This document shows, piece by piece, positions 1-64,000 of a stretch of 64,000 bases of DNA. This stretch comes from Cyanobium sp. FGCU6 (GTDB taxonomy: Bacteria; Cyanobacteriota; Cyanobacteriia; PCC-6307; Cyanobiaceae): assembly GCA_024958655.1 (NCBI GenBank), contig JANWUR010000001.1:248001-312000 (forward strand). Reading direction: 5' to 3'. The position numbers and the translations under genes were made by a program. Position 1 is the first letter of the stretch; each line of letters begins with the position of its first letter. The notes beneath the pieces were generated by a model. That model was given only the letters and a program-made list of their open reading frames with translations. It did not search any database and was not told where the DNA came from.

Positions 1-408
1 AAGGCGAAGGCCATGGGCCAGGCTCCGGCAACGATGGGATAGTGCCGGCTGCCTGACCAAGCGGGCCACGGTTTCAAGCGCAGCTCGCACGAAGCGGTTG
101 CGGGGGCTGTCGATCGTCAGCTCCTCGAAGCGGCAGGCCACCTGGCCTTTGGCGAGAAGCTGCCGGCGGCTGGTGGTGAGGTGGTCGATGCGGCCACGGA
201 CGCGAGTGAGCACCGCCTCCCGCTGGCGGAAGGCAGTGGAGAGCTGGCGACGCTGTCGCTGTTCAACAGAGCGGGCCAGGATTTCCGCAACCAGATCGGG
301 GATCTCCTCTGGAAGGCCCTCTGCCGCAAGCTGAGCTGGGTCGGTGCTCCTGCCCAGATCAGAGGCGTAGAGCATCAGCCACCAGATGTTGCGGATGGGG
401 ATGCTCAC
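1..408 (-). CDS. mcrC: McrC, type IV restriction subunit (N-terminal part, cut by window edge)
   Basis: This is the N-terminal 136 residues of an McrC-family protein, the partner that binds the McrB AAA ring and carries the nuclease of McrBC modification-dependent restriction. The start is a GTG at 408 that overlaps the mcrB stop by 4 bases (GTGA), which fixes the start and implies translational coupling. The translation opens with SIPIRNIWWLMLYASD, the usual McrC opening, and continues through VRGRIDHL and CRFEELTIDSPRNRF, which match the conserved RGRI and F-E-LT-D-P-NR blocks of the family. The C-terminal PD-(D/E)XK nuclease lies outside the window, so activity cannot be judged. It is the last visible member of the minus-strand defence stack. 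Confidence 0.9.
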   Translation of the reverse strand, partial: MSIPIRNIWWLMLYASDLGRSTDPAQLAAEGLPEEIPDLVAEILARSVEQRQRRQLSTAFRQREAVLTRVRGRIDHLTTSRRQLLAKGQVACRFEELTIDSPRNRFVRAALETVARLVRQPALSHRCRSLAHGLRL

Positions 409-2633
409 CACCCCTCCAGCAAGCGATCCGCTTCCCGATCGGCCACATCAGGTGCGTCGAACCAGTACTCGTGCAGCAGGGGACGGAGCTCGGTGGCCAC
501 CACCTCGGCGAACCAGTCGCGGCTGGAGCGACCCTCCAGGCTCTGACTGGGAGTGACGTAGCTGTGGCCGATGCGGAAGGCCTTGCCGAGGCGGCTATCG
601 GCGCTGATGGTGCTGTTGAGCTGCTCCAGCCGCTGCTGGATCGTGGCGGCTGCGTTCGCCTCCAGCTGCATCCTTGCCACCCATTCGCGCCAGGCAGCGC
701 CCAGGGATGGCTCCAGATCGACGAAGGCGAAGCGGCGGCGAAAGGCCATGTCCACCAGCGCCAGGGAGCGATCGGCGATGTTCATGGTGCCGATCACGTA
801 GAGGTTGCCCGGCACATGCACCGGTCGGTGCACGCCATCGGGGTCGGGATAGCAGAGCTGCATGGCATCGCGGGGCGTTCGTTTGCCGGCCTCCAGCAAC
901 GTGAGCAGCTCCCCGAAGATCTGGGCTGGGTTGCCGCGGTTGATCTCTTCGATCACGAGCACATGGGTCTGGCTGGGGTGCTGCAGGGCGCCCTTCACCA
1001 TCTGCATGAACACCCCCTCATGCAGGGCCAGGCCGCCATTGGTGTTGGGCCGCCAGCCGCGCACAAAGTCTTCGTAGGAGAGGTTGGGGTGGAACTGCAC
1101 GGAGCGCAGCTGCGGCTCCTGCACCAGATGGCCCACCAGGGCCATGCCGAGGCGTTTGGCCAGCCAGGTTTTGCCGGTGCCGGGCGGGCCCTGGAGGATC
1201 AGGTTCTTCTTGTCGCGCAGGCGGCGCAGGATGCGCTCCAGCTCGCTGCGGGCCAGGAAGCAGCCATCAGCCAGGATGTCATCGATGCCGTAGGGCGTGA
1301 GCGGGATGACCGGCTCCACCACTGGGGTGTCGTCGACGTCATTGACGGCCGCCTCGTCGTCTGCTGATTCGTCGCCTTCCGTGTCTGTGCCGCTGGCGGT
1401 GTAGGTCCAGGCCTCCAGGGAGAGCTCGGGGAAGGAGTGCACACTGAAGTCGGGCTCCTCGAAGCGCTGCCGGAGCGATTCGATCAGCTGGAGATAGTCG
1501 GCAGCGTTGCAGCGATTCTTGGGGCCATGGCGGCCGATGGTGAGGCGCAGCTTTTCGCTGATGTAGTTGCGGGAGCGCTCATCAAGGCTGAGGAAGCTCC
1601 AGGGGCGGCACCAGTAGAGCCCGAAGGTGAGGTTCCAGGCCACACCGAAGTAGCCCATCGCCGCATCGAAGTCGCGGCTGAAGCGCTCGATCGCCTGCTC
1701 GGTGTCGGCATCGGCGAGCAACAGGCCACTCTGAAAGACCTGCCAGAGGGCGTCGATCTGGGCGGGCTCGCGATTTTTGGCGTAGGGGAAGAACCACGAC
1801 TTCTGGTTGTTGAGCACCGGGATGCCCTCGAAGCTCTCGGGGAGCGCTTCTTCCACGCCCAGGAACTGGGCAAGGGCGGCAGCGATGGCGCGGCGATTGC
1901 TGTCTTTGATGCCCCGGTTGAACAGGCCGAACAGGGTGAAGGGGTCGATGTCCTGGATGAAGCCCTTGCTGCCATCGGCGAACTGATCCCCGCTGAGCAG
2001 GCCGAGATTCTCCACGCTGGGTTGGAGCTCCTGCAGAAAGGCAATCAGCCTGCTGCGATCGGCAGCGTGAGTGACCAACCCATCGGCAATCGCTTGGTAG
2101 AAACGCGCCCAACGGAAGCGCTTGTGCTCTTTGGGATCGGTGCCGAAGCGTTCCCGCCAGTAAGGGTCGTTGCGGAAGCGGTTGACGTCTTGCGGTTTGT
2201 TCTGGAAGGCGAAATCGATCAGGGCGTCGGTTTTCCAATCGCCGGGGATGACCTTCCAGATCGTGGGCTGGTAGGTGTAGAAATACCACTCGCGGGGAGG
2301 GCTAACGCGTTGCCAATGCACGCGTAGGCGGCGGCCATCCCCCATATTTTCAGCGATCACACCGGTGGCCTTGATCGCCATCACCGACACGGTGTTGCCG
2401 CCGGTTTCAAAATCCAGGCCGTGCTTCTTGATGTAGGCCGCCTTGATGGCGATGCGCTCGCCGGTCTGCATCGAGCGCACCTGGGCCAGCACCCTGCTGT
2501 TGTCGTCGAAGTCGTGCTCCCAGAGGCCCTCGTCGATGAAGCGATGGGTCTGATCGACGCCACCGGTCATGGCGCCGACGAACCAGCAGGGACCGGACGA
2601 TTGCCCCGTGAGGGGCGAGTTCTGGCTCAGCAT
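405..2633 (-). CDS. mcrB: McrB-like AAA+ GTPase with N-terminal EVE-like domain
   Basis: A 742-residue motor subunit of a type IV (modified-DNA-dependent) restriction system. The first ~150 residues form an EVE/PUA-like domain (CWFVGAMTGGVDQTHRF, REWYFYTYQPTIWKV), which in related proteins reads modified bases. A long middle region of unknown role follows, then an acidic linker, then the AAA+ core. That core has Walker A GPPGTGKT near residue 485, Walker B VLVIEEINRGN near 558, and the sensor stretch GTMNIADRS followed by FRRRF. The ATG at 2633 was chosen over the longer GTG at 2675 because it precedes the EVE domain directly. It overlaps mcrC by 4 bases. A gap of 118 bases separates it from hipA upstream, so it may have its own promoter. 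Confidence 0.9.
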   Translation of the reverse strand: MLSQNSPLTGQSSGPCWFVGAMTGGVDQTHRFIDEGLWEHDFDDNSRVLAQVRSMQTGERIAIKAAYIKKHGLDFETGGNTVSVMAIKATGVIAENMGDGRRLRVHWQRVSPPREWYFYTYQPTIWKVIPGDWKTDALIDFAFQNKPQDVNRFRNDPYWRERFGTDPKEHKRFRWARFYQAIADGLVTHAADRSRLIAFLQELQPSVENLGLLSGDQFADGSKGFIQDIDPFTLFGLFNRGIKDSNRRAIAAALAQFLGVEEALPESFEGIPVLNNQKSWFFPYAKNREPAQIDALWQVFQSGLLLADADTEQAIERFSRDFDAAMGYFGVAWNLTFGLYWCRPWSFLSLDERSRNYISEKLRLTIGRHGPKNRCNAADYLQLIESLRQRFEEPDFSVHSFPELSLEAWTYTASGTDTEGDESADDEAAVNDVDDTPVVEPVIPLTPYGIDDILADGCFLARSELERILRRLRDKKNLILQGPPGTGKTWLAKRLGMALVGHLVQEPQLRSVQFHPNLSYEDFVRGWRPNTNGGLALHEGVFMQMVKGALQHPSQTHVLVIEEINRGNPAQIFGELLTLLEAGKRTPRDAMQLCYPDPDGVHRPVHVPGNLYVIGTMNIADRSLALVDMAFRRRFAFVDLEPSLGAAWREWVARMQLEANAAATIQQRLEQLNSTISADSRLGKAFRIGHSYVTPSQSLEGRSSRDWFAEVVATELRPLLHEYWFDAPDVADREADRLLEGW

Positions 2634-2751
2634 GGGGCGGCTCCCGCAGGGCAGCAGGCTGCCTTCGTAAACCACACCAAGCCCTTGCTTTTACTCGTCA
2701 GAGAAGGCGAGATGTGATCCATGCGCTCGGTTTTTCGTCGAATCTGGCAGG

Positions 2752-3759
2752 TCATGACTGCGGCTCGGTTGGTGGGAGCTGCAGCAGATCAAGGCGGTGG
2801 CTGGCCTGAATCTGGCGATAGCGATCCTCTGGCACCCCGGCTTCAGCCGCGTGGCGCGGCCAATCGCGAACGGCGGCGATGACCTCCTCAGCGATGGCCT
2901 CGGCTCGGCCGCGTTTCAGCTGGGCGGAGCGGCCCGCGGCCAGGAGATCGGCCCGCGTGAACTGATCCCGCTTGCCATTCACGGACATCTGATGGGTGGC
3001 TGTCCAGTCGCCAGCGGGATTGAAGCTCCAGGTGATGTCGAAGGCAGGGGACAGCGACCACTGGCCATTGCGATCCATCAGAAAGGCGATGTTCTTGACG
3101 TGATCATCCTGATTGCGGGCCACGAGATTGAACACCATGCGCCGGACCTGCTCTTCCAATTCTCGCATCGGCAACTGGAGTTGCCGCATGACCAGAAACG
3201 CCTGTTCATAGCTGTAGCTGCCTGGTTCGTTGTAATCGAAGTGGGCTAGTGCACCGAGCGACTGCATGTGTAGCTTGTTGCCGGCGTCATCGCGATCGAA
3301 GCGTCGTGTCATGAAATGGCTCCGGCCGTTCTCCTCCAGCAAGCGGCAGTCGCTCATGGAGATCCCTGCAGCCCGGGCCATACGGCTGTAAGCGAGTTCA
3401 ATCACGCCATAGCCCTGAGGATCATCCAGTTCCTTATCTTTGTTGCCGCTCACGCCATCGAACATCAGCAACCAGTGGCTGAATCCCGGCGGAGCCTCCA
3501 GTTGGCCGGAGCGCACCTCACCGGTGCTGGGGTTCCAGGCGATCAACGCCTTGGCACTGGCGCCCCCGGCGGTGGTACCCACCCGCAAGATCGTTTGCAG
3601 GGCTTCTTCCCGCTCCGCCAGCGGCATCATCAGGGGAGCCAACTGAATGCCACTGGCCAGGAACGCGGGGTCGTATTCGAAGGCGGCGACACCGCTGGAA
3701 TCGGTAAGGGCCACGGCACCGATGCGCGTGCCCCAGAGTTCAACGGCCGCAACGGTCAT
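2752..3759 (-). CDS. hipA: HipA-family Ser/Thr kinase toxin, internally shortened
   Basis: A HipA toxin kinase homologue (335 residues; relatives are usually about 420-440). HipA kinases phosphorylate a translation target and are held by HipB. The kinase core is present: a glycine-rich loop TAGGASAKALIAW, the catalytic block NLVARNQDDHVKN, and the metal-binding SPAFDITWSF. The N-terminal subdomain starts normally (WGTRIGAVAL, FEYDPAFLASGI, LAPLMMPL). It then jumps straight to EEALQTILRVG, skipping the segment with the GLPGLLADSLPD-type motif that relatives carry. I infer an in-frame loss of roughly 90-100 residues. The ATG at 3759 overlaps the end of hipB by 4 bases. Toxin activity is doubtful. 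Confidence 0.85.
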   Translation of the reverse strand: MTVAAVELWGTRIGAVALTDSSGVAAFEYDPAFLASGIQLAPLMMPLAEREEALQTILRVGTTAGGASAKALIAWNPSTGEVRSGQLEAPPGFSHWLLMFDGVSGNKDKELDDPQGYGVIELAYSRMARAAGISMSDCRLLEENGRSHFMTRRFDRDDAGNKLHMQSLGALAHFDYNEPGSYSYEQAFLVMRQLQLPMRELEEQVRRMVFNLVARNQDDHVKNIAFLMDRNGQWSLSPAFDITWSFNPAGDWTATHQMSVNGKRDQFTRADLLAAGRSAQLKRGRAEAIAEEVIAAVRDWPRHAAEAGVPEDRYRQIQASHRLDLLQLPPTEPQS

Positions 3760-4085
3760 GGCTGCCCCCAGCTCCAGGAGGTGGCGGGCTTGGCGACGCG
3801 GCGGCGGCTGGCGCGCTGGCGCGTGGGCTTCTGCTGCTCCAGCAGGGCCAGGGGTGAGGGCTGGGGCTCGGGAAGCAGCAGCTCCAATCGCTCCAGCAGA
3901 TCCAGCTGACGCAGCACCCGCAGGAACAGCGAAAGCTGGGTGGCGGCGGCACCCGCCTCCAGCCGCTCCAGGGTGCGCTTGGAGATGCCGGCCTGCTCGG
4001 CCAGCTGGGCCTGGCTGAGGTTGCGTTCCAGGCGCAGGCGGGCAATGCGATGCCCCAGCTCCTGGAGGAGGGCTTCGTCGCTCAT
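3756..4085 (-). CDS. hipB: HipB-like XRE-family antitoxin/repressor
   Basis: A 109-residue DNA-binding antitoxin paired with the HipA homologue. Residues ~8-62 form a Cro/CI-type helix-turn-helix (LRLERNLSQAQLAEQAGISK, RTLERLEAG). The basic tail (QKPTRQRASRRRVAKPA) may help bind DNA or the toxin. The ATG at 4085 was preferred because the HTH follows at once; the frame is open further up to 4232, but that part does not resemble the family. HipB proteins normally repress their own promoter, so an operator is expected in the ~130 bases between 4085 and the methyltransferase scrap at 4219. The motif AAAAGACG occurs twice there on the coding strand, but no clear palindrome was recognised. Confidence 0.85.
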   Translation of the reverse strand: MSDEALLQELGHRIARLRLERNLSQAQLAEQAGISKRTLERLEAGAAATQLSLFLRVLRQLDLLERLELLLPEPQPSPLALLEQQKPTRQRASRRRVAKPATSWSWGQP

Positions 4086-4218
4086 CAAACGCTGGAGGGG
4101 CATGGAGCAGATGGGCGGCATCTCGCCATCTCTGACGAATCGTCCAGTCTTAGCGTCTTTTTCTCGTCTTTTCTGCCGATCCAAGGGCATGCTCGCGACG
4201 AGGCTCACCTGGAGGAAG

Positions 4219-4414
4219 TCACCCTCCTCCAAACAACCGATCCCACGCTTCCAGCACCAGCCGCCGAGTGCGGTACTCGCCGAACGGACGGATCTCGTTG
4301 GTCTTGAGCACGCGGAAGGATTCGCTGGGATAATCGGGGCCCATCACATCGGCGGGATCGAGGATGGTGCGCAGCTCATCGCGGCTGAGCCCGTAGAGGT
4401 GGGCATAGAAGGAA
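4219..4414 (-). pseudogene. Orphan copy of the methyltransferase 3' end (direct repeat, left copy)
   Basis: These 196 bases encode about 65 residues (from FYAHLYGL to LEAWDRLFGGG) that repeat the C-terminus of the large methyltransferase at 5495-9355, including its stop. Aligned without gaps against 5495-5690 (constant offset of 1276 bases), I count about 19 mismatches, roughly 90 % identity. Homology ends exactly where the neighbouring PD-(D/E)XK/HEPN gene stops. It has no start of its own and is too short to act. It is either the remnant of a second methyltransferase gene or the far repeat left when the two-gene cassette at 4415-5493 arrived. Confidence 0.85.
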
Positions 4415-5092
4415 TTAGATCTCGCTCCATTCATCAGAAAGTTCGCGCACGAGAGCCAGCAGATCGTCTGTCTTTTCGTTCAGTTGTGAATCGTGGTAGC
4501 CATGGGCGACACGGTTGCGGCTGGAGGTAAGGTCTTTGATCCGGTGAAACTGCTGGCGAGAAAGCTCTCCTTGCGAATACAAATGATTGGTCAGTGCCAG
4601 GGGCGTCAATCTGTCGATCGGAATGGCGGCATGAATCGAGTGCCGCCGCATCATCCCCTCCAGGGTGCTCCATAGAAGCAAGAAGGCCGCCTCAGGTGCC
4701 CCACCTGCAATCAGCGTCTCGGCTTGGCTGGCTCGTTGGAGAGCTTCGTCGACATGGAGGAGATCGCGCTCGCAACCGACCGGCAGATCGTCGTCTTCAG
4801 TCACCAGCAAGAAGCGCCAGCCTGGATGGGCCTGGACACTCTCAGCAATCGATCTGAACCGATCTACTGAGATTGGGCGAGAGGAGCTTTTGATCTCAAT
4901 GATGTAATTCTGATCAGGTTCCTTCTGAGCAATGATGTCTGGCCTGTACCCTCCAAGGTCGAAGGGAAGCCTGCTCAAGTCAGGATTGGCGATGACAGAA
5001 AATCCTTGTTGATGATATTTTTCGGCAACTCTTGACTCCAGCTCACTAGGAAGCTTTTGTTGATCGAGAGCGCCATCTGCATTCAGGTTCAC
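4415..5092 (-). CDS. PD-(D/E)XK nuclease-like domain fused to a HEPN-like domain
   Basis: A 225-residue protein I do not recognise as a named family. The N-terminal half carries a restriction-type nuclease signature: GYRPDII near residue 50 and YIIEIKSSS near residue 65, giving the D...ExK spacing of PD-(D/E)XK enzymes. The C-terminal half is helical and contains SSRNRVAHGY near residue 190, fitting the R-x4-H motif of HEPN domains, many of which are RNases in defence and toxin systems. The GTG at 5092 overlaps the stop of the RusA-like gene (GTGA), which decides the start. Base composition looks lower in GC than its neighbours. A DNA- or RNA-targeting effector is an inference. Confidence 0.7.
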   Translation of the reverse strand: MNLNADGALDQQKLPSELESRVAEKYHQQGFSVIANPDLSRLPFDLGGYRPDIIAQKEPDQNYIIEIKSSSRPISVDRFRSIAESVQAHPGWRFLLVTEDDDLPVGCERDLLHVDEALQRASQAETLIAGGAPEAAFLLLWSTLEGMMRRHSIHAAIPIDRLTPLALTNHLYSQGELSRQQFHRIKDLTSSRNRVAHGYHDSQLNEKTDDLLALVRELSDEWSEI

Positions 5093-5493
5093 AGTTTGTC
5101 CTCCAAGAAGGGTTGGCTGGAAATGCGTACGTAGACACACTCACTGCCGCTCAGCAAGCCTTGAAGCAGCTGATCGGGCCATATCTCAGCAGTGTAGTCA
5201 AAAAGCGAGGAAAGAGTGCGGCGCCGTGATTCAACATCTGTAATCAGGATGTCATCTTCATAGACCAGACCCTTGAGAGCATCCAGGATGGGCTTGATAA
5301 TGTTATCTGCGTCAACAGGATCGCTGCCGCAAAGATAGATCAAGGTCAATTGCAGATCTTGGTCAGCAATCGGCGCATTTCTCCAGGTCTTTGCAGCTTC
5401 ATCCGCTACAAACTGTTGCCAGTCCCGCAAGCGCTGGCGTCTTCGTGCCTGAACGGACACAGGACGATCGGGGATCAAGAACGCAAACTCCAT
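5089..5493 (-). CDS. RusA-family Holliday-junction endonuclease-like protein
   Basis: A 134-residue protein resembling RusA crossover-junction endodeoxyribonucleases, metal-dependent dimers that cut four-way junctions. The central block DPVDADNIIKPILDALKGLV followed by YEDDILITDV reproduces the RusA pattern, with the conserved acidic residues (D-D-N-K and E-D-D) that coordinate metal. RusA genes are usually phage-borne recombination genes; here it sits in a defence operon. The ATG at 5493 lies one base after the methyltransferase stop; a GTG or ATG five codons upstream is possible. It overlaps the next gene by 4 bases, so the two form a unit. Confidence 0.75.
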   Translation of the reverse strand: MEFAFLIPDRPVSVQARRRQRLRDWQQFVADEAAKTWRNAPIADQDLQLTLIYLCGSDPVDADNIIKPILDALKGLVYEDDILITDVESRRRTLSSLFDYTAEIWPDQLLQGLLSGSECVYVRISSQPFLEDKL

Positions 5494-5494
5494 T

Positions 5495-5690
5495 TCAACC
5501 ACCCCCAAACAACCGATCCCACGCCTCCAGCACCAGCCGCTGGGTGCGGTACTCGCCGAACTGACGGATCTCGTTGGTCTTGAGCACGCGGAAGGTTTCG
5601 CTGGGGTAATCGGGGCCCATCACATCGGCGGGATCAAGGACATAGCGCAGCTCATCGCGATTGAGGCCGTAGAGGTGGGCGTAGAAGGCA
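5495..5690. repeat. Right copy of the 196-bp direct repeat
   Basis: This stretch is the 3' end of the large methyltransferase gene and is repeated in the same orientation at 4219-4414, at about 90 % identity without gaps. The two copies bracket the RusA-like and PD-(D/E)XK/HEPN genes almost to the base: the cassette begins one base after the methyltransferase stop and ends at the second gene's stop codon. Confidence 0.85.
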
Positions 5691-8600
5691 TCGAGTTCGG
5701 CCCGCAGCAGGGCTCGGCGTTCTGGATCGAAGCGGAAGGGTGGGCCGTCGTAGCCGAGGTCTTCGGCCCAGGGCTTGAGCGCGTGGGCGGTATAGGTCAG
5801 TTCGAGGACGCGAGGTTGGATAAAGTTGATGTCTGCCTTGCTGTAGGCGCCTGGGGGCAGGACGGGAAGCTGTTTGTAGATAAAGAAGTTTAGTGTCGTT
5901 CCGCCAATCTTTTGCCTGGAGCAAAAGTCGTACACCAACGAAGAGAGATTGGCGATCAGAAGGTGAACAGAGCCTATCTCCTTGTCTCCAACAAAGGGGA
6001 ATATCATTAAGGGGAACTTGTTGCCAGCACCTGCAATCGGCGCTATTGAGGCAATCACTGTCCGCTCGTTCTGGGGTTTAGTGATATCTCGCCAGCCCAT
6101 TAGCCATTGCCGATTCCAGCCTTGGGCATTAAGCCGCGCCACCACATCGCCTCTATCCACCCAGTAACGAGGCCGGATCTGAAAGCTTGGATCCTGCCTT
6201 TCTCCCAACGCCACATCCCGGCATGACCCATCGAGGTCGTAGGTTGCCCAACAGTGATCGTAGTGATGGATCAGCTTGGCCTCGTAAAGGGGAAGTCGAT
6301 CGGGCGCAGGTTCGTCGAAGAAAAGATGGCTATCATTTGACATGTGAAACATTGTCATAAACCTGACGCCCCAGGGATTTCTCGGATCTCTAGCTGTCTC
6401 ATCAATCAAGACTGGGACGCGTGAGTAAATCTTCTTGGTTAGCTCCGCATCCATCTGGCTACGGAACACCGGGCAGGTGCGGGTATTTGGGTTCAGCAGA
6501 GAGAAGTCTCCACTATCAAGAGTGAAGTGTCGTCGATGGTCGCTCAGCTCATTGACCTGTAGCGCGGAAAAAACAAAATCGGTCCTATCCGATGTCCCAA
6601 GTGTGAGCAGGCAGAACTTGAATGTCTGATGACCAATCTCAGAGAACAATCCAGGTCCTGTACGGAAGTCGTAGAGGCTCACCACAAGCTCACCACTCGT
6701 GATTGCCTCGAAATACGACTTTGTGCTGTTGTCGGTGGCAATGCCGGTTGGCACGATGATTCCTGCCCGCCCACCTGGAGCAGTCAGGTTCCGAAAATGT
6801 TCTGCGAACAGGGCATAGGTATTCAAGTCACCTACGGCTGTAAGTGAGAAGCGTCCACTACTGCGGATGAACTCGCCACTCCCCTCCGCCTCACGCTTGG
6901 CCAGCTCAAACTCCTGCACCAACAGTCGATCGGCTTGGGAAGCAGTTTCTGATCTCAGGTCCTGAATCAGCCGCTCACGGGCAGCCTTGTTTGCTGCAGT
7001 TGCGATGGCTTCTGATCGAGCAGCAAAGAACTCTTTCTCCTGCAGCTTGATTCGTTCCCACGGAGGATTGCCGAGAACACAGTCGAATCCCCCAGCATGC
7101 ATGGCCTCAGAGAAGGCCAGATGCCAATGCAGAAAGCGAAATTCTTCAGCGGCCTTGGCCACAGCATTCGCCATCACCGGTGAAAGACTTGCGCCCCCCT
7201 TGATGGCCTCCAGATTCTGAGAAAGCGGCACCAGATCTTCTGTGTCTTCTTTCTTCGGCAGAAAGAATGCCGCGGTGTAGGCGTCGGCTCGCTGCAGTTC
7301 CTGCTGGATCGCCGGATCCTTTCGCCAGGCCTGATAAGCCTTCTCCTTGCGTCGCACCGCCTGCAGATCCTCTTCCGCAATGTCTTCAAAGGCATTGGCG
7401 CTGGGCATCGTTTGGCCCATGGCATCAAACGTGAACAGATCCGCTTGCCCCTTGACGACGAAGGCCTGGTTCTTCTTCTTCAGGCTGGCGCAGATCTTCT
7501 TGTCATCACCTGTCAGAGCCTTGTAGGCCCCATCTGGAATCCCCTCATCAAGCACCTTCGGATCGAACACGCCAACCAGTGAATCGCCGCACTGGATGTG
7601 GGCATCGAGGAACCCCAGGGGCTTGCCGGGTTCGATCGCCTCCATCCACAGGGCCACCTTGCACAGCTCCACCGCCATCGGGTTCTTATCCACCCCGTAG
7701 ATGCAGCGGGCCACCACCTTGCGCAGGCATTCCCGCCGCAGCTCCTCGCTGGGCTCTTCGTCTCCGGCCTTGATCCGTGCTAACTCCAGAGCCAGCCTGC
7801 GGGCCGCCGCCAACAGAAAGTGGCCGCTGCCGCAGGCGGGGTCGAGCACCCGGATCGCCAGCAGCGCCGCCTCCTTCTCCTCTGCTGTGGTGGCCGTGCT
7901 GAGGCGATCACGGATCACCGGCAGCAGGGCCGAGAGGATCAGCAGCCGCACCAGGTCTTCCGGGGTGTAGTAGCTGCCGCTGGTCTTGCGTTCGCTGCCG
8001 GCCACCCCGCCGAGGGAGAAGCGCAGGCTGGCGCCGCTGCCCCTGATCTGCGGATGCAACTCCAGCAGGCTTTCGTAGACACTGCCGAACTCCTCGGTGT
8101 TCAGCGCCTGGTAGTTGATGCGGGTGCGGCTCTGGGACTGTTCGTCGTAGAACCAGCCGATCGCCCGCACCGCTTCCAGCAGCGCCGCATTGCTGAGTTG
8201 CGCCGTGTTGAGATCGGGGCAGCGATCCTCTTCAAAGAGGCCCCCCAGCGCCGGCAGCCCGAGACTGGAACCCTCCGGGTTCCGGAGCTGCTCGAACACC
8301 AGCTTCTGCACCAGCCACAGATCACCGTGCAGCTGCTCATGCGCTCCGCTCCTGATTGCCAGATCGCGCAGCCGGCTGAGGCTGTAGCCCTCGCGATAGA
8401 TCTGCCGCAGCTCCAGTGGCACGTCTGCGGCAAACAACAGGTTGCGGTCTTCCGCCACACACAGGAACAGCAGCCGGTACACCAGCCGCAGCAGCTGCCG
8501 GGAAAAGGCCTGGGTGCTGAGCTCACCGCTCTGCAACCTGGCCACCAGCTCGCCATTGGCCGGGTGCTGCAGCAGCCCCTGGCCCGCCGCCTCCAGGGCG

Positions 8601-9355
8601 GCCTGCACGCCATCGCGCAGCTTGTTGAGCGCGCGCTCGCCGCTCTGCTGCCCTTCCTGCTTCCAGCCATCCAGCACACAGCGGCCGTCGTCACGGCGCT
8701 GGAAGCGGCTGGCGTGCAGCAGCAGCCACACCACCGCAAACTCATCAAACAGCCCGCCGTCAAAGATCTGATCCAGCGCCACTGCCACGTAGGCAGGCTT
8801 CACCAGGGCGGGGTTGTCGTGCACCAGCCGCAGGCTGGTGCCGTTGCAGAGCAGACCCCAGTTGGAGTTGTCGTCGGCATTGAGGCACTCCTGCAGGCAG
8901 CTGTGGGGCGAACGGCGGCGGCCGTCTTGCCCGAACTGCTTGTGCCCCTTATCCAGCTCGACGTTGCCCAGGCTGGTGAACACCAGCGGCACCTCCCCTG
9001 AGAAAGCCTGGTGCGTGATCGGGAAGATGGCCTCTGCGATCTGGCGGGGCGGGCAGGGCTTCAGGTCGGCCCAGCCGAACACCTGCTCCAGCAGCCGCTG
9101 GCTGAACCACGCCGCCCAGGGCATGGCTTCCCCCCTCCGGCGCAGCTCCTGGGCTTCCTGCCACAGGGCCTTGGCACGGTTCCAGGCCTGATCCACCGCC
9201 ACCTGCAGCCGCTGGTTCTTCTGCAGGTCGTAGTCGCTGGCCTTCTGCTGCGGCGCCTGCTGCAGCGCGATCTGCTCGATCAGCGACGCCGGCAGCAGCC
9301 CACCCACCAGCTGGATGGCGTTGAACTGCAGGGTGGCGCTGCGGCGGCGGGGCAT
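5495..9355 (-). CDS. Large adenine-N6 DNA methyltransferase (Eco57I/PglX/DrmMI type)
   Basis: A 1286-residue DNA methyltransferase. The SAM-binding motif I is LDPACGSGHFLL near residue 503, and the catalytic motif IV is NPPW (CVLGNPPWERIKL) near 762, marking an adenine-N6 enzyme. The C-terminal ~450 residues should hold the target-recognition domain. No PD-(D/E)XK signature is visible in the N-terminus, unlike type IIG fusions, so it probably only modifies DNA, as PglX (BREX) and DrmMI (DISARM) do. The ATG at 9355 was chosen (MPRRRSATLQF, 16 bases after relE); the open frame extends to a GTG at 9421. The region about 5880-7100 is visibly lower in GC than the rest. Confidence 0.85.
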   Translation of the reverse strand: MPRRRSATLQFNAIQLVGGLLPASLIEQIALQQAPQQKASDYDLQKNQRLQVAVDQAWNRAKALWQEAQELRRRGEAMPWAAWFSQRLLEQVFGWADLKPCPPRQIAEAIFPITHQAFSGEVPLVFTSLGNVELDKGHKQFGQDGRRRSPHSCLQECLNADDNSNWGLLCNGTSLRLVHDNPALVKPAYVAVALDQIFDGGLFDEFAVVWLLLHASRFQRRDDGRCVLDGWKQEGQQSGERALNKLRDGVQAALEAAGQGLLQHPANGELVARLQSGELSTQAFSRQLLRLVYRLLFLCVAEDRNLLFAADVPLELRQIYREGYSLSRLRDLAIRSGAHEQLHGDLWLVQKLVFEQLRNPEGSSLGLPALGGLFEEDRCPDLNTAQLSNAALLEAVRAIGWFYDEQSQSRTRINYQALNTEEFGSVYESLLELHPQIRGSGASLRFSLGGVAGSERKTSGSYYTPEDLVRLLILSALLPVIRDRLSTATTAEEKEAALLAIRVLDPACGSGHFLLAAARRLALELARIKAGDEEPSEELRRECLRKVVARCIYGVDKNPMAVELCKVALWMEAIEPGKPLGFLDAHIQCGDSLVGVFDPKVLDEGIPDGAYKALTGDDKKICASLKKKNQAFVVKGQADLFTFDAMGQTMPSANAFEDIAEEDLQAVRRKEKAYQAWRKDPAIQQELQRADAYTAAFFLPKKEDTEDLVPLSQNLEAIKGGASLSPVMANAVAKAAEEFRFLHWHLAFSEAMHAGGFDCVLGNPPWERIKLQEKEFFAARSEAIATAANKAARERLIQDLRSETASQADRLLVQEFELAKREAEGSGEFIRSSGRFSLTAVGDLNTYALFAEHFRNLTAPGGRAGIIVPTGIATDNSTKSYFEAITSGELVVSLYDFRTGPGLFSEIGHQTFKFCLLTLGTSDRTDFVFSALQVNELSDHRRHFTLDSGDFSLLNPNTRTCPVFRSQMDAELTKKIYSRVPVLIDETARDPRNPWGVRFMTMFHMSNDSHLFFDEPAPDRLPLYEAKLIHHYDHCWATYDLDGSCRDVALGERQDPSFQIRPRYWVDRGDVVARLNAQGWNRQWLMGWRDITKPQNERTVIASIAPIAGAGNKFPLMIFPFVGDKEIGSVHLLIANLSSLVYDFCSRQKIGGTTLNFFIYKQLPVLPPGAYSKADINFIQPRVLELTYTAHALKPWAEDLGYDGPPFRFDPERRALLRAELDAFYAHLYGLNRDELRYVLDPADVMGPDYPSETFRVLKTNEIRQFGEYRTQRLVLEAWDRLFGGG

Positions 9356-9371
9356 GGGGGTCAGGGGTGCA

Positions 9372-9638
9372 TCACTCGTAGATGCGGCTGCGATGTCCGA
9401 GCCGTACCACCAACACCACAAGTCGCTGGTCGAGCAGTTGGCAAATCAGCCTGTAGTCCCCCACCCGGTAACGCCACAGCCCCGTCCTCGCTCCTGTGAG
9501 CGCCTTGCCCCGTTCACGCGGATCGCTGGTTTCAGTCACCAGCCTTCTGAGGTAGCCACCAAGCCGCCTGGCGGTGGTGGGATCAAGCCTGCGCAGCTGC
9601 CGTTCGGCTCCACTGGAGAATTCAACTGTCCAGCCCAA
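9372..9638 (-). CDS. RelE/ParE-superfamily toxin
   Basis: An 88-residue toxin of the RelE fold, which in this family cleaves ribosome-bound mRNA. The sequence runs from WTVEFSSGAERQL to GLWRYRVGDYRLICQL and ends VVRLGHRSRIYE; the WRYRVGDYR and GHRS-IY blocks are typical of RelE rather than ParE. It overlaps the upstream antitoxin gene by 17 bases, the standard arrangement of these pairs. The pair sits between the SNF2 helicase and the methyltransferase of the presumed DISARM-like unit, in the same direction. Confidence 0.88.
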   Translation of the reverse strand: MGWTVEFSSGAERQLRRLDPTTARRLGGYLRRLVTETSDPRERGKALTGARTGLWRYRVGDYRLICQLLDQRLVVLVVRLGHRSRIYE

Positions 9639-9849
9639 GATCGTGCATCACGGCATCGAGAGAACGGGTGCTCGATTCACCTCGGCGAACCTTCTCGGCC
9701 TCCAGGGCGCCCAGGTAGGCATCCTCCAGTTCTTCCATCCCCTGCTTGATCATCTCCGTGACGTAGAAATCCTTGCTGCGTCCTGTAGCCCTGGCCAGCT
9801 CTTCCAGCCGGGCGTCGATGTCGGGGTCGAGTTTGATCATGGTGCTCAT
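9622..9849 (-). CDS. RelB-like ribbon-helix-helix antitoxin
   Basis: A 75-residue antitoxin for the RelE-like toxin that follows it. The start MSTMIKLDPDIDARLEELAR is a ribbon-helix-helix DNA-binding segment; the acidic C-terminus (RGESSTRSLDAVMHDLGLDS) is the usual toxin-binding tail. The ATG at 9849 was chosen because the RHH begins there. The open frame continues to a GTG at 9897 that touches the SNF2 stop, and that start would give 16 extra unlikely residues. Such antitoxins usually repress their own promoter, so a weak internal promoter may lie in the short gap at 9850-9893. Confidence 0.85.
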   Translation of the reverse strand: MSTMIKLDPDIDARLEELARATGRSKDFYVTEMIKQGMEELEDAYLGALEAEKVRRGESSTRSLDAVMHDLGLDS

Positions 9850-9893
9850 GGGGCTGGATGGGGCATTGGTTCCACGGTAAGAGTGATGAGTGA

Positions 9894-12869
9894 TCACAGC
9901 TGCGGTGCCGGCAGCAGCACGAACAGGCCGATCACATCCACCGGCAGGCTGGGTTCACAGCGGAAGCGCATCCGCAGCGCCCCACCCGTGCCCACTGCCG
10001 CCTGCCGCACCCGGCGGTGATCGTCTTCTGCCTGAGTGGCGCGATCCAGGGCCAGGGTGCGCAGGTCGGCGTCCAGGCCAGGCAGCCGCTGGAGCGCCCG
10101 CTCCAGTTCCATCTGCCGCTGGCCCGGTTGCACATTGCCCACTGCGGGCTGCTGGAGCAGGGCCAGGGCCTCTGCCTCCGCCAGCACCCGCATCCCATCG
10201 GCCGCGCAGTGCACGGTGAGGCACTCCTCCACCAGCAGCGGCGGCATCGCTTCAAAGCCGGCGTTGGTTCGGCGCTCCTGGTTGATCTGGTGCCGCAGGC
10301 GCAGCAGCAGCAGGGTGGTGCGCTCCTTCACTCCGTTGGTGCGGATCACGGCGCTGCGGGCCGCCAGCTCCGGCTCTTCCCCGCTCAGGGCCCGCTCAGC
10401 CACAAACTCCGCCAGTTCCACCACCAGCGGATGGGAGCGGCTGAGCAGCTGGGCGCCATCACGGCAGGGCGGGCTTGTGCAGAGGCTCAGCCGTCCCTCC
10501 AGCCCCTGGCTCTCCAGCCGTTCCCGCAAGGCGCGCCGCTCAGGCGGAATCTCGGCCAGGTTGAACTGCCATGCCCCACTGGCCGCTGCTGGGGCCGGCA
10601 GCCGCAGGCGGGCGCAGGCCTCCATCAGCAGCCGTTCCACCGCGGCGTGGTCGCCCAGGGCTTCCTTGCTGCGCTGCCACTCCGGCAGCACCTCCTCGGG
10701 CTTGAGGCGCCGCTGGGCAAAAATCGTTTGCGTGCGCTTGGCGTTCTCCTTGGCGCTCTGCCATTGCTGATCGAGGGTGGCCTCCCAGCCCAACAGCGGC
10801 AGCACCTCAGGCATGCCCGGGGGCGTCGCCAGCCCCAGATCCAGCCCCAACTGCTGCACCGATTCGCCCAGCACATCGGCGAGCACCGCCTGGGTGATCG
10901 AGTTCATGTCGCCCGGCACCGGCACGCTCACGCCCAGCTCCTTGCGGATCACCTTCTCCTTGTTGAGGATCACCGCCAGCACCCGCTCATCCACCGGGTT
11001 GCGGCGATTGGGGTCTTTGCAGGCCCCATGCAGCATCAGGGCCCGCACGGTGTTGCGGGCCTGGCCAAAGCGGTCCACCCGGCCCTCGCGCTGCTCATGG
11101 CGCGTGGGGTTCCAGCAGAGGTCGTAGTGGATCACCGCATCGAAACTGCGCTGCAGGTCGATCCCCTCCGAAAGGCAATCGGTGGCCACCAGCACCGGTG
11201 TTTTCGGTTTCTCCGGATCGAACGCTTCTGCCTCCAGCGCCGCAATCCGCTCCACCCGCTCCTCGGGAGGCAGTTCGCCGGTGACGGCCCGCACCACGGT
11301 GCTGCGCTTGGGCAGGGAAGCGGTGAGCTCTTCCGCCAGGTAGTGGGCGGTGGGGCGGAAGCGGCAGAAGATCACCGGCCGGTAGCCCTCGTCCAGCAAC
11401 TCCTGCACCTGCCGCACCAGCTGCCGCAGCTTGGGGTCCTTGCTGGGGCCCCGCAGACCCTCGGCCGTTTCGATCAACGCTTCGAGATGGGCGCGATCAG
11501 CCTCCACCGCCAGGTCGCCGCCGGGTGCGGACTCCTCTTCTGACATCGCCTCATCCAGGCCATCGAGCACGCCCTGGCTGGCGAGGACCTCCAGCTCGCT
11601 GAGCTGCTGCTCCTCGCTGAGGCCCTGGCCGTTATCGCCCTGCTCCAGGCCGGCCAACTTCGTGCGCAGCGACACGGCCGCCGCCGCGGGGCTGCTGCTG
11701 ATGCAACGCAGCAAGGCCAACGCCGCCCACCAGCTCATGCGCTGCCGCAGGCGGCTCTGGCCGGCGCTGCGCTTGATCAGCGTGCGCGCGTACTCGAGTA
11801 CGTCGTGGAACAGTGCACCCCAGGCGCCGGTGAGTTCATAGGTGGCCTCGCGGGTTTCGCGGTCGGGGAAGTCGGAGCCGTCGCTGCCCCACTCCGCCCG
11901 GATGTCCTGGCGCCGCCGCTGCACGAAGTGATCCCCCAGCTCATCGCGCAGGGCATCGCGGCGGGCTCCCTCGGGCATCGTGCCCAGCTCGGCAAATTTC
12001 GCATCCAGCAGCCCCAGCAGGTGATTGAAGCCCTCGCTGTCGCCGCTGTGGGGAGTGGCGGTGAGCAGCACCACATGGCGATCAGGCCGTGCCGCCAACC
12101 CCCGCAGCAGCTCATAGCGCTGGTGGCGGCCCCGCCCCTTGCCGGCGGTGCAGGTGTGGGCCTCATCCACGATCACAAAGTCGCCGCAGCCGCGGATGAA
12201 GCCGTCGCGGTAGTCGTCGCGCTTGATGGTATCGAGGCTCACCACCGTGAACGGGTAGGCTTCAAACAGCGAGTGCCCCACCGGCAGGTCCTTGCTCAGC
12301 CTCCCAACGGTTCCGGGCCGCACCACTTCCGCATCCAGCTGGAATTGCTGGGCCATATCGCTGCGCCACTTCTCACACAGGTGCGGCGGGCAGATCACGG
12401 TGATGGTGCGGATCTCGCCGCGATCGAGCAGTTCGCGGGCGATCAGCAGCGCCTCCACCGTCTTGCCCAGGCCCACCTCATCGGCGATCAGCAGCCGCGT
12501 GACGCGCTGCTTGAGCGCCATCAGCAGCGGCACCAGCTGGTATGCCCGCGGCTCCAGGGCCAGGTTGCCGAGGCTGCGGAATGGACCCGCGCCGGCGCGG
12601 AGCTTGAGCAGCAGGGCATCGCGCATCAGCAGCGCCGAGCTCTGCGAACCGCTCTGGCTGGCATCCGGCCAGGGGAAGGTTGCCGGGGTGACCTGGTGCC
12701 CCTCCAGCGGCAGGAACAGGGTGGCGATCTGCTGGTCGCCGCCGCCCAGGGGCCGCAGCTTGAGGGTGTTGGGGGCCGGGTTGGGCAGCACCACCCACTC
12801 CCTTCCTCGGGCACGGACAATCGAGCCCGGGGTGGTGGGTGCCGTTGGTGCCATGGGGGTGCTGGTCAT
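9894..12869 (-). CDS. drmD: SNF2-family helicase, DISARM DrmD-like
   Basis: A 991-residue SNF2/Swi2-type ATPase. After a ~100-residue N-terminal region (SIVRARGREWVVLPNP, LRPLGGGDQQ), the motor has Walker A ADEVGLGKTVEALLIARELL near residue 133, DEAH motif II VIVDEAHTC near 235, TATPHSG as motif III, and the C-terminal lobe with ATDCLSEGIDLQ and REGRVDRFGQ near 560-600. The opening and the first lobe match what I know of DrmD, the SNF2 helicase of class 1 DISARM; the symbol is tentative. It overlaps the upstream helicase gene by 4 bases and is followed by relBE and the methyltransferase. Confidence 0.8.
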   Translation of the reverse strand: MTSTPMAPTAPTTPGSIVRARGREWVVLPNPAPNTLKLRPLGGGDQQIATLFLPLEGHQVTPATFPWPDASQSGSQSSALLMRDALLLKLRAGAGPFRSLGNLALEPRAYQLVPLLMALKQRVTRLLIADEVGLGKTVEALLIARELLDRGEIRTITVICPPHLCEKWRSDMAQQFQLDAEVVRPGTVGRLSKDLPVGHSLFEAYPFTVVSLDTIKRDDYRDGFIRGCGDFVIVDEAHTCTAGKGRGRHQRYELLRGLAARPDRHVVLLTATPHSGDSEGFNHLLGLLDAKFAELGTMPEGARRDALRDELGDHFVQRRRQDIRAEWGSDGSDFPDRETREATYELTGAWGALFHDVLEYARTLIKRSAGQSRLRQRMSWWAALALLRCISSSPAAAAVSLRTKLAGLEQGDNGQGLSEEQQLSELEVLASQGVLDGLDEAMSEEESAPGGDLAVEADRAHLEALIETAEGLRGPSKDPKLRQLVRQVQELLDEGYRPVIFCRFRPTAHYLAEELTASLPKRSTVVRAVTGELPPEERVERIAALEAEAFDPEKPKTPVLVATDCLSEGIDLQRSFDAVIHYDLCWNPTRHEQREGRVDRFGQARNTVRALMLHGACKDPNRRNPVDERVLAVILNKEKVIRKELGVSVPVPGDMNSITQAVLADVLGESVQQLGLDLGLATPPGMPEVLPLLGWEATLDQQWQSAKENAKRTQTIFAQRRLKPEEVLPEWQRSKEALGDHAAVERLLMEACARLRLPAPAAASGAWQFNLAEIPPERRALRERLESQGLEGRLSLCTSPPCRDGAQLLSRSHPLVVELAEFVAERALSGEEPELAARSAVIRTNGVKERTTLLLLRLRHQINQERRTNAGFEAMPPLLVEECLTVHCAADGMRVLAEAEALALLQQPAVGNVQPGQRQMELERALQRLPGLDADLRTLALDRATQAEDDHRRVRQAAVGTGGALRMRFRCEPSLPVDVIGLFVLLPAPQL

Positions 12870-15800
12870 GACGGCTGGCCTCCAGCGAGCTTGTCAGCGT
12901 GCTGGGCGAACACCGCCGCGATCTGCGCACCCAGATCCCCGGCTGCAGCGGCACTGCTTGGGGCAGCCGCGGGCGGGTTTTCGCCATGGCCCTCGCCAAA
13001 CAGCCAGCGGTATTCGTCGAACACCGCATCCCACTGGCGCGGGTCGTCGGCAAACACCACCACGTTGAGGCCGGCGGCATCGAGGGCCGAGCGCTTGCGC
13101 TCATCGAGCTGCTGCTGCAGCGGCTGCTTGTGGTGCGGACCGTCCACAAACACCAGCGCGGCGGCTTCCACGTAGGTGAAGTCGGGCACCACGTAGTGAT
13201 CGGGCACCGGCGACTGCGCTTTATCCGGCAGCAGATAGCCCCGCTGCTGCAGGGTCTGCAGCCAGAGCCGTTCCAGACCGCTCTGGCAGAGATCCAGCAG
13301 CTGATCGAGCCGCTCGCTGCGCCCCGTCGTGCCCCCCTGGGCCACCACATCGGCGCGGGCCAGATCGAGCAGGAACTGCTTCAGGGAGGGGAGGCGGCGA
13401 TCGATCAGCTCGTGGTCCCGCTGGTTGTTGTAGCTGAGCAGGCAGCGGTAGCAGCCGGCTTCGCAGTCCTCATCGGTGTCGTTGAGGTCGATCGCCTGCT
13501 GGGGCAGCAGGCCCTCCCACTTCCAGTGGCAGATCTCCAAGGCCTGGCGACCCAGCAGCTGCATCGCCGTGGGGCTCTCCACCAGGCGGCTCAGCACCCC
13601 GGCACCACCCTCGGCGGCCTCATAGATCAACAGCGCCGAGGCGTTGGCTTCGTTGGGCATCAACTCGGCTGCCAGCTCGCTGGGGTCGAGCTGGAAGGCC
13701 ACCTCGATCGCGCGCTTGAGGGCATAGCGCACTGAGATCAGATCACGGGCCGTCCATTCCTGGCGGAACCGCACCAGCAGGGCGTTCTTGCGGTCCTGCA
13801 CGTAGGGCGTGATCTTCACGTAGCCCTCTTCTGATTCGCCGTCCTCCTCGTCGCCGCCGGCGACCAGATCCGACTCCTTGCCCCAGGTGCCCTTGGTGGG
13901 ATGGATGGGGAAGCCGATGTTGCCCGGATTCTCCCGCCGCCGCCGGCCCAGGTTGATGCGGCTGATCTGGGTGGCGGCGCCATAGCTGAGGGTCAGCAGC
14001 GGCCGGCCCGCCACACTCACCTCGGCGATCGCCACTCGCACCTGGTTGTTCTCCTTGGGGAACTCATAGGTGGTGAGCAGCTCGTAGCCCAGCCGCTGCC
14101 GTTCTTCGTCGTCGGAGGTGATCCGCTCCGCCCGGCGCGTTGTGACCTGCTCGATCTGATACAGGTGCGGGATGCGCAGGGCGTTGCCGTCGGGCTGGAG
14201 TTTGAGGGCTGCGCCGCAATGGCAGCACACCTCCAGCTCGGCGTCCTCACCCAGGTGGGCATGGCCGCAACTGCCGCACACCAGCGCATCGCGGGTGGCG
14301 AGGGTTTTGGTGGTGCTGGTGCTTGCCTGTTCCTGCAGGTTGAGAATCGCCCCACGCACTTTGTAGGTGTTGCCCTCGTGATAGATCAGCGAATGGGGGC
14401 CGAATTCGCTGATGCCCACAAACCGCGGCCTGCTGATATAGGTGCCGCCATTCACCTGCTCGCGGCTGCCGGGGATGAAGGCCAGCAGCGGCAGCCGCGG
14501 GAAGTTGTACCCCGGCATGAAGCCCTGGCTGGCCAGGTAGCGGTAGGTGGTGAAGTCGCCGTTGGCGGAGTAGGAAGATCCTGTCGCTTCCGCCAATAGC
14601 AGCCGCTGCTGGATGCGGGCGGCATTTCTACGCTGGTCAGCGTTCAGTCGCTCCCGCTCAGGAAGTGCCAAGTTGCGAGCATCTCTCTCAGCCGCAACTA
14701 TCTGGCTATCCACTGCATCAATTAGACCACGCCAGCGGTTGAGTGAGCGATCGAAATCGCGCGCTGTGCCATGGATCAGCCCCTCCAGCCAGCTCTCAGT
14801 AAGCCAGGGTGGGGGAGTGGCCCCCAGCCAGTTGTGGCGCTTGAGGTCATCAACGATGGCCTGGCAGGCCCGCAGCGCCTGATCCCGTGCCTTGGGGTGG
14901 TCGAGCGCTTCTGCGATCTCGTTCACCACAGGTTTGAGCTCGGACTCCAGCCCCACCAGCTCCTTCACCTTGCTGGGGAGGGCCTTGCCCGTGGCGGCCA
15001 GCCACAGAGCGCGGAAGTGGGCGATCAGCAGCTCTTCATTGGCCAACTCCAGCGTGGGTGCACTCACGGCGCCGGACACCATACGGGTGGGAGCCGAGAA
15101 GAAGTATTGGTCGTGCGGTGAAGTGGCCCCGCAGTAGCTCAATACGAGGGCTGGCTGACCGCTGCGCCCTGCCCGGCCACTGCGCTGGGCGTAATTGGCC
15201 GGCGTGGGCGGCACGTTGCGCATGTACACGGTGTTGAGCGAGGAGATGTCCACGCCCAGCTCCATCGTTGGCGAGCAATAGAGCAGCCGCAGCTGCGCCT
15301 CACGGAACGCTTCCTCCCGCTTCTCCCGCTCCAGCGCATCCACCTGGGCGGTGTGCTCGCGAGCCAGCAGGGTCTGCAGAAAGGGGCGGCCCTGCTCGCT
15401 CAAGGTGGTGGCCAGATCGTTGTAGAGGTTGCGGAAGTAGTCGTTCACCGGCCCACGACGACCGGAGCCCTGGCGTTGTTTCACCAGCGCTGCGTGGTAC
15501 TCGTCCTGAGGCGCTGCTTCTGGATTGCACAGCGTCCAGCGCAGGCGACTGCTGCTGAGGCGCCAGCCGCTCTTGCTCTCGCCACTGCCACGACGGCTCA
15601 AGCGCAGATCCACCTGCTTGACCAGGTGGTAGCGCCCCAGCACGGTGACCAGCCCGCCAGTTATCTCCTGGTACAACGCCTCATCCCATTTCAGGCCGGC
15701 ATGCAGCTCTTGCAGTGAACGCCAACGCTGACTGGCCTTGAGCCAGCGGCCGAATTCACCCCGCAGCGACAGCCCCTCCAGACCGCGGAACTCGCGGCCC

Positions 15801-18313
15801 CGGGCATCGCGTGGCACCGTTTCAAACACAACACTGCGCGCCAGTTCGCCCTTCTCATCAGCACCGATCGCCCACACCTCCTCCAGCTCGGAGGCGGCAC
15901 GGCGCCGCCGCTCGAACTCTTCGGCAAACAGCACATTGGTTTCGATTGCCAGCCGCTCCCGAAGCTCCTCGAGCAGGCGGTGGCAGATCAGATAGCGCTC
16001 GATGGCTGAGCACTGGGCCAACAGGGGATGCTGATCCGCCCACTGGCCGTGGTCTTCCACGCAGTTCACCAGCTCGGCGTAGTCGACCTCCAGCAGTTGC
16101 AGCTGCTCCAGGTTGGGGTTGGTGAGCCGCCAGCCGCGGCGCAGGTCCACCACCAGCCGGTACTCGAGCACCTCGCGCAGGGCCTTGCGGAACCTGCCCT
16201 CCGCCGCCGGTACGGTGCCTTTCTGCTCGATGAAGTCGTCGGCCTCCAGCCGCAGGGCTTTTTCAGTTTCCTGGGCCAGGGTTTCCAGGCTCAGCTCCTG
16301 CTCCGGCTGGGCCTGCAGCGCGGCCACCAGGCCGGCGCGCAGCTGCAGCACCCGCATGAAGTCGTTGAAGTGTCCCGCCTGGAGGGAGGCGTCCTGGCGG
16401 TTGTCGCTGAAGGCCAGCAACTTGCGGGCGTTGTCGGGGAGCTCGTTGGCCGGGAAGTTGAGCAGCTGCCGCAGCACCGACAGGCTCAAGGTGGTGGTGG
16501 CGGAACTGCGGCCCTCGGAGCTCAGGCCCACCAGCTTGCGGAAATCGCTTCCCCGCGCGCTGTGCTCCACCCCGCAGGTGGGGCAGAACCGGAAGCTGCC
16601 GCTCAGGAACCAGCCCGGCAGCCCGTCGGTGCTGGCCAGCCCATCGGCACGGAAGCGACAGGGCACAGGCGCTGCTTTGCGGAAGTGCTGGCGCAGAACC
16701 ATCTCGCCGTCTTTGCCCGGTTCCAACCAGCCATCAGGGAAGTTGGCCTTCTCGGGCTCATCGATGCAATAGGCCCCCGCTGCATCGGGCATGAAGTAGC
16801 CATGGATCACCGCTTTGTCGCTGGCGCTGGCCTGGTCGCCGAAGTCGCGTGGCTCCAGCCTTGCCGGCCGCTTGCTCTGCAGATGGGCCCACACCGGGTG
16901 GAATTCCTGGCCGCAGTTGCGGCAGAACACCAGCGGAAACAGAAGAGCCTGGCGGTCGCTGCCCGGCCGGTAGATCTGACCCTTGAGCGTGGGATGGCGT
17001 GACCCCGGCGGCTCCAGGGTGCAGTAGATGTCGCCACCGGCCGAGACGAACTGGTGTAGACGGAATGCGAAGAACCTCCGGTTTGGCGCTACCTCCACCT
17101 GATAGGCCGCCAGCAAGAACTCCCGCAGACGATTGCGAGCCTGCTGGGGATCGATCCCGCTGAGCTGCGCGAGCTCTTCCGCCGCCACCCGGAATGCCTT
17201 GGGGTTGGAGCGCACCCATTTGCCATCGGCCTTGTCGTCTTCTCGCCGCAGCCCCAGCCGAAGCTCCAGCCAGCGAGCCAGGGGATGGCGACGCAGGCTC
17301 TCCCCTTCCCCAGCAGCAACGTCTCCCGCAAGGGCCTGGCGCAGCTCTTCGGCGCTGGGTAGATCGCCTTCTGTGACCCGCTCCAGCGTCTCGGTGACCA
17401 CGTTATCCGCCGGAATTGTGGTGCCGAACAACTTGCTCGCCACCGATGCCACCAAGGTGTTGCGCTCTTCCGCGCTGCCCTCACTGGCCATCGTGGCCGA
17501 GGTGCCGATGCAGATCAGCTTGCTGTCCGGTGCCAGGCGTTGCCGGACCCGGCGCACCAACATCGCCACATCCGCGCCCTGCCGGCCCCGGTAGGTGTGC
17601 AGCTCATCAAGAACCAGGAACTCCAAGCCCTGTGCCGCCCGGATAACCTGCTGATCCTGAGGATTCTGGCGCGTAAGGATATATTCCAGCATCACATAGT
17701 TCGTGAGCAGGATATCAGGAGGGCTGTTCTGGATCATCTCCTTTTCTGCCTGCGACTCCTGCCCTGTGTAGCGAGCAAAGGTGACTCGCTCAGAGCCCTT
17801 GGGGTAGCCCAGACAGAGGTACTTCTTCAGCTCTTTGAACTGGCTGTTGCACAGGGCATTCATAGGGTAGATGACAATCGCCCGAATCCGCTTTCTGGTA
17901 TCACCGGCCTCCTTGGCTTCGATGATGCGCTGCACCATCGGCAGGATGTAGCCGATCGATTTGCCTGAGCTGGTGCCGGTGGTGATGACCACGCAACCGC
18001 CAGCCAGCACGATCTTGAGGGACTCCAGCTGATGGAGGTGCAGCTGCAGCTCCTGGCCTTCGCCGTTCTCCTTTCCCCAGCGGAAGATCTGGCGGCACTC
18101 GGGGTGCAACAGGCCCTGCTCCACCAGCTGACCGATGCTCCCCCCACCCACGAAACTGGGATTGAGCTGGATCAGCGGTGAGGGCCAGTACTCCTCGTCC
18201 CCATAGCGGCCATCCACGAACTCGCGGATGTCGTCCGCCCGGATCGTGGTGAAGCTCCTGCTGAACTGCCCGTAGTCCTCGACGACCCGGTCGCGGAAGG
18301 AGAAAACGTCCAT
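12866..18313 (-). CDS. Giant DEAD/DEAH helicase with DUF1998 and C-terminal nuclease-like domain
   Basis: An 1815-residue protein that heads the defence operon. Walker A is GTSSGKS near residue 115, and motif II is DELH (LVLDELHTYRGRQGADV) near 238. The C-terminal helicase lobe (MELGVDISSL, QRSGRAGRSGQP) is near 1010-1050. A zinc ribbon (CGSCGHAH...CCHCGAAL) lies near 1345-1366 and a DUF1998 region (YEAAEGGAGVLSRL, CEAGCYRCLLSY) near 1565-1640. The last ~120 residues hold VVPDFTYVEAAALVFVDGPHH, resembling Vsr/DUF559 PD-(D/E)XK nucleases. It thus combines features that DISARM splits between DrmA (helicase) and DrmB (DUF1998). The ATG at 18313 is clear. Fusion to one chain is the unusual point. 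Confidence 0.82.
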   Translation of the reverse strand: MDVFSFRDRVVEDYGQFSRSFTTIRADDIREFVDGRYGDEEYWPSPLIQLNPSFVGGGSIGQLVEQGLLHPECRQIFRWGKENGEGQELQLHLHQLESLKIVLAGGCVVITTGTSSGKSIGYILPMVQRIIEAKEAGDTRKRIRAIVIYPMNALCNSQFKELKKYLCLGYPKGSERVTFARYTGQESQAEKEMIQNSPPDILLTNYVMLEYILTRQNPQDQQVIRAAQGLEFLVLDELHTYRGRQGADVAMLVRRVRQRLAPDSKLICIGTSATMASEGSAEERNTLVASVASKLFGTTIPADNVVTETLERVTEGDLPSAEELRQALAGDVAAGEGESLRRHPLARWLELRLGLRREDDKADGKWVRSNPKAFRVAAEELAQLSGIDPQQARNRLREFLLAAYQVEVAPNRRFFAFRLHQFVSAGGDIYCTLEPPGSRHPTLKGQIYRPGSDRQALLFPLVFCRNCGQEFHPVWAHLQSKRPARLEPRDFGDQASASDKAVIHGYFMPDAAGAYCIDEPEKANFPDGWLEPGKDGEMVLRQHFRKAAPVPCRFRADGLASTDGLPGWFLSGSFRFCPTCGVEHSARGSDFRKLVGLSSEGRSSATTTLSLSVLRQLLNFPANELPDNARKLLAFSDNRQDASLQAGHFNDFMRVLQLRAGLVAALQAQPEQELSLETLAQETEKALRLEADDFIEQKGTVPAAEGRFRKALREVLEYRLVVDLRRGWRLTNPNLEQLQLLEVDYAELVNCVEDHGQWADQHPLLAQCSAIERYLICHRLLEELRERLAIETNVLFAEEFERRRRAASELEEVWAIGADEKGELARSVVFETVPRDARGREFRGLEGLSLRGEFGRWLKASQRWRSLQELHAGLKWDEALYQEITGGLVTVLGRYHLVKQVDLRLSRRGSGESKSGWRLSSSRLRWTLCNPEAAPQDEYHAALVKQRQGSGRRGPVNDYFRNLYNDLATTLSEQGRPFLQTLLAREHTAQVDALEREKREEAFREAQLRLLYCSPTMELGVDISSLNTVYMRNVPPTPANYAQRSGRAGRSGQPALVLSYCGATSPHDQYFFSAPTRMVSGAVSAPTLELANEELLIAHFRALWLAATGKALPSKVKELVGLESELKPVVNEIAEALDHPKARDQALRACQAIVDDLKRHNWLGATPPPWLTESWLEGLIHGTARDFDRSLNRWRGLIDAVDSQIVAAERDARNLALPERERLNADQRRNAARIQQRLLLAEATGSSYSANGDFTTYRYLASQGFMPGYNFPRLPLLAFIPGSREQVNGGTYISRPRFVGISEFGPHSLIYHEGNTYKVRGAILNLQEQASTSTTKTLATRDALVCGSCGHAHLGEDAELEVCCHCGAALKLQPDGNALRIPHLYQIEQVTTRRAERITSDDEERQRLGYELLTTYEFPKENNQVRVAIAEVSVAGRPLLTLSYGAATQISRINLGRRRRENPGNIGFPIHPTKGTWGKESDLVAGGDEEDGESEEGYVKITPYVQDRKNALLVRFRQEWTARDLISVRYALKRAIEVAFQLDPSELAAELMPNEANASALLIYEAAEGGAGVLSRLVESPTAMQLLGRQALEICHWKWEGLLPQQAIDLNDTDEDCEAGCYRCLLSYNNQRDHELIDRRLPSLKQFLLDLARADVVAQGGTTGRSERLDQLLDLCQSGLERLWLQTLQQRGYLLPDKAQSPVPDHYVVPDFTYVEAAALVFVDGPHHKQPLQQQLDERKRSALDAAGLNVVVFADDPRQWDAVFDEYRWLFGEGHGENPPAAAPSSAAAAGDLGAQIAAVFAQHADKLAGGQPS

Positions 18314-18530
18314 CAGCTCGGCTCACCTTCCACGACTACTGGTTGGGTTTCCGACGATCTCTGCTGAGATCTGGTTCCTCGGACTCTGGTCACCAGCAGA
18401 ACGGGCTTCTTTCAATAGTGTGGCTTGCCGAGGGGCCTGTTGCAGGGCTACCCCTACGGCGGACATCTCCGGACGGAGGTTTCTGTGCACCAAATGCATA
18501 GATCCCATCCCCAACTCCCCTCCAGCAGGC
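18314..18530. other. Intergenic leader upstream of the defence operon
   Basis: These 217 bases separate the helicase start from the small-gene cluster to the right. Any promoter for the long minus-strand defence stack should lie here. I see no convincing -35/-10 pair, operator palindrome or conserved reading frame. The sequence TTGCAGGGCTACCCCTACGG around 18437-18457 looks low in coding character. Confidence 0.4.
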
Positions 18531-18728
18531 TCAATCGCCCTCCCCCTTGGCCCCGCCCGCTATCCCCTTCGCCAGCTCGTTCTCCCTCGCCAAGTCAATC
18601 CCCGCATCCTGCCCAGGCAGCAACAACTGCACGCCCACGTAGTAGACACAGGCCACCTCCAGGGCCGAAACCGTGGCGCCCCCGTGGCTGCTCCTCAGCG
18701 ATCTGCGGGAGAGGGAGGCGGCAACCAC
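18531..18728 (-). CDS. Small ORF of unknown function
   Basis: A possible 65-residue protein whose second half (SALEVACVYYVGVQLLLPGQ, then DAGIDLARENELAKGIAGG) has the composition of real protein, with a hydrophobic stretch and a mixed helical tail. It follows the DUF1651 gene on the same strand and overlaps it by about 34 bases. The start (GTG at 18728 or a later codon) is unsure. I recognise no family. It could also be the 3' scrap of a longer lost gene. Confidence 0.35.
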   Translation of the reverse strand: MVAASLSRRSLRSSHGGATVSALEVACVYYVGVQLLLPGQDAGIDLARENELAKGIAGGAKGEGD

Positions 18729-18979
18729 TGGGGGGCACAGGGCTTCCAGCCCTGCTGGCGCTTGTCAGCCCAGAGCTTGATCGCCTGCTGGCGGGTCAGC
18801 TGCCTGCGCCTCTTGAGCAGCGGCGGCTCCCCAGCGGGCATCACCTCCCCGAAGGTCACCGCAAGGTTCTGGCTCCAGCGGTCGTAGCGGTGGGGCTGGA
18901 AGTGGAGCACCTGGCGGCCATCGCTGATCCAGGCCTCACGGGGCGACAGCGGCGGCCGGTTCCGGGGCGCACCATTCAC
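18695..18979 (-). CDS. DUF1651 family protein
   Basis: A 94-residue protein of the cyanobacterial DUF1651 family, function unknown. The order of blocks is typical: AWISDGRQVLHFQPHRYDRW, then an acidic/hydrophobic strand AVTFGEVMPAGEPPLLK, then RRRQLTRQQAIKLWADKR and GWKPCAPQW at the end. The GTG at 18979 overlaps the stop of the upstream gene (GTGA), which sets the start. These small proteins are common in picocyanobacteria, often next to the CxxC protein found here. Confidence 0.75.
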   Translation of the reverse strand: MNGAPRNRPPLSPREAWISDGRQVLHFQPHRYDRWSQNLAVTFGEVMPAGEPPLLKRRRQLTRQQAIKLWADKRQQGWKPCAPQWLPPPSPADR

Positions 18980-19263
18980 GCCACCTCCGGCGCCCAGCCC
19001 CGCTGGCGCACCATGTCGTCGGTCCAGCCCTGGCAGCGGTGGGTGAGGTGCTCGCCCTGGGCGATCAGGCCCTGGTGCAGCTGGCAGGTGAGCAGGGGAA
19101 TGCAGTTGACGCCGGCGTGGTGCCTGAACCAGTGGCAGGTCATGCAGACCTTGCGGCTGCGGGCCTGCAGCAGCACCTCCTGATCCAGGTAGGGCCACTC
19201 CTCGATGGGCAGATCGCCAGCGCCCTCGGCCGGTGCGGTGGTGCGGCGCAGATGCAGACCCAT
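18976..19263 (-). CDS. Conserved small CxxC protein of unknown function
   Basis: A 95-residue protein with CMTCHWFRHHAGVNCIPLLT and LTHRCQGW, giving four cysteines and several histidines that may bind a metal. I associate this sequence type with cyanobacterial proteins encoded just before DUF1651 genes, as here. The ATG at 19263 (MGLHLRRTTAP) was chosen; the frame is open to 19398 but that part is low-complexity Arg/Ser. It shares a 4-base overlap with the DUF1651 gene. Confidence 0.65.
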   Translation of the reverse strand: MGLHLRRTTAPAEGAGDLPIEEWPYLDQEVLLQARSRKVCMTCHWFRHHAGVNCIPLLTCQLHQGLIAQGEHLTHRCQGWTDDMVRQRGWAPEVA

Positions 19264-19327
19264 GATCCATCCCCAGGCGTACACCTGTACTAGCACGGGT
19301 TGGCAGGGGCGGGTGTGGCCAGGAGCC

Positions 19328-19687
19328 TCACTCCTCCTCCGCAGCCCCCTGGGGGATGAGCTTGATCTGCTTCTTGCCCAGCTTGATCTCAAACTCATCG
19401 CCGGGCTTGAGCCCCAGCTGGGCGGTGTAGGCCATGCCGACGAGCAGGTTGCCGTTGCCCTGGACCGTGGCGATGTAGCTCAGCTGGCGGCCGGGGCGCT
19501 TGCCATTGCCCCCACCGCCGATGGACATACCCTTGGCCTCCAGCAGCGCCTCATAGAAGGCGGTGAAGTTCAGGCGCTCCGTGCCGTCCTTCTTGGTGGA
19601 GACGTAGCCACAGCTGCGCACCAGATCGGATTTGGAGACATCGCCGAGTTCCTTGACCTTCGCGAGCAGTTCTGAGCCTGTGAGCAT
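19328..19687 (-). CDS. cyAbrB-type transcriptional regulator
   Basis: A 119-residue member of the cyanobacterial AbrB family, DNA-binding regulators of carbon/nitrogen balance and stress in cyanobacteria. The N-terminus (LTGSELLAKVKELGDVSKSD, then LVRSCGYVSTKKDGTERLNF) is the conserved cyAbrB helical region. The C-terminal half (LSYIATVQGNGNLLVGMAYT, LGLKPGDEFEIKLG) is the AbrB swapped-hairpin DNA-binding domain, placed at the C-terminus as in cyanobacteria. The ATG at 19687 is well supported. Which paralogue (cyAbrB1 or cyAbrB2) cannot be decided by eye. Confidence 0.88.
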   Translation of the reverse strand: MLTGSELLAKVKELGDVSKSDLVRSCGYVSTKKDGTERLNFTAFYEALLEAKGMSIGGGGNGKRPGRQLSYIATVQGNGNLLVGMAYTAQLGLKPGDEFEIKLGKKQIKLIPQGAAEEE

Positions 19688-19818
19688 GATGCTGGGGTTT
19701 GGGTGATAGGAAAAACCTAGCTGCCAGGCATGGCTGGTGGGTCAAGTGCAGAGGAATGACCACCTCGCTTGCTGCCACAGGTGAGATGACGATCAACTGG
19801 GGGCATGAGCCCTTCTGG

Positions 19819-20138
19819 TCAAGGAATCACCAGCTCCTGATAGCCGCCACCCTCAATCTGCGTGATGACGGCCGTGATGCTCTCTGTGGCCTGACGAATC
19901 GGTGGCCAGCTGGTGGTCATGAGCACCAGGATAGCCAGACTGCGGCCCTGTAGGTTCTGCTGATACCGCAGGTTCGTGTCAGTGGTGATCAGCAGGTCAA
20001 ACCCTTCCTGCTCGGCCAGGCGGATCAGATCGCCATTGGTCACGCAGACCAGCCGCGCTCATAGGCCGTCGCTACCACATGGTCTGTCAGGAAGCGCCGC
20101 AAGGGAACGGGCGTTCCCTGGTCGAACAGGATCCGCAT
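19819..20138 (-). pseudogene. DUF5615-like (PIN-superfamily) toxin, frameshifted
   Basis: The N-terminal part reads MRILFDQGTPVPLRRFLTDH then VVATAYERGWSA and hits TGA at 20040-20042. The remainder continues in another frame as TNGDLIRLAEQEGFDLLITT and TSWPPIRQATESITAVI. Restoring one base before the TGA would join the halves as WSALTNGDLI, so a single-base deletion explains the break. DUF5615 proteins are PIN-like toxins usually paired with DUF433 antitoxins, and the DUF433 gene ends immediately before this start (TGA then ATG). A sequencing error is an alternative. Confidence 0.8.
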
Positions 20139-20378
20139 TCAGGCCACAACTGCCGCCGTGCTCCGGGCGACGTGCTCCAACACCTGCCGTGCCTGCTGGT
20201 CGGTGACGCCGGGGAACAGCTCGACGAATTCACTCAGGGAGACGCCGTCTTCCAGGTTCTCGAACAGTGCCGCCACTGGGATGCGGGTCCCGCGGAACAC
20301 CCAGGCGCCACTGACCCGCTGAGGGTCCCGCTCCACAGCAGGGCAGCCTGTCCAGCCGAGATCGGCTTGTGTTGCCAT
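20139..20378 (-). CDS. DUF433 antitoxin
   Basis: A 79-residue DUF433 protein, a small winged-helix-like antitoxin normally encoded just upstream of a DUF5615 toxin. The core is RDPQRVSGAWVFRGTRIPVA followed by ALFENLEDGVSLSEFVELFP and GVTDQQARQVLEH. The ATG at 20378 (MATQADLGWTGC) was chosen; the frame is open to 20489 but lacks similarity there. Its stop abuts the toxin start. Because the toxin frame is broken, the antitoxin may now be a lone relic. Confidence 0.8.
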   Translation of the reverse strand: MATQADLGWTGCPAVERDPQRVSGAWVFRGTRIPVAALFENLEDGVSLSEFVELFPGVTDQQARQVLEHVARSTAAVVA

Positions 20379-20635
20379 GACCAGGCGCCTGACCAGGACC
20401 CTCTCAGCGTAGGCATTCCTCCAGTGGCCGCCTCCTCTCTCAAGGGTGAGCACGGCCTGGGGAGAGGGACTTGGACGCGGGTCTGTCACTGCAGCCGCTC
20501 TGATTCGGTTGCCATGCCAGAGCGTTTCGGTGCTCGAAACCCTTGTGATGGGGCCCGAATCGATCGGTTCGGCTCGCCCCTTCCAGGCTCGTTTGACCGC
20601 AGCGACAGTGAGCGCACGCGGGGCGAACGACGACC

Positions 20636-21335
20636 CTGGCTGAGGAGGCCAACCGCATCTTTGGCTTTGATGGCTGGCAACGCCAGACCCTCTTCTCCCG
20701 CTGCGTCACCGTGGCGGAGCGCCGCATCGGCCGCGACCAGAAGCCCGGCTGGGGTGGCACCTACATCGCCCGCGTGCGCATCACCATCCACGCCGGGGCC
20801 CACGGCCCCCTCGTCCGTGAGGGCACCGGCGCCGGCCATGGCATCGACGTCGATCTCGGTCTGGCCCATGAATCGGCCATCAAGGAAGCCGAAACCGACG
20901 CCATGTAGCCGAAGGCCCGCGAAGCGGTAGCGCGCCCTGGTGACCTTCGGGAATCCGTTCGGCCTGGCGCTGTATGACAAGAGCCAGCGGCAGGTGAGCG
21001 GGGATCCGGCTGCGATGGCAGCCAATGGCGCGCAGAACCGCGGCAGCAACAGCAACAGCCCGGCCACCCAGCGCCCCTCGGCCCAGCCTGCAGCGCAAGC
21101 AGCGGCGCCCCAAGCTCCCGCCCTAGCGGCAGCGCCCCATGCCCCGCTGGATCCGCCCACCATCCGCTCCCTCCAGGAGCGCATCCGATCGCTGCTCCCG
21201 CCGCAGCTGGCGGCCTTCTCCCGCGCCTTCCAGGTGCCCGACTCCATCCCCACGGTCGCCGGACTGATCACCGAGCAGCGCCACCAGCGCTGGATTCAGA
21301 CCTATCTCAGCGGGGAGCACGCCCAGCCGGCCTGA
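20636..21335 (+). pseudogene. Rad52-like single-strand annealing protein, broken
   Basis: The reading EEANRIFGFDGWQRQTLFSR, then CVTVAERRIG, REGTGAGHGIDVDLGLAHES and KEAETDAM is a Rad52/Rad22-type annealing domain. It stops at TAG (20906). The natural continuation RALVTFGNPFGLALYDKSQ resumes in a different frame at 20931, followed by an Ala/Pro-rich linker and a C-terminal helical tail to 21335. The intervening 25 bases replace what should be a single codon. The N-terminal part of the family (before EANRIFGF) is also missing upstream. So the gene is truncated and interrupted. Confidence 0.75.
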
Positions 21336-21408
21336 TCTCCCCAGACTCCCTGCACCTGCGCGGGGCCCTCACCGGCCCCGCTGCCTTTGCTCCATCGCTG
21401 CTGTTCCC

Positions 21409-21560
21409 ATGCGCCACAACCTCGGCCGCGTCGTGGCCACTGCTGCCGTCGCCGCCACCATCCCCCATGCACAACTCACCGCCCTGCCTGATCGCCATGC
21501 CTCAGGCGACTGGGGCGACCTCGATCCCGACGACAAGGCTGCCAACGACGATGCTGCCCG
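21409..21560 (+). pseudogene. Fragment of a small GDWGDL-type protein
   Basis: The frame beginning at ATG 21409 includes RHASGDWGDLDPDDKAANDD, resembling the start of small plasmid/phage proteins with an H-x-GDWGDL...N-x-A motif. After about 21555 the frame becomes Arg/Pro-rich and matches nothing, while the opposite strand looks protein-like. I read it as a truncated N-terminal scrap. Family recall is imperfect, so this is tentative. Confidence 0.4.
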
Positions 21561-21730
21561 CACTCGGCCTCCAGATGCCGCTCGATCTCCGAGACCCGGC
21601 CCAGGAATGCCGCCATCGCCGGCAGCACCTCCTCCTCCAGCAGGGTGATCTCCTCTTCTGTGTAGACCGCATCGATCCAGCAGCGGCGGATCGGCCGGCT
21701 CAGGTGGGTGCGCAGGAACCACTCCAGCAT
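21476..21730 (-). pseudogene. Unidentified ORF fragment
   Basis: On the minus strand the frame from ATG 21730 encodes MLEWFLRTHLSRPIRRCWID, then AVYTEEEITLLEEEVLPAMA and AFLGRVSEIERHLEAE, a plausible helical acidic protein, before decaying into Arg-rich sequence where it overlaps the GDWGDL fragment. No family was recognised. It is probably another partial gene in this mosaic stretch. Confidence 0.35.
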
Positions 21731-21911
21731 CCGCCGACTCGCGTAGCCCTTGACCGGGGGCGAGCCTGGAGGGGGCCGGGTGCGGAGCAGTGCTGGGGAG
21801 GGCAGTGGCTGGTGCAGGGACCAGTCCGACGCATTGCTTATGGGTTTGATGAAGCACCAGCAGCGGCTGCGACGGCCCTTGCTCATGCTGGATCGAGCGG
21901 TGGCAGAGACC

Positions 21912-22225
21912 TCACTCCACCCGGAAGGTCACGCCCATCACAGCGGTGTTGTCCTTGTCGATCGTGCGGGTGTCGTAGCTGCCGCTGTCGACCTTGGTGA
22001 TCGCGCCCACACGGGCGCCGGCCTCCCTGGCGATGGCGCGGGCGCGGCTGCGGGCGTCCTTGGTGGCTTTGGCCAGCATGTCGACCCGTTTCTCGGCCAG
22101 CTCGGTGTAGGTGTCGGCGAGTTCTGCACGAGTTCCTTGATCAGATGTTCGGGCGGGCGGGCTGCGTTCATCGCCGCGAAGCCCTCGGTGCTGATCGCCA
22201 GCCAGCCCTCGGTGTAGGTGCTCAT
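21912..22225 (-). pseudogene. Out-of-frame junction: HSP90-type ATPase start joined to SIMPL-domain end
   Basis: From ATG 22225 the frame reads MSTYTEGWLAISTEGFAAMN then PPEHLIKELVQNS, the start of an HSP90-like ATPase (ELVQNSLDA is the expected motif), and loses sense at about 22125. From there a different frame reads DTYTELAEKRVDMLAKATKD, then ARAIAREAGARVGAITKV and ends NTAVMGVTFRVE at 21912, the C-terminal part of a SIMPL/DUF541 protein. Two unrelated gene pieces have thus been joined by a deletion or recombination. Neither can be functional. Confidence 0.65.
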
Positions 22226-22229
22226 CAGA

Positions 22230-22553
22230 TCACTCCAGATCGACCGACTCGAGCAGCAGCCGCGCGCGATAGAGGCGATCGGCATCGACGGCCCAGCGGA
22301 TGATCTGGGTGTGCCTGGCGTTGTCGTCGTCCCGCATCTCCGCCACCACCTCATCGTGCATCCGCTCGAGGTGACCCACGATCACCAGGGCGATCTCCAG
22401 GTCTTCCCCGTCGCTGCTGTCGAGGTTGCCGATCAGATCAAGCACCTGCTCCACCTTTTCGCTCTTGCGCCGTTCGGGCTTCTCGGGGCGCTCGGGCTTG
22501 CTTTGCTGCATGGCGATCAATTCCTGGGGCGTGTTGGGGATGCCGGCGCACAC
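22230..22553 (-). CDS. Unknown protein upstream of the truncated ATPase
   Basis: A roughly 107-residue acidic protein (KVEQVLDLIGNLDSSDGEDL, EIALVIVGHLERMHDEVV, RWAVDADRLYRARLLLESVD), four bases before the ATPase-like start, so once in an operon with it. The frame remains open upstream of the GTG at 22553 (GRYRYQGSRRLDPDTGLHPE) to a stop near 22733 without a good start codon. The true 5' end may therefore have been lost. No family recognised. Confidence 0.45.
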   Translation of the reverse strand: MCAGIPNTPQELIAMQQSKPERPEKPERRKSEKVEQVLDLIGNLDSSDGEDLEIALVIVGHLERMHDEVVAEMRDDDNARHTQIIRWAVDADRLYRARLLLESVDLE

Positions 22554-22758
22554 CGGCTCGGCGAGCTGATCACCGGCGATCTCGGGATGGAGGCCGGTGT
22601 CGGGATCGAGCCGGCGGCTGCCCTGGTAGCGGTAGCGGCCGCTGGGCCTGCCGGGCTCGTCGGCGGCGGAGCTGGGGGCGGCATCGGTTGCGCAGCACGG
22701 ACCATCCCGCTGGGCCGCACGCTCCGGTGCGGATCAAAAGCGCGAGGAGTATGATCTT

Positions 22759-23094
22759 ATGAATCTGCATATTTTCATGGGCCGGGCCTCCTCCCCTGCC
22801 GAGCGCGTCACGGTGACCATGCCGGCGGAGCTGGTAGCGGGGATTGATCGGATTGAGCGCAACCGAAGCCGCTTCATCGCAGAAGCCGTGCGCCAGGAGC
22901 TCAGGCGAAGGCGGCGAATCGAGTTGCTGCGCTCGCTGGAGGCGCCCCATCCCGACAGCCTTGTCACCGCCGCCCTGGGGCTGGAGAGCTGGGATCGGGG
23001 CTTGCCGGCGGATGACAGCAACCTGCTCGACCCCGAGGGCGGGGTGCCTCTGCATTGGAGTGCGGAGCAGGGATGGAAGGAGCCGGAGCCATGA
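22759..23094 (+). CDS. Ribbon-helix-helix antitoxin (MazE-like)
   Basis: A 111-residue antitoxin paired with the MazF-like toxin downstream. PAERVTVTMPAELVAGIDRI followed by RNRSRFIAEAVRQELRRRRR is a ribbon-helix-helix DNA-binding domain; the acidic C-terminus (DDSNLLDPEGG...WKEPEP) is the likely toxin-binding part. The ATG at 22759 or the one at 22777 could be used. Stop and toxin start overlap as ATGA. Unlike its neighbours this pair is intact and lies on the plus strand. Confidence 0.82.
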   Translation: MNLHIFMGRASSPAERVTVTMPAELVAGIDRIERNRSRFIAEAVRQELRRRRRIELLRSLEAPHPDSLVTAALGLESWDRGLPADDSNLLDPEGGVPLHWSAEQGWKEPEP

Positions 23095-23444
23095 GCCTGG
23101 CCAGAGGCTCGGTGGTGCTGGTGGATCTGGAGCCCACCCTGGGCCACGAGCAGCAGGGAACCAGGCCCTGCGTCGTGGTGAGCGATGCGGCTGTGAACAG
23201 CAACCAGCGTTTTCCATTGATTGCTGTCGTACCGGTCACGGGCACGCCAGCGCAGGGGGCGCTGTACCCAGCGCTCGCACCCGGCGCCAGCGGGCTCACC
23301 AAACCCTCCACGGCCCTGGTGGATCAGGTGCGTTCGATTGACAAGCAACGCGTCCTCAGGCGTTATGGCCGGGTGTCGGCGGCGGAGCTGGAGGCGATCG
23401 ACAGTGGCCTCTGCCTGTATCTGGGGCTGGAGCCGGAGATCTGA
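23091..23444 (+). CDS. mazF: MazF/PemK-family endoribonuclease toxin
   Basis: A 117-residue MazF-family toxin, a sequence-specific mRNA interferase. Typical blocks are RGSVVLVDLEPTLGHEQQGT followed by RPCVVVSDAAVNSN (the conserved G-x-RP-vVvS core), PLIAVVPVTG, and TKPSTALVDQVRSIDKQRV. The ATG at 23091 overlaps the antitoxin stop by 4 bases. All family core elements appear present, so activity is plausible. Confidence 0.9.
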   Translation: MSLARGSVVLVDLEPTLGHEQQGTRPCVVVSDAAVNSNQRFPLIAVVPVTGTPAQGALYPALAPGASGLTKPSTALVDQVRSIDKQRVLRRYGRVSAAELEAIDSGLCLYLGLEPEI

Positions 23445-23463
23445 GTCCGCTCAGGGGTGGCAG

Positions 23464-24450
23464 CTATGGCGTGCTGCCGTAGAGCGCCATCACCTCCCGC
23501 GCCTGCTCAAGCTGCAGATCGCGGAGGCCGGTGGGCTGCTCAATGCGGATGCCGGCGCCCCAGCGGAACAGCCAGTTGCGCAGGTCCCAGTCGTTATCGA
23601 TCTTCCAGTGGGGAAGGCGGATCTCCACCGGGAATGGGTGGCTGTCGCCCTTGGGGTTGGGCTCCGGGTAGGTGGTGTGCTCGGCGGGGAAGCGATGCGG
23701 CTCCTCGCGGATCAGCTCGAACACCCTGGGGGTGCAGGAGAAGCGCAGCAGGCTCCACGGGGGCTGGGGTCTGCGCCCGGTTGATGGTGTCAGCACCGCC
23801 AGCTGCTCGTCGATCGACTCGCCGAAATAGAGGCCGCCGCAGACATGCAGCAGCCGCTCCAGCCGCTGCAGGGCGGCCTCGTGCTCAGACTCCTGGCCGC
23901 GGCGGGCGTTGCCGTCTTCGTTGGGCATCACCGGACGATCCACGCGCAGCACGCGGATCAGGCCAGGGTCACCGGGGCGGGCGAAGTGGAAGGTTTCAAA
24001 GGCGAGATACCAGCTGATGTTGTGAAACAGAAGCTGCAGCGGCCAGGCGCGGAAACGGCCGTCATTGCCGCGGCGGCGCTGCTGCGGGCTGAGGGCCCTG
24101 GCGTCGGGAAGGTGGGTGAGCCTGATGCGGCGGCGATCGCGGATCTCGCCCGCTCCAACCGTGCCGCCTGCTCCGGGCTGGCCAGGGTGCCGGCCTTCTC
24201 CTCGGTGAACGAGCGGTGGGCCAGGGTGCGCTCTCATGGGCCTTGAGGCAGCGGTCACGGACCAGCGCCACATGGGCGTCGTCGTCGTGGCGGTAGGGCG
24301 ACACGCTGAAGTCCCGGACCACGCGGCCGCCGAGGTACTCCCGGACATAGATGCAGTCGCTCCGAGGGATGCAGCGGATCCGAAAGCGGCACCCCTTGAC
24401 CCGCAGCTCATGGACGCACTGGTCAGCTTGCGGACGTTGCCCTGCGCCAT
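23464..24450 (-). pseudogene. WYL-domain transcriptional regulator, frameshifted
   Basis: The intact part (about 24150 to 23464) reads RDRRRIRLTHLPDARALSPQ, then WPLQLLFHNISWYLAFETFH with the defining WYL tripeptide, and ends VEIRLPHWKIDNDWDLRNWL...REVMALYGSTP. Upstream, protein-like sequence continues in two other frames: RTLAHRSFTEEKAGTLASPE (about 24237-24150) and LRVKGCRFRIRCIPRSDCIY...VSPYRHDDDAHVALVRDRC (about 24410-24240). At least two frameshifts therefore split the gene. WYL proteins bind nucleic-acid ligands and often repress defence operons, so loss here could matter to the nearby defence genes. Confidence 0.75.
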
Positions 24451-24612
24451 CTCAGTCGATGGAAGCCTCGCGGCAGTTTGCCCATCCCCAGCTCGGCTGA
24501 CCAGCGCTTACAGGTGAACTCGTTCACTTGCTGACGCTCCTACTGGCTCCAACCTGCGACAAGTGGCGCAACCTGAGATGGCTGCGCGACAGTCCGAGAA
24601 CCCAGGGAGACC

Positions 24613-24637
24613 AAAAAAAGCCCCTGGATGCAGGGGC
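24613..24637 (-). terminator. Rho-independent terminator of tRNA-Met
   Basis: Read on the minus strand, GCCCCTG and CAGGGGC form a 7-bp stem with a short loop, followed directly by seven Ts. It lies 10 bases past the tRNA 3' end and marks the edge between core and accessory DNA. Confidence 0.85.
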
Positions 24638-24646
24638 ATGGTGAGA

Positions 24647-24720
24647 TGGCTCGGGGGAGACTTGAACTCCCGACCTTGGGGTTATGAATCCCACGCTCTA
24701 ACCAGCTGAGCTACCGAGCC
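24647..24720 (-). tRNA. tRNA-Met (anticodon CAT)
   Basis: The minus strand folds as a full cloverleaf: acceptor GGCTCGG paired with the 3' CCGAGCC plus discriminator A, D arm GCTCAGCTGGTTAGAGC, anticodon loop TTCATAA, and T arm GGGAGTTCAAGTCTCCC. The anticodon is CAT. D-loop and acceptor features fit elongator Met better than initiator (a paired G1-C72 is present), but tRNA-Ile with lysidine at C34 also carries CAT in DNA and is not excluded. Its 3' end faces the accessory region. Confidence 0.93.
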
Positions 24721-24768
24721 GCGGTGATCAAAGTGTAATCGATCACCGAATCGGGCTCGGCAGCGGCT

Positions 24769-25791
24769 TCAGGCTCTCGGTGGGAGCAGCTGCAGCGGGT
24801 TCACGGCACCCCGTCCCGGCGGCAGCACCTCGAAGTGCAGGTGGGGACCAGTGCTTCGGCCGGTGCTGCCCATGCGGCTGATCGTCTGGCCCTGCTGCAC
24901 CTCATCGCCGGCGCGCACCAGCAGGGCGCTGTTGTGGGCGTAGCGGGTGAGGCTGCCGTCTTCGTGGGTGATCTCCACGAGATAGCCGTAGCCGCCGTCG
25001 TGCCAGCCGGAGAAGGTGACCCGGCCGCTCTGGGCTGCGATGATCGGCGTGCCGACACTGTTGGCAATGTCGATGCCCCTGTGCATGCGACCCCAGCGCC
25101 AGCCATAGCCGGAGGTGAAGACGCCCTGAGCGGGCCACACCATGGTTGTGGAATCGCGGCCGCCGAAGCGGGAACCCTCGGGCTGCTGGCGGAAACCGGG
25201 GAGCTCCGGCCAGCTGAGACCACCGCTGCCGGTGGGACGTGCGGCGAACAGGCTGCGGGTGCGCACCGGTGCCGACTGGGCCAGACGCACCTGGCTGCCC
25301 ACCACCAGCCGGGCCGTTTCCAGACCGGGGTTGAGGCGGAGCAGCTCGGCCAGGGTGAGGCCATAGCGTTCGGCGATCTTCAGCAGCGTGTCGCCGAAGC
25401 GCACCACGCCGGAAACACCGCCGGCGGCGGCGATCTGAGCCGGGGGTTCGGGCCGCAGGGCCCGGACATCGAGAGCAGCGACCGCCTGAAGCTTCTCGGA
25501 GCGTTCCTTTGGCACGCTCAGCCAATCACCGTCGACGAACTGATGGTCTTCGTCGACGTCGTTGAGGCGAGCCAGACGGGTCTCGTCGACCTGGAGGCCG
25601 GAGGAGAGTTCCTCGATGCTCACCGGCTGCTTGACCTGCACCCAGACGCTGCGCGATCCGGTGGGCAAAGAGGCGATGAGCGTGCCCGTCCCGGAAGCGC
25701 CAGCATCGTCATCGGCAAGGGCGGCCACAAGAGGAAGGGCGGCAGCGGGGGCGGTGAGCAGTGCGGGCAGGATCCAGTGGCAAGGCTTCAT
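24769..25791 (-). CDS. LysM / M23 peptidoglycan endopeptidase, secreted
   Basis: A 340-residue periplasmic protein of the M23 (LytM/NlpD) family, which cleaves peptide cross-links or activates amidases at division. It has an N-terminal signal peptide (ILPALLTAPAAALPLVAALA), a degenerate LysM region, a clear LysM motif (VVRFGDTLLKIAERYGLTLA...LNPGL) near residue 130-180, and a C-terminal M23 domain. The metal ligands sit in RMHRGIDIANS and GPHLHFEVL, so the domain looks catalytic. The ATG at 25791 gives a proper signal peptide; an upstream frame to 25833 does not. It lies directly upstream of the tRNA-Met gene on the same strand. Confidence 0.9.
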   Translation of the reverse strand: MKPCHWILPALLTAPAAALPLVAALADDDAGASGTGTLIASLPTGSRSVWVQVKQPVSIEELSSGLQVDETRLARLNDVDEDHQFVDGDWLSVPKERSEKLQAVAALDVRALRPEPPAQIAAAGGVSGVVRFGDTLLKIAERYGLTLAELLRLNPGLETARLVVGSQVRLAQSAPVRTRSLFAARPTGSGGLSWPELPGFRQQPEGSRFGGRDSTTMVWPAQGVFTSGYGWRWGRMHRGIDIANSVGTPIIAAQSGRVTFSGWHDGGYGYLVEITHEDGSLTRYAHNSALLVRAGDEVQQGQTISRMGSTGRSTGPHLHFEVLPPGRGAVNPLQLLPPRA

Positions 25792-25953
25792 GCAAAACAA
25801 GCAAAGAACAAAACCGGCGGAGAAGCCGCACATCCGCGGGTCCGGCAGACAGTAGCGTCCGAATTCGGAGGCAGCAAGGTCTGGCGTGCCATCGCGTAGG
25901 TCGTCCCCTCCCCACCGTCGGGCATGCTGTGACGGTTTTTTGTGTGACTGGGA

Positions 25954-26436
25954 CTACAGACTGCTGTACTCCAGCTGGCGCAGGGCTTCGAACAGCACCA
26001 CCCCCACCGACACCGACAGATTGAGGCTGCGCACGCCGCCTCGCCCCGAGCTCACGGAGCAGGGCATCGGGATCGTGAGCCGCTCCTCGGCGGCGGCCAG
26101 CGCTTCCGGAGTCAGACCGTCACTCTCGCGGCCGAACAGCAGCCAGTCGTCAAGGGCGAAGGCGTAGCCCGTGTAGCTGCGGCTGGCCCGGCTGCTGAGG
26201 GCCAGCAGCCGCCCGCCCTGCTGCTGCCGGGCCAGCAGAAAGGCAGCGAGGCTCGCGTGGCGGTGAAGCCGCACCCACGGCCAGTAGTCGAGCCCGGCCC
26301 GCCTGAGCTGGCGGTCACTGATTTCGAAGCCCAGGGGTTCGATCAGGTGCAGCTCACTGCCGGTGGCCGCGCAGGTGCGGGCCACGTTGCCGGTGTTGGG
26401 CGGAATCTCCGGCTGGAAGAGCACGATCCGGGGCAT
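25954..26436 (-). CDS. trmL: tRNA (cytidine/uridine-34 2'-O)-methyltransferase TrmL
   Basis: A 160-residue SPOUT-class methyltransferase that 2'-O-methylates the wobble base of some tRNA-Leu. Hallmarks are the opening VLFQPEIPPNTGNVARTCAA, LLFGRESDGL (motif 2), and PMPCSVSSGRGGVRSLNLSV (motif 3, cofactor knot). The usual family sequence has IPM...RSLNLS with only a few residues between, as here. Length equals the family norm of about 155-160. The start ATG at 26436 lies 6 bases after the cobU stop, so the two are probably cotranscribed. Confidence 0.93.
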   Translation of the reverse strand: MPRIVLFQPEIPPNTGNVARTCAATGSELHLIEPLGFEISDRQLRRAGLDYWPWVRLHRHASLAAFLLARQQQGGRLLALSSRASRSYTGYAFALDDWLLFGRESDGLTPEALAAAEERLTIPMPCSVSSGRGGVRSLNLSVSVGVVLFEALRQLEYSSL

Positions 26437-26442
26437 GGCGGC

Positions 26443-27018
26443 TCAGCAGGGTTCCGCCGGCAGGGGCTGACTGATCGCCAGCAGATCGATCACCCGGCCC
26501 TGCACCACCAGCCACGCCCTGTCACAGCGCGCGGTGAGCACCTGCTGCAGCCGGCCGAGCCGGTCGCGGAAACGCCCGCCCGCCGCCGTGGTGGGCACCA
26601 CGCCCCAGCCCGTCTCCTCACTGACCACCACCAGCGGCGCCTGGCAGGAGGTCAGCGCCCCCACCAGCGCCTCCCGTTGCCGGCTCCAGAGCTCCTCCTC
26701 CAGTTCCAGATGGGCCGCCACCCAGGTGCCCAGGGAATCGACAAGCCCCAGGCAGCCTGGATCCAGACGATCGAGGGCGTCGACAAGGGCACCTTCCACC
26801 TCGCGGCAGTCCCAGCTGGCCGGTCGGCGACGCCGGTGGCGCTCCAGTCGCCGCTGCCAGGCCGCGTCGTCCGGCAGCAGGGGACCCGTGGCCAGATACA
26901 CCACGGGCCGTGCCGACTGAAGAGCCAGATGCTCGGCCCAGCGGCTCTTGCCGCTGCGGGCCGGGCCGCTCACCAGGCTCAGCCTGGGAACGGGATCGCC
27001 GCCGCCCTCAGCCGCCAC
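26443..27018 (-). CDS. cobU: Adenosylcobinamide kinase / guanylyltransferase
   Basis: A 191-residue CobU/CobP-type bifunctional enzyme of late cobamide synthesis: it phosphorylates adenosylcobinamide and attaches GMP, preparing it for lower-ligand attachment. The P-loop is VSGPARSGKSRWAEHLA, followed by RPVVYLATGPLLPDD and the RLERHRRRRPASW block containing the histidine that takes GMP in the family; VVVSEETGWGVVP is the conserved C-terminal motif. The GTG at 27018 overlaps the pxcA end by 11 bases. With metH and cobN further on, it fits an organism making (pseudo)cobalamin. Confidence 0.92.
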   Translation of the reverse strand: MAAEGGGDPVPRLSLVSGPARSGKSRWAEHLALQSARPVVYLATGPLLPDDAAWQRRLERHRRRRPASWDCREVEGALVDALDRLDPGCLGLVDSLGTWVAAHLELEEELWSRQREALVGALTSCQAPLVVVSEETGWGVVPTTAAGGRFRDRLGRLQQVLTARCDRAWLVVQGRVIDLLAISQPLPAEPC

Positions 27019-28153
27019 CGTTCATGTTGCGCAGCGTGGCCACCGAGGAGGGGGAAACGCGGTTGAGATAACGGAAGATCCAGTACTTGAAGATCGTGGC
27101 CAGTACCACCGGGAAGGTGGCGATGAACAACATGATGAAGTTCTCGCGAGCGGGCAATCCCAGGTGCTCAGCCACGCCATCGAGCAGAACGGTCCAGCCC
27201 TCCGGGCTGTGGAAGCCCACGAAGATGTCGGTGAACAGGATGATGGCGAAGGCCTTGGCGCTGTCGCTCAGCCCATAAACGAGCTCATCGATGAAGCCGC
27301 GCAGCACCTGCAGATCCCGCTGGCCGAACACACAGACGAAAGCGAAGCCGATCAGGCCGCAGAGATCGGCAAGTACGTTCTTGATCGCCTCGGTGCTCTC
27401 CTCATCGGCTTCTGCCTTGAGTTCGCGGGCTCTCTCCGTGAGCCGGGCATGCAGCTCCTCGCGGCTGGGCAGGGCCTCGTCCTTGAGCAGGGCATCGAAT
27501 TCGATCTCCGCCTGATAGGCCCGCAGCTTCTGGATCGCCCGTTCCTCGAGCTGGGGTTTGGGATAGGCAAGGATCGGCGCGTGGGGCGAGAAGCGGTCGA
27601 CCAGCGGCCCCACCAGGTAGCTGCGGCTCACCTGCTGCACCAGGATCGGCACCAGGATCAGCAGCAGCAGAATCCGCAGTGACACCAGCGTGGAATCGCG
27701 GCGCCGACGGAAACCCGCCACCATGTTCGCTTCCGCTTCCGGGTCGAGCTGCCGGCGCACCTGGTCGACCACGCCCAGCAGGCTGCGGGGCAGCACCTCG
27801 GGTGAGCGGCTGATGCTGGGAAGGGGCTGGCGGTTCTGCTCGTAGCGGTCGACCACGGATTCGACCAGCTGAAGCTGGCGCAACTCCTGCCCCGCCAGCT
27901 CCTTGCGGTAGGGCTCCACATGCTCCAGCGCCTGGCGGCAGACCTGCAGGGCGGCCCGGAAGCGCCGCAGCACCTGGGCCTGCATGCCCTTGGGAAGGCG
28001 CAGCTCCAGCTCCGGCCGAACCGGCCGGTCGTTGTAGTGCTCGAGCTCGATGCTCTGGATCAGCAGAGCCGATTCATACCCCCGCTCCAGGTCGTTGCTG
28101 AGGTCGAGGGTGCGGGCGCGGCCGAGGGCACCCATCCAGTCGGTAAGACCCAT
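27008..28153 (-). CDS. pxcA: Proton extrusion protein PxcA (CemA family)
   Basis: A 381-residue inner-membrane protein of the PxcA/CotA/CemA family, which supports light-dependent proton extrusion and inorganic-carbon uptake in cyanobacteria and chloroplasts. Membrane segments are visible at SLRILLLLILVPILVQQ, LADLCGLIGFAFVCVFG, AFAIILFTDIFVGFH and NFIMLFIATFPVVLATIF, with the charged signature SPEGWTVLLDGVAEHLGLP and a KYWIFRYLNR end typical of CemA. The long soluble N-terminus is the cyanobacterial form. It precedes cobU with a short overlap. Confidence 0.93.
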   Translation of the reverse strand: MGLTDWMGALGRARTLDLSNDLERGYESALLIQSIELEHYNDRPVRPELELRLPKGMQAQVLRRFRAALQVCRQALEHVEPYRKELAGQELRQLQLVESVVDRYEQNRQPLPSISRSPEVLPRSLLGVVDQVRRQLDPEAEANMVAGFRRRRDSTLVSLRILLLLILVPILVQQVSRSYLVGPLVDRFSPHAPILAYPKPQLEERAIQKLRAYQAEIEFDALLKDEALPSREELHARLTERARELKAEADEESTEAIKNVLADLCGLIGFAFVCVFGQRDLQVLRGFIDELVYGLSDSAKAFAIILFTDIFVGFHSPEGWTVLLDGVAEHLGLPARENFIMLFIATFPVVLATIFKYWIFRYLNRVSPSSVATLRNMNGGG

Positions 28154-28172
28154 GGAGAAAGCAGGGTGCGCG

Positions 28173-28874
28173 TCAGCGGGAGAAGACCCACCAGGTCAGC
28201 ATCGGCACCACCGATCCCACCACCAGCAGCACCACCACCCAGGTGAAGGCGTTGCTGGAGGCGGTGTCCTCCTGGCTGGGGATGTTGGTCACCACCGCAG
28301 GGGCCTCGGGGACGTCCGGTTCTCCTGGATCTTCGCCCCCGTCGATCACCACGTCCAGTCGGGCCAGGGCATCGAGGGTGGCCTGGCGATAGCGATCCCC
28401 CTCCTTCAGGGGCTGGGCCATGGTGGTGCGCGCCGTGCTGCGCAGCAGTTCAGGCGGCAGCTGGCGCTCCAGGGGTGGTGAGGCCACGATCGCCGTGCCC
28501 CGGGTCTGAGCGTCGATCAGCAGGAACAGCAGCGGATCACCGCTGAGACGGCCCTCCGCCGGGTCGGGAGTCCAGCGCTGCAGCAGCTGCCGCCCCAGGC
28601 TGTCCAGGCTCACGCCGTAGTCGAGCCGTTTGACGGTGATCAGCCGGGCGTCAACGTGGTCGGCGGCGAAACGCTCCAGCTTCTGCTCAATCTCGCTGCG
28701 ACCGGCCCTGCTCAGCACATCCGCCGTGTCGATCACCCGCTCCGCAGGCGGGGAGGCGGGCAGGTCGGCCAGGGCGAGCGCCTGGGCCGACCGGGCCGGA
28801 ACCACGAGGGTGAGGATCAGAACGGCCAGCAGCAGGGCATGGCGGACCGGCCGGAGCTGGGACGGAAAGGCCAA
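28173..28874 (-). CDS. TPM-domain thylakoid/plasma-membrane protein (Psb32-like)
   Basis: A 233-residue protein with a signal peptide (LLLAVLILTLVVPARSAQA), a TPM-fold domain (RVIDTADVLSRAGRSEIEQK, LDSLGRQLLQRW, DPLLFLLIDAQTRGTAIVAS) and one C-terminal membrane helix (FTWVVVLLVVGSVVPMLTWW). In cyanobacteria this architecture corresponds to Psb32, reported to protect and help repair photosystem II. The Pro/Glu linker before the last helix is ordinary for the family. It lies 19 bases upstream of pxcA. Confidence 0.8.
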   Translation of the reverse strand: MAFPSQLRPVRHALLLAVLILTLVVPARSAQALALADLPASPPAERVIDTADVLSRAGRSEIEQKLERFAADHVDARLITVKRLDYGVSLDSLGRQLLQRWTPDPAEGRLSGDPLLFLLIDAQTRGTAIVASPPLERQLPPELLRSTARTTMAQPLKEGDRYRQATLDALARLDVVIDGGEDPGEPDVPEAPAVVTNIPSQEDTASSNAFTWVVVLLVVGSVVPMLTWWVFSR

Positions 28875-28904
28875 GGACGGAGCGCAGGTCTTTCCAGTCT
28901 GACG

Positions 28905-29312
28905 TCAGCTCGCCAGGCTGTCGCGATGAAGGATGGCGATGACCTCCAGGATCTGCCCGGCCCGCTCGGCCCCCACCACCAGCTGCCCGGCCATCGCCGC
29001 CAGCAGCTCCTGCTCCTGGGGCTGCACCACACGGTCGCAGTGAACGAGCTGGGCCGCCATCGCCAGGGCGGTTTCCTGCTGGGGGGCATTCAGGGCCGCC
29101 AGAGCCTCGGCCAGGAGCGGCTGCCAGCCATGGCTGCGCAGCCGCTGCAGCAACCCATCGAACAGGCTGCCCATCTCCTCCTCGGTGGCCTGGCGATAGG
29201 GGCTGCGGTCTTCCAGCTGCTGGCGCAGGGCGTGGGCCTCCTGGCGGTCGAGGGTTCCGTCGCAGGCCACGGCGACCAGGGCGATGGCGGCGAAGGCCTC
29301 TCGGGGAGTCAT
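28905..29312 (-). CDS. TerB-like protein
   Basis: A 135-residue all-helical protein resembling TerB/DjlA N-domain proteins (EAFAAIALVAVACDGTLDRQ, EMGSLFDGLLQRLRSHGW, QQETALAMAAQLVHCDRVVQ, QELLAAMAGQLVV). The DGxL and CDxxVxxxE patterns of acidic residues recall the metal-binding site of TerB. Role unknown in cyanobacteria. The ATG at 29312 (MTPREAF) was chosen; the longer frame upstream is a Gly/Arg-rich shadow of the opposite gene. It lies 30 bases upstream of the Psb32-like gene. Confidence 0.7.
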   Translation of the reverse strand: MTPREAFAAIALVAVACDGTLDRQEAHALRQQLEDRSPYRQATEEEMGSLFDGLLQRLRSHGWQPLLAEALAALNAPQQETALAMAAQLVHCDRVVQPQEQELLAAMAGQLVVGAERAGQILEVIAILHRDSLAS

Positions 29313-29397
29313 GGGAACGGGAGAACACTGGGCCCATTGCAGCAGCACCGGGCCCTTCCGGCATCCTGGACGCTGATGAACGACATCGCCGGCTCCG

Positions 29398-30045
29398 ATG
29401 GCCATGACTGCACCCGCCCGCATCGTTGTGGGGCTGGGGGCTCTGGGGCTGATCCTCACGGTGGTGAACCAGGCCACCGCGCCCGCCCTCGAGCCCCCTC
29501 TGGAGCGCGCCGCCGTGCTCGCGGGCATTCTCTCGGTGCTGTTGATGCTGGTGGGCGTGCTCGGCGAGCGGGTGCTGCCGCTGGAGGCGGAACGGGCGGC
29601 CCTGACGGGCCGTGAGGGGCTGGAGCTCAGCGAGGGGCTTCCTCCGGAACTGGCGCGGGAGCTGGGCTGGGGCAGCACCCTGCTGCTCACGGCCACCCCC
29701 GCCGCCGTTGTGCTGGTGCTGTGGAACGGCCGGGCGGTGTTGCGGCGGGGGCTGCTGGCGGACACGGCCTACGTGCCCGGCCCGATCGCCGATCGGGCCC
29801 TGGCCACGGGGCGGGCGATCTCGCTGGTGGATCTGCGTCTCTATCCAGGCCGTGACGAGTTCGACGGGCTGCTCGCCGGACTGCCCTCCGTGCTGGTGCA
29901 GCCGATCGGCGAGCGGGGCCTGCTGCTGCTGGGCGGCTGGTCGGCCCGCTGTTTCAGCCGCGCCGACCTGCTCTGGGTGGAGGGGTGGAGCCGCCGCCTC
30001 AGCGAGGACTGGCCGACCGGGCCGGACGCGCCCGGAAGCGGCTGA
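29398..30045 (+). CDS. Cofactor assembly of complex C subunit B (CCB2/CCB4-like)
   Basis: A 215-residue membrane protein: helix 1 IVVGLGALGLILTVVNQA, helix 2 RAAVLAGILSVLLMLVGVL, then a soluble domain (LGWGSTLLLTATPAAVVLVL, VRRG-like RAVLRRGLLAD). This layout matches the CCB2/CCB4 proteins that help attach heme ci to cytochrome b6 in oxygenic phototrophs. Assignment is by overall architecture, so moderately sure. Its 3' end overlaps the convergent lptC gene by 47 bases. Confidence 0.65.
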   Translation: MAMTAPARIVVGLGALGLILTVVNQATAPALEPPLERAAVLAGILSVLLMLVGVLGERVLPLEAERAALTGREGLELSEGLPPELARELGWGSTLLLTATPAAVVLVLWNGRAVLRRGLLADTAYVPGPIADRALATGRAISLVDLRLYPGRDEFDGLLAGLPSVLVQPIGERGLLLLGGWSARCFSRADLLWVEGWSRRLSEDWPTGPDAPGSG

Positions 30046-31177
30046 CCACCCGCCCGCCGGGCGCGGACACCTCGATCGTGCCGTCGTTGCCGAGGCGGCC
30101 GCGCAACCGTGTGCCCCGGGTGAGCTGGTCGTTGCTGCTGCGGCGCAGCTCCAGCGGCCCATCGGCTTCCACGTCCTGGGTGCTCCAGTTCCACTGACAG
30201 CGCTCCGCCCGCAGATTTTCTCCCGGCTGCTCGATCCGGCAACCGGCGGCAATGGTGGCCTGCTGCTGCTTCCCATCCACATCGAGCCCAACCCCGCTGG
30301 CCTGCAGGCTGCCGCGACGGCCCTGGAAGGCCGCATCCGTGCTGGCCCGCTGGGCGGGAAGATCGATGGCCACCGATCCGGTGGTGAGGGCGTTCCCCTC
30401 GACGGGATCCTCGAAGCGCACGGGCGACCCCAGGGTGTAGCGCTGCTGGATCGTGTTGCCCGAGAGCGACCCGGCGATCAGGGTCTGGGCCGGGCGGTCG
30501 GCCGGCCGGCCGGCGGGGCGGCGGGTGCCGCGCACCAGGCCGCGGGTCTCGAGGACGCCGGTGCCCGGGTACCAGTCGGCCCTGTCCACGGTGAGCAGGG
30601 TTTCCGGCGGCCCCGCCGGCAGGGCATGGCGGGGATCGAAGGAGCGTGCCCAGTGCTGCAGGCGCGGCCGGCCTCTCATTTCCAGGAGGCCCTTGTCGAA
30701 CTTGAAGATGGCGCGGCGGGCCGAGAGGCGGTTCTGGCGGTCGAAGGCCTCCGGAGCGCGATCGATGATCAGCCGGTCCCGGCGTGGCAGCCAGCGGGCG
30801 CGGGAGGCCCGGATCTGCAGGGGCTGATCGCCGAGGCGGTCCACCCGGATCTGCCCCTCCAGCAGAATCGCCTCGCCGTCGTTGATCACGGTGCCGCGGG
30901 TGGCGGACAGCCGGTAGAGCGGTTGGCCGTTGGCGTAGATCACCCCTTCCGGATCGCGGGCCTGGGCCACGCGGCGGCGCAGGTCGTAGCGCGCTTCCGG
31001 GCTGCGCAGCTGCCAGGCGGGTCGACCCTGGCGATCCTGCTGCCGCAGGTCGAGGGAGCGGAAGACGAAGGGGGGCGAGGGTTCCTCGACCGTTTTCGTT
31101 TCCCGCTGGCAACCGGCCGCGAGCAGCAGAACCGGCAGCAGGAGAGCGGCGGCCGTGCGGCAGGGCGTCCGGTTCAC
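29999..31177 (-). CDS. lptC: LptC-like lipoprotein for LPS export
   Basis: A 392-residue cyanobacterial-type LptC, longer than the ~190 residues of E. coli LptC. It begins with a lipoprotein signal (ALLLPVLLLAAGCQRE, lipobox LAAGC) and continues with beta-rich jellyroll repeats (WQLRSPEARYDL, EGVIYANGQPLYRLSATRG, LLEGQIRVDRLGDQPLQI). LptC anchors to the inner membrane and hands lipopolysaccharide to LptA. The ATG at 31177 overlaps the end of metG by 4 bases. The 3' end overlaps the convergent CCB-type gene. Confidence 0.8.
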   Translation of the reverse strand: MNRTPCRTAAALLLPVLLLAAGCQRETKTVEEPSPPFVFRSLDLRQQDRQGRPAWQLRSPEARYDLRRRVAQARDPEGVIYANGQPLYRLSATRGTVINDGEAILLEGQIRVDRLGDQPLQIRASRARWLPRRDRLIIDRAPEAFDRQNRLSARRAIFKFDKGLLEMRGRPRLQHWARSFDPRHALPAGPPETLLTVDRADWYPGTGVLETRGLVRGTRRPAGRPADRPAQTLIAGSLSGNTIQQRYTLGSPVRFEDPVEGNALTTGSVAIDLPAQRASTDAAFQGRRGSLQASGVGLDVDGKQQQATIAAGCRIEQPGENLRAERCQWNWSTQDVEADGPLELRRSSNDQLTRGTRLRGRLGNDGTIEVSAPGGRVVSRFRARPARSASPR

Positions 31178-32745
31178 AGGGGTCCGTCGAGCTCGAGGCG
31201 CTGCATCACCGGCTCCGGTGGCGGCAAGGGCGCCCCGACCGCCAGACGCCCCCAGCCGCGGGCGTCCTGCCAGCGGGAGCCATTGCCGTCCTCGCCGGGG
31301 CCGGAGCTCAGCGGCTCCTGGCCCAGTTGTTGCAGCATCCGTGCCGACAGGTCGGGCAGCAGCGGAGCGAGCAGCACCGCCACCCGCCGGGTCGCCTCCA
31401 GCACGGCGTAGAGATCGGCCCCCACAGGGCCGGCCATGCCTTCGCGCTTCATCGCTTTCCAGGGGGCCTGATCGTTGAGGAAACCGTTGGCGCTGATGGC
31501 CAGCTGCAGCGCTGCCTCGGCGGCGGCGCGGAAATCGAGTGACTGCATCGCCGCGTCGTAGAGGGCATCAGCCTCCTGGGCCAGCTGCGCCAGAGGATGC
31601 CGCAGCTCGGCCGCGTCGCCGGCCGGAGGCACGGAGGCCTCGAACCATTTGCGGGCCATCGACGATGTGCGGTTCAGGAGGTTGCCGATCGTGTTGGCGA
31701 GGTCGTTGTTGACCAGATCCACGAAGCGCTGCTGCTGGAAATCGCCGTCGTCGCCGAAGGGGATGTCGCGCAGCAGGTACCAGCGCACGGCATCACGGCC
31801 GCAGAGATCGAGCAGGCGCTCCGGATCGAGCACGTTGCCGAGCGACTTGCCCATCTTCTGGCCTTCGCGGGTAAGAAAGCCATGGCCAAACACCCGCTCG
31901 GGCAACGGCAGCCCCGCCGAAAGCAGCATCGCCGGCCAGAACACCGCATGGAAACGCAGGATGTCCTTGCCGATCACGTGCAGGCTGGCGGGCCATCCCC
32001 GCACCACCGCCCGGTCGAGATCGGCTGGATCCTCCGGTTCGAGCAGCGCCGAGATGTAGCCGAGCAGAGCGTCGAACCACACGTAGAAGGTGTGGCCCGG
32101 ATACCCCGGCACGGCGATGCCCCAGGGCAGGTCGACGCGGGAGATCGAGAAGTCGCGCAGGCCGCTGGCGACGAAGTTCTCCACCTCCCGTCGCCGCGAG
32201 GCCGGTGCGATGAACCCGGGCCGGGCCACCAGCTCCTCGATGGCGCTCTGGTAGCGGGAGAGGCGGAAGAACAGGTTCAGCTCGTCGCGCCATTCCAGCG
32301 GCCTGCGGTGGATCGGACATTCCGGATCGTCGGCCTCGTGCGGGTCGTCCTTGAATTCCTCGCAGGCCACGCAGTACCAGCCCTGCTGTCGTCCCTCCAC
32401 CACATCGCCGCTGGCGCGCACCCGCTCGAAGAACTGGGCGACGATCGCGGCGTGGCGGGGATCGGTGGTGCGGATGAAGCGGTCGTGGCCGATTTGCCAG
32501 CGCCGCCAGAGATCGCGGTACTGGGCGCTCACCCGGTCGCAGTGGGCCTGGGGGGTGAGGCCGGCCGCCTCAGCCGTGCGCTGGATCTTCAGCCCGTGCT
32601 CGTCACAGCCGGTGATGAACAGCACCGATTCGCCGCGCAGCCGCCGATGACGGGCGATCGCATCGCAGGCCAGCGTGGTGTACGTGCTGCCGAGATGCGG
32701 GCGGTCGTTGACGTAATAGAGCGGAGTCGTGAGCGTGGTGGTCAA
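31174..32745 (-). CDS. metG: Methionyl-tRNA synthetase
   Basis: A 523-residue class I synthetase. The catalytic HIGH-equivalent is PLYYVNDRPHLGSTYTTLAC, the zinc/CP insertion follows (CVACEEFKDD...CPIHRRPLEW), FYVWFDALLGYISALLEP is the methionine/adenylate region, and KMGKSLGNVLDP is the KMSKS loop. The helical anticodon-binding domain closes the protein and no C-terminal EMAP-like dimer domain is attached, the short bacterial form. The ATG at 32745 is unambiguous. It leads into lptC with a 4-base overlap. Confidence 0.96.
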   Translation of the reverse strand: MTTTLTTPLYYVNDRPHLGSTYTTLACDAIARHRRLRGESVLFITGCDEHGLKIQRTAEAAGLTPQAHCDRVSAQYRDLWRRWQIGHDRFIRTTDPRHAAIVAQFFERVRASGDVVEGRQQGWYCVACEEFKDDPHEADDPECPIHRRPLEWRDELNLFFRLSRYQSAIEELVARPGFIAPASRRREVENFVASGLRDFSISRVDLPWGIAVPGYPGHTFYVWFDALLGYISALLEPEDPADLDRAVVRGWPASLHVIGKDILRFHAVFWPAMLLSAGLPLPERVFGHGFLTREGQKMGKSLGNVLDPERLLDLCGRDAVRWYLLRDIPFGDDGDFQQQRFVDLVNNDLANTIGNLLNRTSSMARKWFEASVPPAGDAAELRHPLAQLAQEADALYDAAMQSLDFRAAAEAALQLAISANGFLNDQAPWKAMKREGMAGPVGADLYAVLEATRRVAVLLAPLLPDLSARMLQQLGQEPLSSGPGEDGNGSRWQDARGWGRLAVGAPLPPPEPVMQRLELDGPL

Positions 32746-32837
32746 GGCTCTCGATCAGGGCGCGGGTGAAGGGCTCTTTCGGGTGCCTGTCGGCCCTGCC
32801 CCGGGGGCCGGATCCTACCCATGGGCCGCCTATCGCC

Positions 32838-33455
32838 ATGCCATCCAACGACCTGCGCCGTCGCCGCCTCTGGCTGGCCGCTCTCCATCATCTGGCGATC
32901 GCCGACGGCGACTTCTCCACTCCGGAAGTGGCCCTGCTGGAGGAGGAACTGCGGCGCGAGCTCCCCGGCATCGACTGGGACGACCTGCACCTGCCGGGTG
33001 CCGAGGCCCTGGCCCACCGCTTTGTGCCCGGCAGTCCCCTGGCGGAGGAGTTCCTGCGCACGGCCGTCGTGGTGGCCCTCGCCGATGGCTGCATCAGCCC
33101 GATCGAACGGGAACTCCTGCAGCACTGGAGCGCGGTGCTGCAGGTGGGCCAGGAGGCCCTGGCCGATCTCCACCCCCAGCGTCTGGGCTGTGACACCGAG
33201 AGCGAGCCAGGCCTGCTGAACGGACTGCGGCGCTGGCTCGACGAGATCGATCCCACGGATCCGGCCGTGGCCCGCTTCCTGGTGCGGCTGATCCCGGCCC
33301 AGTGCCCCTTCGAGCGCGATGTGACGCTGTTCGGCCGGAAGGTGGTGCACATTCCGCCGATGTGCAAGATCAATCCGCTGTATGAACAGCTGGTGGCCCT
33401 GCGCTTCCGCTGCCTCTGCCGGCTCGCGGAGATGGAGGAGAGCCCAGGGAGCTGA
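32838..33455 (+). CDS. Mo-dependent nitrogenase C-terminal-like protein
   Basis: A 205-residue cyanobacterial protein. The N-terminal two-thirds is helical and TerB-like (LWLAALHHLAIADGDFSTPE, VVALADGCISPIERELLQHW). The C-terminal block FLVRLIPAQCPFERDVTLFG then VVHIPPMCKINPLYEQL is the domain known as Mo-dependent nitrogenase C-terminal, which is widespread in cyanobacteria that do not fix nitrogen; two cysteines (CPF, MCK) are conserved. Function unknown. The ATG at 32838 was chosen since similarity starts there. It is divergent from metG, 92 bases away. Confidence 0.75.
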   Translation: MPSNDLRRRRLWLAALHHLAIADGDFSTPEVALLEEELRRELPGIDWDDLHLPGAEALAHRFVPGSPLAEEFLRTAVVVALADGCISPIERELLQHWSAVLQVGQEALADLHPQRLGCDTESEPGLLNGLRRWLDEIDPTDPAVARFLVRLIPAQCPFERDVTLFGRKVVHIPPMCKINPLYEQLVALRFRCLCRLAEMEESPGS

Positions 33456-33515
33456 AGCCCGGGCCGCCGACCGGCGCTGGTGGCGGGCGATCCTGGGGCC
33501 GTCGCTCACTCCCCG

Positions 33516-35339
33516 ATGGCCGTTCCCAACGAGGCAACTCCCGGCGTTCTGGTGTGGGGGGGCGGCAGCGGCGGGGTGGCGGCGGCCCTGCAGGCGGCAC
33601 GCTCCGGCGCGGACACCCTGTTGCTCACCCCGGGACCCTGGCTGGGCGGCATGGTCAGCGCCGCGGGGGTCTGCGCCCCCGATGGCAACGAGCTCACCCC
33701 CTGGCAGACGGGCCTCTGGGGGGCCCTGCTGCGGTCCCTGGCCGCCGCTGAGCCCACCGGGCTCGATCAGAACTGGGTGAGCTGCTTCGGCTACCGGCCC
33801 GCCACGGCCGAAACGATCCTGCGGCAGTGGCTGGCCGCGGAAGCGCGGCTGCAGTGGTGGCCGCTCTGCCGGTTGCGGGAGGCCCGGCGCAGCGGCGACC
33901 GGCTCACGGCCCTCACGGTGGAGCGGGGGGGCGAGCCCTGGATCCTGCGGCCGCAGCTGGTGATCGACGGCAGCGACCGGGGGGACCTGTTCCCCCTGGC
34001 CGAGGCGGCCTTCGACCTGGGCTGGGAAGCCCGCGAGCGTTACGGCGAACCCTCGGCCCCGCCGGCGGCCGATCTCGCCGGCGATCCCTTCTTCCGCCGT
34101 CAGGCGGTGCAGTCGCCCACCTGGGTGGTGATGGGGCAGCTGGCGGAGGAGACGCCCGCCTTCCCCGCCGATGCACACCCGGTTCTGCCCGCCCCCTTCA
34201 CCGGCGCCGCCGATGCCTTCGGCCTGCCGCGCACCCTCACCTACGGCCGCCTGCCCGGCGGGCTGGTGATGCTGAACTGGCCCCTGCGCGGCAACGACTG
34301 GCACGACGGCCTGGAGCGCGCCTTCGCCGGCGATCGCCAGGCCGAGGAGGCCCTGGGGCGGGAGATGCGCGACCACAGCCAGGCCTTCGCCCGTGCCCTC
34401 GAGCAGGCCAGCCATGGCTGGCTGCAGCGCGGATCCGCCTTCCCCAGCGCCGACGAGGCGGCCGCCGGCGCCCTGGAGGGCGGCGAACCCTTCGCCCTGA
34501 TGCCCTACTGGCGAGAGGGCCGGCGGCTGGTGGGGCTGGAGCGGGTGGTGGAGCAGCAGCTGCTGCCCAGCGGCCCCGGCGCCAGGATCGCGCCGCTGCC
34601 GCTCGCCCCGGAGGGCGCCACCACCGCCATCGCCGTGGGCAACTACGCCAACGATCACCACTACCCCGGCCCTGACTGGCCCCTGGCGCCAAAGAGCTGC
34701 CGCTGGGGCGGTCGCTGGAGCGGCACGCCCTTCACCGTCCCCTACGGCGCCCTGGTGAGCCGCACCGTGGTGAACCTCCTGGCGGCTGATAAGTGCCTGA
34801 GCGTGAGCCACATGGCCAACGGCGCCACCCGGCTCCAGCCGCTGGTGCTCAACCTCGGCCAGGTGGCCGGTCTGGCGGCGGCCCTCTGCCTGCGGGATGG
34901 CCTGCTGCCGGCCCAGCTGCCGGTGCGCCGTCTGCAGCAGGCCCTGATCGACGACCCGCTGGCTCCCGCCGCGCCGGTGCCTCTCTGGAGCACGCCCTGG
35001 CACCATCCCCACTGGCGGGAGCGGCTGCGGGCGGTGCTCGCCGATCCTGCCTGGCTGGATCCCTCTGGAGTGCCCATGGGCGCCAGCGTGGAGGATCCCT
35101 TCCGCGCCCCGGCGGAGCCGCACGAGCAGCTGTGGGCAGGGGAGCTGCTGGTGGACGGCAGCGGCGGCTATCGGCTCGCCGCTCCAGGCGCGCCGGATGG
35201 GGAGGCCTGGCCGCTGATCACCCTGGAGCCGGCCCTGCATCAGTGGTTGGCGAGCCAGGAGGCGGATCGGCCCGTGCGGCTGATCGGTTGCGCCAATCCC
35301 TGGGGCCCCTGGCTGCGGGTCTCGCGGCTGGCGGCTTAG
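33516..35339 (+). CDS. FAD-dependent oxidoreductase
   Basis: A 607-residue flavoprotein of the FAD_oxidored superfamily. The dinucleotide-binding fold opens at GVLVWGGGSGGVAAALQAAR (GxGxxG) and continues with LLLTPGPWLGGMVSAAGVCA; VIDGSDRGDLFPLAEAAFDL is the second FAD motif, and NLLAADKCLSVSHMANGATR with QVAGLAAALCL closes the FAD site. Substrate unknown; relatives are annotated only generically. The ATG at 33516 was chosen over an upstream start at 33480. Its TAG stop overlaps the convergent RNB gene stop (TAA on the other strand) by two bases. Confidence 0.82.
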   Translation: MAVPNEATPGVLVWGGGSGGVAAALQAARSGADTLLLTPGPWLGGMVSAAGVCAPDGNELTPWQTGLWGALLRSLAAAEPTGLDQNWVSCFGYRPATAETILRQWLAAEARLQWWPLCRLREARRSGDRLTALTVERGGEPWILRPQLVIDGSDRGDLFPLAEAAFDLGWEARERYGEPSAPPAADLAGDPFFRRQAVQSPTWVVMGQLAEETPAFPADAHPVLPAPFTGAADAFGLPRTLTYGRLPGGLVMLNWPLRGNDWHDGLERAFAGDRQAEEALGREMRDHSQAFARALEQASHGWLQRGSAFPSADEAAAGALEGGEPFALMPYWREGRRLVGLERVVEQQLLPSGPGARIAPLPLAPEGATTAIAVGNYANDHHYPGPDWPLAPKSCRWGGRWSGTPFTVPYGALVSRTVVNLLAADKCLSVSHMANGATRLQPLVLNLGQVAGLAAALCLRDGLLPAQLPVRRLQQALIDDPLAPAAPVPLWSTPWHHPHWRERLRAVLADPAWLDPSGVPMGASVEDPFRAPAEPHEQLWAGELLVDGSGGYRLAAPGAPDGEAWPLITLEPALHQWLASQEADRPVRLIGCANPWGPWLRVSRLAA

Positions 35340-37402
35340 GCCCCCGCCTCCAGCCGCAGCCGGTCGCGCAGCGGATCCACCTCCCGCACCCGCACCAGCA
35401 GCGCATCACCGGGGGCGCTGCGGGGCGGGCAGAGGGCGGGGAGATCGAGGGCCAGATCCTCCAGATGCACCAGGCCCAGGCGGTCCTGCTCCCGCAACCA
35501 GCGCAGGAACAGGCCGTTCCACTGGGGAGCCTGCTGCTGCTGGAACCACACCTGCTGCCAGTGGCGCTGATCGTCGCGGGAGATCTGGATGCCCTGGCGC
35601 AGCGGGCCTTCCAGCTCCGCCAGCAGCGGCTCCAGCTCCGCCTCGCTCAGCAGAGCCCCTCCGCCCCGCTGGCCCAGGATCTGGCGCCATACCACCAGAT
35701 CGCCGTAGCGGCGAATCGGCGAAGTGGCCTGGACGTAGGCCTCCAGCCCCAGGCTGAAGTGGGGAGCCGGGCGAAAGCCCATGTGCCCGCGGCTGAGGCA
35801 GCGGCGGATGGCGGCCTGGCGCACCGGACCGGGGGGCAGGGGCTCGAGCTCCTGCTCCGAGGGCAGGACGGCGGCGGGCTGGCTGCGGTAGGGAAGGGCA
35901 AGCCCATGGCGGCGGCCGTGGTCCGCCACCACCGCCCCGGCCAGGATCATCGCCTCGGCCACCAGCTGGCGGGAGGCGGAGGGTTCGTTGATCTCCAGCT
36001 CGGCCTGCGGCTCCTCCCCCTCGCCGCCCTCGCGGCAGCGGATGCGGCCCTCGGGCTGATCGAGCTGCAGGGCACCCTGCCGCAGCCGCCAGTTGCGGCG
36101 GAGCAGCAGCAGCCGGTGCAGGCTCAGCAGATCGGCCTCCTGGGGCGGGGCCAGCTCGATCAGCTCGTCGGCGTCGGCGTAGGAGAGGCGGTAGGCCGGC
36201 CTTACCCAGGTGCGCTCCAGCGCGGCCTCGGCCACCGCGCCCTGCTCGTCGAGCACCACGCCCAGGCTCCAGGCGGCGCAGCGGCGGCCGCTGCGCAGGC
36301 TGAGGGGGCCGGTGCTGAGCACCAGCGGGAACATCGGCAGGGTGCCCCGGGCGAGGTAGAGGCTCGAGGCGCGGCGGCGGGCCTCAAGGTCCAGGGGGCT
36401 GTCAACCTCGATCAGCCGGTTCGGATCGGCGATGTGGATCCAGATCCGCTGGCGGCCATCGGCGAGGCTCTCGAGCGCCAGGCCGTCGTCGATGTCGGCG
36501 GTGTCGTCGTCATCGATCGTGACCGTGTGCAGGCCGGTGCGATCCACCCGCTCCGCGTCACCGGCGCAGGGATCGTCGGCGGCGGCCGCCAGGGACTGGG
36601 CTTCGGCTTCCAGGGCCCCAGAGAACCCCTGCTCCCAGGTGGTGGCCTCCAGGGAGGGCAGGTGGTGGCGCTCCCACTGGCCCAGATCCACCAGCAGGTG
36701 GCGGAGGTCCGCCGGATCGCCGCTGCAGTGGGCGGCCTGCAGCGCCTGCCTGAGCGCGGGGGGCAGCGGCACCTGGTCGTCGCCGGCGGCATGGCGGCGC
36801 AGCAGGGCCAGCTCCTGACGCTCCACCGGAGCGAGCGACGCGGGGCTCAGCGGCCGGCGCTCCCGCAGGGCCCGATGCCAGGCCTGCTGGCGCTGCTCCG
36901 CCAGCTCCCTGAGGCGCCGTTCCCGTCGCAGGCGACGCACCTCCGCCAGGGGGCGGGGCTCCAGCAGGCCGTGGCGGAAGCGGAACAGGGGCTGGGGGCC
37001 CGCCAGCCACAACCAGACGGCGGCCCGCTGGGCGGGATCAGCGCCATCGCCGATCAGATCAACGAAAGCGGGCAGGGAGAGGGCGGCGGCAGTGGGATCG
37101 GCCTGGAGCAGCAGCCAGGCCGCCCCGTACTCGCGCGCGGGGAAGGCGGCTGCGGTGATGCGGGCGGCGTCGAGGCGCCAGGGATCCTGGTCGAGCCGGG
37201 AGGGACAGGCCCGATCAGCCGGCAGGCTGGCCAGCAGCGTGAGCTCCCGCAGGGGGAGCTGCTGCGGGCGGGCCTCGAAGCCCACCGCCAGGCTGGCCCG
37301 GCTGCCCTTCAGGGCGAGCACCACCGCCAGCCGCGGGCCGCGGGATTCAGCCACACCGACGAGATCGCCGGGGCCGATCGCTGCGGCAGCCGCGGGCGGC
37401 AA
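35336..37402 (-). CDS. RNB-domain 3'-5' exoribonuclease (RNase II/R type)
   Basis: A 688-residue exonuclease. An N-terminal region is followed by the RNB catalytic domain with TIDDDDTADIDDGLALE, whose aspartates bind Mg2+, and IWIHIADPNRLI; FPLVLSTGPLSLRSGRRCAA and ATSPIRRYGDLVVWRQIL are further core motifs; an S1-like strand set (SAPGDALLVRVREVDPLRDR) ends the protein. It degrades structured or single-stranded RNA. The likely start is a TTG at 37402, two bases after the rpsR stop, so this is uncertain. It is cotranscribed with rpsR and perhaps rpmG. Confidence 0.88.
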   Translation of the reverse strand: MPPAAAAAIGPGDLVGVAESRGPRLAVVLALKGSRASLAVGFEARPQQLPLRELTLLASLPADRACPSRLDQDPWRLDAARITAAAFPAREYGAAWLLLQADPTAAALSLPAFVDLIGDGADPAQRAAVWLWLAGPQPLFRFRHGLLEPRPLAEVRRLRRERRLRELAEQRQQAWHRALRERRPLSPASLAPVERQELALLRRHAAGDDQVPLPPALRQALQAAHCSGDPADLRHLLVDLGQWERHHLPSLEATTWEQGFSGALEAEAQSLAAAADDPCAGDAERVDRTGLHTVTIDDDDTADIDDGLALESLADGRQRIWIHIADPNRLIEVDSPLDLEARRRASSLYLARGTLPMFPLVLSTGPLSLRSGRRCAAWSLGVVLDEQGAVAEAALERTWVRPAYRLSYADADELIELAPPQEADLLSLHRLLLLRRNWRLRQGALQLDQPEGRIRCREGGEGEEPQAELEINEPSASRQLVAEAMILAGAVVADHGRRHGLALPYRSQPAAVLPSEQELEPLPPGPVRQAAIRRCLSRGHMGFRPAPHFSLGLEAYVQATSPIRRYGDLVVWRQILGQRGGGALLSEAELEPLLAELEGPLRQGIQISRDDQRHWQQVWFQQQQAPQWNGLFLRWLREQDRLGLVHLEDLALDLPALCPPRSAPGDALLVRVREVDPLRDRLRLEAGA

Positions 37403-37404
37403 CG

Positions 37405-37626
37405 TCAGCCTTCGGGGTTCACGAAGGGAAGCAGGGCCACGATGCGGGCACGCTTGACGGCGTTGGTGAGGTCGCGCTGCTGCCTGGCGGTGAGGCCGGT
37501 GAGACGACGGGGCAGGATCTTGCCGCGCTCGGTGATGAATTTCTTGAGCAGATCGACGTCTTTGTAGTCGATCGGATCACCGGGTTTGATCGGCGAGAGA
37601 CGCTTCTTGAAAAAGGAGCTGGCCAT
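37405..37626 (-). CDS. rpsR: 30S ribosomal protein S18
   Basis: A 73-residue S18. The diagnostic run is [20 protein letters not shown] followed by [20 protein letters not shown] and [10 protein letters not shown]. The N-terminus is the cyanobacterial/plastid type ([15 protein letters not shown]). The start at 37626 is clear. It sits between rpmG and the RNB nuclease, an arrangement (rpmG-rpsR-rnr) common in cyanobacteria. Confidence 0.98.
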
Positions 37627-37697
37627 GGGAAAACGGTGGGAAACGAAGAATGGTTCTGCGACTGCGGAAGCGAACGAAGGGCCTCAGGCCGCCGCGC

Positions 37698-37892
37698 TCA
37701 CTTGATCTCCTTGTGAACCGTGGAGGAGTTGCAGTGGGGGCAGAACTTCTTCAGTTCCAGCCGTTCGGTGGTGTTGCGGCGGTTCTTCTGGGTGGTGTAG
37801 CGAGACACGCCAGGAGACCGCTTGGCGGGGTTGGACCGGCATTCGGTGCACTCGAGAGTGATAACGAGCCGGACGCCCTTGTTCTTTGCCAT
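37698..37892 (-). CDS. rpmG: 50S ribosomal protein L33
   Basis: A 64-residue L33: [20 protein letters not shown], then [20 protein letters not shown] and [16 protein letters not shown]. It retains both CxxC pairs (CTEC and CPHC), the zinc-binding form. The ATG at 37892 was chosen; an upstream in-frame start at 37931 adds residues foreign to the family. It lies 71 bases upstream of rpsR. Confidence 0.98.
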
Positions 37893-38040
37893 GGAAGGAC
37901 GTTGCGCCGCGAAAGCGAAGCGAGGGGACAATCGCCCACCATACCTGGCAGCCTTACCCCCAGCCGGCGGGGCTCTGGCGCAGCCGCCGGGGAACTGAAC
38001 CCTGGAAAACTAGGATCAGCCGCTGTTCTGGTCTGGATCG

Positions 38041-40497
38041 ATGCGGGTCTCGCTCCGATGGCTCGAGGAGCTGGTGCAGGTCGAGGCACCGGCCCTGGAG
38101 CCCGAAGCGCTCGCGGAGCGGCTGTCGATCGCCGGCTTCGAGGTGGAGGCGATCGAGGATCTCTCGGCCAGGGCGGCCGGCGTGGTGGTGGGTTTCGTAC
38201 AGCAGCGGGATCCCCATCCCGATGCCGACAAGCTGAGCGTCTGCCGGGTGGACGTGGGAGCGGCCGACCCCCTGCAGATCGTTTGCGGTGCCGCCAACGT
38301 GAAAGAGGGCATCCACGTGCCGGTGGCGCTGGTGGGCACCACCCTGCCGGCGGTGGGCCTCACGATCAAGCCGGCCGAACTGCGCGGCGTAGCCAGCAGC
38401 GGCATGATCTGCTCCCTTCAGGAACTGGGCCTCGCCGAGAGTTCCGAGGGCATCGCCATCCTCGACGAACTGCTGGAGGCGGTGCCGCCGCTCGGTGCCC
38501 CGGTGGGGCCCGGTTTCGGGCTGGATGACCAGGTGCTGGAGCTGGCGATCACCGCCAATCGCCCCGACGGGCTCTCGATGCAGGGGATTGCCCGCGAGGT
38601 GGCGGCCCTCAGCGGCGGCCGCACCCGCTTTGCGGCCGTGCGCGAGGCCGTGCCGGCCGCGCCGCTGGAGGTGAGCCCTGAATCCAGGGCAGCGATCGAG
38701 GCCGGCGGGCTGTTCAGCGTCACGGCCCTGAGCGGTCTGCAGGTGGGGCCTTCCCCCGCCTGGCTGCGGCAGCGGCTGGAGCGGGCCGGGGTGCGGGCGA
38801 TCAACAACGTGGTGGACATCACCAACCTGGTGATGCTGGAAACCGGCCAGCCGCTCCACGCCTTCGATCGGCAGGCCCTGGCCCAGCTCGGCGGTGGCGC
38901 CCCCGATCCCGTCCGCCTGGGCCTGCGCCAGGCCCGCAGCGGCGAACGGCTCATCACCCTCGACGGCGAGGAGCGCCTCCTGGATCCAGAGGCCCTTGTG
39001 GTCACCTACGCCGACCAGCCGATCGCCCTGGCCGGGGTGATGGGCGGGCAGGGGGAGGCGGTGAATGAGTCCACCAGCTCCATCTGGTTGGAAGCCGCTG
39101 TGTTCGCCCCCCAGGCGGTGCGCCGGTCAGCCCGCAGCGTGGCCCTGCGCACCGAAGCCAGCAGCCGCTTCGAGAAGGGTCTGCCCCCCGAGGCCACCCT
39201 GGCCGCTTCCGACCGGGCGGTGGCCCTGCTGGTGGAACTGGCCGGTGCTCAGGTGGAGGGCCGCTGGTGCCATCTCCGGCCGGGCGCGCAGCGCGAGCCC
39301 CTGCCCCTGCGCCGCGATGCGCTTCACAACCTGCTCGGCCCGGTGCTGATCGACGGCGAGGAGGCGGACCTGGGCGACGAGCGGGTGGTGGCCACCCTTG
39401 AGGCCCTGGGCTGTCGGTTGGAGTCCGACGACGAGCTGGAGGGCTGGTGGGTGACCGTGCCGCCGTCGCGGGCGATGGATCTGCAGCGGGAGGTGGATCT
39501 GATCGAGGAGGTGGCCCGCCTGGTGGGCTACGACCACTTCGCCGCCCATCTGCCTGATCCCCTCGTGCCGGGCGGACTGGAGCCGGCGCAGCAGGCCGAG
39601 CGGCGGCTGCGGCGCGCGCTTTGCGCGGCGGGTCTGCAGGAGACCTGCCACTTTTCGCTGGTGGAACAGGGCGATGGCCGGGTTCCTCTGGCCAACCCTC
39701 TGCTGGCCGACTACGGCCACCTGCGCGACAACCTGCACGAGGAACTGCTGCAGGCCGCCCGCCGCAACCTGCAGGCTTCCCAGCCCGGGTTCTGGGGCTT
39801 TGAGATCGGGCGGGTGTTCCAGGCTGCCAGCGATGGAGGCGCCCCCACGGAGCGTCCGCTGCTGGTGGGGGTGATCGGCGGGGAACGCCGCGGCGAGCGC
39901 TGGACCAGCAGCGGCAAGCCCCGCCATCCCGACTACCACGAAGCCCGTGGGGTGCTGCAGGCCGCCCTCGATCCCCTGCGACTCCCTGTGGAGGATCGGC
40001 CCTCCACGGCCAACGGGCTGCTCCATCCCGGTCGAGCGGCGGAGCTGGCGATCGAGGGCCGCCCGGCCGGCTGGTTCGGCCAGCTCCATCCCGCCCTGGC
40101 GGAGCAGCTGGATCTGCCGGCGGCCACCTACCTGTTCCAGCTCGACCTGCCGCCGCTGCTCACGGCCGCCACCCGCCGCAACCGCTGGCAGCCGGCCTTC
40201 GCCCCCTTCGCCACCGTTCCCGCCTCCGAGCGGGATCTGGCCCTGGTGGTGCCCAGCACCGTGAGCGCCGCCAGCCTGCTGAGCGCTATCCGCAAGGCTG
40301 GCAAGCCGCTGCTGGAGCAGGCCGAACTGGTGGATCGCTTCGAGGGCAGTCAGGTGGGCGAGGGCCTGTGCAGCCAGGCCTTCCGTCTGCGTTACCGCGA
40401 CCCGGCCCGCACCCTCACCGACGAGATGGTGGAGGGGGCCCACCAGAAGGTGCGGCAGGCGCTGGAGAAGCAGTTCAAGGCCCAGCTGCGCAGCTGA
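38041..40497 (+). CDS. pheT: Phenylalanyl-tRNA synthetase beta subunit
   Basis: An 818-residue full-length PheT. Domains in order: N-terminal core (MRVSLRWLEELVQVEAPALE), the EMAP/tRNA-binding domain (QQRDPHPDADKLSVCRVDVG, VVCGAAN-type), B3/B4 editing domain (NNVVDITNLVMLETGQPLHA), B5, the catalytic-like core (ALCAAGLQETCHFSLVEQGD), and the C-terminal FDX-ACB anticodon-binding domain (FAPFATVPASERDLALVVPS...LRYRDPARTLTDEMV). It pairs with PheS encoded elsewhere. Its 3' end overlaps the convergent methyltransferase gene by 23 bases. Confidence 0.97.
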   Translation: MRVSLRWLEELVQVEAPALEPEALAERLSIAGFEVEAIEDLSARAAGVVVGFVQQRDPHPDADKLSVCRVDVGAADPLQIVCGAANVKEGIHVPVALVGTTLPAVGLTIKPAELRGVASSGMICSLQELGLAESSEGIAILDELLEAVPPLGAPVGPGFGLDDQVLELAITANRPDGLSMQGIAREVAALSGGRTRFAAVREAVPAAPLEVSPESRAAIEAGGLFSVTALSGLQVGPSPAWLRQRLERAGVRAINNVVDITNLVMLETGQPLHAFDRQALAQLGGGAPDPVRLGLRQARSGERLITLDGEERLLDPEALVVTYADQPIALAGVMGGQGEAVNESTSSIWLEAAVFAPQAVRRSARSVALRTEASSRFEKGLPPEATLAASDRAVALLVELAGAQVEGRWCHLRPGAQREPLPLRRDALHNLLGPVLIDGEEADLGDERVVATLEALGCRLESDDELEGWWVTVPPSRAMDLQREVDLIEEVARLVGYDHFAAHLPDPLVPGGLEPAQQAERRLRRALCAAGLQETCHFSLVEQGDGRVPLANPLLADYGHLRDNLHEELLQAARRNLQASQPGFWGFEIGRVFQAASDGGAPTERPLLVGVIGGERRGERWTSSGKPRHPDYHEARGVLQAALDPLRLPVEDRPSTANGLLHPGRAAELAIEGRPAGWFGQLHPALAEQLDLPAATYLFQLDLPPLLTAATRRNRWQPAFAPFATVPASERDLALVVPSTVSAASLLSAIRKAGKPLLEQAELVDRFEGSQVGEGLCSQAFRLRYRDPARTLTDEMVEGAHQKVRQALEKQFKAQLRS

Positions 40498-41833
40498 GCA
40501 CCGCCAGCGTCTCCACATGACTGGTGTTGGGGAAGAGGTCCAGGGCCTGCACCCAGCGCAGGTCATACGCCCCCTCTGAGCAGAGACGACCGAGATCGCG
40601 GGCGAGGGTGGCCGGATCGCAGCTGAGGTAGGCCAGCCGCTGCGGACGGCCCGCCAGGATCGCGGCCACCGTGGCGGCATCGAGGCCCTTGCGGGGCGGG
40701 TCCACGAACAGGGCGGTGGCGTCGCTCAGCCGTTCGGCGAGCACCTGGGCCACGTCGTGGCATTCGAAGCCGGCCCGGTCCGCCAGGCCATTGGCGGCGG
40801 CGTTGTGGCGGGCCAGCTCCACGGCGCCCGGATGCTGCTCCACCCCCTGCACCCGCCAGCCGGCGGCGGCCAGGGGCAGCGAGTAGGTGCCGATGCCGCA
40901 GTAGGCATCCACCAGCCGGCCTTCGGCGGGGCCGAAGGCCTCGATCAGCCACGGCACCACCCGTTCGGCCTGCAGCGTGTGGACCTGGAAGAAGGTGTCG
41001 GCGGCGATGCGGACCTGCAGACCGGCGAAGGATTCGTTCAGCCAGCCCCGGCCCGCCAGCGTGTCGGTGCTGGCTCCCATCAGCTGGTTGGTGGGCTCAG
41101 GCTGCAGGTTGAGGCCCACCCCCACCACCTCGTCCCAGCGGCGGTACCACTCCTGGGCCAGCTCCTCGATCCCCGGCAGTTCCCGCTGGCTGGCGATCAG
41201 GGTGATCAGCACTTCGCCGCTGTGGTGGCCCACCCGCAGCCCGAGGTGGCGCAGGCCGCCGCTGTGGCCATGCCGGTCCACCGGCCAGCCGCTGGCCTCC
41301 AGATCGTCCTTGATCGGCTGGATCAGCCGATCGATCCGCGGATCGAGCACCGGACACTGGTTCATGTTCACGATCCGGTGGGTGCCGCGGCGGTAGTAGC
41401 CGGCCCGCAGCACCCCCTCCTCGGTGCGCTCGAGGGGAATCAGGGCCCGGTTGCGGGTGCCCAGGGCGGGAACGGAGAGGGCGAAGGGCCGCATCAGGCC
41501 CGGGTCGAGGCCGGCGATGCGCTGCAGGGCAGCGGCCACCGCGGCCTGCTTCCAGGCGGCCTCGGCGCCGTCGTCGAAGGCCTGCAGGCTGCAGCCGCCG
41601 CAGTGATCGGAAAGGATGCACGGAGGCCGGCGCCGCTGGGGGGAGGGGTCGGCGACCGCCAGCAGCTCCCCGTGCCAGTGCCCGCGTGCCTGGCGGCTGA
41701 GCCGCACCCGCAGCTGATCGCCCGGGAGGCCCCCGGCCACGAACACCACCTGGCCGTCGATGCGGCCGATCCCCCGCCCGTCATGGCTGAGGTCGTCGAT
41801 CCGCAGATCGAGCCGTTCACCCACCGCCGCCAT
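40475..41833 (-). CDS. rlmD: 23S rRNA (uracil-5-)-methyltransferase RlmD/RumA family
   Basis: A 452-residue TrmA/RlmCD-type m5U methyltransferase. An N-terminal TRAM domain (LSHDGRGIGRIDGQVVFVAG) precedes an iron-sulphur cysteine cluster pattern (PPCILSDHCGGCSLQAFD) and the SAM-binding fold (VDAYCGIGTYSLPLAAAG). The catalytic motifs follow: FVDPPRKGLD and YLSCDPATLARDL, where the cysteine attacks uracil C6. The ATG at 41833 was chosen; the longer open frame beyond is a shadow of apcD. Which uracil it methylates (1939, 747 or tRNA U54) cannot be told from sequence alone. Confidence 0.9.
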   Translation of the reverse strand: MAAVGERLDLRIDDLSHDGRGIGRIDGQVVFVAGGLPGDQLRVRLSRQARGHWHGELLAVADPSPQRRRPPCILSDHCGGCSLQAFDDGAEAAWKQAAVAAALQRIAGLDPGLMRPFALSVPALGTRNRALIPLERTEEGVLRAGYYRRGTHRIVNMNQCPVLDPRIDRLIQPIKDDLEASGWPVDRHGHSGGLRHLGLRVGHHSGEVLITLIASQRELPGIEELAQEWYRRWDEVVGVGLNLQPEPTNQLMGASTDTLAGRGWLNESFAGLQVRIAADTFFQVHTLQAERVVPWLIEAFGPAEGRLVDAYCGIGTYSLPLAAAGWRVQGVEQHPGAVELARHNAAANGLADRAGFECHDVAQVLAERLSDATALFVDPPRKGLDAATVAAILAGRPQRLAYLSCDPATLARDLGRLCSEGAYDLRWVQALDLFPNTSHVETLAVLSCAAGP

Positions 41834-41962
41834 CCACGCTCCGCCGCCGTCTCCGGACCCTATCGCCCGTGGGATCGTGCAAAGGGGCGTTACACCTTGG
41901 CGGGGACGGGCGGGTGTTGCCTGGAGAGGCTCGATAGGATGCGCAGGTCTGTGGTCGCTTCC

Positions 41963-42457
41963 ATGAGCGTCGTTCGCGATCTGATCCTCCAGGCCGATGA
42001 TCAGCTTCGGTATCCCACCGGCGGCGAGCTGCGCTCGATGGTGGAGTTTCTCAGCGGAGGATCCCGTCGTCTGTCCGTGGTGAAGGCCCTCACGGAAAAT
42101 GAGAAGAAGATCGTGGATGAGGCTGCCAAGCAGTTGTTCACCCGCAAGCCCGAATACGTGGCCCCGGGAGGCAACGCCTTCGGTCAGAAGCAGCGGGCCC
42201 AGTGTCTGCGTGACTACAGCTGGTATCTGCGGTTGGTCACCTACGGCGTGCTGGCCGGGAGCACCGAGATGATCCAGCAGATCGGCCTGGTGGGTGCTCG
42301 CGAGATGTACAACAGCCTGGGCGTGCCGATGCCCGGCATGGTGGAGGCCATGCGCACGCTCAAGGAAGCGTCGCTCGCGCTGCTCGGCGGCGAGCAGGCG
42401 GCCCTTGCCGCCCCCTACTTCGACTTCCTGATCCAGGGCATGCAGACCACCACCTGA
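41963..42457 (+). CDS. apcD: Allophycocyanin alpha-B chain
   Basis: A 164-residue phycobilisome core subunit, the terminal emitter that passes excitation energy mainly towards photosystem I. The sequence (VRDLILQADDQLRYPTGGEL, LTENEKKIVDEAAKQLFTRK, YVAPGGNAFGQKQRAQCLRD, YSWYLRLVTYGVLAG) matches ApcD rather than ApcA or ApcF. The phycocyanobilin-binding cysteine is in AQCLRDYSWY. It is monocistronic, with a strong terminator 54 bases after the stop, and diverges from rlmD with a 129-base gap that should hold both promoters. This gene is the strongest pointer to a cyanobacterium. Confidence 0.95.
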   Translation: MSVVRDLILQADDQLRYPTGGELRSMVEFLSGGSRRLSVVKALTENEKKIVDEAAKQLFTRKPEYVAPGGNAFGQKQRAQCLRDYSWYLRLVTYGVLAGSTEMIQQIGLVGAREMYNSLGVPMPGMVEAMRTLKEASLALLGGEQAALAAPYFDFLIQGMQTTT

Positions 42458-42510
42458 GGCGATCACCCGCCCAGGCTGTTGCTGGCTCGATCCAACCTGA
42501 AGCCCGAGGA

Positions 42511-42539
42511 CCCGATCACCGAGGTGATCGGGTTTTTTT
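42511..42539 (+). terminator. Rho-independent terminator of apcD
   Basis: CCCGATCACC and GGTGATCGGG form a 10-bp perfect stem around a two-base loop, followed by seven Ts. It stands 54 bases after the apcD stop. Confidence 0.95.
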
Positions 42540-43435
42540 GTTGGCCAGGCCGGGGCTGTAACGACTGGGCAAGGCCGCCCGGCCCAGGAGCGATCCTGTC
42601 CCACTCATCTCAGAAGATCCCAGTCATGGGTCTCAGCATGTGTCCCGGATGAGAAACGCGATTAGGCCTGGCTGCGTCGGGTGCTCGCTGGAGTCTCTGT
42701 TGGGATGCGCGGCGGGGCGCGCCGCTTGATTTTCGCCCCCCTGGACTCGAGGCGAGGCTCCATGATGGTCGTACGCAGATGCAGCTGTCCCAAATCAGTC
42801 TCAGCCCAGGTCCCGGTGTGCGAATCAGCTGAGACGACTGAATGACTGATTGTTCTGGCGGCCTGGCTGTCGCCGGGCCTCCCATTTCTGGTCGACGGTC
42901 TGCCTGGAGGTGCATCGGGGGGCTCGGAACCGGAACGTCCAAGCCGTCATCGCTCCGCGCCGCTGCCTGCATCGCCTTGCGTACCTGTGTCTAAAGCAGG
43001 TACGCAAGTTTGAGCGGCCCAGACTGGGCGCGCATTTTCATGGGCATGCAGCGCCCCTGGACAAACCCAGGATCCTTGATGGACAGCCTTTGCGGGGCTG
43101 GATCCTGCGCTCTGGGTGATCAACCAGGCGTTCGTCTGCGCCGATTGTTGATTCACAGGTGACCTGAAGGGACCTTTCCCCTGACGTCACCGCTGAGATT
43201 GCAAATTTTGGAGGACTTTGAACTCTCGTAAGTCTCATTCAGGACACAGATGTAGTCCTGGACCTGGACACAGATGGGAGGAGCGCACGGGCGCCGGGCG
43301 GATCTTCGGGCCACGGATCCTGCTGCAGCGAATCGGTGAACAGCGGTGAAGGCGGGGCCGTGGGCCACCATCCGTCTATCTCATCCAAGACGCAGGAATG
43401 GTCCAGCAATGGGAGCCAGATGCGATAAGTGCTCG
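42540..43435. other. Long gene-free stretch downstream of apcD
   Basis: Nearly 900 bases without a convincing gene. No reading frame on either strand has recognisable protein character, and no rRNA, tRNA, RNase P or tmRNA core was seen. Noticeable items are the perfect inverted repeat at 42976-43008 and a direct repeat GGACACAGATG at about 43242 and 43265. Scattered TGTCCC-type strings (near 42639, 42786) may be worn insertion-sequence ends; that last reading is speculative. Confidence 0.5.
42976..43008. repeat. Perfect 12-bp inverted repeat, 9-base loop
   Basis: CTTGCGTACCTG is followed after TGTCTAAAG by its exact reverse complement CAGGTACGCAAG. No T-run follows on either strand, so it is not an ordinary terminator. 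It lies in the middle of the gene-free stretch. Confidence 0.9.
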
Positions 43436-44512
43436 CTAGTTCCGCTCCTTCTGCCGGTACAGCTCCTTGAGCAGTTGGTAGGCCTCGTTCACCCGCCGCA
43501 TCGCCTCCTCGGAGCCACCGGAATCCGGATGGTGGCTCAGGGCCATCTGCCTATAGGCCTCCCGGATCTGGGCAAGCGTGAGTCGCTGTCCTGGATCGGT
43601 GGGAAGCTGCAGCAGCCGCAAGGCTCCCTGCAGGGTCATCGTGTGCTCGAGCGTCTGGAAGGAGGTTCCCCGACGCCGCCGGCGGAAGCGCTGCACGAAA
43701 CGTCGCACCAGGGTGGGGATGCGCAGGCTGAGGGTGGAGCCACTGAACGGATCTTCGAGCAACCCGGCGGTCACCATCACCCGCTCGAAACTCGGAGGCC
43801 CATCTCCCCACTGGGGCACCAGTTCGGTCATCAGGCGGCAGGCGGCCGACCAGGTGAACGTTCGGCCCTCGCTGGCATCGGAACTGGGCCAGATGTCCTG
43901 GGCCAGCCACACCATCGCGGCTTCCAGCACCGCCTCGTTGGCCGGCTTGCCGTAAAGACCCTGCCAGTGCTCCCGCACCACCTCGATCGCCTCCGCCACC
44001 CGTTCCGCTGACAGAGGGGGAAGGGGCCCCACCGATGCCGGCGGCCTCGGCCGACCGGGAACCGGCGTGCGCAGGCTACGGCGGAGCTGGCGGGTGTTCT
44101 TGCGGACGAACCCCGGCAGGTCGATCCCGCCGCCTCCAGCCGATCCAGCCGAACGGTTCGCATCGCGCTCCCTGGGCAGGGTCGGCCCCCGATCGAACTC
44201 CACCTCCAGCTGCTCGAGGGCGCCTGGACCCACAAGAACCAGGGCAGCGTTCTCATCGAGGTCGTCGTCTTCCTCGGCCGCATGCGATCCGCGCCCCTCC
44301 TGGTCTTCCTGCTCGCTGGTCTCGTCTTCAGCCAGAGCGAAGAGATTGTCGAGCAGTCGCTCGAGCACATCGCCGCGGTTGCGCAGCCCCCACTCCTTCT
44401 TGAGCGCATCGATATGGGCGATGCGGTTATGGGAGAGCTCGACGCTCAGGCGTCGTCGTCCCTCCGGCTCACGCGGTTCGAGGGGGGACGACAGAGCTGA
44501 GGGGTCGCTCAC
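43436..44512 (-). CDS. DnaJ-domain protein with N-terminal RHH-like segment
   Basis: A 358-residue protein with a C-terminal J domain (RLTLAQIREAYRQMALSHHP, DSGGSEEAMRRVNEAYQLL) that keeps the HPD tripeptide needed to stimulate Hsp70. The N-terminus (RRRLSVELSHNRIAHIDALK, LRNRGDVLERLLDNL) looks like a ribbon-helix-helix segment, followed by an acidic linker and a helical middle domain of unknown role (PANEAVLEAAMVWLAQDIWP). I know this layout only as a conserved hypothetical of picocyanobacteria. The ATG at 44512 overlaps the DUF3370 gene end by 4 bases. Confidence 0.78.
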   Translation of the reverse strand: MSDPSALSSPLEPREPEGRRRLSVELSHNRIAHIDALKKEWGLRNRGDVLERLLDNLFALAEDETSEQEDQEGRGSHAAEEDDDLDENAALVLVGPGALEQLEVEFDRGPTLPRERDANRSAGSAGGGGIDLPGFVRKNTRQLRRSLRTPVPGRPRPPASVGPLPPLSAERVAEAIEVVREHWQGLYGKPANEAVLEAAMVWLAQDIWPSSDASEGRTFTWSAACRLMTELVPQWGDGPPSFERVMVTAGLLEDPFSGSTLSLRIPTLVRRFVQRFRRRRRGTSFQTLEHTMTLQGALRLLQLPTDPGQRLTLAQIREAYRQMALSHHPDSGGSEEAMRRVNEAYQLLKELYRQKERN

Positions 44513-46074
44513 GGCGTCTGCCAGGTCCGCAGGAGCTGGCGCTGCACCTCGATCGCCGGCTGGTCGCGACTCTGCTGGATGCTGAGCGGTGGCACCAGAG
44601 GCGGCGGTGACGGCTGAAACCGTTGGATCGGCGGCGGTGCAGGAACTGTCCGGGGAGCGGGAGCCTGGGGAGCCGGAGCGGTGTCCACCCCCAGAGCCGG
44701 TGGCGGCACCGCCGGTGCCGCAGCCGGCCGCGCCCTCTGCCGGGCAATCGCCAGTTGCCGTTCCTCCTCCTGCAACCGCGCCAGCTGGGACGAGGGCACC
44801 ACGCTGAGGAGGTGGCCAGGGGTGGCGTCGGCGGGGTACACCATGCTGACCCGGATCGGATGGGGAACCCCGGGGACCAGGTTCAGCGAAGCCAGCGAAA
44901 GGCTTTCACCAGAGCGCAGCCCCACATGCACCTCGCGCAGCCCTTCCGGCATCTGGATCTGGAGCGAGCCGCGGAAGGCGGTGAACGGGCGGCCGCCGGT
45001 GGGTGACGGGTGACTCATCACCAGGTCGTAGGGCCCGCTGCCTTTGAGATCGAGGTCGACGTCGAAACGTACGCCGTAGGTGCCGACGTTATCCAGGGAG
45101 GAGTCGATCATCCGGCTGGCCAGGGCGTTGACCTGCACTTCACCGGTGCCGAACGTATGGCGAGCGGTGCTGGTGAAGGGAACGTGCAAGGGGCCCTGGC
45201 GGGAGAGGTCGTGGCTGAGGCGGGCCTTGTAGCTGTCTCCCAGGGCCACCCCTCCCACTCTGGAAAACACCGTACGGTCGCGGATCTGCTGCAGCTGATT
45301 GAGATAAACCCGTCCCGGCGCGAGCCTGCCGGAGTCGAGAACCGCCAGCACATCGGCGTCGGAGGTGGGGTTGCTGGCCGCCACGACGGCGATCTGGAAG
45401 GGCCCATCACTGTGCCCGCGCAGCAGGGCATTGGCAATGCCGAGGGCGGGCAGAGCAGTCTGGAACAGAACCAGGCGGCTGCGAGCCGGGATCGTGATCT
45501 CGTCTTCAAGCCTGCGATCGAGTCTGCCGCGCAGCATCTGAATCGCTGTGGCGTCACCGGGTCCGGTGTTCCAGGGCCGGGGCCCGAGAGGTTTCACCCC
45601 CATCAGGTTGTTCGCCAGATAGGGAGCCTCGAAGCTGTTGCGCACGGCACCGGCATCGAAGCGGATGTGGACCGGGCGGATTCCTGGATTGATCAGGATC
45701 GCGGCCAGGGTGAGCTCGGTACGGCGTTGCCCCGGCGCAATCGAGCGCCGGTAGGGCGGGAAGTATTTGTGGTGCAGATGCATGCCGAACGGACCCTGGA
45801 AGGTGAATTCGGCGTTGCGCAGCGGCTGGCCGGTCTCCGTTGCGTAGGCATAGCCGGGAGCTGTGCTGATCAGGATTCCTGGCCCCTCCACCTCCTCCGG
45901 CTGGTTGGAATGAAGAACCGGCAGGCGATTGAAGATGCCGTCGAGCGGTCGTGCCCGCTGGCCGGCCATCAGGGCCACCCAGGCCTGGGCCGGCCTCAGG
46001 GGGTCGAGCAGAACCAGGCCTAGCGAAAACAGCAGGGCCCAGGGTCGCGGGGTGAGGGAGCGGACCTGGTGCAA
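44509..46074 (-). CDS. DUF3370 secreted protein
   Basis: A 521-residue cyanobacterial DUF3370 protein, predicted extracytoplasmic. A signal peptide (PWALLFSLGLVLLDPLRPAQ) precedes the conserved region GQRARPLDGIFNRLPVLHSN, HHKYFPPYRRSIAPGQRRTE and RTVFSRVGGVALGDSYKARL; the C-terminal ~100 residues are Pro/Ala-rich and probably disordered. Relatives are found in cyanobacterial outer layers or exoproteomes, but function is not established. The apparent start is a TTG at 46074, so it is uncertain by some codons. It precedes the J-domain gene with a 4-base overlap. Confidence 0.78.
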   Translation of the reverse strand: MHQVRSLTPRPWALLFSLGLVLLDPLRPAQAWVALMAGQRARPLDGIFNRLPVLHSNQPEEVEGPGILISTAPGYAYATETGQPLRNAEFTFQGPFGMHLHHKYFPPYRRSIAPGQRRTELTLAAILINPGIRPVHIRFDAGAVRNSFEAPYLANNLMGVKPLGPRPWNTGPGDATAIQMLRGRLDRRLEDEITIPARSRLVLFQTALPALGIANALLRGHSDGPFQIAVVAASNPTSDADVLAVLDSGRLAPGRVYLNQLQQIRDRTVFSRVGGVALGDSYKARLSHDLSRQGPLHVPFTSTARHTFGTGEVQVNALASRMIDSSLDNVGTYGVRFDVDLDLKGSGPYDLVMSHPSPTGGRPFTAFRGSLQIQMPEGLREVHVGLRSGESLSLASLNLVPGVPHPIRVSMVYPADATPGHLLSVVPSSQLARLQEEERQLAIARQRARPAAAPAVPPPALGVDTAPAPQAPAPRTVPAPPPIQRFQPSPPPLVPPLSIQQSRDQPAIEVQRQLLRTWQTP

Positions 46075-46230
46075 GGAAACAGGAGGACGTCGGGTGAAGC
46101 GGGACCACGAACCGGACCCGGTGGATCGGCCGCGAATCCTGGCGGCATCCGGGCCGGGTCGGGGGGGTGCGGAGCACTCTCGATCCCCCCCTCGTGCTGG
46201 CTAGAACCTGGGCGACTGATCGATCCTGCC

Positions 46231-46422
46231 ATGCTTCCCCCCCTCTTCTGCTGTGTCGGCCCTGAGGATGGCCGCACGGGACGGCGGCGCTACCAGGAAC
46301 GCAAGTGGCAGATGCTCGCGTTCATGCGTGATGGCCTCGAGCGTCAGCTGGCGGCCGTGAACGCGGCGATCAGCACCCTGGAACGGCAGATGGAACGCGA
46401 TCAGCCTGAGCCCGGCAGCTGA
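46231..46422 (+). CDS. Small conserved-looking protein
   Basis: A 63-residue protein (GRRRYQERKWQMLAFMRDGL, ERQLAAVNAAISTLERQMER) whose second half is one predicted amphipathic or coiled-coil helix. Start ATG at 46231. It overlaps the convergent sigma-factor gene by 53 bases, yet the helical periodicity suggests a real product. Unknown function. Confidence 0.5.
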   Translation: MLPPLFCCVGPEDGRTGRRRYQERKWQMLAFMRDGLERQLAAVNAAISTLERQMERDQPEPGS

Positions 46423-47179
46423 TCGGTGAGGGGCTGCCATCAGCAGCCGTCAGCCCCGTGCGGAGGCTCTCCAGCCCGCGCTGCAGACGGCGCTGCACAG
46501 TCATCGGGCTCACGCCCAGTTCAGCGGCCAGACGCCGGCAGCTGAACCCCTGCAACACGATCCTGCGCACCACCAGGCGTTGATCCTCTGGGAGCAGGGC
46601 CAGCATGGCCTGGGCACGCCCTTGGGCCCTGGGTTCCACCTCTGCGGGCCGATCCCCCTCCGCGGCCACCTCCTCCAGCTGTTGAGGGGTGAGCGCCGTG
46701 GCCCGGCAGAGCTGGCGCTGCCTGAGCAGCAGCCGGCAGTGCTCCTGGTCGAGGCCGATGCGCTCCAGTTCAGCCACCAGCCTGCCGGGCTGTCCGGCGG
46801 TGCTGCGCTCCAGGCGCTGCAGTTGCTCGAGCCGCTCGGCCTGGCGACGCGGCAGCCGCACCCGCGGTGCCAGATCCCGCAGGTAATGAAGGATGGCACC
46901 GCGCACGTGCGGCCGGGCGAAGGCCTCGAATGGGGTGGCTGCCGCAGCGCGGTAAAGCTCGGCGGCCCGGATCAGACCCAGAAGCCCCACCTGCATCAGA
47001 TCGTCGCTCGCCTCACCGGTGCAGCGGGCGTAATGGATGGCCAGAGGGCGGACCAGATCCCGGTGGGCCTCCACCCGGCGGTTGCGGCGTAGAACGGTGC
47101 GGGAAGGGCCGTTGCGGGTCCGGGATGGCGCAGTGGGGCCGGGCTGGGCAGGGGCGGCCGCCAGGAGGGAACAGGACAT
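46370..47179 (-). CDS. Group-3-like sigma-70 factor
   Basis: A 269-residue sigma factor without region 1. Region 2 is RRVEAHRDLVRPLAIHYARC, ASDDLMQVGLLGLIRAAELY and FEAFARPHVRGAILHYLRDL, matching SigF/SigB-type sequences; region 4 is LPEDQRLVVRRIVLQGFSCR then RLAAELGVSPMTVQRRLQRG, a helix-turn-helix for the -35 element. In cyanobacteria such factors drive stress or surface-structure genes. No anti-sigma gene is adjacent. A perfect 14-bp palindrome lies about 108 bases upstream of its start. Confidence 0.85.
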   Translation of the reverse strand: MSCSLLAAAPAQPGPTAPSRTRNGPSRTVLRRNRRVEAHRDLVRPLAIHYARCTGEASDDLMQVGLLGLIRAAELYRAAAATPFEAFARPHVRGAILHYLRDLAPRVRLPRRQAERLEQLQRLERSTAGQPGRLVAELERIGLDQEHCRLLLRQRQLCRATALTPQQLEEVAAEGDRPAEVEPRAQGRAQAMLALLPEDQRLVVRRIVLQGFSCRRLAAELGVSPMTVQRRLQRGLESLRTGLTAADGSPSPISCRAQADRVPSAVPGC

Positions 47180-47286
47180 GACGATGGAGAGGTGACTGGA
47201 AGAGAGGGATGGGAGCGCCCTGTCGGGACGCCGGGCAGAGCGGGCTGCCTCTCTCCAGGGAGACCTGTGCCTGAGGTGTGGTGCAA

Positions 47287-47300
47287 CCGTGAATTCACGG
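47287..47300. promoter_or_regulatory. Perfect 14-bp palindrome upstream of the sigma-factor gene
   Basis: CCGTGAATTCACGG reads the same on both strands. It lies in the 141-base gap between the sigma-factor start (47179) and the end of the Ap4A phosphorylase gene (47321), a position suited to an operator. No binding protein is known to me; function is inferred from symmetry and place only. Confidence 0.4.
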
Positions 47301-47320
47301 AATCGTGGCCGTGCAGGGCC

Positions 47321-48148
47321 TCAGGGTTCGGCTGCCACGCTGCGCAGCAACTCCCAGGCGCCGTGCTGGCGCAGCCATGGCAGGTTGGACTCCGCGGTGC
47401 AGAGCAGGTAGCCGGCGAACCCGAGGCCGTTCACGCTGAAGCCGGCCCCGTGTTCGCGCACGCGCACCACGGTCAGGAACCACTCGTCGTCGAACAGCAG
47501 GTTGTAAGCCGCCAGGGGAGCAGGATCGCTCTCCGGCTGGCCGAGGCCCAGCTGCCGACAGTGCTCGCGGTAGAGGGCCGGCAGATCCGAGCCTCCCAGG
47601 GGATCCCGGCGGGCACTGAGGGCGTGGCGCCAGGGGGGCGCTGGCCGCTCCCCCGCGAGCTGGGCGAGGAGCAGCGGGGCCAGGGGGCAGCTCTCTTCGG
47701 CCCCCTGCCGCGGCAGAAGCTGCAGATGGCGATGGGGCTGGCTCGCTCCGGCCACGCCACTGCTGTTGAAGAACCACAGCCCACCGGTGTCCGCGGCCAC
47801 CCGGGCCACCGCCTGCCAGTCGGCCTCCTGCAGCCAGCCGCTCTGGGGCTGCCAGCCCTCGCTGATCACCAGCAGATGGCACTGCTGCACTGGGTACTTG
47901 TTGAGCAGCACCACGTGGCCGGTGGGCATACGCTCCACTTCCAGCGGCCGATCCCAGGGCAGGAAGGGATTGGGGCGGGGACCGCCGGCCCGCAGATGGC
48001 GCGGGGTGGTCGACAGCAGCCGCCGCAGCACAAAGGGAGCGAACTCCGGCGGGTTCACAGGCTCGGTGCTCAGCGGAACGAGCGCCCCGACGTCCAGGGC
48101 CCGCTGCGAGACCTGGCGTGCACGCTGCCAGGTGCGTTCAGCCCGCAC
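47321..48148 (-). CDS. Ap4A phosphorylase / ATP adenylyltransferase
   Basis: A 275-residue member of the HIT-superfamily Ap4A phosphorylases, which split diadenosine tetraphosphate with phosphate into ATP and ADP. Motifs: NPFLPWDRPLEVERM, HVVLLNKYPVQQCHLLVISE, and the active-site run NSSGVAGASQPHRHLQLLPR with the HxHxQ triad (HRHLQ). The C-terminal domain ends YNLLFDDEWFLTVVRVREHG and NGLGFAGYLLCT, also typical. The GTG at 48148 overlaps the SpoIID gene end by 11 bases; a later start is possible. Confidence 0.88.
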   Translation of the reverse strand: MRAERTWQRARQVSQRALDVGALVPLSTEPVNPPEFAPFVLRRLLSTTPRHLRAGGPRPNPFLPWDRPLEVERMPTGHVVLLNKYPVQQCHLLVISEGWQPQSGWLQEADWQAVARVAADTGGLWFFNSSGVAGASQPHRHLQLLPRQGAEESCPLAPLLLAQLAGERPAPPWRHALSARRDPLGGSDLPALYREHCRQLGLGQPESDPAPLAAYNLLFDDEWFLTVVRVREHGAGFSVNGLGFAGYLLCTAESNLPWLRQHGAWELLRSVAAEP

Positions 48149-49142
48149 CGGCCTGCAGACGGGCCAGCGATGCTCCCTGGTAGTACCGGCCGAGGATCTC
48201 GTTGTAGCGGAGACCTTGCTGGGCCAGCTCCTGGGCCCCGGTCTGGCTCATGCTGGCACCAAGGTGACCATGGGCCTCATCCACGATCTGCTGGGTGGCC
48301 GCATAAAGGCTCTCAACGATTCCGCCCTGGTAACTGAGGATCACGCCGGCGGTGCTGGCGGTGGCCTCGCGGGTGGGAGCGCTCACGGCCTCCAGGCCGG
48401 TGTAGTTCTGCCAGCGGGTGGTGTCGCCAAGGTGCCAATGGGCATCGGCTGGGCGGGCCATGTGGGCCATGGCATAGGAGCGGGCGGCCACCGCCTGAGC
48501 CCGCAGGGCCTCGATGTTCCAGGAGCTCGGCATCTCACCACCCACCACCGAGGCGATGTAGCTCTCGAGCGGCAGGTGGTTGACCACCTGCACCCCGTCT
48601 GCTGCCCGCAGCACGCGGAAGCGGCCCGCGTAGGGCCGGCCGTCGGCCAGCAGGTGGCCCTCGCTGCCGGTTTCCAGCCACACCTCGGCGGCGCTGGCGA
48701 GCTGGCTGCCCACGTCGGCGGTCTCGCCGCCAGCGCCGCGCTGCAACACACGGCCGTCGCGGTCGCTCAGCTGCCACGGGCCGCTGGCGCTGAACCGAGG
48801 CGAGGGGGAGAGCTTGAGCAGGGCCACCCGGATCTCGAGCGGCACCTCCGGTCCAGCCCCCGGGTCAGCCATGCCGTTGCCGCCTGGTGCTCGCTGGGCC
48901 TGCAGACCCCGGACGTCCTGGGGGGCATCGGCCCGGCCCTGGCTGATCGTGGTTCCGCCGCTGCCGCTGGGCGCATGCGGTTGGGCGATCAGGGCATCAA
49001 GCAGGTCGGCTTCGGCCTTCGGCACCGCGGGCTGCAGCAGCCCCTGCGCAGCAAAGCCCGCACCCACCGCCAGGAACGCCAGGGGTGCCGTGAGCAGGAC
49101 CGGATGGCGACGCAGTTCACGAAGGGCTGCCGGCAGCCTCAG
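48138..49142 (-). CDS. SpoIID/LytB-domain protein (putative peptidoglycan lytic enzyme)
   Basis: About 334 residues with an N-terminal membrane anchor (HPVLLTAPLAFLAVGAGFAA), a variable linker, and a SpoIID/LytB domain: YIASVVGGEMPSSWNIEALR, AQAVAARSYAMAHMARPADA, STAGVILSYQGGIVESLYAA. SpoIID cleaves denuded glycan strands; cyanobacterial relatives likely act on the cell wall in septum or sporelike remodelling. No ATG or GTG lies at the expected start; 49142 (CTG) is where similarity begins, so the true start is unsettled. It overlaps the PhzF-type gene end by 4 bases. Confidence 0.8.
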   Translation of the reverse strand: MRLPAALRELRRHPVLLTAPLAFLAVGAGFAAQGLLQPAVPKAEADLLDALIAQPHAPSGSGGTTISQGRADAPQDVRGLQAQRAPGGNGMADPGAGPEVPLEIRVALLKLSPSPRFSASGPWQLSDRDGRVLQRGAGGETADVGSQLASAAEVWLETGSEGHLLADGRPYAGRFRVLRAADGVQVVNHLPLESYIASVVGGEMPSSWNIEALRAQAVAARSYAMAHMARPADAHWHLGDTTRWQNYTGLEAVSAPTREATASTAGVILSYQGGIVESLYAATQQIVDEAHGHLGASMSQTGAQELAQQGLRYNEILGRYYQGASLARLQAGAG

Positions 49143-50098
49143 GGATGAGGCAGCAGGCAGCCCCAGGCCTGGAGGGCCCGTTCGGCCGTGCCGGAGTCGG
49201 GCGAGGAGGAGGCGTCCCAGGGAGGCGGCGCTGTTTGCAGAAAACCGTCCCACAGCAGATGACCCGTACCGATCAGGCGGATCATGCCTGAAGAAGCCGC
49301 CCTGCACACCATCCCCCCCGGACGGTCGGAGCATTGCCAGCCGACCACGCGGGTGCGCCCGAGGCGCTCCATCCACCAGGGAGCGACCAGAGCATGGGCT
49401 GACCCGGTGACCGGGTCTTCGTCGATCCCCAGATCCGGAGCGAAGAAGCGCAGACGGTAGTCGGGGATCTCTCCACCCACCTGCTCGCCGGCTGCGGAGA
49501 AAGCTGCGGCCTGCATCAGCACCAGGCCCTTGCGCAGGTCGCCCGGCAGCAGGGGCGCAAGCCGCAGGGGGGCCGCCAGGGGGGCGGTGGCTGGCAGCAG
49601 GACCACCGCATAGCCCAGGGGCGACGTCCAGAACGCCTCGGCGGCCGTGGTCAGATGCTGGGCGAGCAGTGCCTCGAGTGCGTCGGGTACCGGTTCCCGC
49701 CGCAGGCCGGAGCTGGGCAGGTCCAGGGAAGCGCGACCAGCGGCAGCGGCGCCGAGCTCCACCGACAGGGGGCCGCTGCGGGTGTGGAAGCAGAACGGCT
49801 GGCCTGCCGTCACCTCCCCCCAGTGGCCGAGAGCCAGCAGGGCCCCCAGGGTGGCGTGGCCGCAGAGCGGCACCTCGCAGTGAGGGGTGAACCAGCGCAG
49901 CAGCCACTGATCCCCCCTGGGGAGCAGGAAGGCGGTTTCCGACTGGCGCAGGCTGCGGGCCAGGCCCTGCAGCCAATGGTCGTCAGCTGGAGCGTCGAGC
50001 CTCACCACGGCGGCGCCGTTGCCGTGGAAGGGCCGATCGGCGAAGGCCTCCACCAGCACCGCCGGCAGACCTTCAGGCGCTCGCGACCGGTTGCTCAT
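49139..50098 (-). CDS. PhzF-family isomerase/epimerase
   Basis: A 319-residue PhzF/DapF-fold protein. Hallmarks: VEAFADRPFHGNGAAVVRLD, SETAFLLPRG, LRWFTPHCEVPLCGHATLGA (the GHAT motif) and DLGIDEDPVTGSAHALVAPW (DPVTGSAH). The conserved acid that acts in catalysis is present in SETAF. Substrate unknown; members isomerise small cyclic metabolites. The ATG at 50098 overlaps the end of gpsA by 4 bases. Confidence 0.87.
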   Translation of the reverse strand: MSNRSRAPEGLPAVLVEAFADRPFHGNGAAVVRLDAPADDHWLQGLARSLRQSETAFLLPRGDQWLLRWFTPHCEVPLCGHATLGALLALGHWGEVTAGQPFCFHTRSGPLSVELGAAAAGRASLDLPSSGLRREPVPDALEALLAQHLTTAAEAFWTSPLGYAVVLLPATAPLAAPLRLAPLLPGDLRKGLVLMQAAAFSAAGEQVGGEIPDYRLRFFAPDLGIDEDPVTGSAHALVAPWWMERLGRTRVVGWQCSDRPGGMVCRAASSGMIRLIGTGHLLWDGFLQTAPPPWDASSSPDSGTAERALQAWGCLLPHP

Positions 50099-51015
50099 CC
50101 CACGCTCTCCGGCTTCGGGTCGCGTTCCATCAGAGCGCGCACCGCCTGGGGAGCGTCGATGCGGCCCTCCAGCAGGGCCACCACCTGCTCACAGATCGGC
50201 AACCGCCAGCCATGGCGGGCCGCCAGCGCCAGGGCTGCGCGGGCGGTGCGGGGCCCTTCCACGGTGGCGTCGATGCGGGCCAGGGCCAGGGCTTCGTCGC
50301 AGCCTTCAGCCAGCAGGCTGCCGAAGCGGTAGTTGCGGCTGAGCACGCTGTTGGCGGTGGCGAGCAGATCCCCGAGGCCCGCCAGGCCGTAGAGGGTGGA
50401 GCTCTGACCCCCGAGCGCCTCGAGCACGGTGCCCATCTCCGCCAGGCCACGGCAGAGCAGCGACGCCTTGGCGTTGGCCCCCAACCCCAGGCCATCACTG
50501 ATGCCGGCGGCCACCGCCATCACGTTCTTGAGAGCCCCGGCGGCCTCCGTGCCGATCGGATCGCCATTGGTGTAAAGCCGCAGGTTCGGCACCCGCAGCT
50601 GCCGCTGGAGGCGGGTGGCCAGAGGGCCGTCGTCGCTGGCGACCACCGAAGCGGCCGGCAAGCCGCTGGCCAGCTCCTGGGCCAGGTTCGGCCCGCTGAG
50701 CACGGCGATCGGCACCGCCGGCAGCCAGCGCTGCCAGAGGCGGCTGGCGGTGCAGAGGCCATCGAGATCGATGCCCTTGCTGCAGCTCAGCAGAGGCAGC
50801 TCCTCCGGCCAGTGGGGCGCCAGGGAACGCGCCAGCGGCTCCACGCCCGCCATCGAGATCGCCACCACCACAAGATCAGAGCAGGCCAGCAGGGGGATGG
50901 CGCTGCCTCCGTCACGGCGGGACCAGAGCGTCACCGTGTGACCGCCCCGCTGCCAGAGACCGGCCAGCGTGCCGCCCCAGGCTCCCCGCCCCAGAACGCC
51001 GATGCGCAGAGTCAT
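50095..51015 (-). CDS. gpsA: Glycerol-3-phosphate dehydrogenase [NAD(P)+]
   Basis: A 306-residue GpsA making glycerol-3-phosphate for lipid synthesis. The N-terminal Rossmann motif is IGVLGRGAWGGTLAGLWQRG; SCSKGIDLDGLCTASRLW and IAVLSGPNLAQELASGLPAA are the classic inner motifs; KNVMAVAAGISDGLGLGANA with TLYGLAGLGDLLATANS hold the catalytic lysine and substrate contacts. Somewhat shorter than the ~330-residue norm. The ATG at 51015 was chosen; the open frame further up is unrelated. Confidence 0.94.
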   Translation of the reverse strand: MTLRIGVLGRGAWGGTLAGLWQRGGHTVTLWSRRDGGSAIPLLACSDLVVVAISMAGVEPLARSLAPHWPEELPLLSCSKGIDLDGLCTASRLWQRWLPAVPIAVLSGPNLAQELASGLPAASVVASDDGPLATRLQRQLRVPNLRLYTNGDPIGTEAAGALKNVMAVAAGISDGLGLGANAKASLLCRGLAEMGTVLEALGGQSSTLYGLAGLGDLLATANSVLSRNYRFGSLLAEGCDEALALARIDATVEGPRTARAALALAARHGWRLPICEQVVALLEGRIDAPQAVRALMERDPKPESVG

Positions 51016-51025
51016 ACCTGCCATC

Positions 51026-51787
51026 ATGCGCCATCCCCCTGCGGTGGCCATGGCCGGCTCCCCTCCCTCACCCTGGACCGACTGGCAGGGCCATGCCCTG
51101 GTGGTGGGCGTGGGCGGCATCGGCCAGGCCCTGCTGGAGGCACTCCCGGCACGCGCCCCCGGCCTCACCCTCTGGTCCGCGGGCCGCCGGCCCCGGAGCG
51201 ATCGCCGGCACCTGGCGCTGGATCTCAGCGACGACGCCAGCCTGGAGGCCCTGGCGGCGCGGGCGGCCGAGCTGACGCCTCTGCGCCTGCTGATCTGCAG
51301 CGCAGGGCTCCTGCACGACGGCGACCTGCAGCCGGAGAAGCGGCTGGCCCGGGTGCGGCGGGCCCAGCTGGAGCGCAGTTTCGCGGTGAACGCCTGGGGC
51401 CCCCTGCTGCTGGCCCAGGCGCTCGAGGCGGCCCTGCCCCGCGATCAACCCAGCCATTTCGCCAGCTTCTCGGCGCGGGTGGGGAGCATCGGCGACAACC
51501 GCAGCGGCGGCTGGTACGCCTATCGGGCCGCCAAGGCCGCCCAGAACCAGCTGCTGCGCACCCTGGCCCTGGAGTGGCGTCGCACCCGCCCGCAGGCGTG
51601 CGTCACCCTCTGGCATCCGGGAACCACGGCCACCGGCCTCTCGGCACCCTTCCGCAGCGGGGTGGCCCCGCAGGGGCTGTTCAGCCCCCAGCGCGCCGCC
51701 GCCCACCTGCTCGATCGGCTGCCGCAGCGCACCCCTGAAGACAGCGGCGCTTTCCTGGCCTGGGATGGCACCCCGATCCCCTGGTGA
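51026..51787 (+). CDS. Short-chain dehydrogenase/reductase (CsgA-like)
   Basis: A 253-residue SDR. HALVVGVGGIGQALLEALPA is the nucleotide-binding glycine motif, LLICSAGLLHDGDLQPEKRL the NAG-like loop, and YAYRAAKAAQNQLLRTLALE the YxxxK catalytic pair with the upstream serine in FASFSARVGS. C-terminus VTLWHPGTTATGLSAPF is typical of CsgA-type SDRs. Start ATG at 51026 or 51050. It is divergent from gpsA with only 10 bases between starts, so promoters must overlap coding sequence or be very compact. Confidence 0.87.
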   Translation: MRHPPAVAMAGSPPSPWTDWQGHALVVGVGGIGQALLEALPARAPGLTLWSAGRRPRSDRRHLALDLSDDASLEALAARAAELTPLRLLICSAGLLHDGDLQPEKRLARVRRAQLERSFAVNAWGPLLLAQALEAALPRDQPSHFASFSARVGSIGDNRSGGWYAYRAAKAAQNQLLRTLALEWRRTRPQACVTLWHPGTTATGLSAPFRSGVAPQGLFSPQRAAAHLLDRLPQRTPEDSGAFLAWDGTPIPW

Positions 51788-51813
51788 TCGCGCCCGAACC
51801 CCGGGTAGGGGCC

Positions 51814-52248
51814 TCAGGCGCGGTGGGCCTGGAGCACCTCCAGCGGAATCACCTCCAGGGTGGAGAGCTCGCTGGCTTCCAGCCGTACGGGCGGCGCCAT
51901 GCCGTCCTCGTAGGCCTCCAGCCAGCGGCCGGCGCACACGCACCAGTGGTCGCCGGCGCGCAGGCCGGGAAAGCCCCAGGCCGGGGCCGGGCTGCTGAGG
52001 TCATTGCCCTGGGCGCGGCTGTAGGAGAGAAAGGCCTCCGTCACCACGCAGCACACCGTGTGACGACCGAGGTCCGCAGGATCGGTGCGGCAGTGACCGT
52101 CGCGGAACCAGCCGGTCAGAGGCTGACAGCTGCATTCCTGCAGGGGTTCGCCGAGAACATTGCGGGGGGAGGTGACGGTGGCGGTGACAGCGGGATCGAT
52201 GCTGGACACGGGGCCGGCAGACGCGGTTCGGCGTCCGAGTCTGGCCAT
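51814..52248 (-). CDS. DUF2237 protein
   Basis: A 144-residue DUF2237 protein: RNVLGEPLQECSCQPLTGWF, RDGHCRTDPADLGRHTVCCV, VTEAFLSYSRAQGNDLSSPA and the end LKAGDHWCVCAGRWLEAY-type segment (LRAGDHWCVCAGRWLEAYED). The family is widespread in bacteria and algae with no assigned role; several cysteines (CSC, CC, CVC) may form disulphides or bind metal. ATG at 52248 chosen. Confidence 0.88.
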   Translation of the reverse strand: MARLGRRTASAGPVSSIDPAVTATVTSPRNVLGEPLQECSCQPLTGWFRDGHCRTDPADLGRHTVCCVVTEAFLSYSRAQGNDLSSPAPAWGFPGLRAGDHWCVCAGRWLEAYEDGMAPPVRLEASELSTLEVIPLEVLQAHRA

Positions 52249-52348
52249 GGACCGGCACAAAGTGCGTCCGGGAGGTTGACGGATTCCGGGGGGGAGGCGT
52301 TAGACGTCAGGACATCCGATCCTTCTTCGTTCCGCACGACACCCCTTC

Positions 52349-52576
52349 ATGAGCTGGGATTTCACCGAGGATGCGGCCTTCCTGGCCCTGTGCGACGCCT
52401 ACAAGGAAAGCGGTGAACCCTCCGCGATGGAGTTCCTGGCCCATGGTGAGGGTGCCTTCCATTTCCAGGAACTGTCCCAGAACGCCGCAGGCGAGGGCAT
52501 CGATCTCAGCGACTCTGAGGATCTCGAGGAGTTCCAGCAGGAAGTGATCGACACCCTCGAGGAGATGTGCAGCTGA
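52349..52576 (+). CDS. Small acidic conserved protein
   Basis: A 75-residue strongly acidic protein (SWDFTEDAAFLALCDAYKES, DLSDSEDLEEFQQEVIDTLE). It has a clear ATG at 52349 and stands alone facing a convergent gene 4 bases after its stop. I know similar sequences only as hypothetical proteins of picocyanobacteria. Confidence 0.6.
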   Translation: MSWDFTEDAAFLALCDAYKESGEPSAMEFLAHGEGAFHFQELSQNAAGEGIDLSDSEDLEEFQQEVIDTLEEMCS

Positions 52577-52580
52577 GGGT

Positions 52581-52853
52581 TCAGCCGTAGAAGAAGGCGA
52601 CTTCCTTCGGCTTGAGCCCTTCCCAACCCGCTTCCTGCAGCCGCCGGTCGAGTGTGGCCTGATCGAGGTGCTTGGCGCCGGTGCGCACGATCCTGTTGCG
52701 CATCGATTTCTTCACGCCGCTGCGGGCCCGCTGGCTCTCCAGCTCCATCACCTCGTTGTAGAGGGCGAGCATGGCAGGAGGGATCGGGGAGCCGTCGAGG
52801 TCGAAGCCTGCGGCGATGGCGTCGTCGACGCCGCCGGGTCCGGCGATGGCCAT
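52581..52853 (-). CDS. Small conserved hypothetical protein
   Basis: A 90-residue protein (AIAAGFDLDGSPIPPAMLAL, YNEVMELESQRARSGVKKSM, RNRIVRTGAKHLDQATLDRR) with helical, charged character. ATG at 52853; 63 bases downstream of the metH stop on the same strand, so possibly in its transcript. No known function. Confidence 0.6.
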   Translation of the reverse strand: MAIAGPGGVDDAIAAGFDLDGSPIPPAMLALYNEVMELESQRARSGVKKSMRNRIVRTGAKHLDQATLDRRLQEAGWEGLKPKEVAFFYG

Positions 52854-52916
52854 GGGGCAGGGAGCGGGGGACCCGGCGAGCCTGCCACGGGCGGGGTCAT
52901 GGCGGCGAGCTCCGTC

Positions 52917-55900
52917 TCAGGCACTGAAATAGCGGGCCTTCTCGTGCAGGGCCACCAGGGCGGTGGTGCTCTGCTCGGGCTCCAGCTGGTCGCTCTCATC
53001 CATCGACAGGCCGATGCGTTCGGCCCCCAGCCAGGCCAGCTGCTGGCGGGAGTCGGCCACATTGGGGCAGGCCGGATAGCCGAAGGAGTAGCGACTGCCG
53101 CGGTAGCGCTGGGCCAGCACATCGCGCAGCGGCATCGCCGGCGGATCGGCGAAGCCGCATTCGGCGCGGATGCGCGCATGCGTCCACTCGGCCAGGGCCT
53201 CGGCCATCTGCACGCCGAGCCCGTGGAAGTACAGGTAGTCGGTGTAACGATCGGCGGCGAACAGCTCGCGGGCGAAGGCTGTGGCCCTCTCGCCCATCGT
53301 CACCGCCTGCATCGGCAGCACGTCGGTGGCGGCGACGCCGCCATCGGCGGATGGCACCAGATCCCGGTAGAAGTCGGCGATGCAGTAGCGGTTCCCCCCC
53401 CGCTGGCGGGGCAACAGGAAGCGGCCGAGCTCGCGGATGGGATCCTGTGGGTCGAACACCACCACCGCGTTGCCCTGGCGGCCGCAGGGGAAGTAGCCGT
53501 AGGCCACCCGCGGGGTGAGCAGCTGCTCGGCCGTGCAGCGACCGAGCCACTCCTGCAGGATCGGCTCGGCCTTCTCGGCCAGCATCGCCTCGTAGGCCTC
53601 GCGGCTCTGCTGCTGGGCCTTGCGCAGCTGCCACTGGCCGGCGAACAGGGCGTTGCGATCGAGGTAGGCGAACACCTCGTGCAGGGGGATGGCCTCCTCC
53701 GTCAGCACCTGGCTGCCCAGGAAGGGAGGGGAAATCGACGGGGCCTCCGGCACGGCCGCGGAACGCTCTTCGCTGGAGCCGGCTTCGTCGGCGCCGCTGG
53801 CCGATGGGGCCGGTTCGGCAACAGCAGCCTCTGACTCTGCGATGACGCCGGCCGCTGGATCGGTGTCGCTGCCTTCAAGGCCCGAGCCAGGCGGCGGACC
53901 ATCCAGGAACCCCTCGAGATCGCTCCAGCGGCCGGTGGTCTTGGCCGCCATCAGCGCATCCATGAAGCGCAGATCGGCGAAGGCATCGCGGCCGTACACC
54001 ACCTGGCCCCGGTAGGCGGAGCGGCAGTCACCATGCACGAACCGCGGGGTGAGGGCGGCACCGCCGAGGATCACAGGCGCGGTGATGCCCTCGCGGTTGA
54101 AGGTTTCAAGATTATCCTTCATGAAGGCGGTGGATTTAACCAACAGACCGCTCATGGCAATGCAGTCAGCTTGGTGCTGCTTCTGTGCCTCCACGATCGC
54201 TTCCACACTCTGCTTGATCCCAAGATTCACCACCTCGTAGCCATTGTTGGTGAGGATGATATCCACGAGGTTCTTGCCGATGTCGTGCACATCGCCCTTG
54301 ACCGTGGCGATCAGGAACTTGCCCTTGCTGTTGGATTCGCCTTCCACCTTCTCCATGTGCGGCTCGAGTTGGGCTACCGCCGCCTTCATCGTTTCCGCGC
54401 TCTGGAGAACGAAGGGAAGCTGCATCTGCCCAGAGCCGAACAGTTCTCCAACCACCTTCATGCCATCGAGCAGAAAGGTGTTGATGATCTGCAGCGGTGG
54501 GTAGCTCTGCAGGGCCTCGTTAAGCGCGGGCTCCAGGCCGATGCGCTCTCCATCGATGATGTGCTGCTTGAGTCGCTCCTCGATCGGCAGATCGGCCAGC
54601 GATGGCCCTGAGGCCCGAGCCTCCTTGGCGCTGACACCTTCAAACAGGGTGGTGAGGGCGGTGAGCGGGTCGTAGGTGCAGATCGCGCCCGGCGCCTCGT
54701 TGTCAAAGCGACGGCGGTCATAGATCAGATCCCGGCACACCTGCTGGTGCTCCTCGCTGATCTTGGCCAGGGGGAGGATCTTGGCCGGACTCACGATGGC
54801 CGCATCCATGCCTGCCTGGCAGCACTCGTGCAGAAACACTGAATTGAGCACGATCCGGGCCGCAGGAGACAGACCGAAGCTCACATTGCTCACTCCGAGC
54901 ACCACGTGCACGCCGGGCAGGCGCTCCCGGATCATGCCGATCGCCTTCACCGTGGCGGCACCGTTGTTGCGATCCTCCTCAATGCCGGTGGAGATCGGCA
55001 GGGCCAGGGGGTCGTAGAACAGTTCGTGGGCCGGGATACCGAATTCCAGGGCATCGCGGTAGGCCCGTTGGGCAATGGCGAATTTCTTCTCTGCCGTGCG
55101 GGCCATGCCCTCTTCGTCGATGGTGCCGATCACCACGCCGGCGCCATAATCCCGGGCCAGTTCCAGCACCTTGAAAAAGCGCTCCGGGCCGTCTTCATAG
55201 TTGGTGGAGTTGAGCAGGCACTTGCCGCCGGCCACCTTCAGTCCGGCCTCCATCTTCTGCCACTCGGTGGAATCAAGCATCAGCGGCAGGTTCACGTTGG
55301 TGACCAGCCGGCTCACCAGCTCGCGCATGTCGCGCTCACCATCGCGCCCCACATAGTCGACGTTCACATCGAGCACGTGGGCGTTTTCCTTCACCTGGCT
55401 GCGGGCCACGGCCACCAGGCCGTCCCAGTCTTCCTCGGCCAGCAACTCGCGCACCTTCTTCGAGCCGCTGGCGTTCAGCCGCTCGCCGATGATCAGGAAG
55501 GAGTTGTCCTGGAGATAGGGCGTGGTGCCGTAGATCGAGGCGGCCGAGGGCTCCACCTGCAGCAGGGGACGCTCGTGCTGGCTCCGGGGGGTGCGCACGG
55601 CGCGCGGTGCCGCCTTCATCTCACGGGCCAGCTCCACCAGCGCGCCGATATGGGCCGGGGTGGTGCCGCAGCAGCCGCCGATCACCTGCACGCCGAGATC
55701 CTCCACGAAGTGCAGCAGCTGCATCTTCATCTCCACCGGCGTGAGTCGGTAGTGGGCCACCCCGCCGATGTTCTCCGGCAGGCCGGCGTTGGGGATGCAG
55801 CTCACCACAAACGGACTGTGCTCGCTCAGGTAGCGGATGTGCTCCTTCATCTGCTCGGGCCCTGTGGCGCAGTTCAGGCCCAGCACATCGATCGGGAATG

Positions 55901-56582
55901 GCTCCAGGATCGCCACCACCGCGGCGATGTCCGAGCCCACCAGCATGGTGCCGGTCGTCTCCATGGTCACGCTCACCATCAGCGGGCGGCGCTGGCCGGT
56001 CGTGGCGAAGGCGGCCTCAATACCCTGCAGGGCCGCCTTGATCTGCAGCACGTCCTGGCAGGTCTCGACGATGAACAGGTCCACATCGCCGGCGATCAGT
56101 CCCTCCGCCTGCTCGGCGAAGGAGGCCTTCATCGTGTCGAAGTCGATGTGGCCCAGGGTGGGCAGCTTGGTGGTGGGGCCCATCGAGCCGGCCACGAAGC
56201 GGGGCTTCTCCGGCGTGGAAAAGGCATCGGCCATTTCGCGGGCCAGTTCAGCGGCCCGCTTGTTGATGGCGAAGGCCTGATCCTGCAGGTCGTATTCGGC
56301 CAGCACGATCGAAGCCGCCCCGAAGGTGTCGGTCTCGATCACATCGGCTCCCACCTCAAGGAACTGGCGATGCACCGCCTGTACGGCATCGGGGCGGGTG
56401 AACACCAGGTTCTCGTTGCAGCCCTCCAGGGCCGGCCCGCCGAAGTCGGCGGCGCTGAGATTCATCTGCTGGAGCGAGGTGCCGGTGGCGCCGTCGAACA
56501 CGAGCACCGGCCGCTGGGGGTCGTGGAGGCGTTCAAGGAAGCCGATCCGGGTGGGAGCAGCCTTGGGGGCGGTGGCAACCAT
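52917..56582 (-). CDS. metH: Cobalamin-dependent methionine synthase
   Basis: A 1221-residue MetH that moves a methyl group from methyltetrahydrofolate through cobalamin to homocysteine. Domains: homocysteine/zinc domain 1-330 with [12 protein letters not shown] and [20 protein letters not shown]; pterin domain ~360-640 ([20 protein letters not shown]); cobalamin domain with [14 protein letters not shown] near residue 760 carrying the axial histidine; activation (SAM) domain 970-1221 ([24 protein letters not shown]). A low-complexity acidic Ala/Ser/Glu stretch at about 880-960 separates the last two. It begins three bases after the ilvE stop, so both share a transcript. Confidence 0.97.
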
Positions 56583-56585
56583 GGG

Positions 56586-57503
56586 TCAGCCGTCGATGCG
56601 GATCCGTGTCACCCAGTGTTCATAGGCGGGATCGCGGCCTTCCGTGATCGCGGTGAGCCGTTCGCGCAGCCGTTCCATCACCGGTCGCTCGCCGGGAAGA
56701 TCGGTGGTTTCGATCCGCCTCACCGGCGTCACCCTGGCAGCGGTGCCGCTGAGGAACACCTCATCGGCCACGAACAGCTCGGTCTTGTCGACCGCCCGCT
56801 CCAGGGTGGGGATGCCCAGGTCACGGGCCAGCTCAAGGATGCTGGCGCGGGTGATGCCCTCGAGGATGTCCTGATCCACGCCGGGGGTGATCAGCACCCC
56901 GTCGCGCACCAGGAAGAGATTCATGCCGCTGGCTTCACTCACCTTGCCGCGGCTGTTGAGCAGCAGGGCTTCGTCGAAGCCGCTCTTCACCGCCTCCGTC
57001 TTGGCGAGCGAGCTGGTGATGTAGGCGCCGCTGATCTTGCCGCGCAGCGGCAGGGAGCGGTCCTCCTGGCGGCACCAGCTGCTGATGCGGCAGCTCACCC
57101 CCTCCGGCGAGAGGTAGTCGCCCATCTCGATGCCGTAGATCAGGAAGTCGGTCTGGATGTTGTGCAGCCGCGGGGCGATGCCCAGATCACTGGTGTAGAC
57201 GAACGGCCGCAGGTAGATCGGCGTAGAGGGGCGGTTCGCCTTGAGGAAAGCGTCGATCGCGCTGTGGACCGTCTCCTCCGGCAGCTCGGCCAGCAGCAGC
57301 CGGGCGCTCTGACTCAGGCGGCGGGCATGGCGGTCGGCACGGAACAGCAGGATCTCCCCCGGGTCATCAGGATTGGGGAGGCCCCGCATCCCGCCGAAGG
57401 CGCCGGTGCCGTAATGGAGGGCGTGGGTGGCCACGGAAAGGGTGGCCTCAGCGAAGGGAACGCAGGCACCGCCGAACCAGGCGAAGGGGAGGAACTGGTG
57501 CAT
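56586..57503 (-). CDS. ilvE: Branched-chain amino acid aminotransferase
   Basis: A 305-residue class IV aminotransferase. LSVATHALHYGTGAFGGMRG is the family opening. The PLP lysine lies in GKISGAYITSSLAKTEAVKS, GFDEALLLNSRGKVSEASGM and NLFLVRDGVLITP are the phosphate-binding and active-site parts, and SGTAARVTPVRRI closes the site. It catalyses the last step of Val/Leu/Ile synthesis. The ATG at 57503 fits; the metH gene follows at once. It diverges from cobN with 53 bases between starts. Confidence 0.94.
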   Translation of the reverse strand: MHQFLPFAWFGGACVPFAEATLSVATHALHYGTGAFGGMRGLPNPDDPGEILLFRADRHARRLSQSARLLLAELPEETVHSAIDAFLKANRPSTPIYLRPFVYTSDLGIAPRLHNIQTDFLIYGIEMGDYLSPEGVSCRISSWCRQEDRSLPLRGKISGAYITSSLAKTEAVKSGFDEALLLNSRGKVSEASGMNLFLVRDGVLITPGVDQDILEGITRASILELARDLGIPTLERAVDKTELFVADEVFLSGTAARVTPVRRIETTDLPGERPVMERLRERLTAITEGRDPAYEHWVTRIRIDG

Positions 57504-57556
57504 GCGCGGCGGTGACGATCGCCCGATCTTCTCACTGCAGGCTGCAGGATGGAGTG

Positions 57557-60500
57557 ATGCATCGACTGGCGGCGGTCCCCGGCGAGGGAAGTGACGAGGG
57601 CGTGACATTCGTGGAGCAGCCGCCGGCGCCGGTGGTGTTCCTCAGCAGCGCCGCCACCGACCTGGCTGCCGTGGCCGGTCTGCTGGCGGGAGAGCCTGGT
57701 CTGCTCGGCGAGGAGCTGCGGGCTCTCCATCTGGCGGCTCTCGCCCATCCGGCCGTGCTCGACCACTACCTGGCTGCCACCCTGAGCCAGGCGAAGCTCG
57801 TGGTGGTGCGCCTGCTGGGCGGCCGGGGCCATTGGAGCTACGGCCTCGAGCGCCTGCGGGGCTGGCAGCGGGAGGGCAGCGGGCGTGAGCTGCTGGTGCT
57901 GGCGGGCACCGCTGACGAAGACGAAAGCCTGGCCTCCCTGGGCAGCGTGCCGTCGCCCCTGGCGATCGCCCTCGCCGGGGCGCTGCGGGAAGGGGGCGAA
58001 GCCAACCTGCGCGCGTTGCTGCTGGCCTTGCGGCAGCTGCGGGCGGGGAGCACCCCCGATCCCCCGGCGGTGCTCCCCGCCCCCGACCCCTTCCCCCACG
58101 ACTGGCGGGAGGAGCCGGGGCCGCGGGTGGGAGTGATCCTCTACCGGGCCCTGCGCCAGGCCGGCGATCTGGCGCTGGTGGAGGCCATCGGCGCGGCGCT
58201 GCGCCGCCAGGGACTGGCGCCGCGAGCCCTCTGGGTCAGCAGCCTGCGGGAGGAGGCGATCCAGCGGGGCGTGGCCGATCTGCTGGAGCGGGAAGGGGTG
58301 CAGGCGGTGCTCTGCAGCACCGGCTTCGCCTCGGTGCGGCAGGAGGCTGCCGGGCTGGGGGCGCCCCTGTGGGAGCGCCTCGGCGTGCCGGTGCTGCAGC
58401 TGCTCACCAGCGGCCGGCCGCGAGCGGCCTGGGCCGCCAGCGCCGTGGGTCTCGCGCCCCTCGACCTCAGCCTCCAGATCGCCCTGCCGGAACTCGACGG
58501 GCGTCTCACCACCCGGGTGGGGGCCTTCCGTGAGACGACCGGCAGCAGCGCCACACTGGCCTCCGCCCTCAGCACCTACGAGCCCGACAACGAGCGGCTC
58601 GACTGGATCGCCGCGCTCGCCGCCGCCTGGTGCCGCCTGCGCTCCACCCCGGCTGCCGAGCGGCGGGTGGCTCTGGTGCTTGCCAACTACCCCACCCGCG
58701 ACAGCCGCCTGGCCAACGGCGTGGGCCTCGATACCCCCGCCAGCGTCGCCGCCCTGCTGGGCTGGCTGCAGGAGGCGGGCTACGGCCTCGCGGGTGAGCT
58801 GCCGCCCGATGGCGACGCCCTGATCCAGCAGCTGCTCGCCGGCCGCAGCAACGACCCGGCCAGCGGGTATCGGCCCGCCCTGGCCCACCTTCCCCTGGCC
58901 GACTACCGCAGCTGGTACGACCAGCTGCCGCTGGCGGGGCGGGCTCGGCTGGAGGCGCAGTGGGGGCCCCCCGAGCACGACGCCGATCTGGAGAGCGACG
59001 GATTCCCGGTGCAGGGCCTGCGCTTCGGCCAGGTGGCGGTGCTGATCCAACCCGACCGCGGCGTGGACCGGGATCCGTCGCGCACCTACCACTGCCCCGA
59101 CCTGCCCCCCACCCACGCCTATCTCGCCCGCTATCTCTGGCTGCGCCAGTGCTTCGGGGCCCATGTGGTGGTGCATGTGGGCAAGCACGGCAACCTCGAA
59201 TGGCTGCCGGGCAAGGGGGTGGGGCTCTCCGCCGCGTGCTTCCCGGAGTGGGCCCTGGGGCCCCTGCCCCATCTCTATCCGTTCATCGTCAACGACCCCG
59301 GCGAGGGCAGCCAGGCCAAGCGCCGGGCCCAGGCGGTGATCCTCGATCACCTCACCCCGCCCCTGGGGAGGGCCGGGCTGCACGGAGAGCTGCTGGAGCT
59401 GGAGAGCCTGCTTGATGAGTACTGGCAGGCGAGCGAACTCGGCGGCGAGCGGGCGGCGACGCTGGCGCGGCAGCTGGACGAACGGCTGGCCGCGCTGGAG
59501 CTGCCCGCCCCTGGTGCGGCTGCCCGGGTCGCGGGCGCGGGCGTGGAGGCTCGGATCGAGGCCGCCGACGGCTACCTGTGCGAGCTCAAGGAGGCCCAGA
59601 TCCGCCTGGGGCTGCACCAGTACGGCAGCCTGCCGCCGACCGAACGGCTGGCGGAACTGCTGCTCTGCCTGGCCCGCGCACCCCAGGAGGGGCAACCCGG
59701 CCTCACCCAGGCCCTGGCCCGTGATCTGGAGCTCGACCTCGACCCCTGGGCCGATCCGGAGGACGCCCCCCTCAGCCTGAACGACCGGCAGCGCCTGGAG
59801 TCTGTTGCGGCCGCCGCTGCCACCGGCCTGCGGCGGGTGGGCGATGGCGTTGCCCTGCTGGAGGGGAGGGCCCTGGCCCTGGTGAGCGGCCTGCTGGCGT
59901 CACCGGAGCTGCCGGTGGAGGATCAGGCGCTGCCGGGCCCCTCGACGGGCGCCGCCCTGGAGCGGGTGCGCCAGCGCCTGCTGCCGCCTCTGCTGGCCTG
60001 CGGCGTTGCCGAACGCGAAGCGCTCCTGAAGGGCCTGGCCGGCGGACGCATCGCCGCAGGCCCCTCCGGGGCCCCCACCCGCGGCCGTCCCGATCTGCTG
60101 CCCACCGGCCGCAACTTCTACAGCGTGGATCTGCGCGGCCTGCCCAGCGAGGCCGCCTGGGACCTGGGCCGTCGCAGCGCCGAGCTGCTGCTGGATCTCC
60201 ACCTGCAGGAGCAGGGGGAGGATCTGCGCACCCTGGCGCTGTCGGTGTGGGGCACGGCCACGATGCGCAACGGCGGCGAGGACATCGCCCAGGCCCTGGC
60301 GCTGATGGGGGTGCAACCGGTGTGGGATGGCCCGACCCGCCGCATGCTGAACGTGGAGCTGATCCCCCCGGCGGTGCTGGGTCGCCCGCGGGTGGATGTG
60401 ACCCTGCGCATCTCCGGCCTGTTCCGCGACGCCTTCCCCCAGCTGGTGGGCTGGTTCAACCGGGCCTGCCGCCTGGTGGCCGCCGCCGAGGAGCCGGAGG

Positions 60501-61282
60501 CCTTGAACCCACTGGCGGCCGCCGCTCGCGCCGACGGCGCCGTGGGTCGGGTGTATGGCTCGGCGCCGGGGGGCTACGGCGCCGGGCTGCAGGCCCTGAT
60601 CGACAGCGGCCAGTGGGAACGGCGCGAGGAGCTGGGGGAGGCGTTCCTCGCCTGGAGCGCCTGGCGCTACGACGGCGACGCCGAGGCCCCCGAGGGGATC
60701 CGGGCGGAACCCGACCGGGCGGGCCTGGAGCGTCGCCTGGCGGCGGTGCAGGTGGTGCTGCACAACCAGGACAACCGTGAGCACGATCTACTCGATTCCG
60801 ACGATTATTACCAGTTCCATGGCGGTTTGAGCGCCGCGGTGGAACAGCTGCGGGGCGAGGCGCCGGCCCTGTGGTTCGGCGACCATTCCCGTGCCGCCCG
60901 GCCACGGGTGCACCGGCTCGAGCGGGAGCTCGACAAGGTGTTGCGCTCGCGCCTGCTCAACCCCCGCTGGATCGAGGGCATGCAGGGCCACGGCTACAAA
61001 GGAGGCTTCGAGATGGCGGCCAGCCTCGATTACCTGTTCGCCTACGACGCCGCCACTGACCGGGTGCCGGACTGGAGCTACGGAGCTCTGGCGGAGGGCT
61101 GGCTGGCGGATGCTGCTGTGCTGGCCTTCCTGCGCCGCAGCAATCCCTGGGCCCTGCGGGACATGGCCGAGCGCCTGCTGGAAGCGCACCACCGGGGCCT
61201 CTGGCAGGGGGCCGACCCGGCTGAGCTGGAGCGGCTGCGGGGCCTGGTGCTGGAGAGCGAGGCCCTGGTGGAGCAGCGCTGA
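57557..61282 (+). CDS. cobN: Cobaltochelatase subunit CobN
   Basis: A 1241-residue CobN/BchH-family large chelatase subunit. Assigned as CobN rather than ChlH because of the N-terminal sequence (VVFLSSAATDLAAVAGLLAG, GRGHWSYGLERLRGWQ) and core motifs VHVGKHGNLEWLPGKGVGLS near residue 545, SVWGTATMRNGGEDIAQALA, DVTLRISGLFRDAFPQLVGW and MQGHGYKGGFEMAASLDYLF near 1143. It would insert cobalt into the corrin ring in aerobic cobalamin synthesis together with ChlI/ChlD-type subunits encoded elsewhere. The ATG at 57557 was chosen. Its closeness to metH may be functional (cobamide supply and use). Confidence 0.92.
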   Translation: MHRLAAVPGEGSDEGVTFVEQPPAPVVFLSSAATDLAAVAGLLAGEPGLLGEELRALHLAALAHPAVLDHYLAATLSQAKLVVVRLLGGRGHWSYGLERLRGWQREGSGRELLVLAGTADEDESLASLGSVPSPLAIALAGALREGGEANLRALLLALRQLRAGSTPDPPAVLPAPDPFPHDWREEPGPRVGVILYRALRQAGDLALVEAIGAALRRQGLAPRALWVSSLREEAIQRGVADLLEREGVQAVLCSTGFASVRQEAAGLGAPLWERLGVPVLQLLTSGRPRAAWAASAVGLAPLDLSLQIALPELDGRLTTRVGAFRETTGSSATLASALSTYEPDNERLDWIAALAAAWCRLRSTPAAERRVALVLANYPTRDSRLANGVGLDTPASVAALLGWLQEAGYGLAGELPPDGDALIQQLLAGRSNDPASGYRPALAHLPLADYRSWYDQLPLAGRARLEAQWGPPEHDADLESDGFPVQGLRFGQVAVLIQPDRGVDRDPSRTYHCPDLPPTHAYLARYLWLRQCFGAHVVVHVGKHGNLEWLPGKGVGLSAACFPEWALGPLPHLYPFIVNDPGEGSQAKRRAQAVILDHLTPPLGRAGLHGELLELESLLDEYWQASELGGERAATLARQLDERLAALELPAPGAAARVAGAGVEARIEAADGYLCELKEAQIRLGLHQYGSLPPTERLAELLLCLARAPQEGQPGLTQALARDLELDLDPWADPEDAPLSLNDRQRLESVAAAAATGLRRVGDGVALLEGRALALVSGLLASPELPVEDQALPGPSTGAALERVRQRLLPPLLACGVAEREALLKGLAGGRIAAGPSGAPTRGRPDLLPTGRNFYSVDLRGLPSEAAWDLGRRSAELLLDLHLQEQGEDLRTLALSVWGTATMRNGGEDIAQALALMGVQPVWDGPTRRMLNVELIPPAVLGRPRVDVTLRISGLFRDAFPQLVGWFNRACRLVAAAEEPEALNPLAAAARADGAVGRVYGSAPGGYGAGLQALIDSGQWERREELGEAFLAWSAWRYDGDAEAPEGIRAEPDRAGLERRLAAVQVVLHNQDNREHDLLDSDDYYQFHGGLSAAVEQLRGEAPALWFGDHSRAARPRVHRLERELDKVLRSRLLNPRWIEGMQGHGYKGGFEMAASLDYLFAYDAATDRVPDWSYGALAEGWLADAAVLAFLRRSNPWALRDMAERLLEAHHRGLWQGADPAELERLRGLVLESEALVEQR

Positions 61283-61327
61283 GCGGCTCCACCAGGGCCA
61301 GGGCTCAGGCCAGGGCCAGGAGGCGGA

Positions 61328-61864
61328 TCAGCCGCGCAGATCCTTGGCGATCGCCTTCCAGGGATCGATCGCCCCGGGCTTGGCGGCCTGGCCGCTCACC
61401 GAGGGGGTCTCCGACTCTTCGCTGCTTGCCTTGCGGGCGGGGCCAGCCTGGGACGGCACGTTCGTGGCAACGGCGCTGCCCTTCTTGCGCTGGTCGAGCA
61501 CCGCCTGGGAGATCTGCTGGGCAAACGTTTTCTTCACCGGCTTGGGCACCCCACCGGTGAGGTCCACGGTCACGTCCTCGCTGACGCTGGTGCCGGCCAG
61601 ACCCGGCGACATCTTCTCGAGCTTGGCCTCCATCGAAGCCACCTCGGCCACCATCTCCTTGTCGCCGGGGCTGTCGGCGTTGCCGGGGAAGGTGCGGCGA
61701 ATGGTGTTCGAGCGGCGCATGAACTTCACATCGCCGAGGCTGCTGGAGGCGTCGGGGTCGAGGAAGAAGGTGGCTTCGTCCTTTTTCGGCTTGGCGTCGG
61801 GCGTCTGGCCGGACACCTTCACCGAGGAAGAACGGGAACCCAGCAGGCGATCGAACAGACCCAT
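61328..61864 (-). CDS. Conserved cyanobacterial hypothetical protein
   Basis: A 178-residue protein: GLFDRLLGSRSSSVKVSGQT, EATFFLDPDASSSLGDVKFM, RRSNTIRRTFPGNADSPGDK, KKTFAQQISQAVLDQRKKGS. The FMRRSNTIRRTFPG core is strikingly conserved-looking between two disordered Ser/Ala/Lys segments. No membrane segment or known domain. ATG at 61864. Function unknown; convergent with cobN, 45 bases apart. Confidence 0.65.
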   Translation of the reverse strand: MGLFDRLLGSRSSSVKVSGQTPDAKPKKDEATFFLDPDASSSLGDVKFMRRSNTIRRTFPGNADSPGDKEMVAEVASMEAKLEKMSPGLAGTSVSEDVTVDLTGGVPKPVKKTFAQQISQAVLDQRKKGSAVATNVPSQAGPARKASSEESETPSVSGQAAKPGAIDPWKAIAKDLRG

Positions 61865-61893
61865 CGGAGCGGAGAGGAATGTGTCAGCGAACC

Positions 61894-62559
61894 CTAGCGG
61901 CCGCTGAGGGCCAATCCATGGGTATCGGTACCGCAACTCATCAGAAGTCCACGATCAGCGAGATCGGCGGCGATCGCCTCGCACACCAGCGGCGTGGGCT
62001 GCCAGCGGTCGTTCATGTCGTAGTCGTACCACGCTTCGGCGCCGTCGAACCCCAGCGCTGCCGCCGCGGCGATCAGGCGGGCATGGGAGAGGCGGTAGCG
62101 GGCGGGGTGGGCGAGCAGGGCCAGGCCTCCCGCCCGGCGGATCGCCGCCACCACGGCTTCGGCCAGGAGGCCGGGACCGAACAGGGAATGGCCCCGCAGA
62201 TACGGCAGCAGGGTCGGATGGTCCGCGTTGAAGCCAAGCGCCAGCACATGCACCAGGCAGCCCTCCAGCAGGGCACTGATCTCCACCCCCCGCCAGAGCA
62301 TCGGCACGGGGTGTCCTGCTGCGGCTGCCTGCTCGAACGCCTGTTGCACGGGCGCGTAGGAGGCCAGGCTGTGGTGATCGGTCACGGCAAGGTGCTCCAG
62401 CCCGATAGCCAGGGCCTGCTCCGCCATCCGTTCGGGTGTGAGGCTGCCGTCGCTGGCGGTGGTGTGGCAGTGGAAGTTGAGCTGACCCGGGCAGCTGCCA
62501 CGCCCCACTCCAGCCAGCACATGGGCCAGAGGATGGGCCCGGGCTTCAGGCCGCAGCAC
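61894..62559 (-). CDS. PHP-domain metal-dependent phosphoesterase
   Basis: A ~221-residue PHP protein. Metal ligands are visible: LNFHCHTTASDGSLTPERMA (HxH...D), HLAVTDHHSLASY, WRGVEISALLEGCLVHVLAL, ALLAHPARYRLSHARL and the final SCGTDTHG. This matches the PHP set H-x-H, D, H, E, H, D-x-H. Substrate not known; related enzymes hydrolyse nucleotide phosphates such as pAp. The start is uncertain; GTG 62559 is used because it overlaps the hemJ end by 14 bases, while the domain begins at about residue 20. Confidence 0.85.
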   Translation of the reverse strand: MLRPEARAHPLAHVLAGVGRGSCPGQLNFHCHTTASDGSLTPERMAEQALAIGLEHLAVTDHHSLASYAPVQQAFEQAAAAGHPVPMLWRGVEISALLEGCLVHVLALGFNADHPTLLPYLRGHSLFGPGLLAEAVVAAIRRAGGLALLAHPARYRLSHARLIAAAAALGFDGAEAWYDYDMNDRWQPTPLVCEAIAADLADRGLLMSCGTDTHGLALSGR

Positions 62560-63190
62560 CGTCCGTGCCCCCCGCGGTGCCAGCCGTTGCCGCCAGCCGC
62601 TCGCCCCGCAGCCGCCGCCAGCGGGCATAGAACTGGATCGAGGCGGCCATGAACACCACGAGCGCCACCAGGAACCAGGTGGCCGCGCCGGTCGGGAACT
62701 GGCCTTTGAACACCACCAGCATCACCACCGCCACCAGCAGCAGGGTGGGCAGTTCGTTGAGGGCCCGCAGCTGCTTGGGACTCCAGCGGCAGCTTCCCGC
62801 CGCCAGCTGGCCCATCAGCCGGTAGCAGAAGGCGTGGTAGGCCAGCAGCAGCACCACCAGGGCCAGCTTGGCGTGCATCCATCCCTGGTGCAGCCAGGCG
62901 GGATTCACCACCAGCAGACCCACCGCCATCGTCACCGCCACCACCATGCCGGGGGTGGTGATGATGTTGGCCAGGCGCCGCTCCATCAGCTGGTACTGCT
63001 GCTGAAAGGCCTCCCGCAGGGGCGGGGCCAGGTCCTCGGCCTCGCGGTGGTAGATGAACAGCCGCACCAGATAGAAGAGGCCCGCAAACCACACCACCAC
63101 GCCCACGATGTGGAGGGTCTTGAACCAGAGGTAGGCCTCCGGGGGCCAGCCTGCGGCGGGGAAGGTAAGGGCAGCGACCGGAACCGACAT
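62546..63190 (-). CDS. hemJ: Protoporphyrinogen IX oxidase HemJ
   Basis: A 214-residue integral membrane protein of the HemJ (UPF0093) family, which oxidises protoporphyrinogen IX in most cyanobacteria. Signature helix 1 is AYLWFKTLHIVGVVVWFAGL with the conserved histidine, followed by FYLVRLFIYHREAED and the LANIITTPGMVVAVTMAVGL helix; QGWMHAKLALVVLLLAYHAF holds the second histidine/lysine pair, and RALNELPTLLLVAVVMLVV the last. The extra C-terminal helix and Ala/Gly tail are slightly long. ATG at 63190. Confidence 0.93.
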   Translation of the reverse strand: MSVPVAALTFPAAGWPPEAYLWFKTLHIVGVVVWFAGLFYLVRLFIYHREAEDLAPPLREAFQQQYQLMERRLANIITTPGMVVAVTMAVGLLVVNPAWLHQGWMHAKLALVVLLLAYHAFCYRLMGQLAAGSCRWSPKQLRALNELPTLLLVAVVMLVVFKGQFPTGAATWFLVALVVFMAASIQFYARWRRLRGERLAATAGTAGGTDGAAA

Positions 63191-63220
63191 CCGCTCCCCG
63201 GACGAACGATGACGTTCAAA

Positions 63221-63541
63221 TTAGGTCGCGAGTCGGCAGGCCCGCCGTGCCAGGGCGGCCGCGTAGCCGCGCTCCACAGTGCCGGAGAGGGGACTGATGC
63301 GGCCGTCGCGGCAATCCACCGTGATCCGCTCGCGGTGGCCCAGCTGATCCTCGATCCGCAGGCGCAGCTGCCAGGCATGCTCGGTGCTGCGCTGAATGCC
63401 ATCGGCGCACACCGGTCCCACGCACAGCCCCGGGGCCGCCACCGCCGGCAGAACCGGCAGCCAGGCCATCGCCATCAGCGCCAGCGACCCGAAGAGGGCA
63501 GCCAGCCGTGGCCGGCGGCGAAGGGGGACTGGAGGGAGCAC
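63221..63541 (-). CDS. Secreted small protein of unknown function
   Basis: A ~106-residue protein with a signal peptide (ALFGSLALMAMAWLPVLPAV, cleavage after AVA) and a short mature part (GLCVGPVCADGIQRSTEHAW, QLRLRIEDQLGHRERITVDC, ARRACRLAT) with four cysteines that could form two disulphides. The GTG at 63541 was chosen as it gives a standard signal peptide; the frame is open to 63610. It lies upstream of hemJ on the same strand. No known family. Confidence 0.6.
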   Translation of the reverse strand: MLPPVPLRRRPRLAALFGSLALMAMAWLPVLPAVAAPGLCVGPVCADGIQRSTEHAWQLRLRIEDQLGHRERITVDCRDGRISPLSGTVERGYAAALARRACRLAT

Positions 63542-63640
63542 GGCCGCGCGGGCTGCATCGCCCTCGCATCCTCCCCGATCACGGCCGCACGGGCGGATGT
63601 GTCGACGCACACTCCCATCAATCCCCGGCAGCGATGGGAC

Positions 63641-64000
63641 TCAGTCTGCTCCGGCCCCCACCAGCACGTCGGCCGAGGCCTCGCTCTCCCCATCCGCCTC
63701 GGGATGGAAGTACTCCCACACCTGGCGGGCCAGGGCCGGGCCCATGCCGGGGGCCTCGGCGATCCGCTCCACGCTCGCCAGCTGGATCGCGTCGATCGAG
63801 CGGAAATGGGCGAGCAGGTCGCGCACCCGCTTGGGCCCCAGGCCGGGGATCTCGCTGAGCCGCGAGCGCTTCATCCGCTCGCCCCGCTGCTGGCGGTGGA
63901 AGCTCACGGCAAAGCGGTGGGCCTCGTCGCGCAGCCGCCGCAGCAGCTGCACCCCCAGCTGGTCGGCTTCGGTGTCGAGCGGCTGCTTCGCTCCCGGCAG
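63641..64000 (-). CDS. uvrC: UvrC C-terminal end (cut by window edge)
   Basis: The last ~119 residues of excinuclease subunit [21 protein letters not shown] followed by [20 protein letters not shown] is the conserved end of the RNase H-like nuclease domain and the start of the helix-hairpin-helix pair ([36 protein letters not shown]) that binds DNA. The catalytic N-terminal GIY-YIG domain lies beyond the window. The acidic C-terminal tail ([12 protein letters not shown]) is an ordinary strain-specific extension. Confidence 0.96.

Follow-up and report, generated by a model that had tools for sequence, protein, structure and literature searches.

The C-terminal tail of a large helicase encoded in a 64,000-nucleotide stretch of DNA from Cyanobium sp. 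FGCU6 (the whole of which is called the window here) is probably a Vsr-type PD-(D/E)XK endonuclease, fused to an ArmC protein and acting as the cutting arm of an ARMADA Type I anti-phage operon. What was observed directly is the domain, the fold predicted for it, five residues in it that do not vary among relatives, and the surrounding operon. Vsr-ended helicases of ARMADA Type I have been described by Bell et al. (2025; PMC12458937), and the window adds a new example; what goes beyond the published architecture is a branch of systems in which the tail is dead or lost and, in nearly all members, an HNH_2-type gene lies in the same cluster. The relevant features, in window positions, are:

12866..18313, minus strand: ArmC-like YprA-family helicase, 1815 aa, with DEAD, Helicase_C, MZB/DUF1998 and a Vsr-like tail
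13439..13729, minus strand: MZB/DUF1998 zinc module, residues 1529-1625 (Pfam PF09369, 43 bits)
12989..13291, minus strand: Vsr-type PD-(D/E)XK nuclease-like domain, residues about 1675-1775 (DUF559 match, AlphaFold2 model, VIA-align, hhalign)
13271..13273, minus strand: codon of E1681, first helix (constant in 30/30 and 80/80 relatives)
13181..13183, minus strand: codon of D1711, in PDF (aligned with D51 of E. coli Vsr)
13142..13144, minus strand: codon of D1724, in VDG (conservation)
13130..13132, minus strand: codon of H1728, second His of DGPHH (conservation)
13103..13105, minus strand: codon of D1737, following helix (conservation and hhalign)
9894..12869, minus strand: ArmA-like SNF2/RapA helicase (DpdE/DrmD-like), 991 aa
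5495..9421, minus strand: ArmB-like adenine methylase of PglX/DrmMI type with an NPPW motif
4415-5140: AHJR-type restriction-nuclease-like gene, between methylase and McrB (66.5 bits)
2752-3759: HipA-like gene, between methylase and McrB
405-2675, continuing on contig C27 at the window start (L145:9338-10411), operon strand, downstream: McrB- and McrC-like genes

The operon runs from the YprA-like helicase through the SNF2 (BrxHII/RapA-like) helicase to the PglX-like methylase, and the SNF2 gene overlaps the end of the helicase gene by four bases. As described in PMC12458937, ARMADA Type I consists of a YprA-like helicase, a BrxHII-like helicase and a PglX-like methylase, with a YprA-like protein that ends in a Vsr-type nuclease predicted to be active; a BrxA-like insertion, a beta-barrel zinc module and one insertion in the OB region are further marks of this type, whereas a GajB-like helicase with a RelE-like N-terminus marks ARMADA Type II, the type assayed in E. 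coli. The window shares with Type I its gene order, a predicted active Vsr tail and the absence of an adjacent GajB-like gene, none having been found among the neighbours scanned, and no feature that would exclude membership was found in the window. Whilst the same source reports a reversed gene order in many cyanobacteria, that of the window is the standard one. Its operon has particular neighbours: downstream of the methylase, the next genes scanned were AHJR-type, HipA-like, McrB-like and McrC-like, and among the loci of 80 relatives (the best 80 of 549) the AHJR-type gene and the HipA-like gene each turned up in a single one. In a helicase tree, 103 loci and the window group together (support 0.961) when compared with just two further YprA proteins, both encoded by this genome. 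The window operon is a match to ARMADA Type I, for which a built-in Vsr nuclease has been predicted in print.

The same genome encodes further YprA-like helicases. On contig C66 (L147:122-8580), which begins inside the helicase frame, a YprA-like helicase is followed by a UvrD/GajB-like helicase protein, as in ARMADA Type II, and has by eye a Vsr-like end (ADF, TDG, H). A third, on contig C47 (L146:5989-14787), likewise looks Vsr-like at its end on visual inspection (ADF, IDG, H), and it adjoins a Schlafen/AlbA_2 protein.

An earlier note on this DNA had likened the end of the 1815-aa open reading frame to the Vsr/DUF559 nucleases on the strength of three strings (VVPDFTY, ALVFVDGPHH and LNVVVFADDP), all of which are present in that frame. 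When residues 1646-1784 were scanned alone, DUF559 matched at 24.5 bits, above its cut-off of 20.6; it was absent from the matches listed when the whole helicase protein was scanned. Four tails were scanned in this way, two passing the DUF559 cut-off, one falling below it and one giving no listed match, and three of the four also gave a below-cut-off match to another nuclease family, MTES_1575. A plain DUF559 identity was set aside, since not all four tails pass and structural comparison puts I-Bth0305I and Vsr on top. An AlphaFold2 model of the tail only, built from 71 aligned tails, had a mean pLDDT of 83.4 and a pTM of 0.67, with blocks over the domain at 80-97 and low confidence in the final residues, where the C-terminal end is also variable among relatives. 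VIA-align ranked the phage homing enzyme I-Bth0305I (3r3p) first (Z 9.6, 3.0 A, 90 residues) and Vsr (1cw0) second (Z 8.5, 2.5 A, 92 residues), with a mitoribosomal protein (Z 8.4) and 3hrl (Z 8.2) tied with the Vsr row, on a scale where Z below 8 may reflect merely a common arrangement. Foldseek returned nothing at E <= 0.001; its top row was the mitoribosomal protein and its second I-Bth0305I (E 0.042). A profile search of solved-structure sequences gave weak rows (a helicase end at E 0.032, three cullin rows at 0.11-0.12, 3r3p at 0.38, and 3hrl and a second helicase at 1.1), so that the fold assignment rests on the model. On that model the tail looks like a Vsr-type PD-(D/E)XK-like domain with an alpha-beta core.

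The two nearest structural relatives illuminate different aspects of the domain. Likeness to E. coli Vsr (1cw0, 1vsr) is one of fold together with a pairing of residues: hhalign (probability 41, P 2.8e-4) places the LE of the tail on Vsr E25, PDF on D51 and a later Asp on a Vsr Asp, so that E1681 and D1711 pair with E25 and D51, residues important for catalysis in Vsr. The alignment has a gap at Vsr H69, and H1728, constant among relatives, is a candidate for the active-site His. Vsr is a stand-alone enzyme, whereas the tail is a fused domain, and at the stretch where Vsr has HG the tail has DG and lacks the Cys residues found there in Vsr. I-Bth0305I, the best structural row, belongs to a family whose conserved motif gave it the name EDxHD (PMC3943268); along the tail, E, D, D, H and D occur in that order. 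Unlike ArmC it is a homing enzyme, and the likeness is by fold and motif order rather than by residue-to-residue match. The proposed kinship with Vsr and DUF559 was supported by the match of the isolated tail, by a model nearest to I-Bth0305I and Vsr, and by conserved acidic and His residues. Its placement in the C-terminal tail was also correct; the span first given, about 1689-1815, misses E1681 and is better drawn at 1675-1775.

Conservation singles out the same residues. Whole-protein searches covered 60 relatives and 386 genomes of the same phylum; 34 of 62 loci were aligned, 30 of which reach the tail, the rest being fragments or other YprA-like proteins. E1681, D1711, D1724, G1725, H1728 and D1737 are identical in all 30 same-phylum relatives with a readable tail, and of the 115 tail columns 15 do not vary among these relatives, D1711, D1724 and H1728 included. 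Neither of the two outcomes that the earlier note had named as refuting its reading, a fold unlike the PD-(D/E)XK core or acidic residues missing from close homologues, was observed. Its D-x-x-H motif survives in part: the Asp is conserved, but the His it literally specifies (H1727) is His in only 10 of the 30, the constant spacing being D-x-x-x-H with H1728 (30/30). The same residues are constant in 80 of 80 loci from a species-level collection, a set unable to reveal degraded tails, as one of the search patterns contained D1724, G1725 and H1728, the other lay in DUF1998, and the loci were then reduced by tail similarity to the best 80 of 549. Within that set (best 80 of 549) an SNF2 gene follows the helicase in 78 of 80 loci and a methylase was seen in 68 of 80. 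One locus, L120, has a full-length helicase with an intact tail, and relatives of the SNF2 protein and methylase were not found within its 20 kb. Two other phyla (398 and 396 genomes searched) yielded 42 loci scored for D-DG-H: 28 keep the motif, five do not and nine have no anchor, which becomes 26 of 31 readable tails once two genomes selected via their tails are removed.

That some tails have lost the motif bears on the first alternative, in which the Vsr-like tail would serve to bind or position DNA rather than to cut it. Bell et al. (2025; PMC12458937) report that Druantia I and II carry inactivated Vsr tails, for which a role of this kind is predicted, and inactivated tails also occur inside ARMADA I (L199, L235, L238, L240, L200 and L201). 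Yet a pure binding domain would not need the five polar residues that are constant among the window's relatives, and what the inactivated tails have lost is residues of this motif; a purely binding role is, on this evidence, unlikely. Dead or lost tails in certain Type I systems that keep both helicases and the methylase nonetheless imply that cutting by this domain is not needed in all of them.

A second alternative, that the domain serves Vsr-like repair or acts on RNA rather than on invading DNA, draws on the annotation of Vsr as a mismatch endonuclease and on CoCoNuT systems, for which Bell et al. (2024) predict RNA targets and which in some cases carry a Vsr-like effector. The company kept by the domain argues otherwise: the operon includes a methylase, a tested anti-phage system is among its relatives, and McrB- and McrC-like genes lie next to it, making this explanation improbable. 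The same report of 2024 links certain McrBC branches to a DISARM-like system.

The suggestion with which the earlier note began, that the locus is DISARM and the tail a nuclease standing in for DrmC, can hardly be sustained: whilst the SNF2 and methylase neighbours do resemble DrmD and DrmMI (279 and 205 bits), the SNF2 protein scores 636 bits against DpdE versus 318 bits against DrmD (cut-off 610 bits), the helicase is DruE-like rather than DrmA-like in PADLOC scoring (DruE3 best at 328 bits, best DrmA 44 bits), the DrmA helicase and DrmB DUF1998 protein that are separate genes in DISARM are here joined in one 1815-aa frame, and for the PLD nuclease DrmC, a common though not constant part of DISARM, a PLDc_2 (PF13091) search of the genome matched other contigs and gave no match on contig C27, which holds the window. 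The gene set is that of ARMADA Type I, and a substitution for DrmC, itself reported to be dispensable in DISARM (PMC9142583), was rejected with the DISARM frame. Closer in kind is DruE of Druantia III, a helicase-nuclease effector (PMC13192584) that shares with the window protein a YprA-like helicase and a fused nuclease, though DruE ends in two PLD domains and the window helicase in a Vsr-like one; no Druantia partner such as DruH was among the matches listed for the six window proteins scanned.

If the system cuts DNA with this tail, the ArmB methylase would mark host DNA, and the ArmA SNF2 helicase together with ArmC would act on phage DNA that lacks the mark or on intermediates of replication. 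ArmC would travel along the DNA and its tail would cut it by means of a water bound to metal, which some of the residues E1681, D1711, D1724, H1728 and D1737 would hold in place. For this copy we infer metal-dependent cleavage, its target, the part played by methylation and anti-phage activity itself from the domain and its setting. The mutations named in the text of PMC12458937 hit helicase and methylase motifs, with none in the Vsr domain.

A wider set of 122 loci, in which plasmid loci were selected by helicase similarity, comprises 99 intact tails, 21 degraded tails and two that could not be read (L209 and L237); L210, which the initial pattern had scored as degraded, is counted as intact by sequence. 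A dead or lost tail is accompanied by a downstream, same-strand HNH-type gene in the following loci:

L191, L192, L193, L144/L198, L196, L197, L199, L208
L229-L233, L235, L238, L240

Five of the 16 HNH genes were scanned and are HNH_2, and the remaining ones were found by similarity to three of those. Some tails in this branch are almost complete but lack the residues (L235, L238 and L240), and others are truncated. The HNH-type gene starts 30 bases after the methylase match in Sphingobium and 78 bases after it in Methylorubrum, comes after an SMC-like gene in Mesorhizobium and Agrobacterium, and lies about 2.5 kb further on in two Rhizobium plasmids. Where the end of the methylase was seen, an HNH gene was present in the sequence covered in 16 of 19 degraded loci versus 1 of 71 intact loci, the intact set having the shorter reach, including loci kept for tail similarity and holding at least three records twice (L088/L212, L109/L213 and L129/L239). 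At equal reach the association persists, with 13 of 18 degraded versus 0 of 41 intact loci at 2.7 kb, 15 of 18 versus 0 of 15 at 3.5 kb, and 13 of 16 versus 1 of 12 at 5 kb. In the one intact locus concerned, L239, other genes intervene before the HNH_2 gene, which lies 4.2 kb downstream. Five control plasmid loci were fetched before their tails were read: L235 and L238 carried an annotated HNH gene and then proved to be degraded, L234 and L236 are intact without HNH, and L237, also without HNH, is one of the two unread loci.

In the tree, from which 19 of the 122 loci were omitted as having no helicase frame of 1450 aa, all 17 degraded branch loci fall in one clade with a support of 0.999, as would follow from one event and not many. 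This clade joins the window's group at 0.991, and the sister group of 60 has a support of only 0.012. L199 and L238 share 67-76% identity with clade members over DUF1998 and at most 53% with other loci listed. Some branch members are near-copies, L229-L231 being 92-95% alike in the helicase and L144/L194 nearest neighbours. Of the 19 branch members, 17 could be judged, the exceptions being L194, whose operon genes were not found, and L207, whose contig ends. The HNH gene is present in 16 of these 17; the member without it, L228, has an IS21 element directly after its methylase gene. HNH and helicase distances across 15 loci, L239 included, correlate with an r of 0.93 (reached in 0 of 5000 shuffles), which fits joint descent. 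As the sequences read, the HNH association is one of single origin followed by long co-inheritance, and it suggests that the nuclease can leave the helicase for a gene of its own. It is quite possible, if still tentative, that in ARMADA Type I a nuclease output is needed but exchangeable, and that this proteobacterial branch shifted cutting from the Vsr tail to a joined HNH_2 gene; were that so, the Vsr tail of the window would be the effector that HNH replaces. Counting against a strict need for a nuclease are the dead tails of L200 and L201, two loci of the actinobacterial phylum that have lost the motif, have no HNH_2 gene and lie nearest in the tree to intact loci of that phylum; in L200 an AAA_5 ATPase gene and a McrBC-family gene (L200:4612-8026) come directly after the methylase. 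In the main text of PMC12458937 HNH occurs once, in the title of a reference, and no description of an HNH-linked ARMADA branch was found among titles and abstract openings on ARMADA, ArmC/Vsr, YprA and HNH.

These observations address the wider question of how helicase systems of the ARMADA, DISARM and Druantia types destroy phage DNA, ARMADA being listed in a 2026 article (PMC12904381) among systems that restrict by unknown mechanisms. The window supplies a constant set of five residues for mutation, and the HNH branch provides a natural contrast, with a dead tail and an HNH gene on one side and a live tail with no HNH nearby on the other, so that one can test directly whether the nuclease is the effector. 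Judged from its sequence, the tail in the window is most likely a working nuclease and the cutting arm of ARMADA Type I, and the HNH branch fits the view that some nuclease is required in these systems whilst its source may change.
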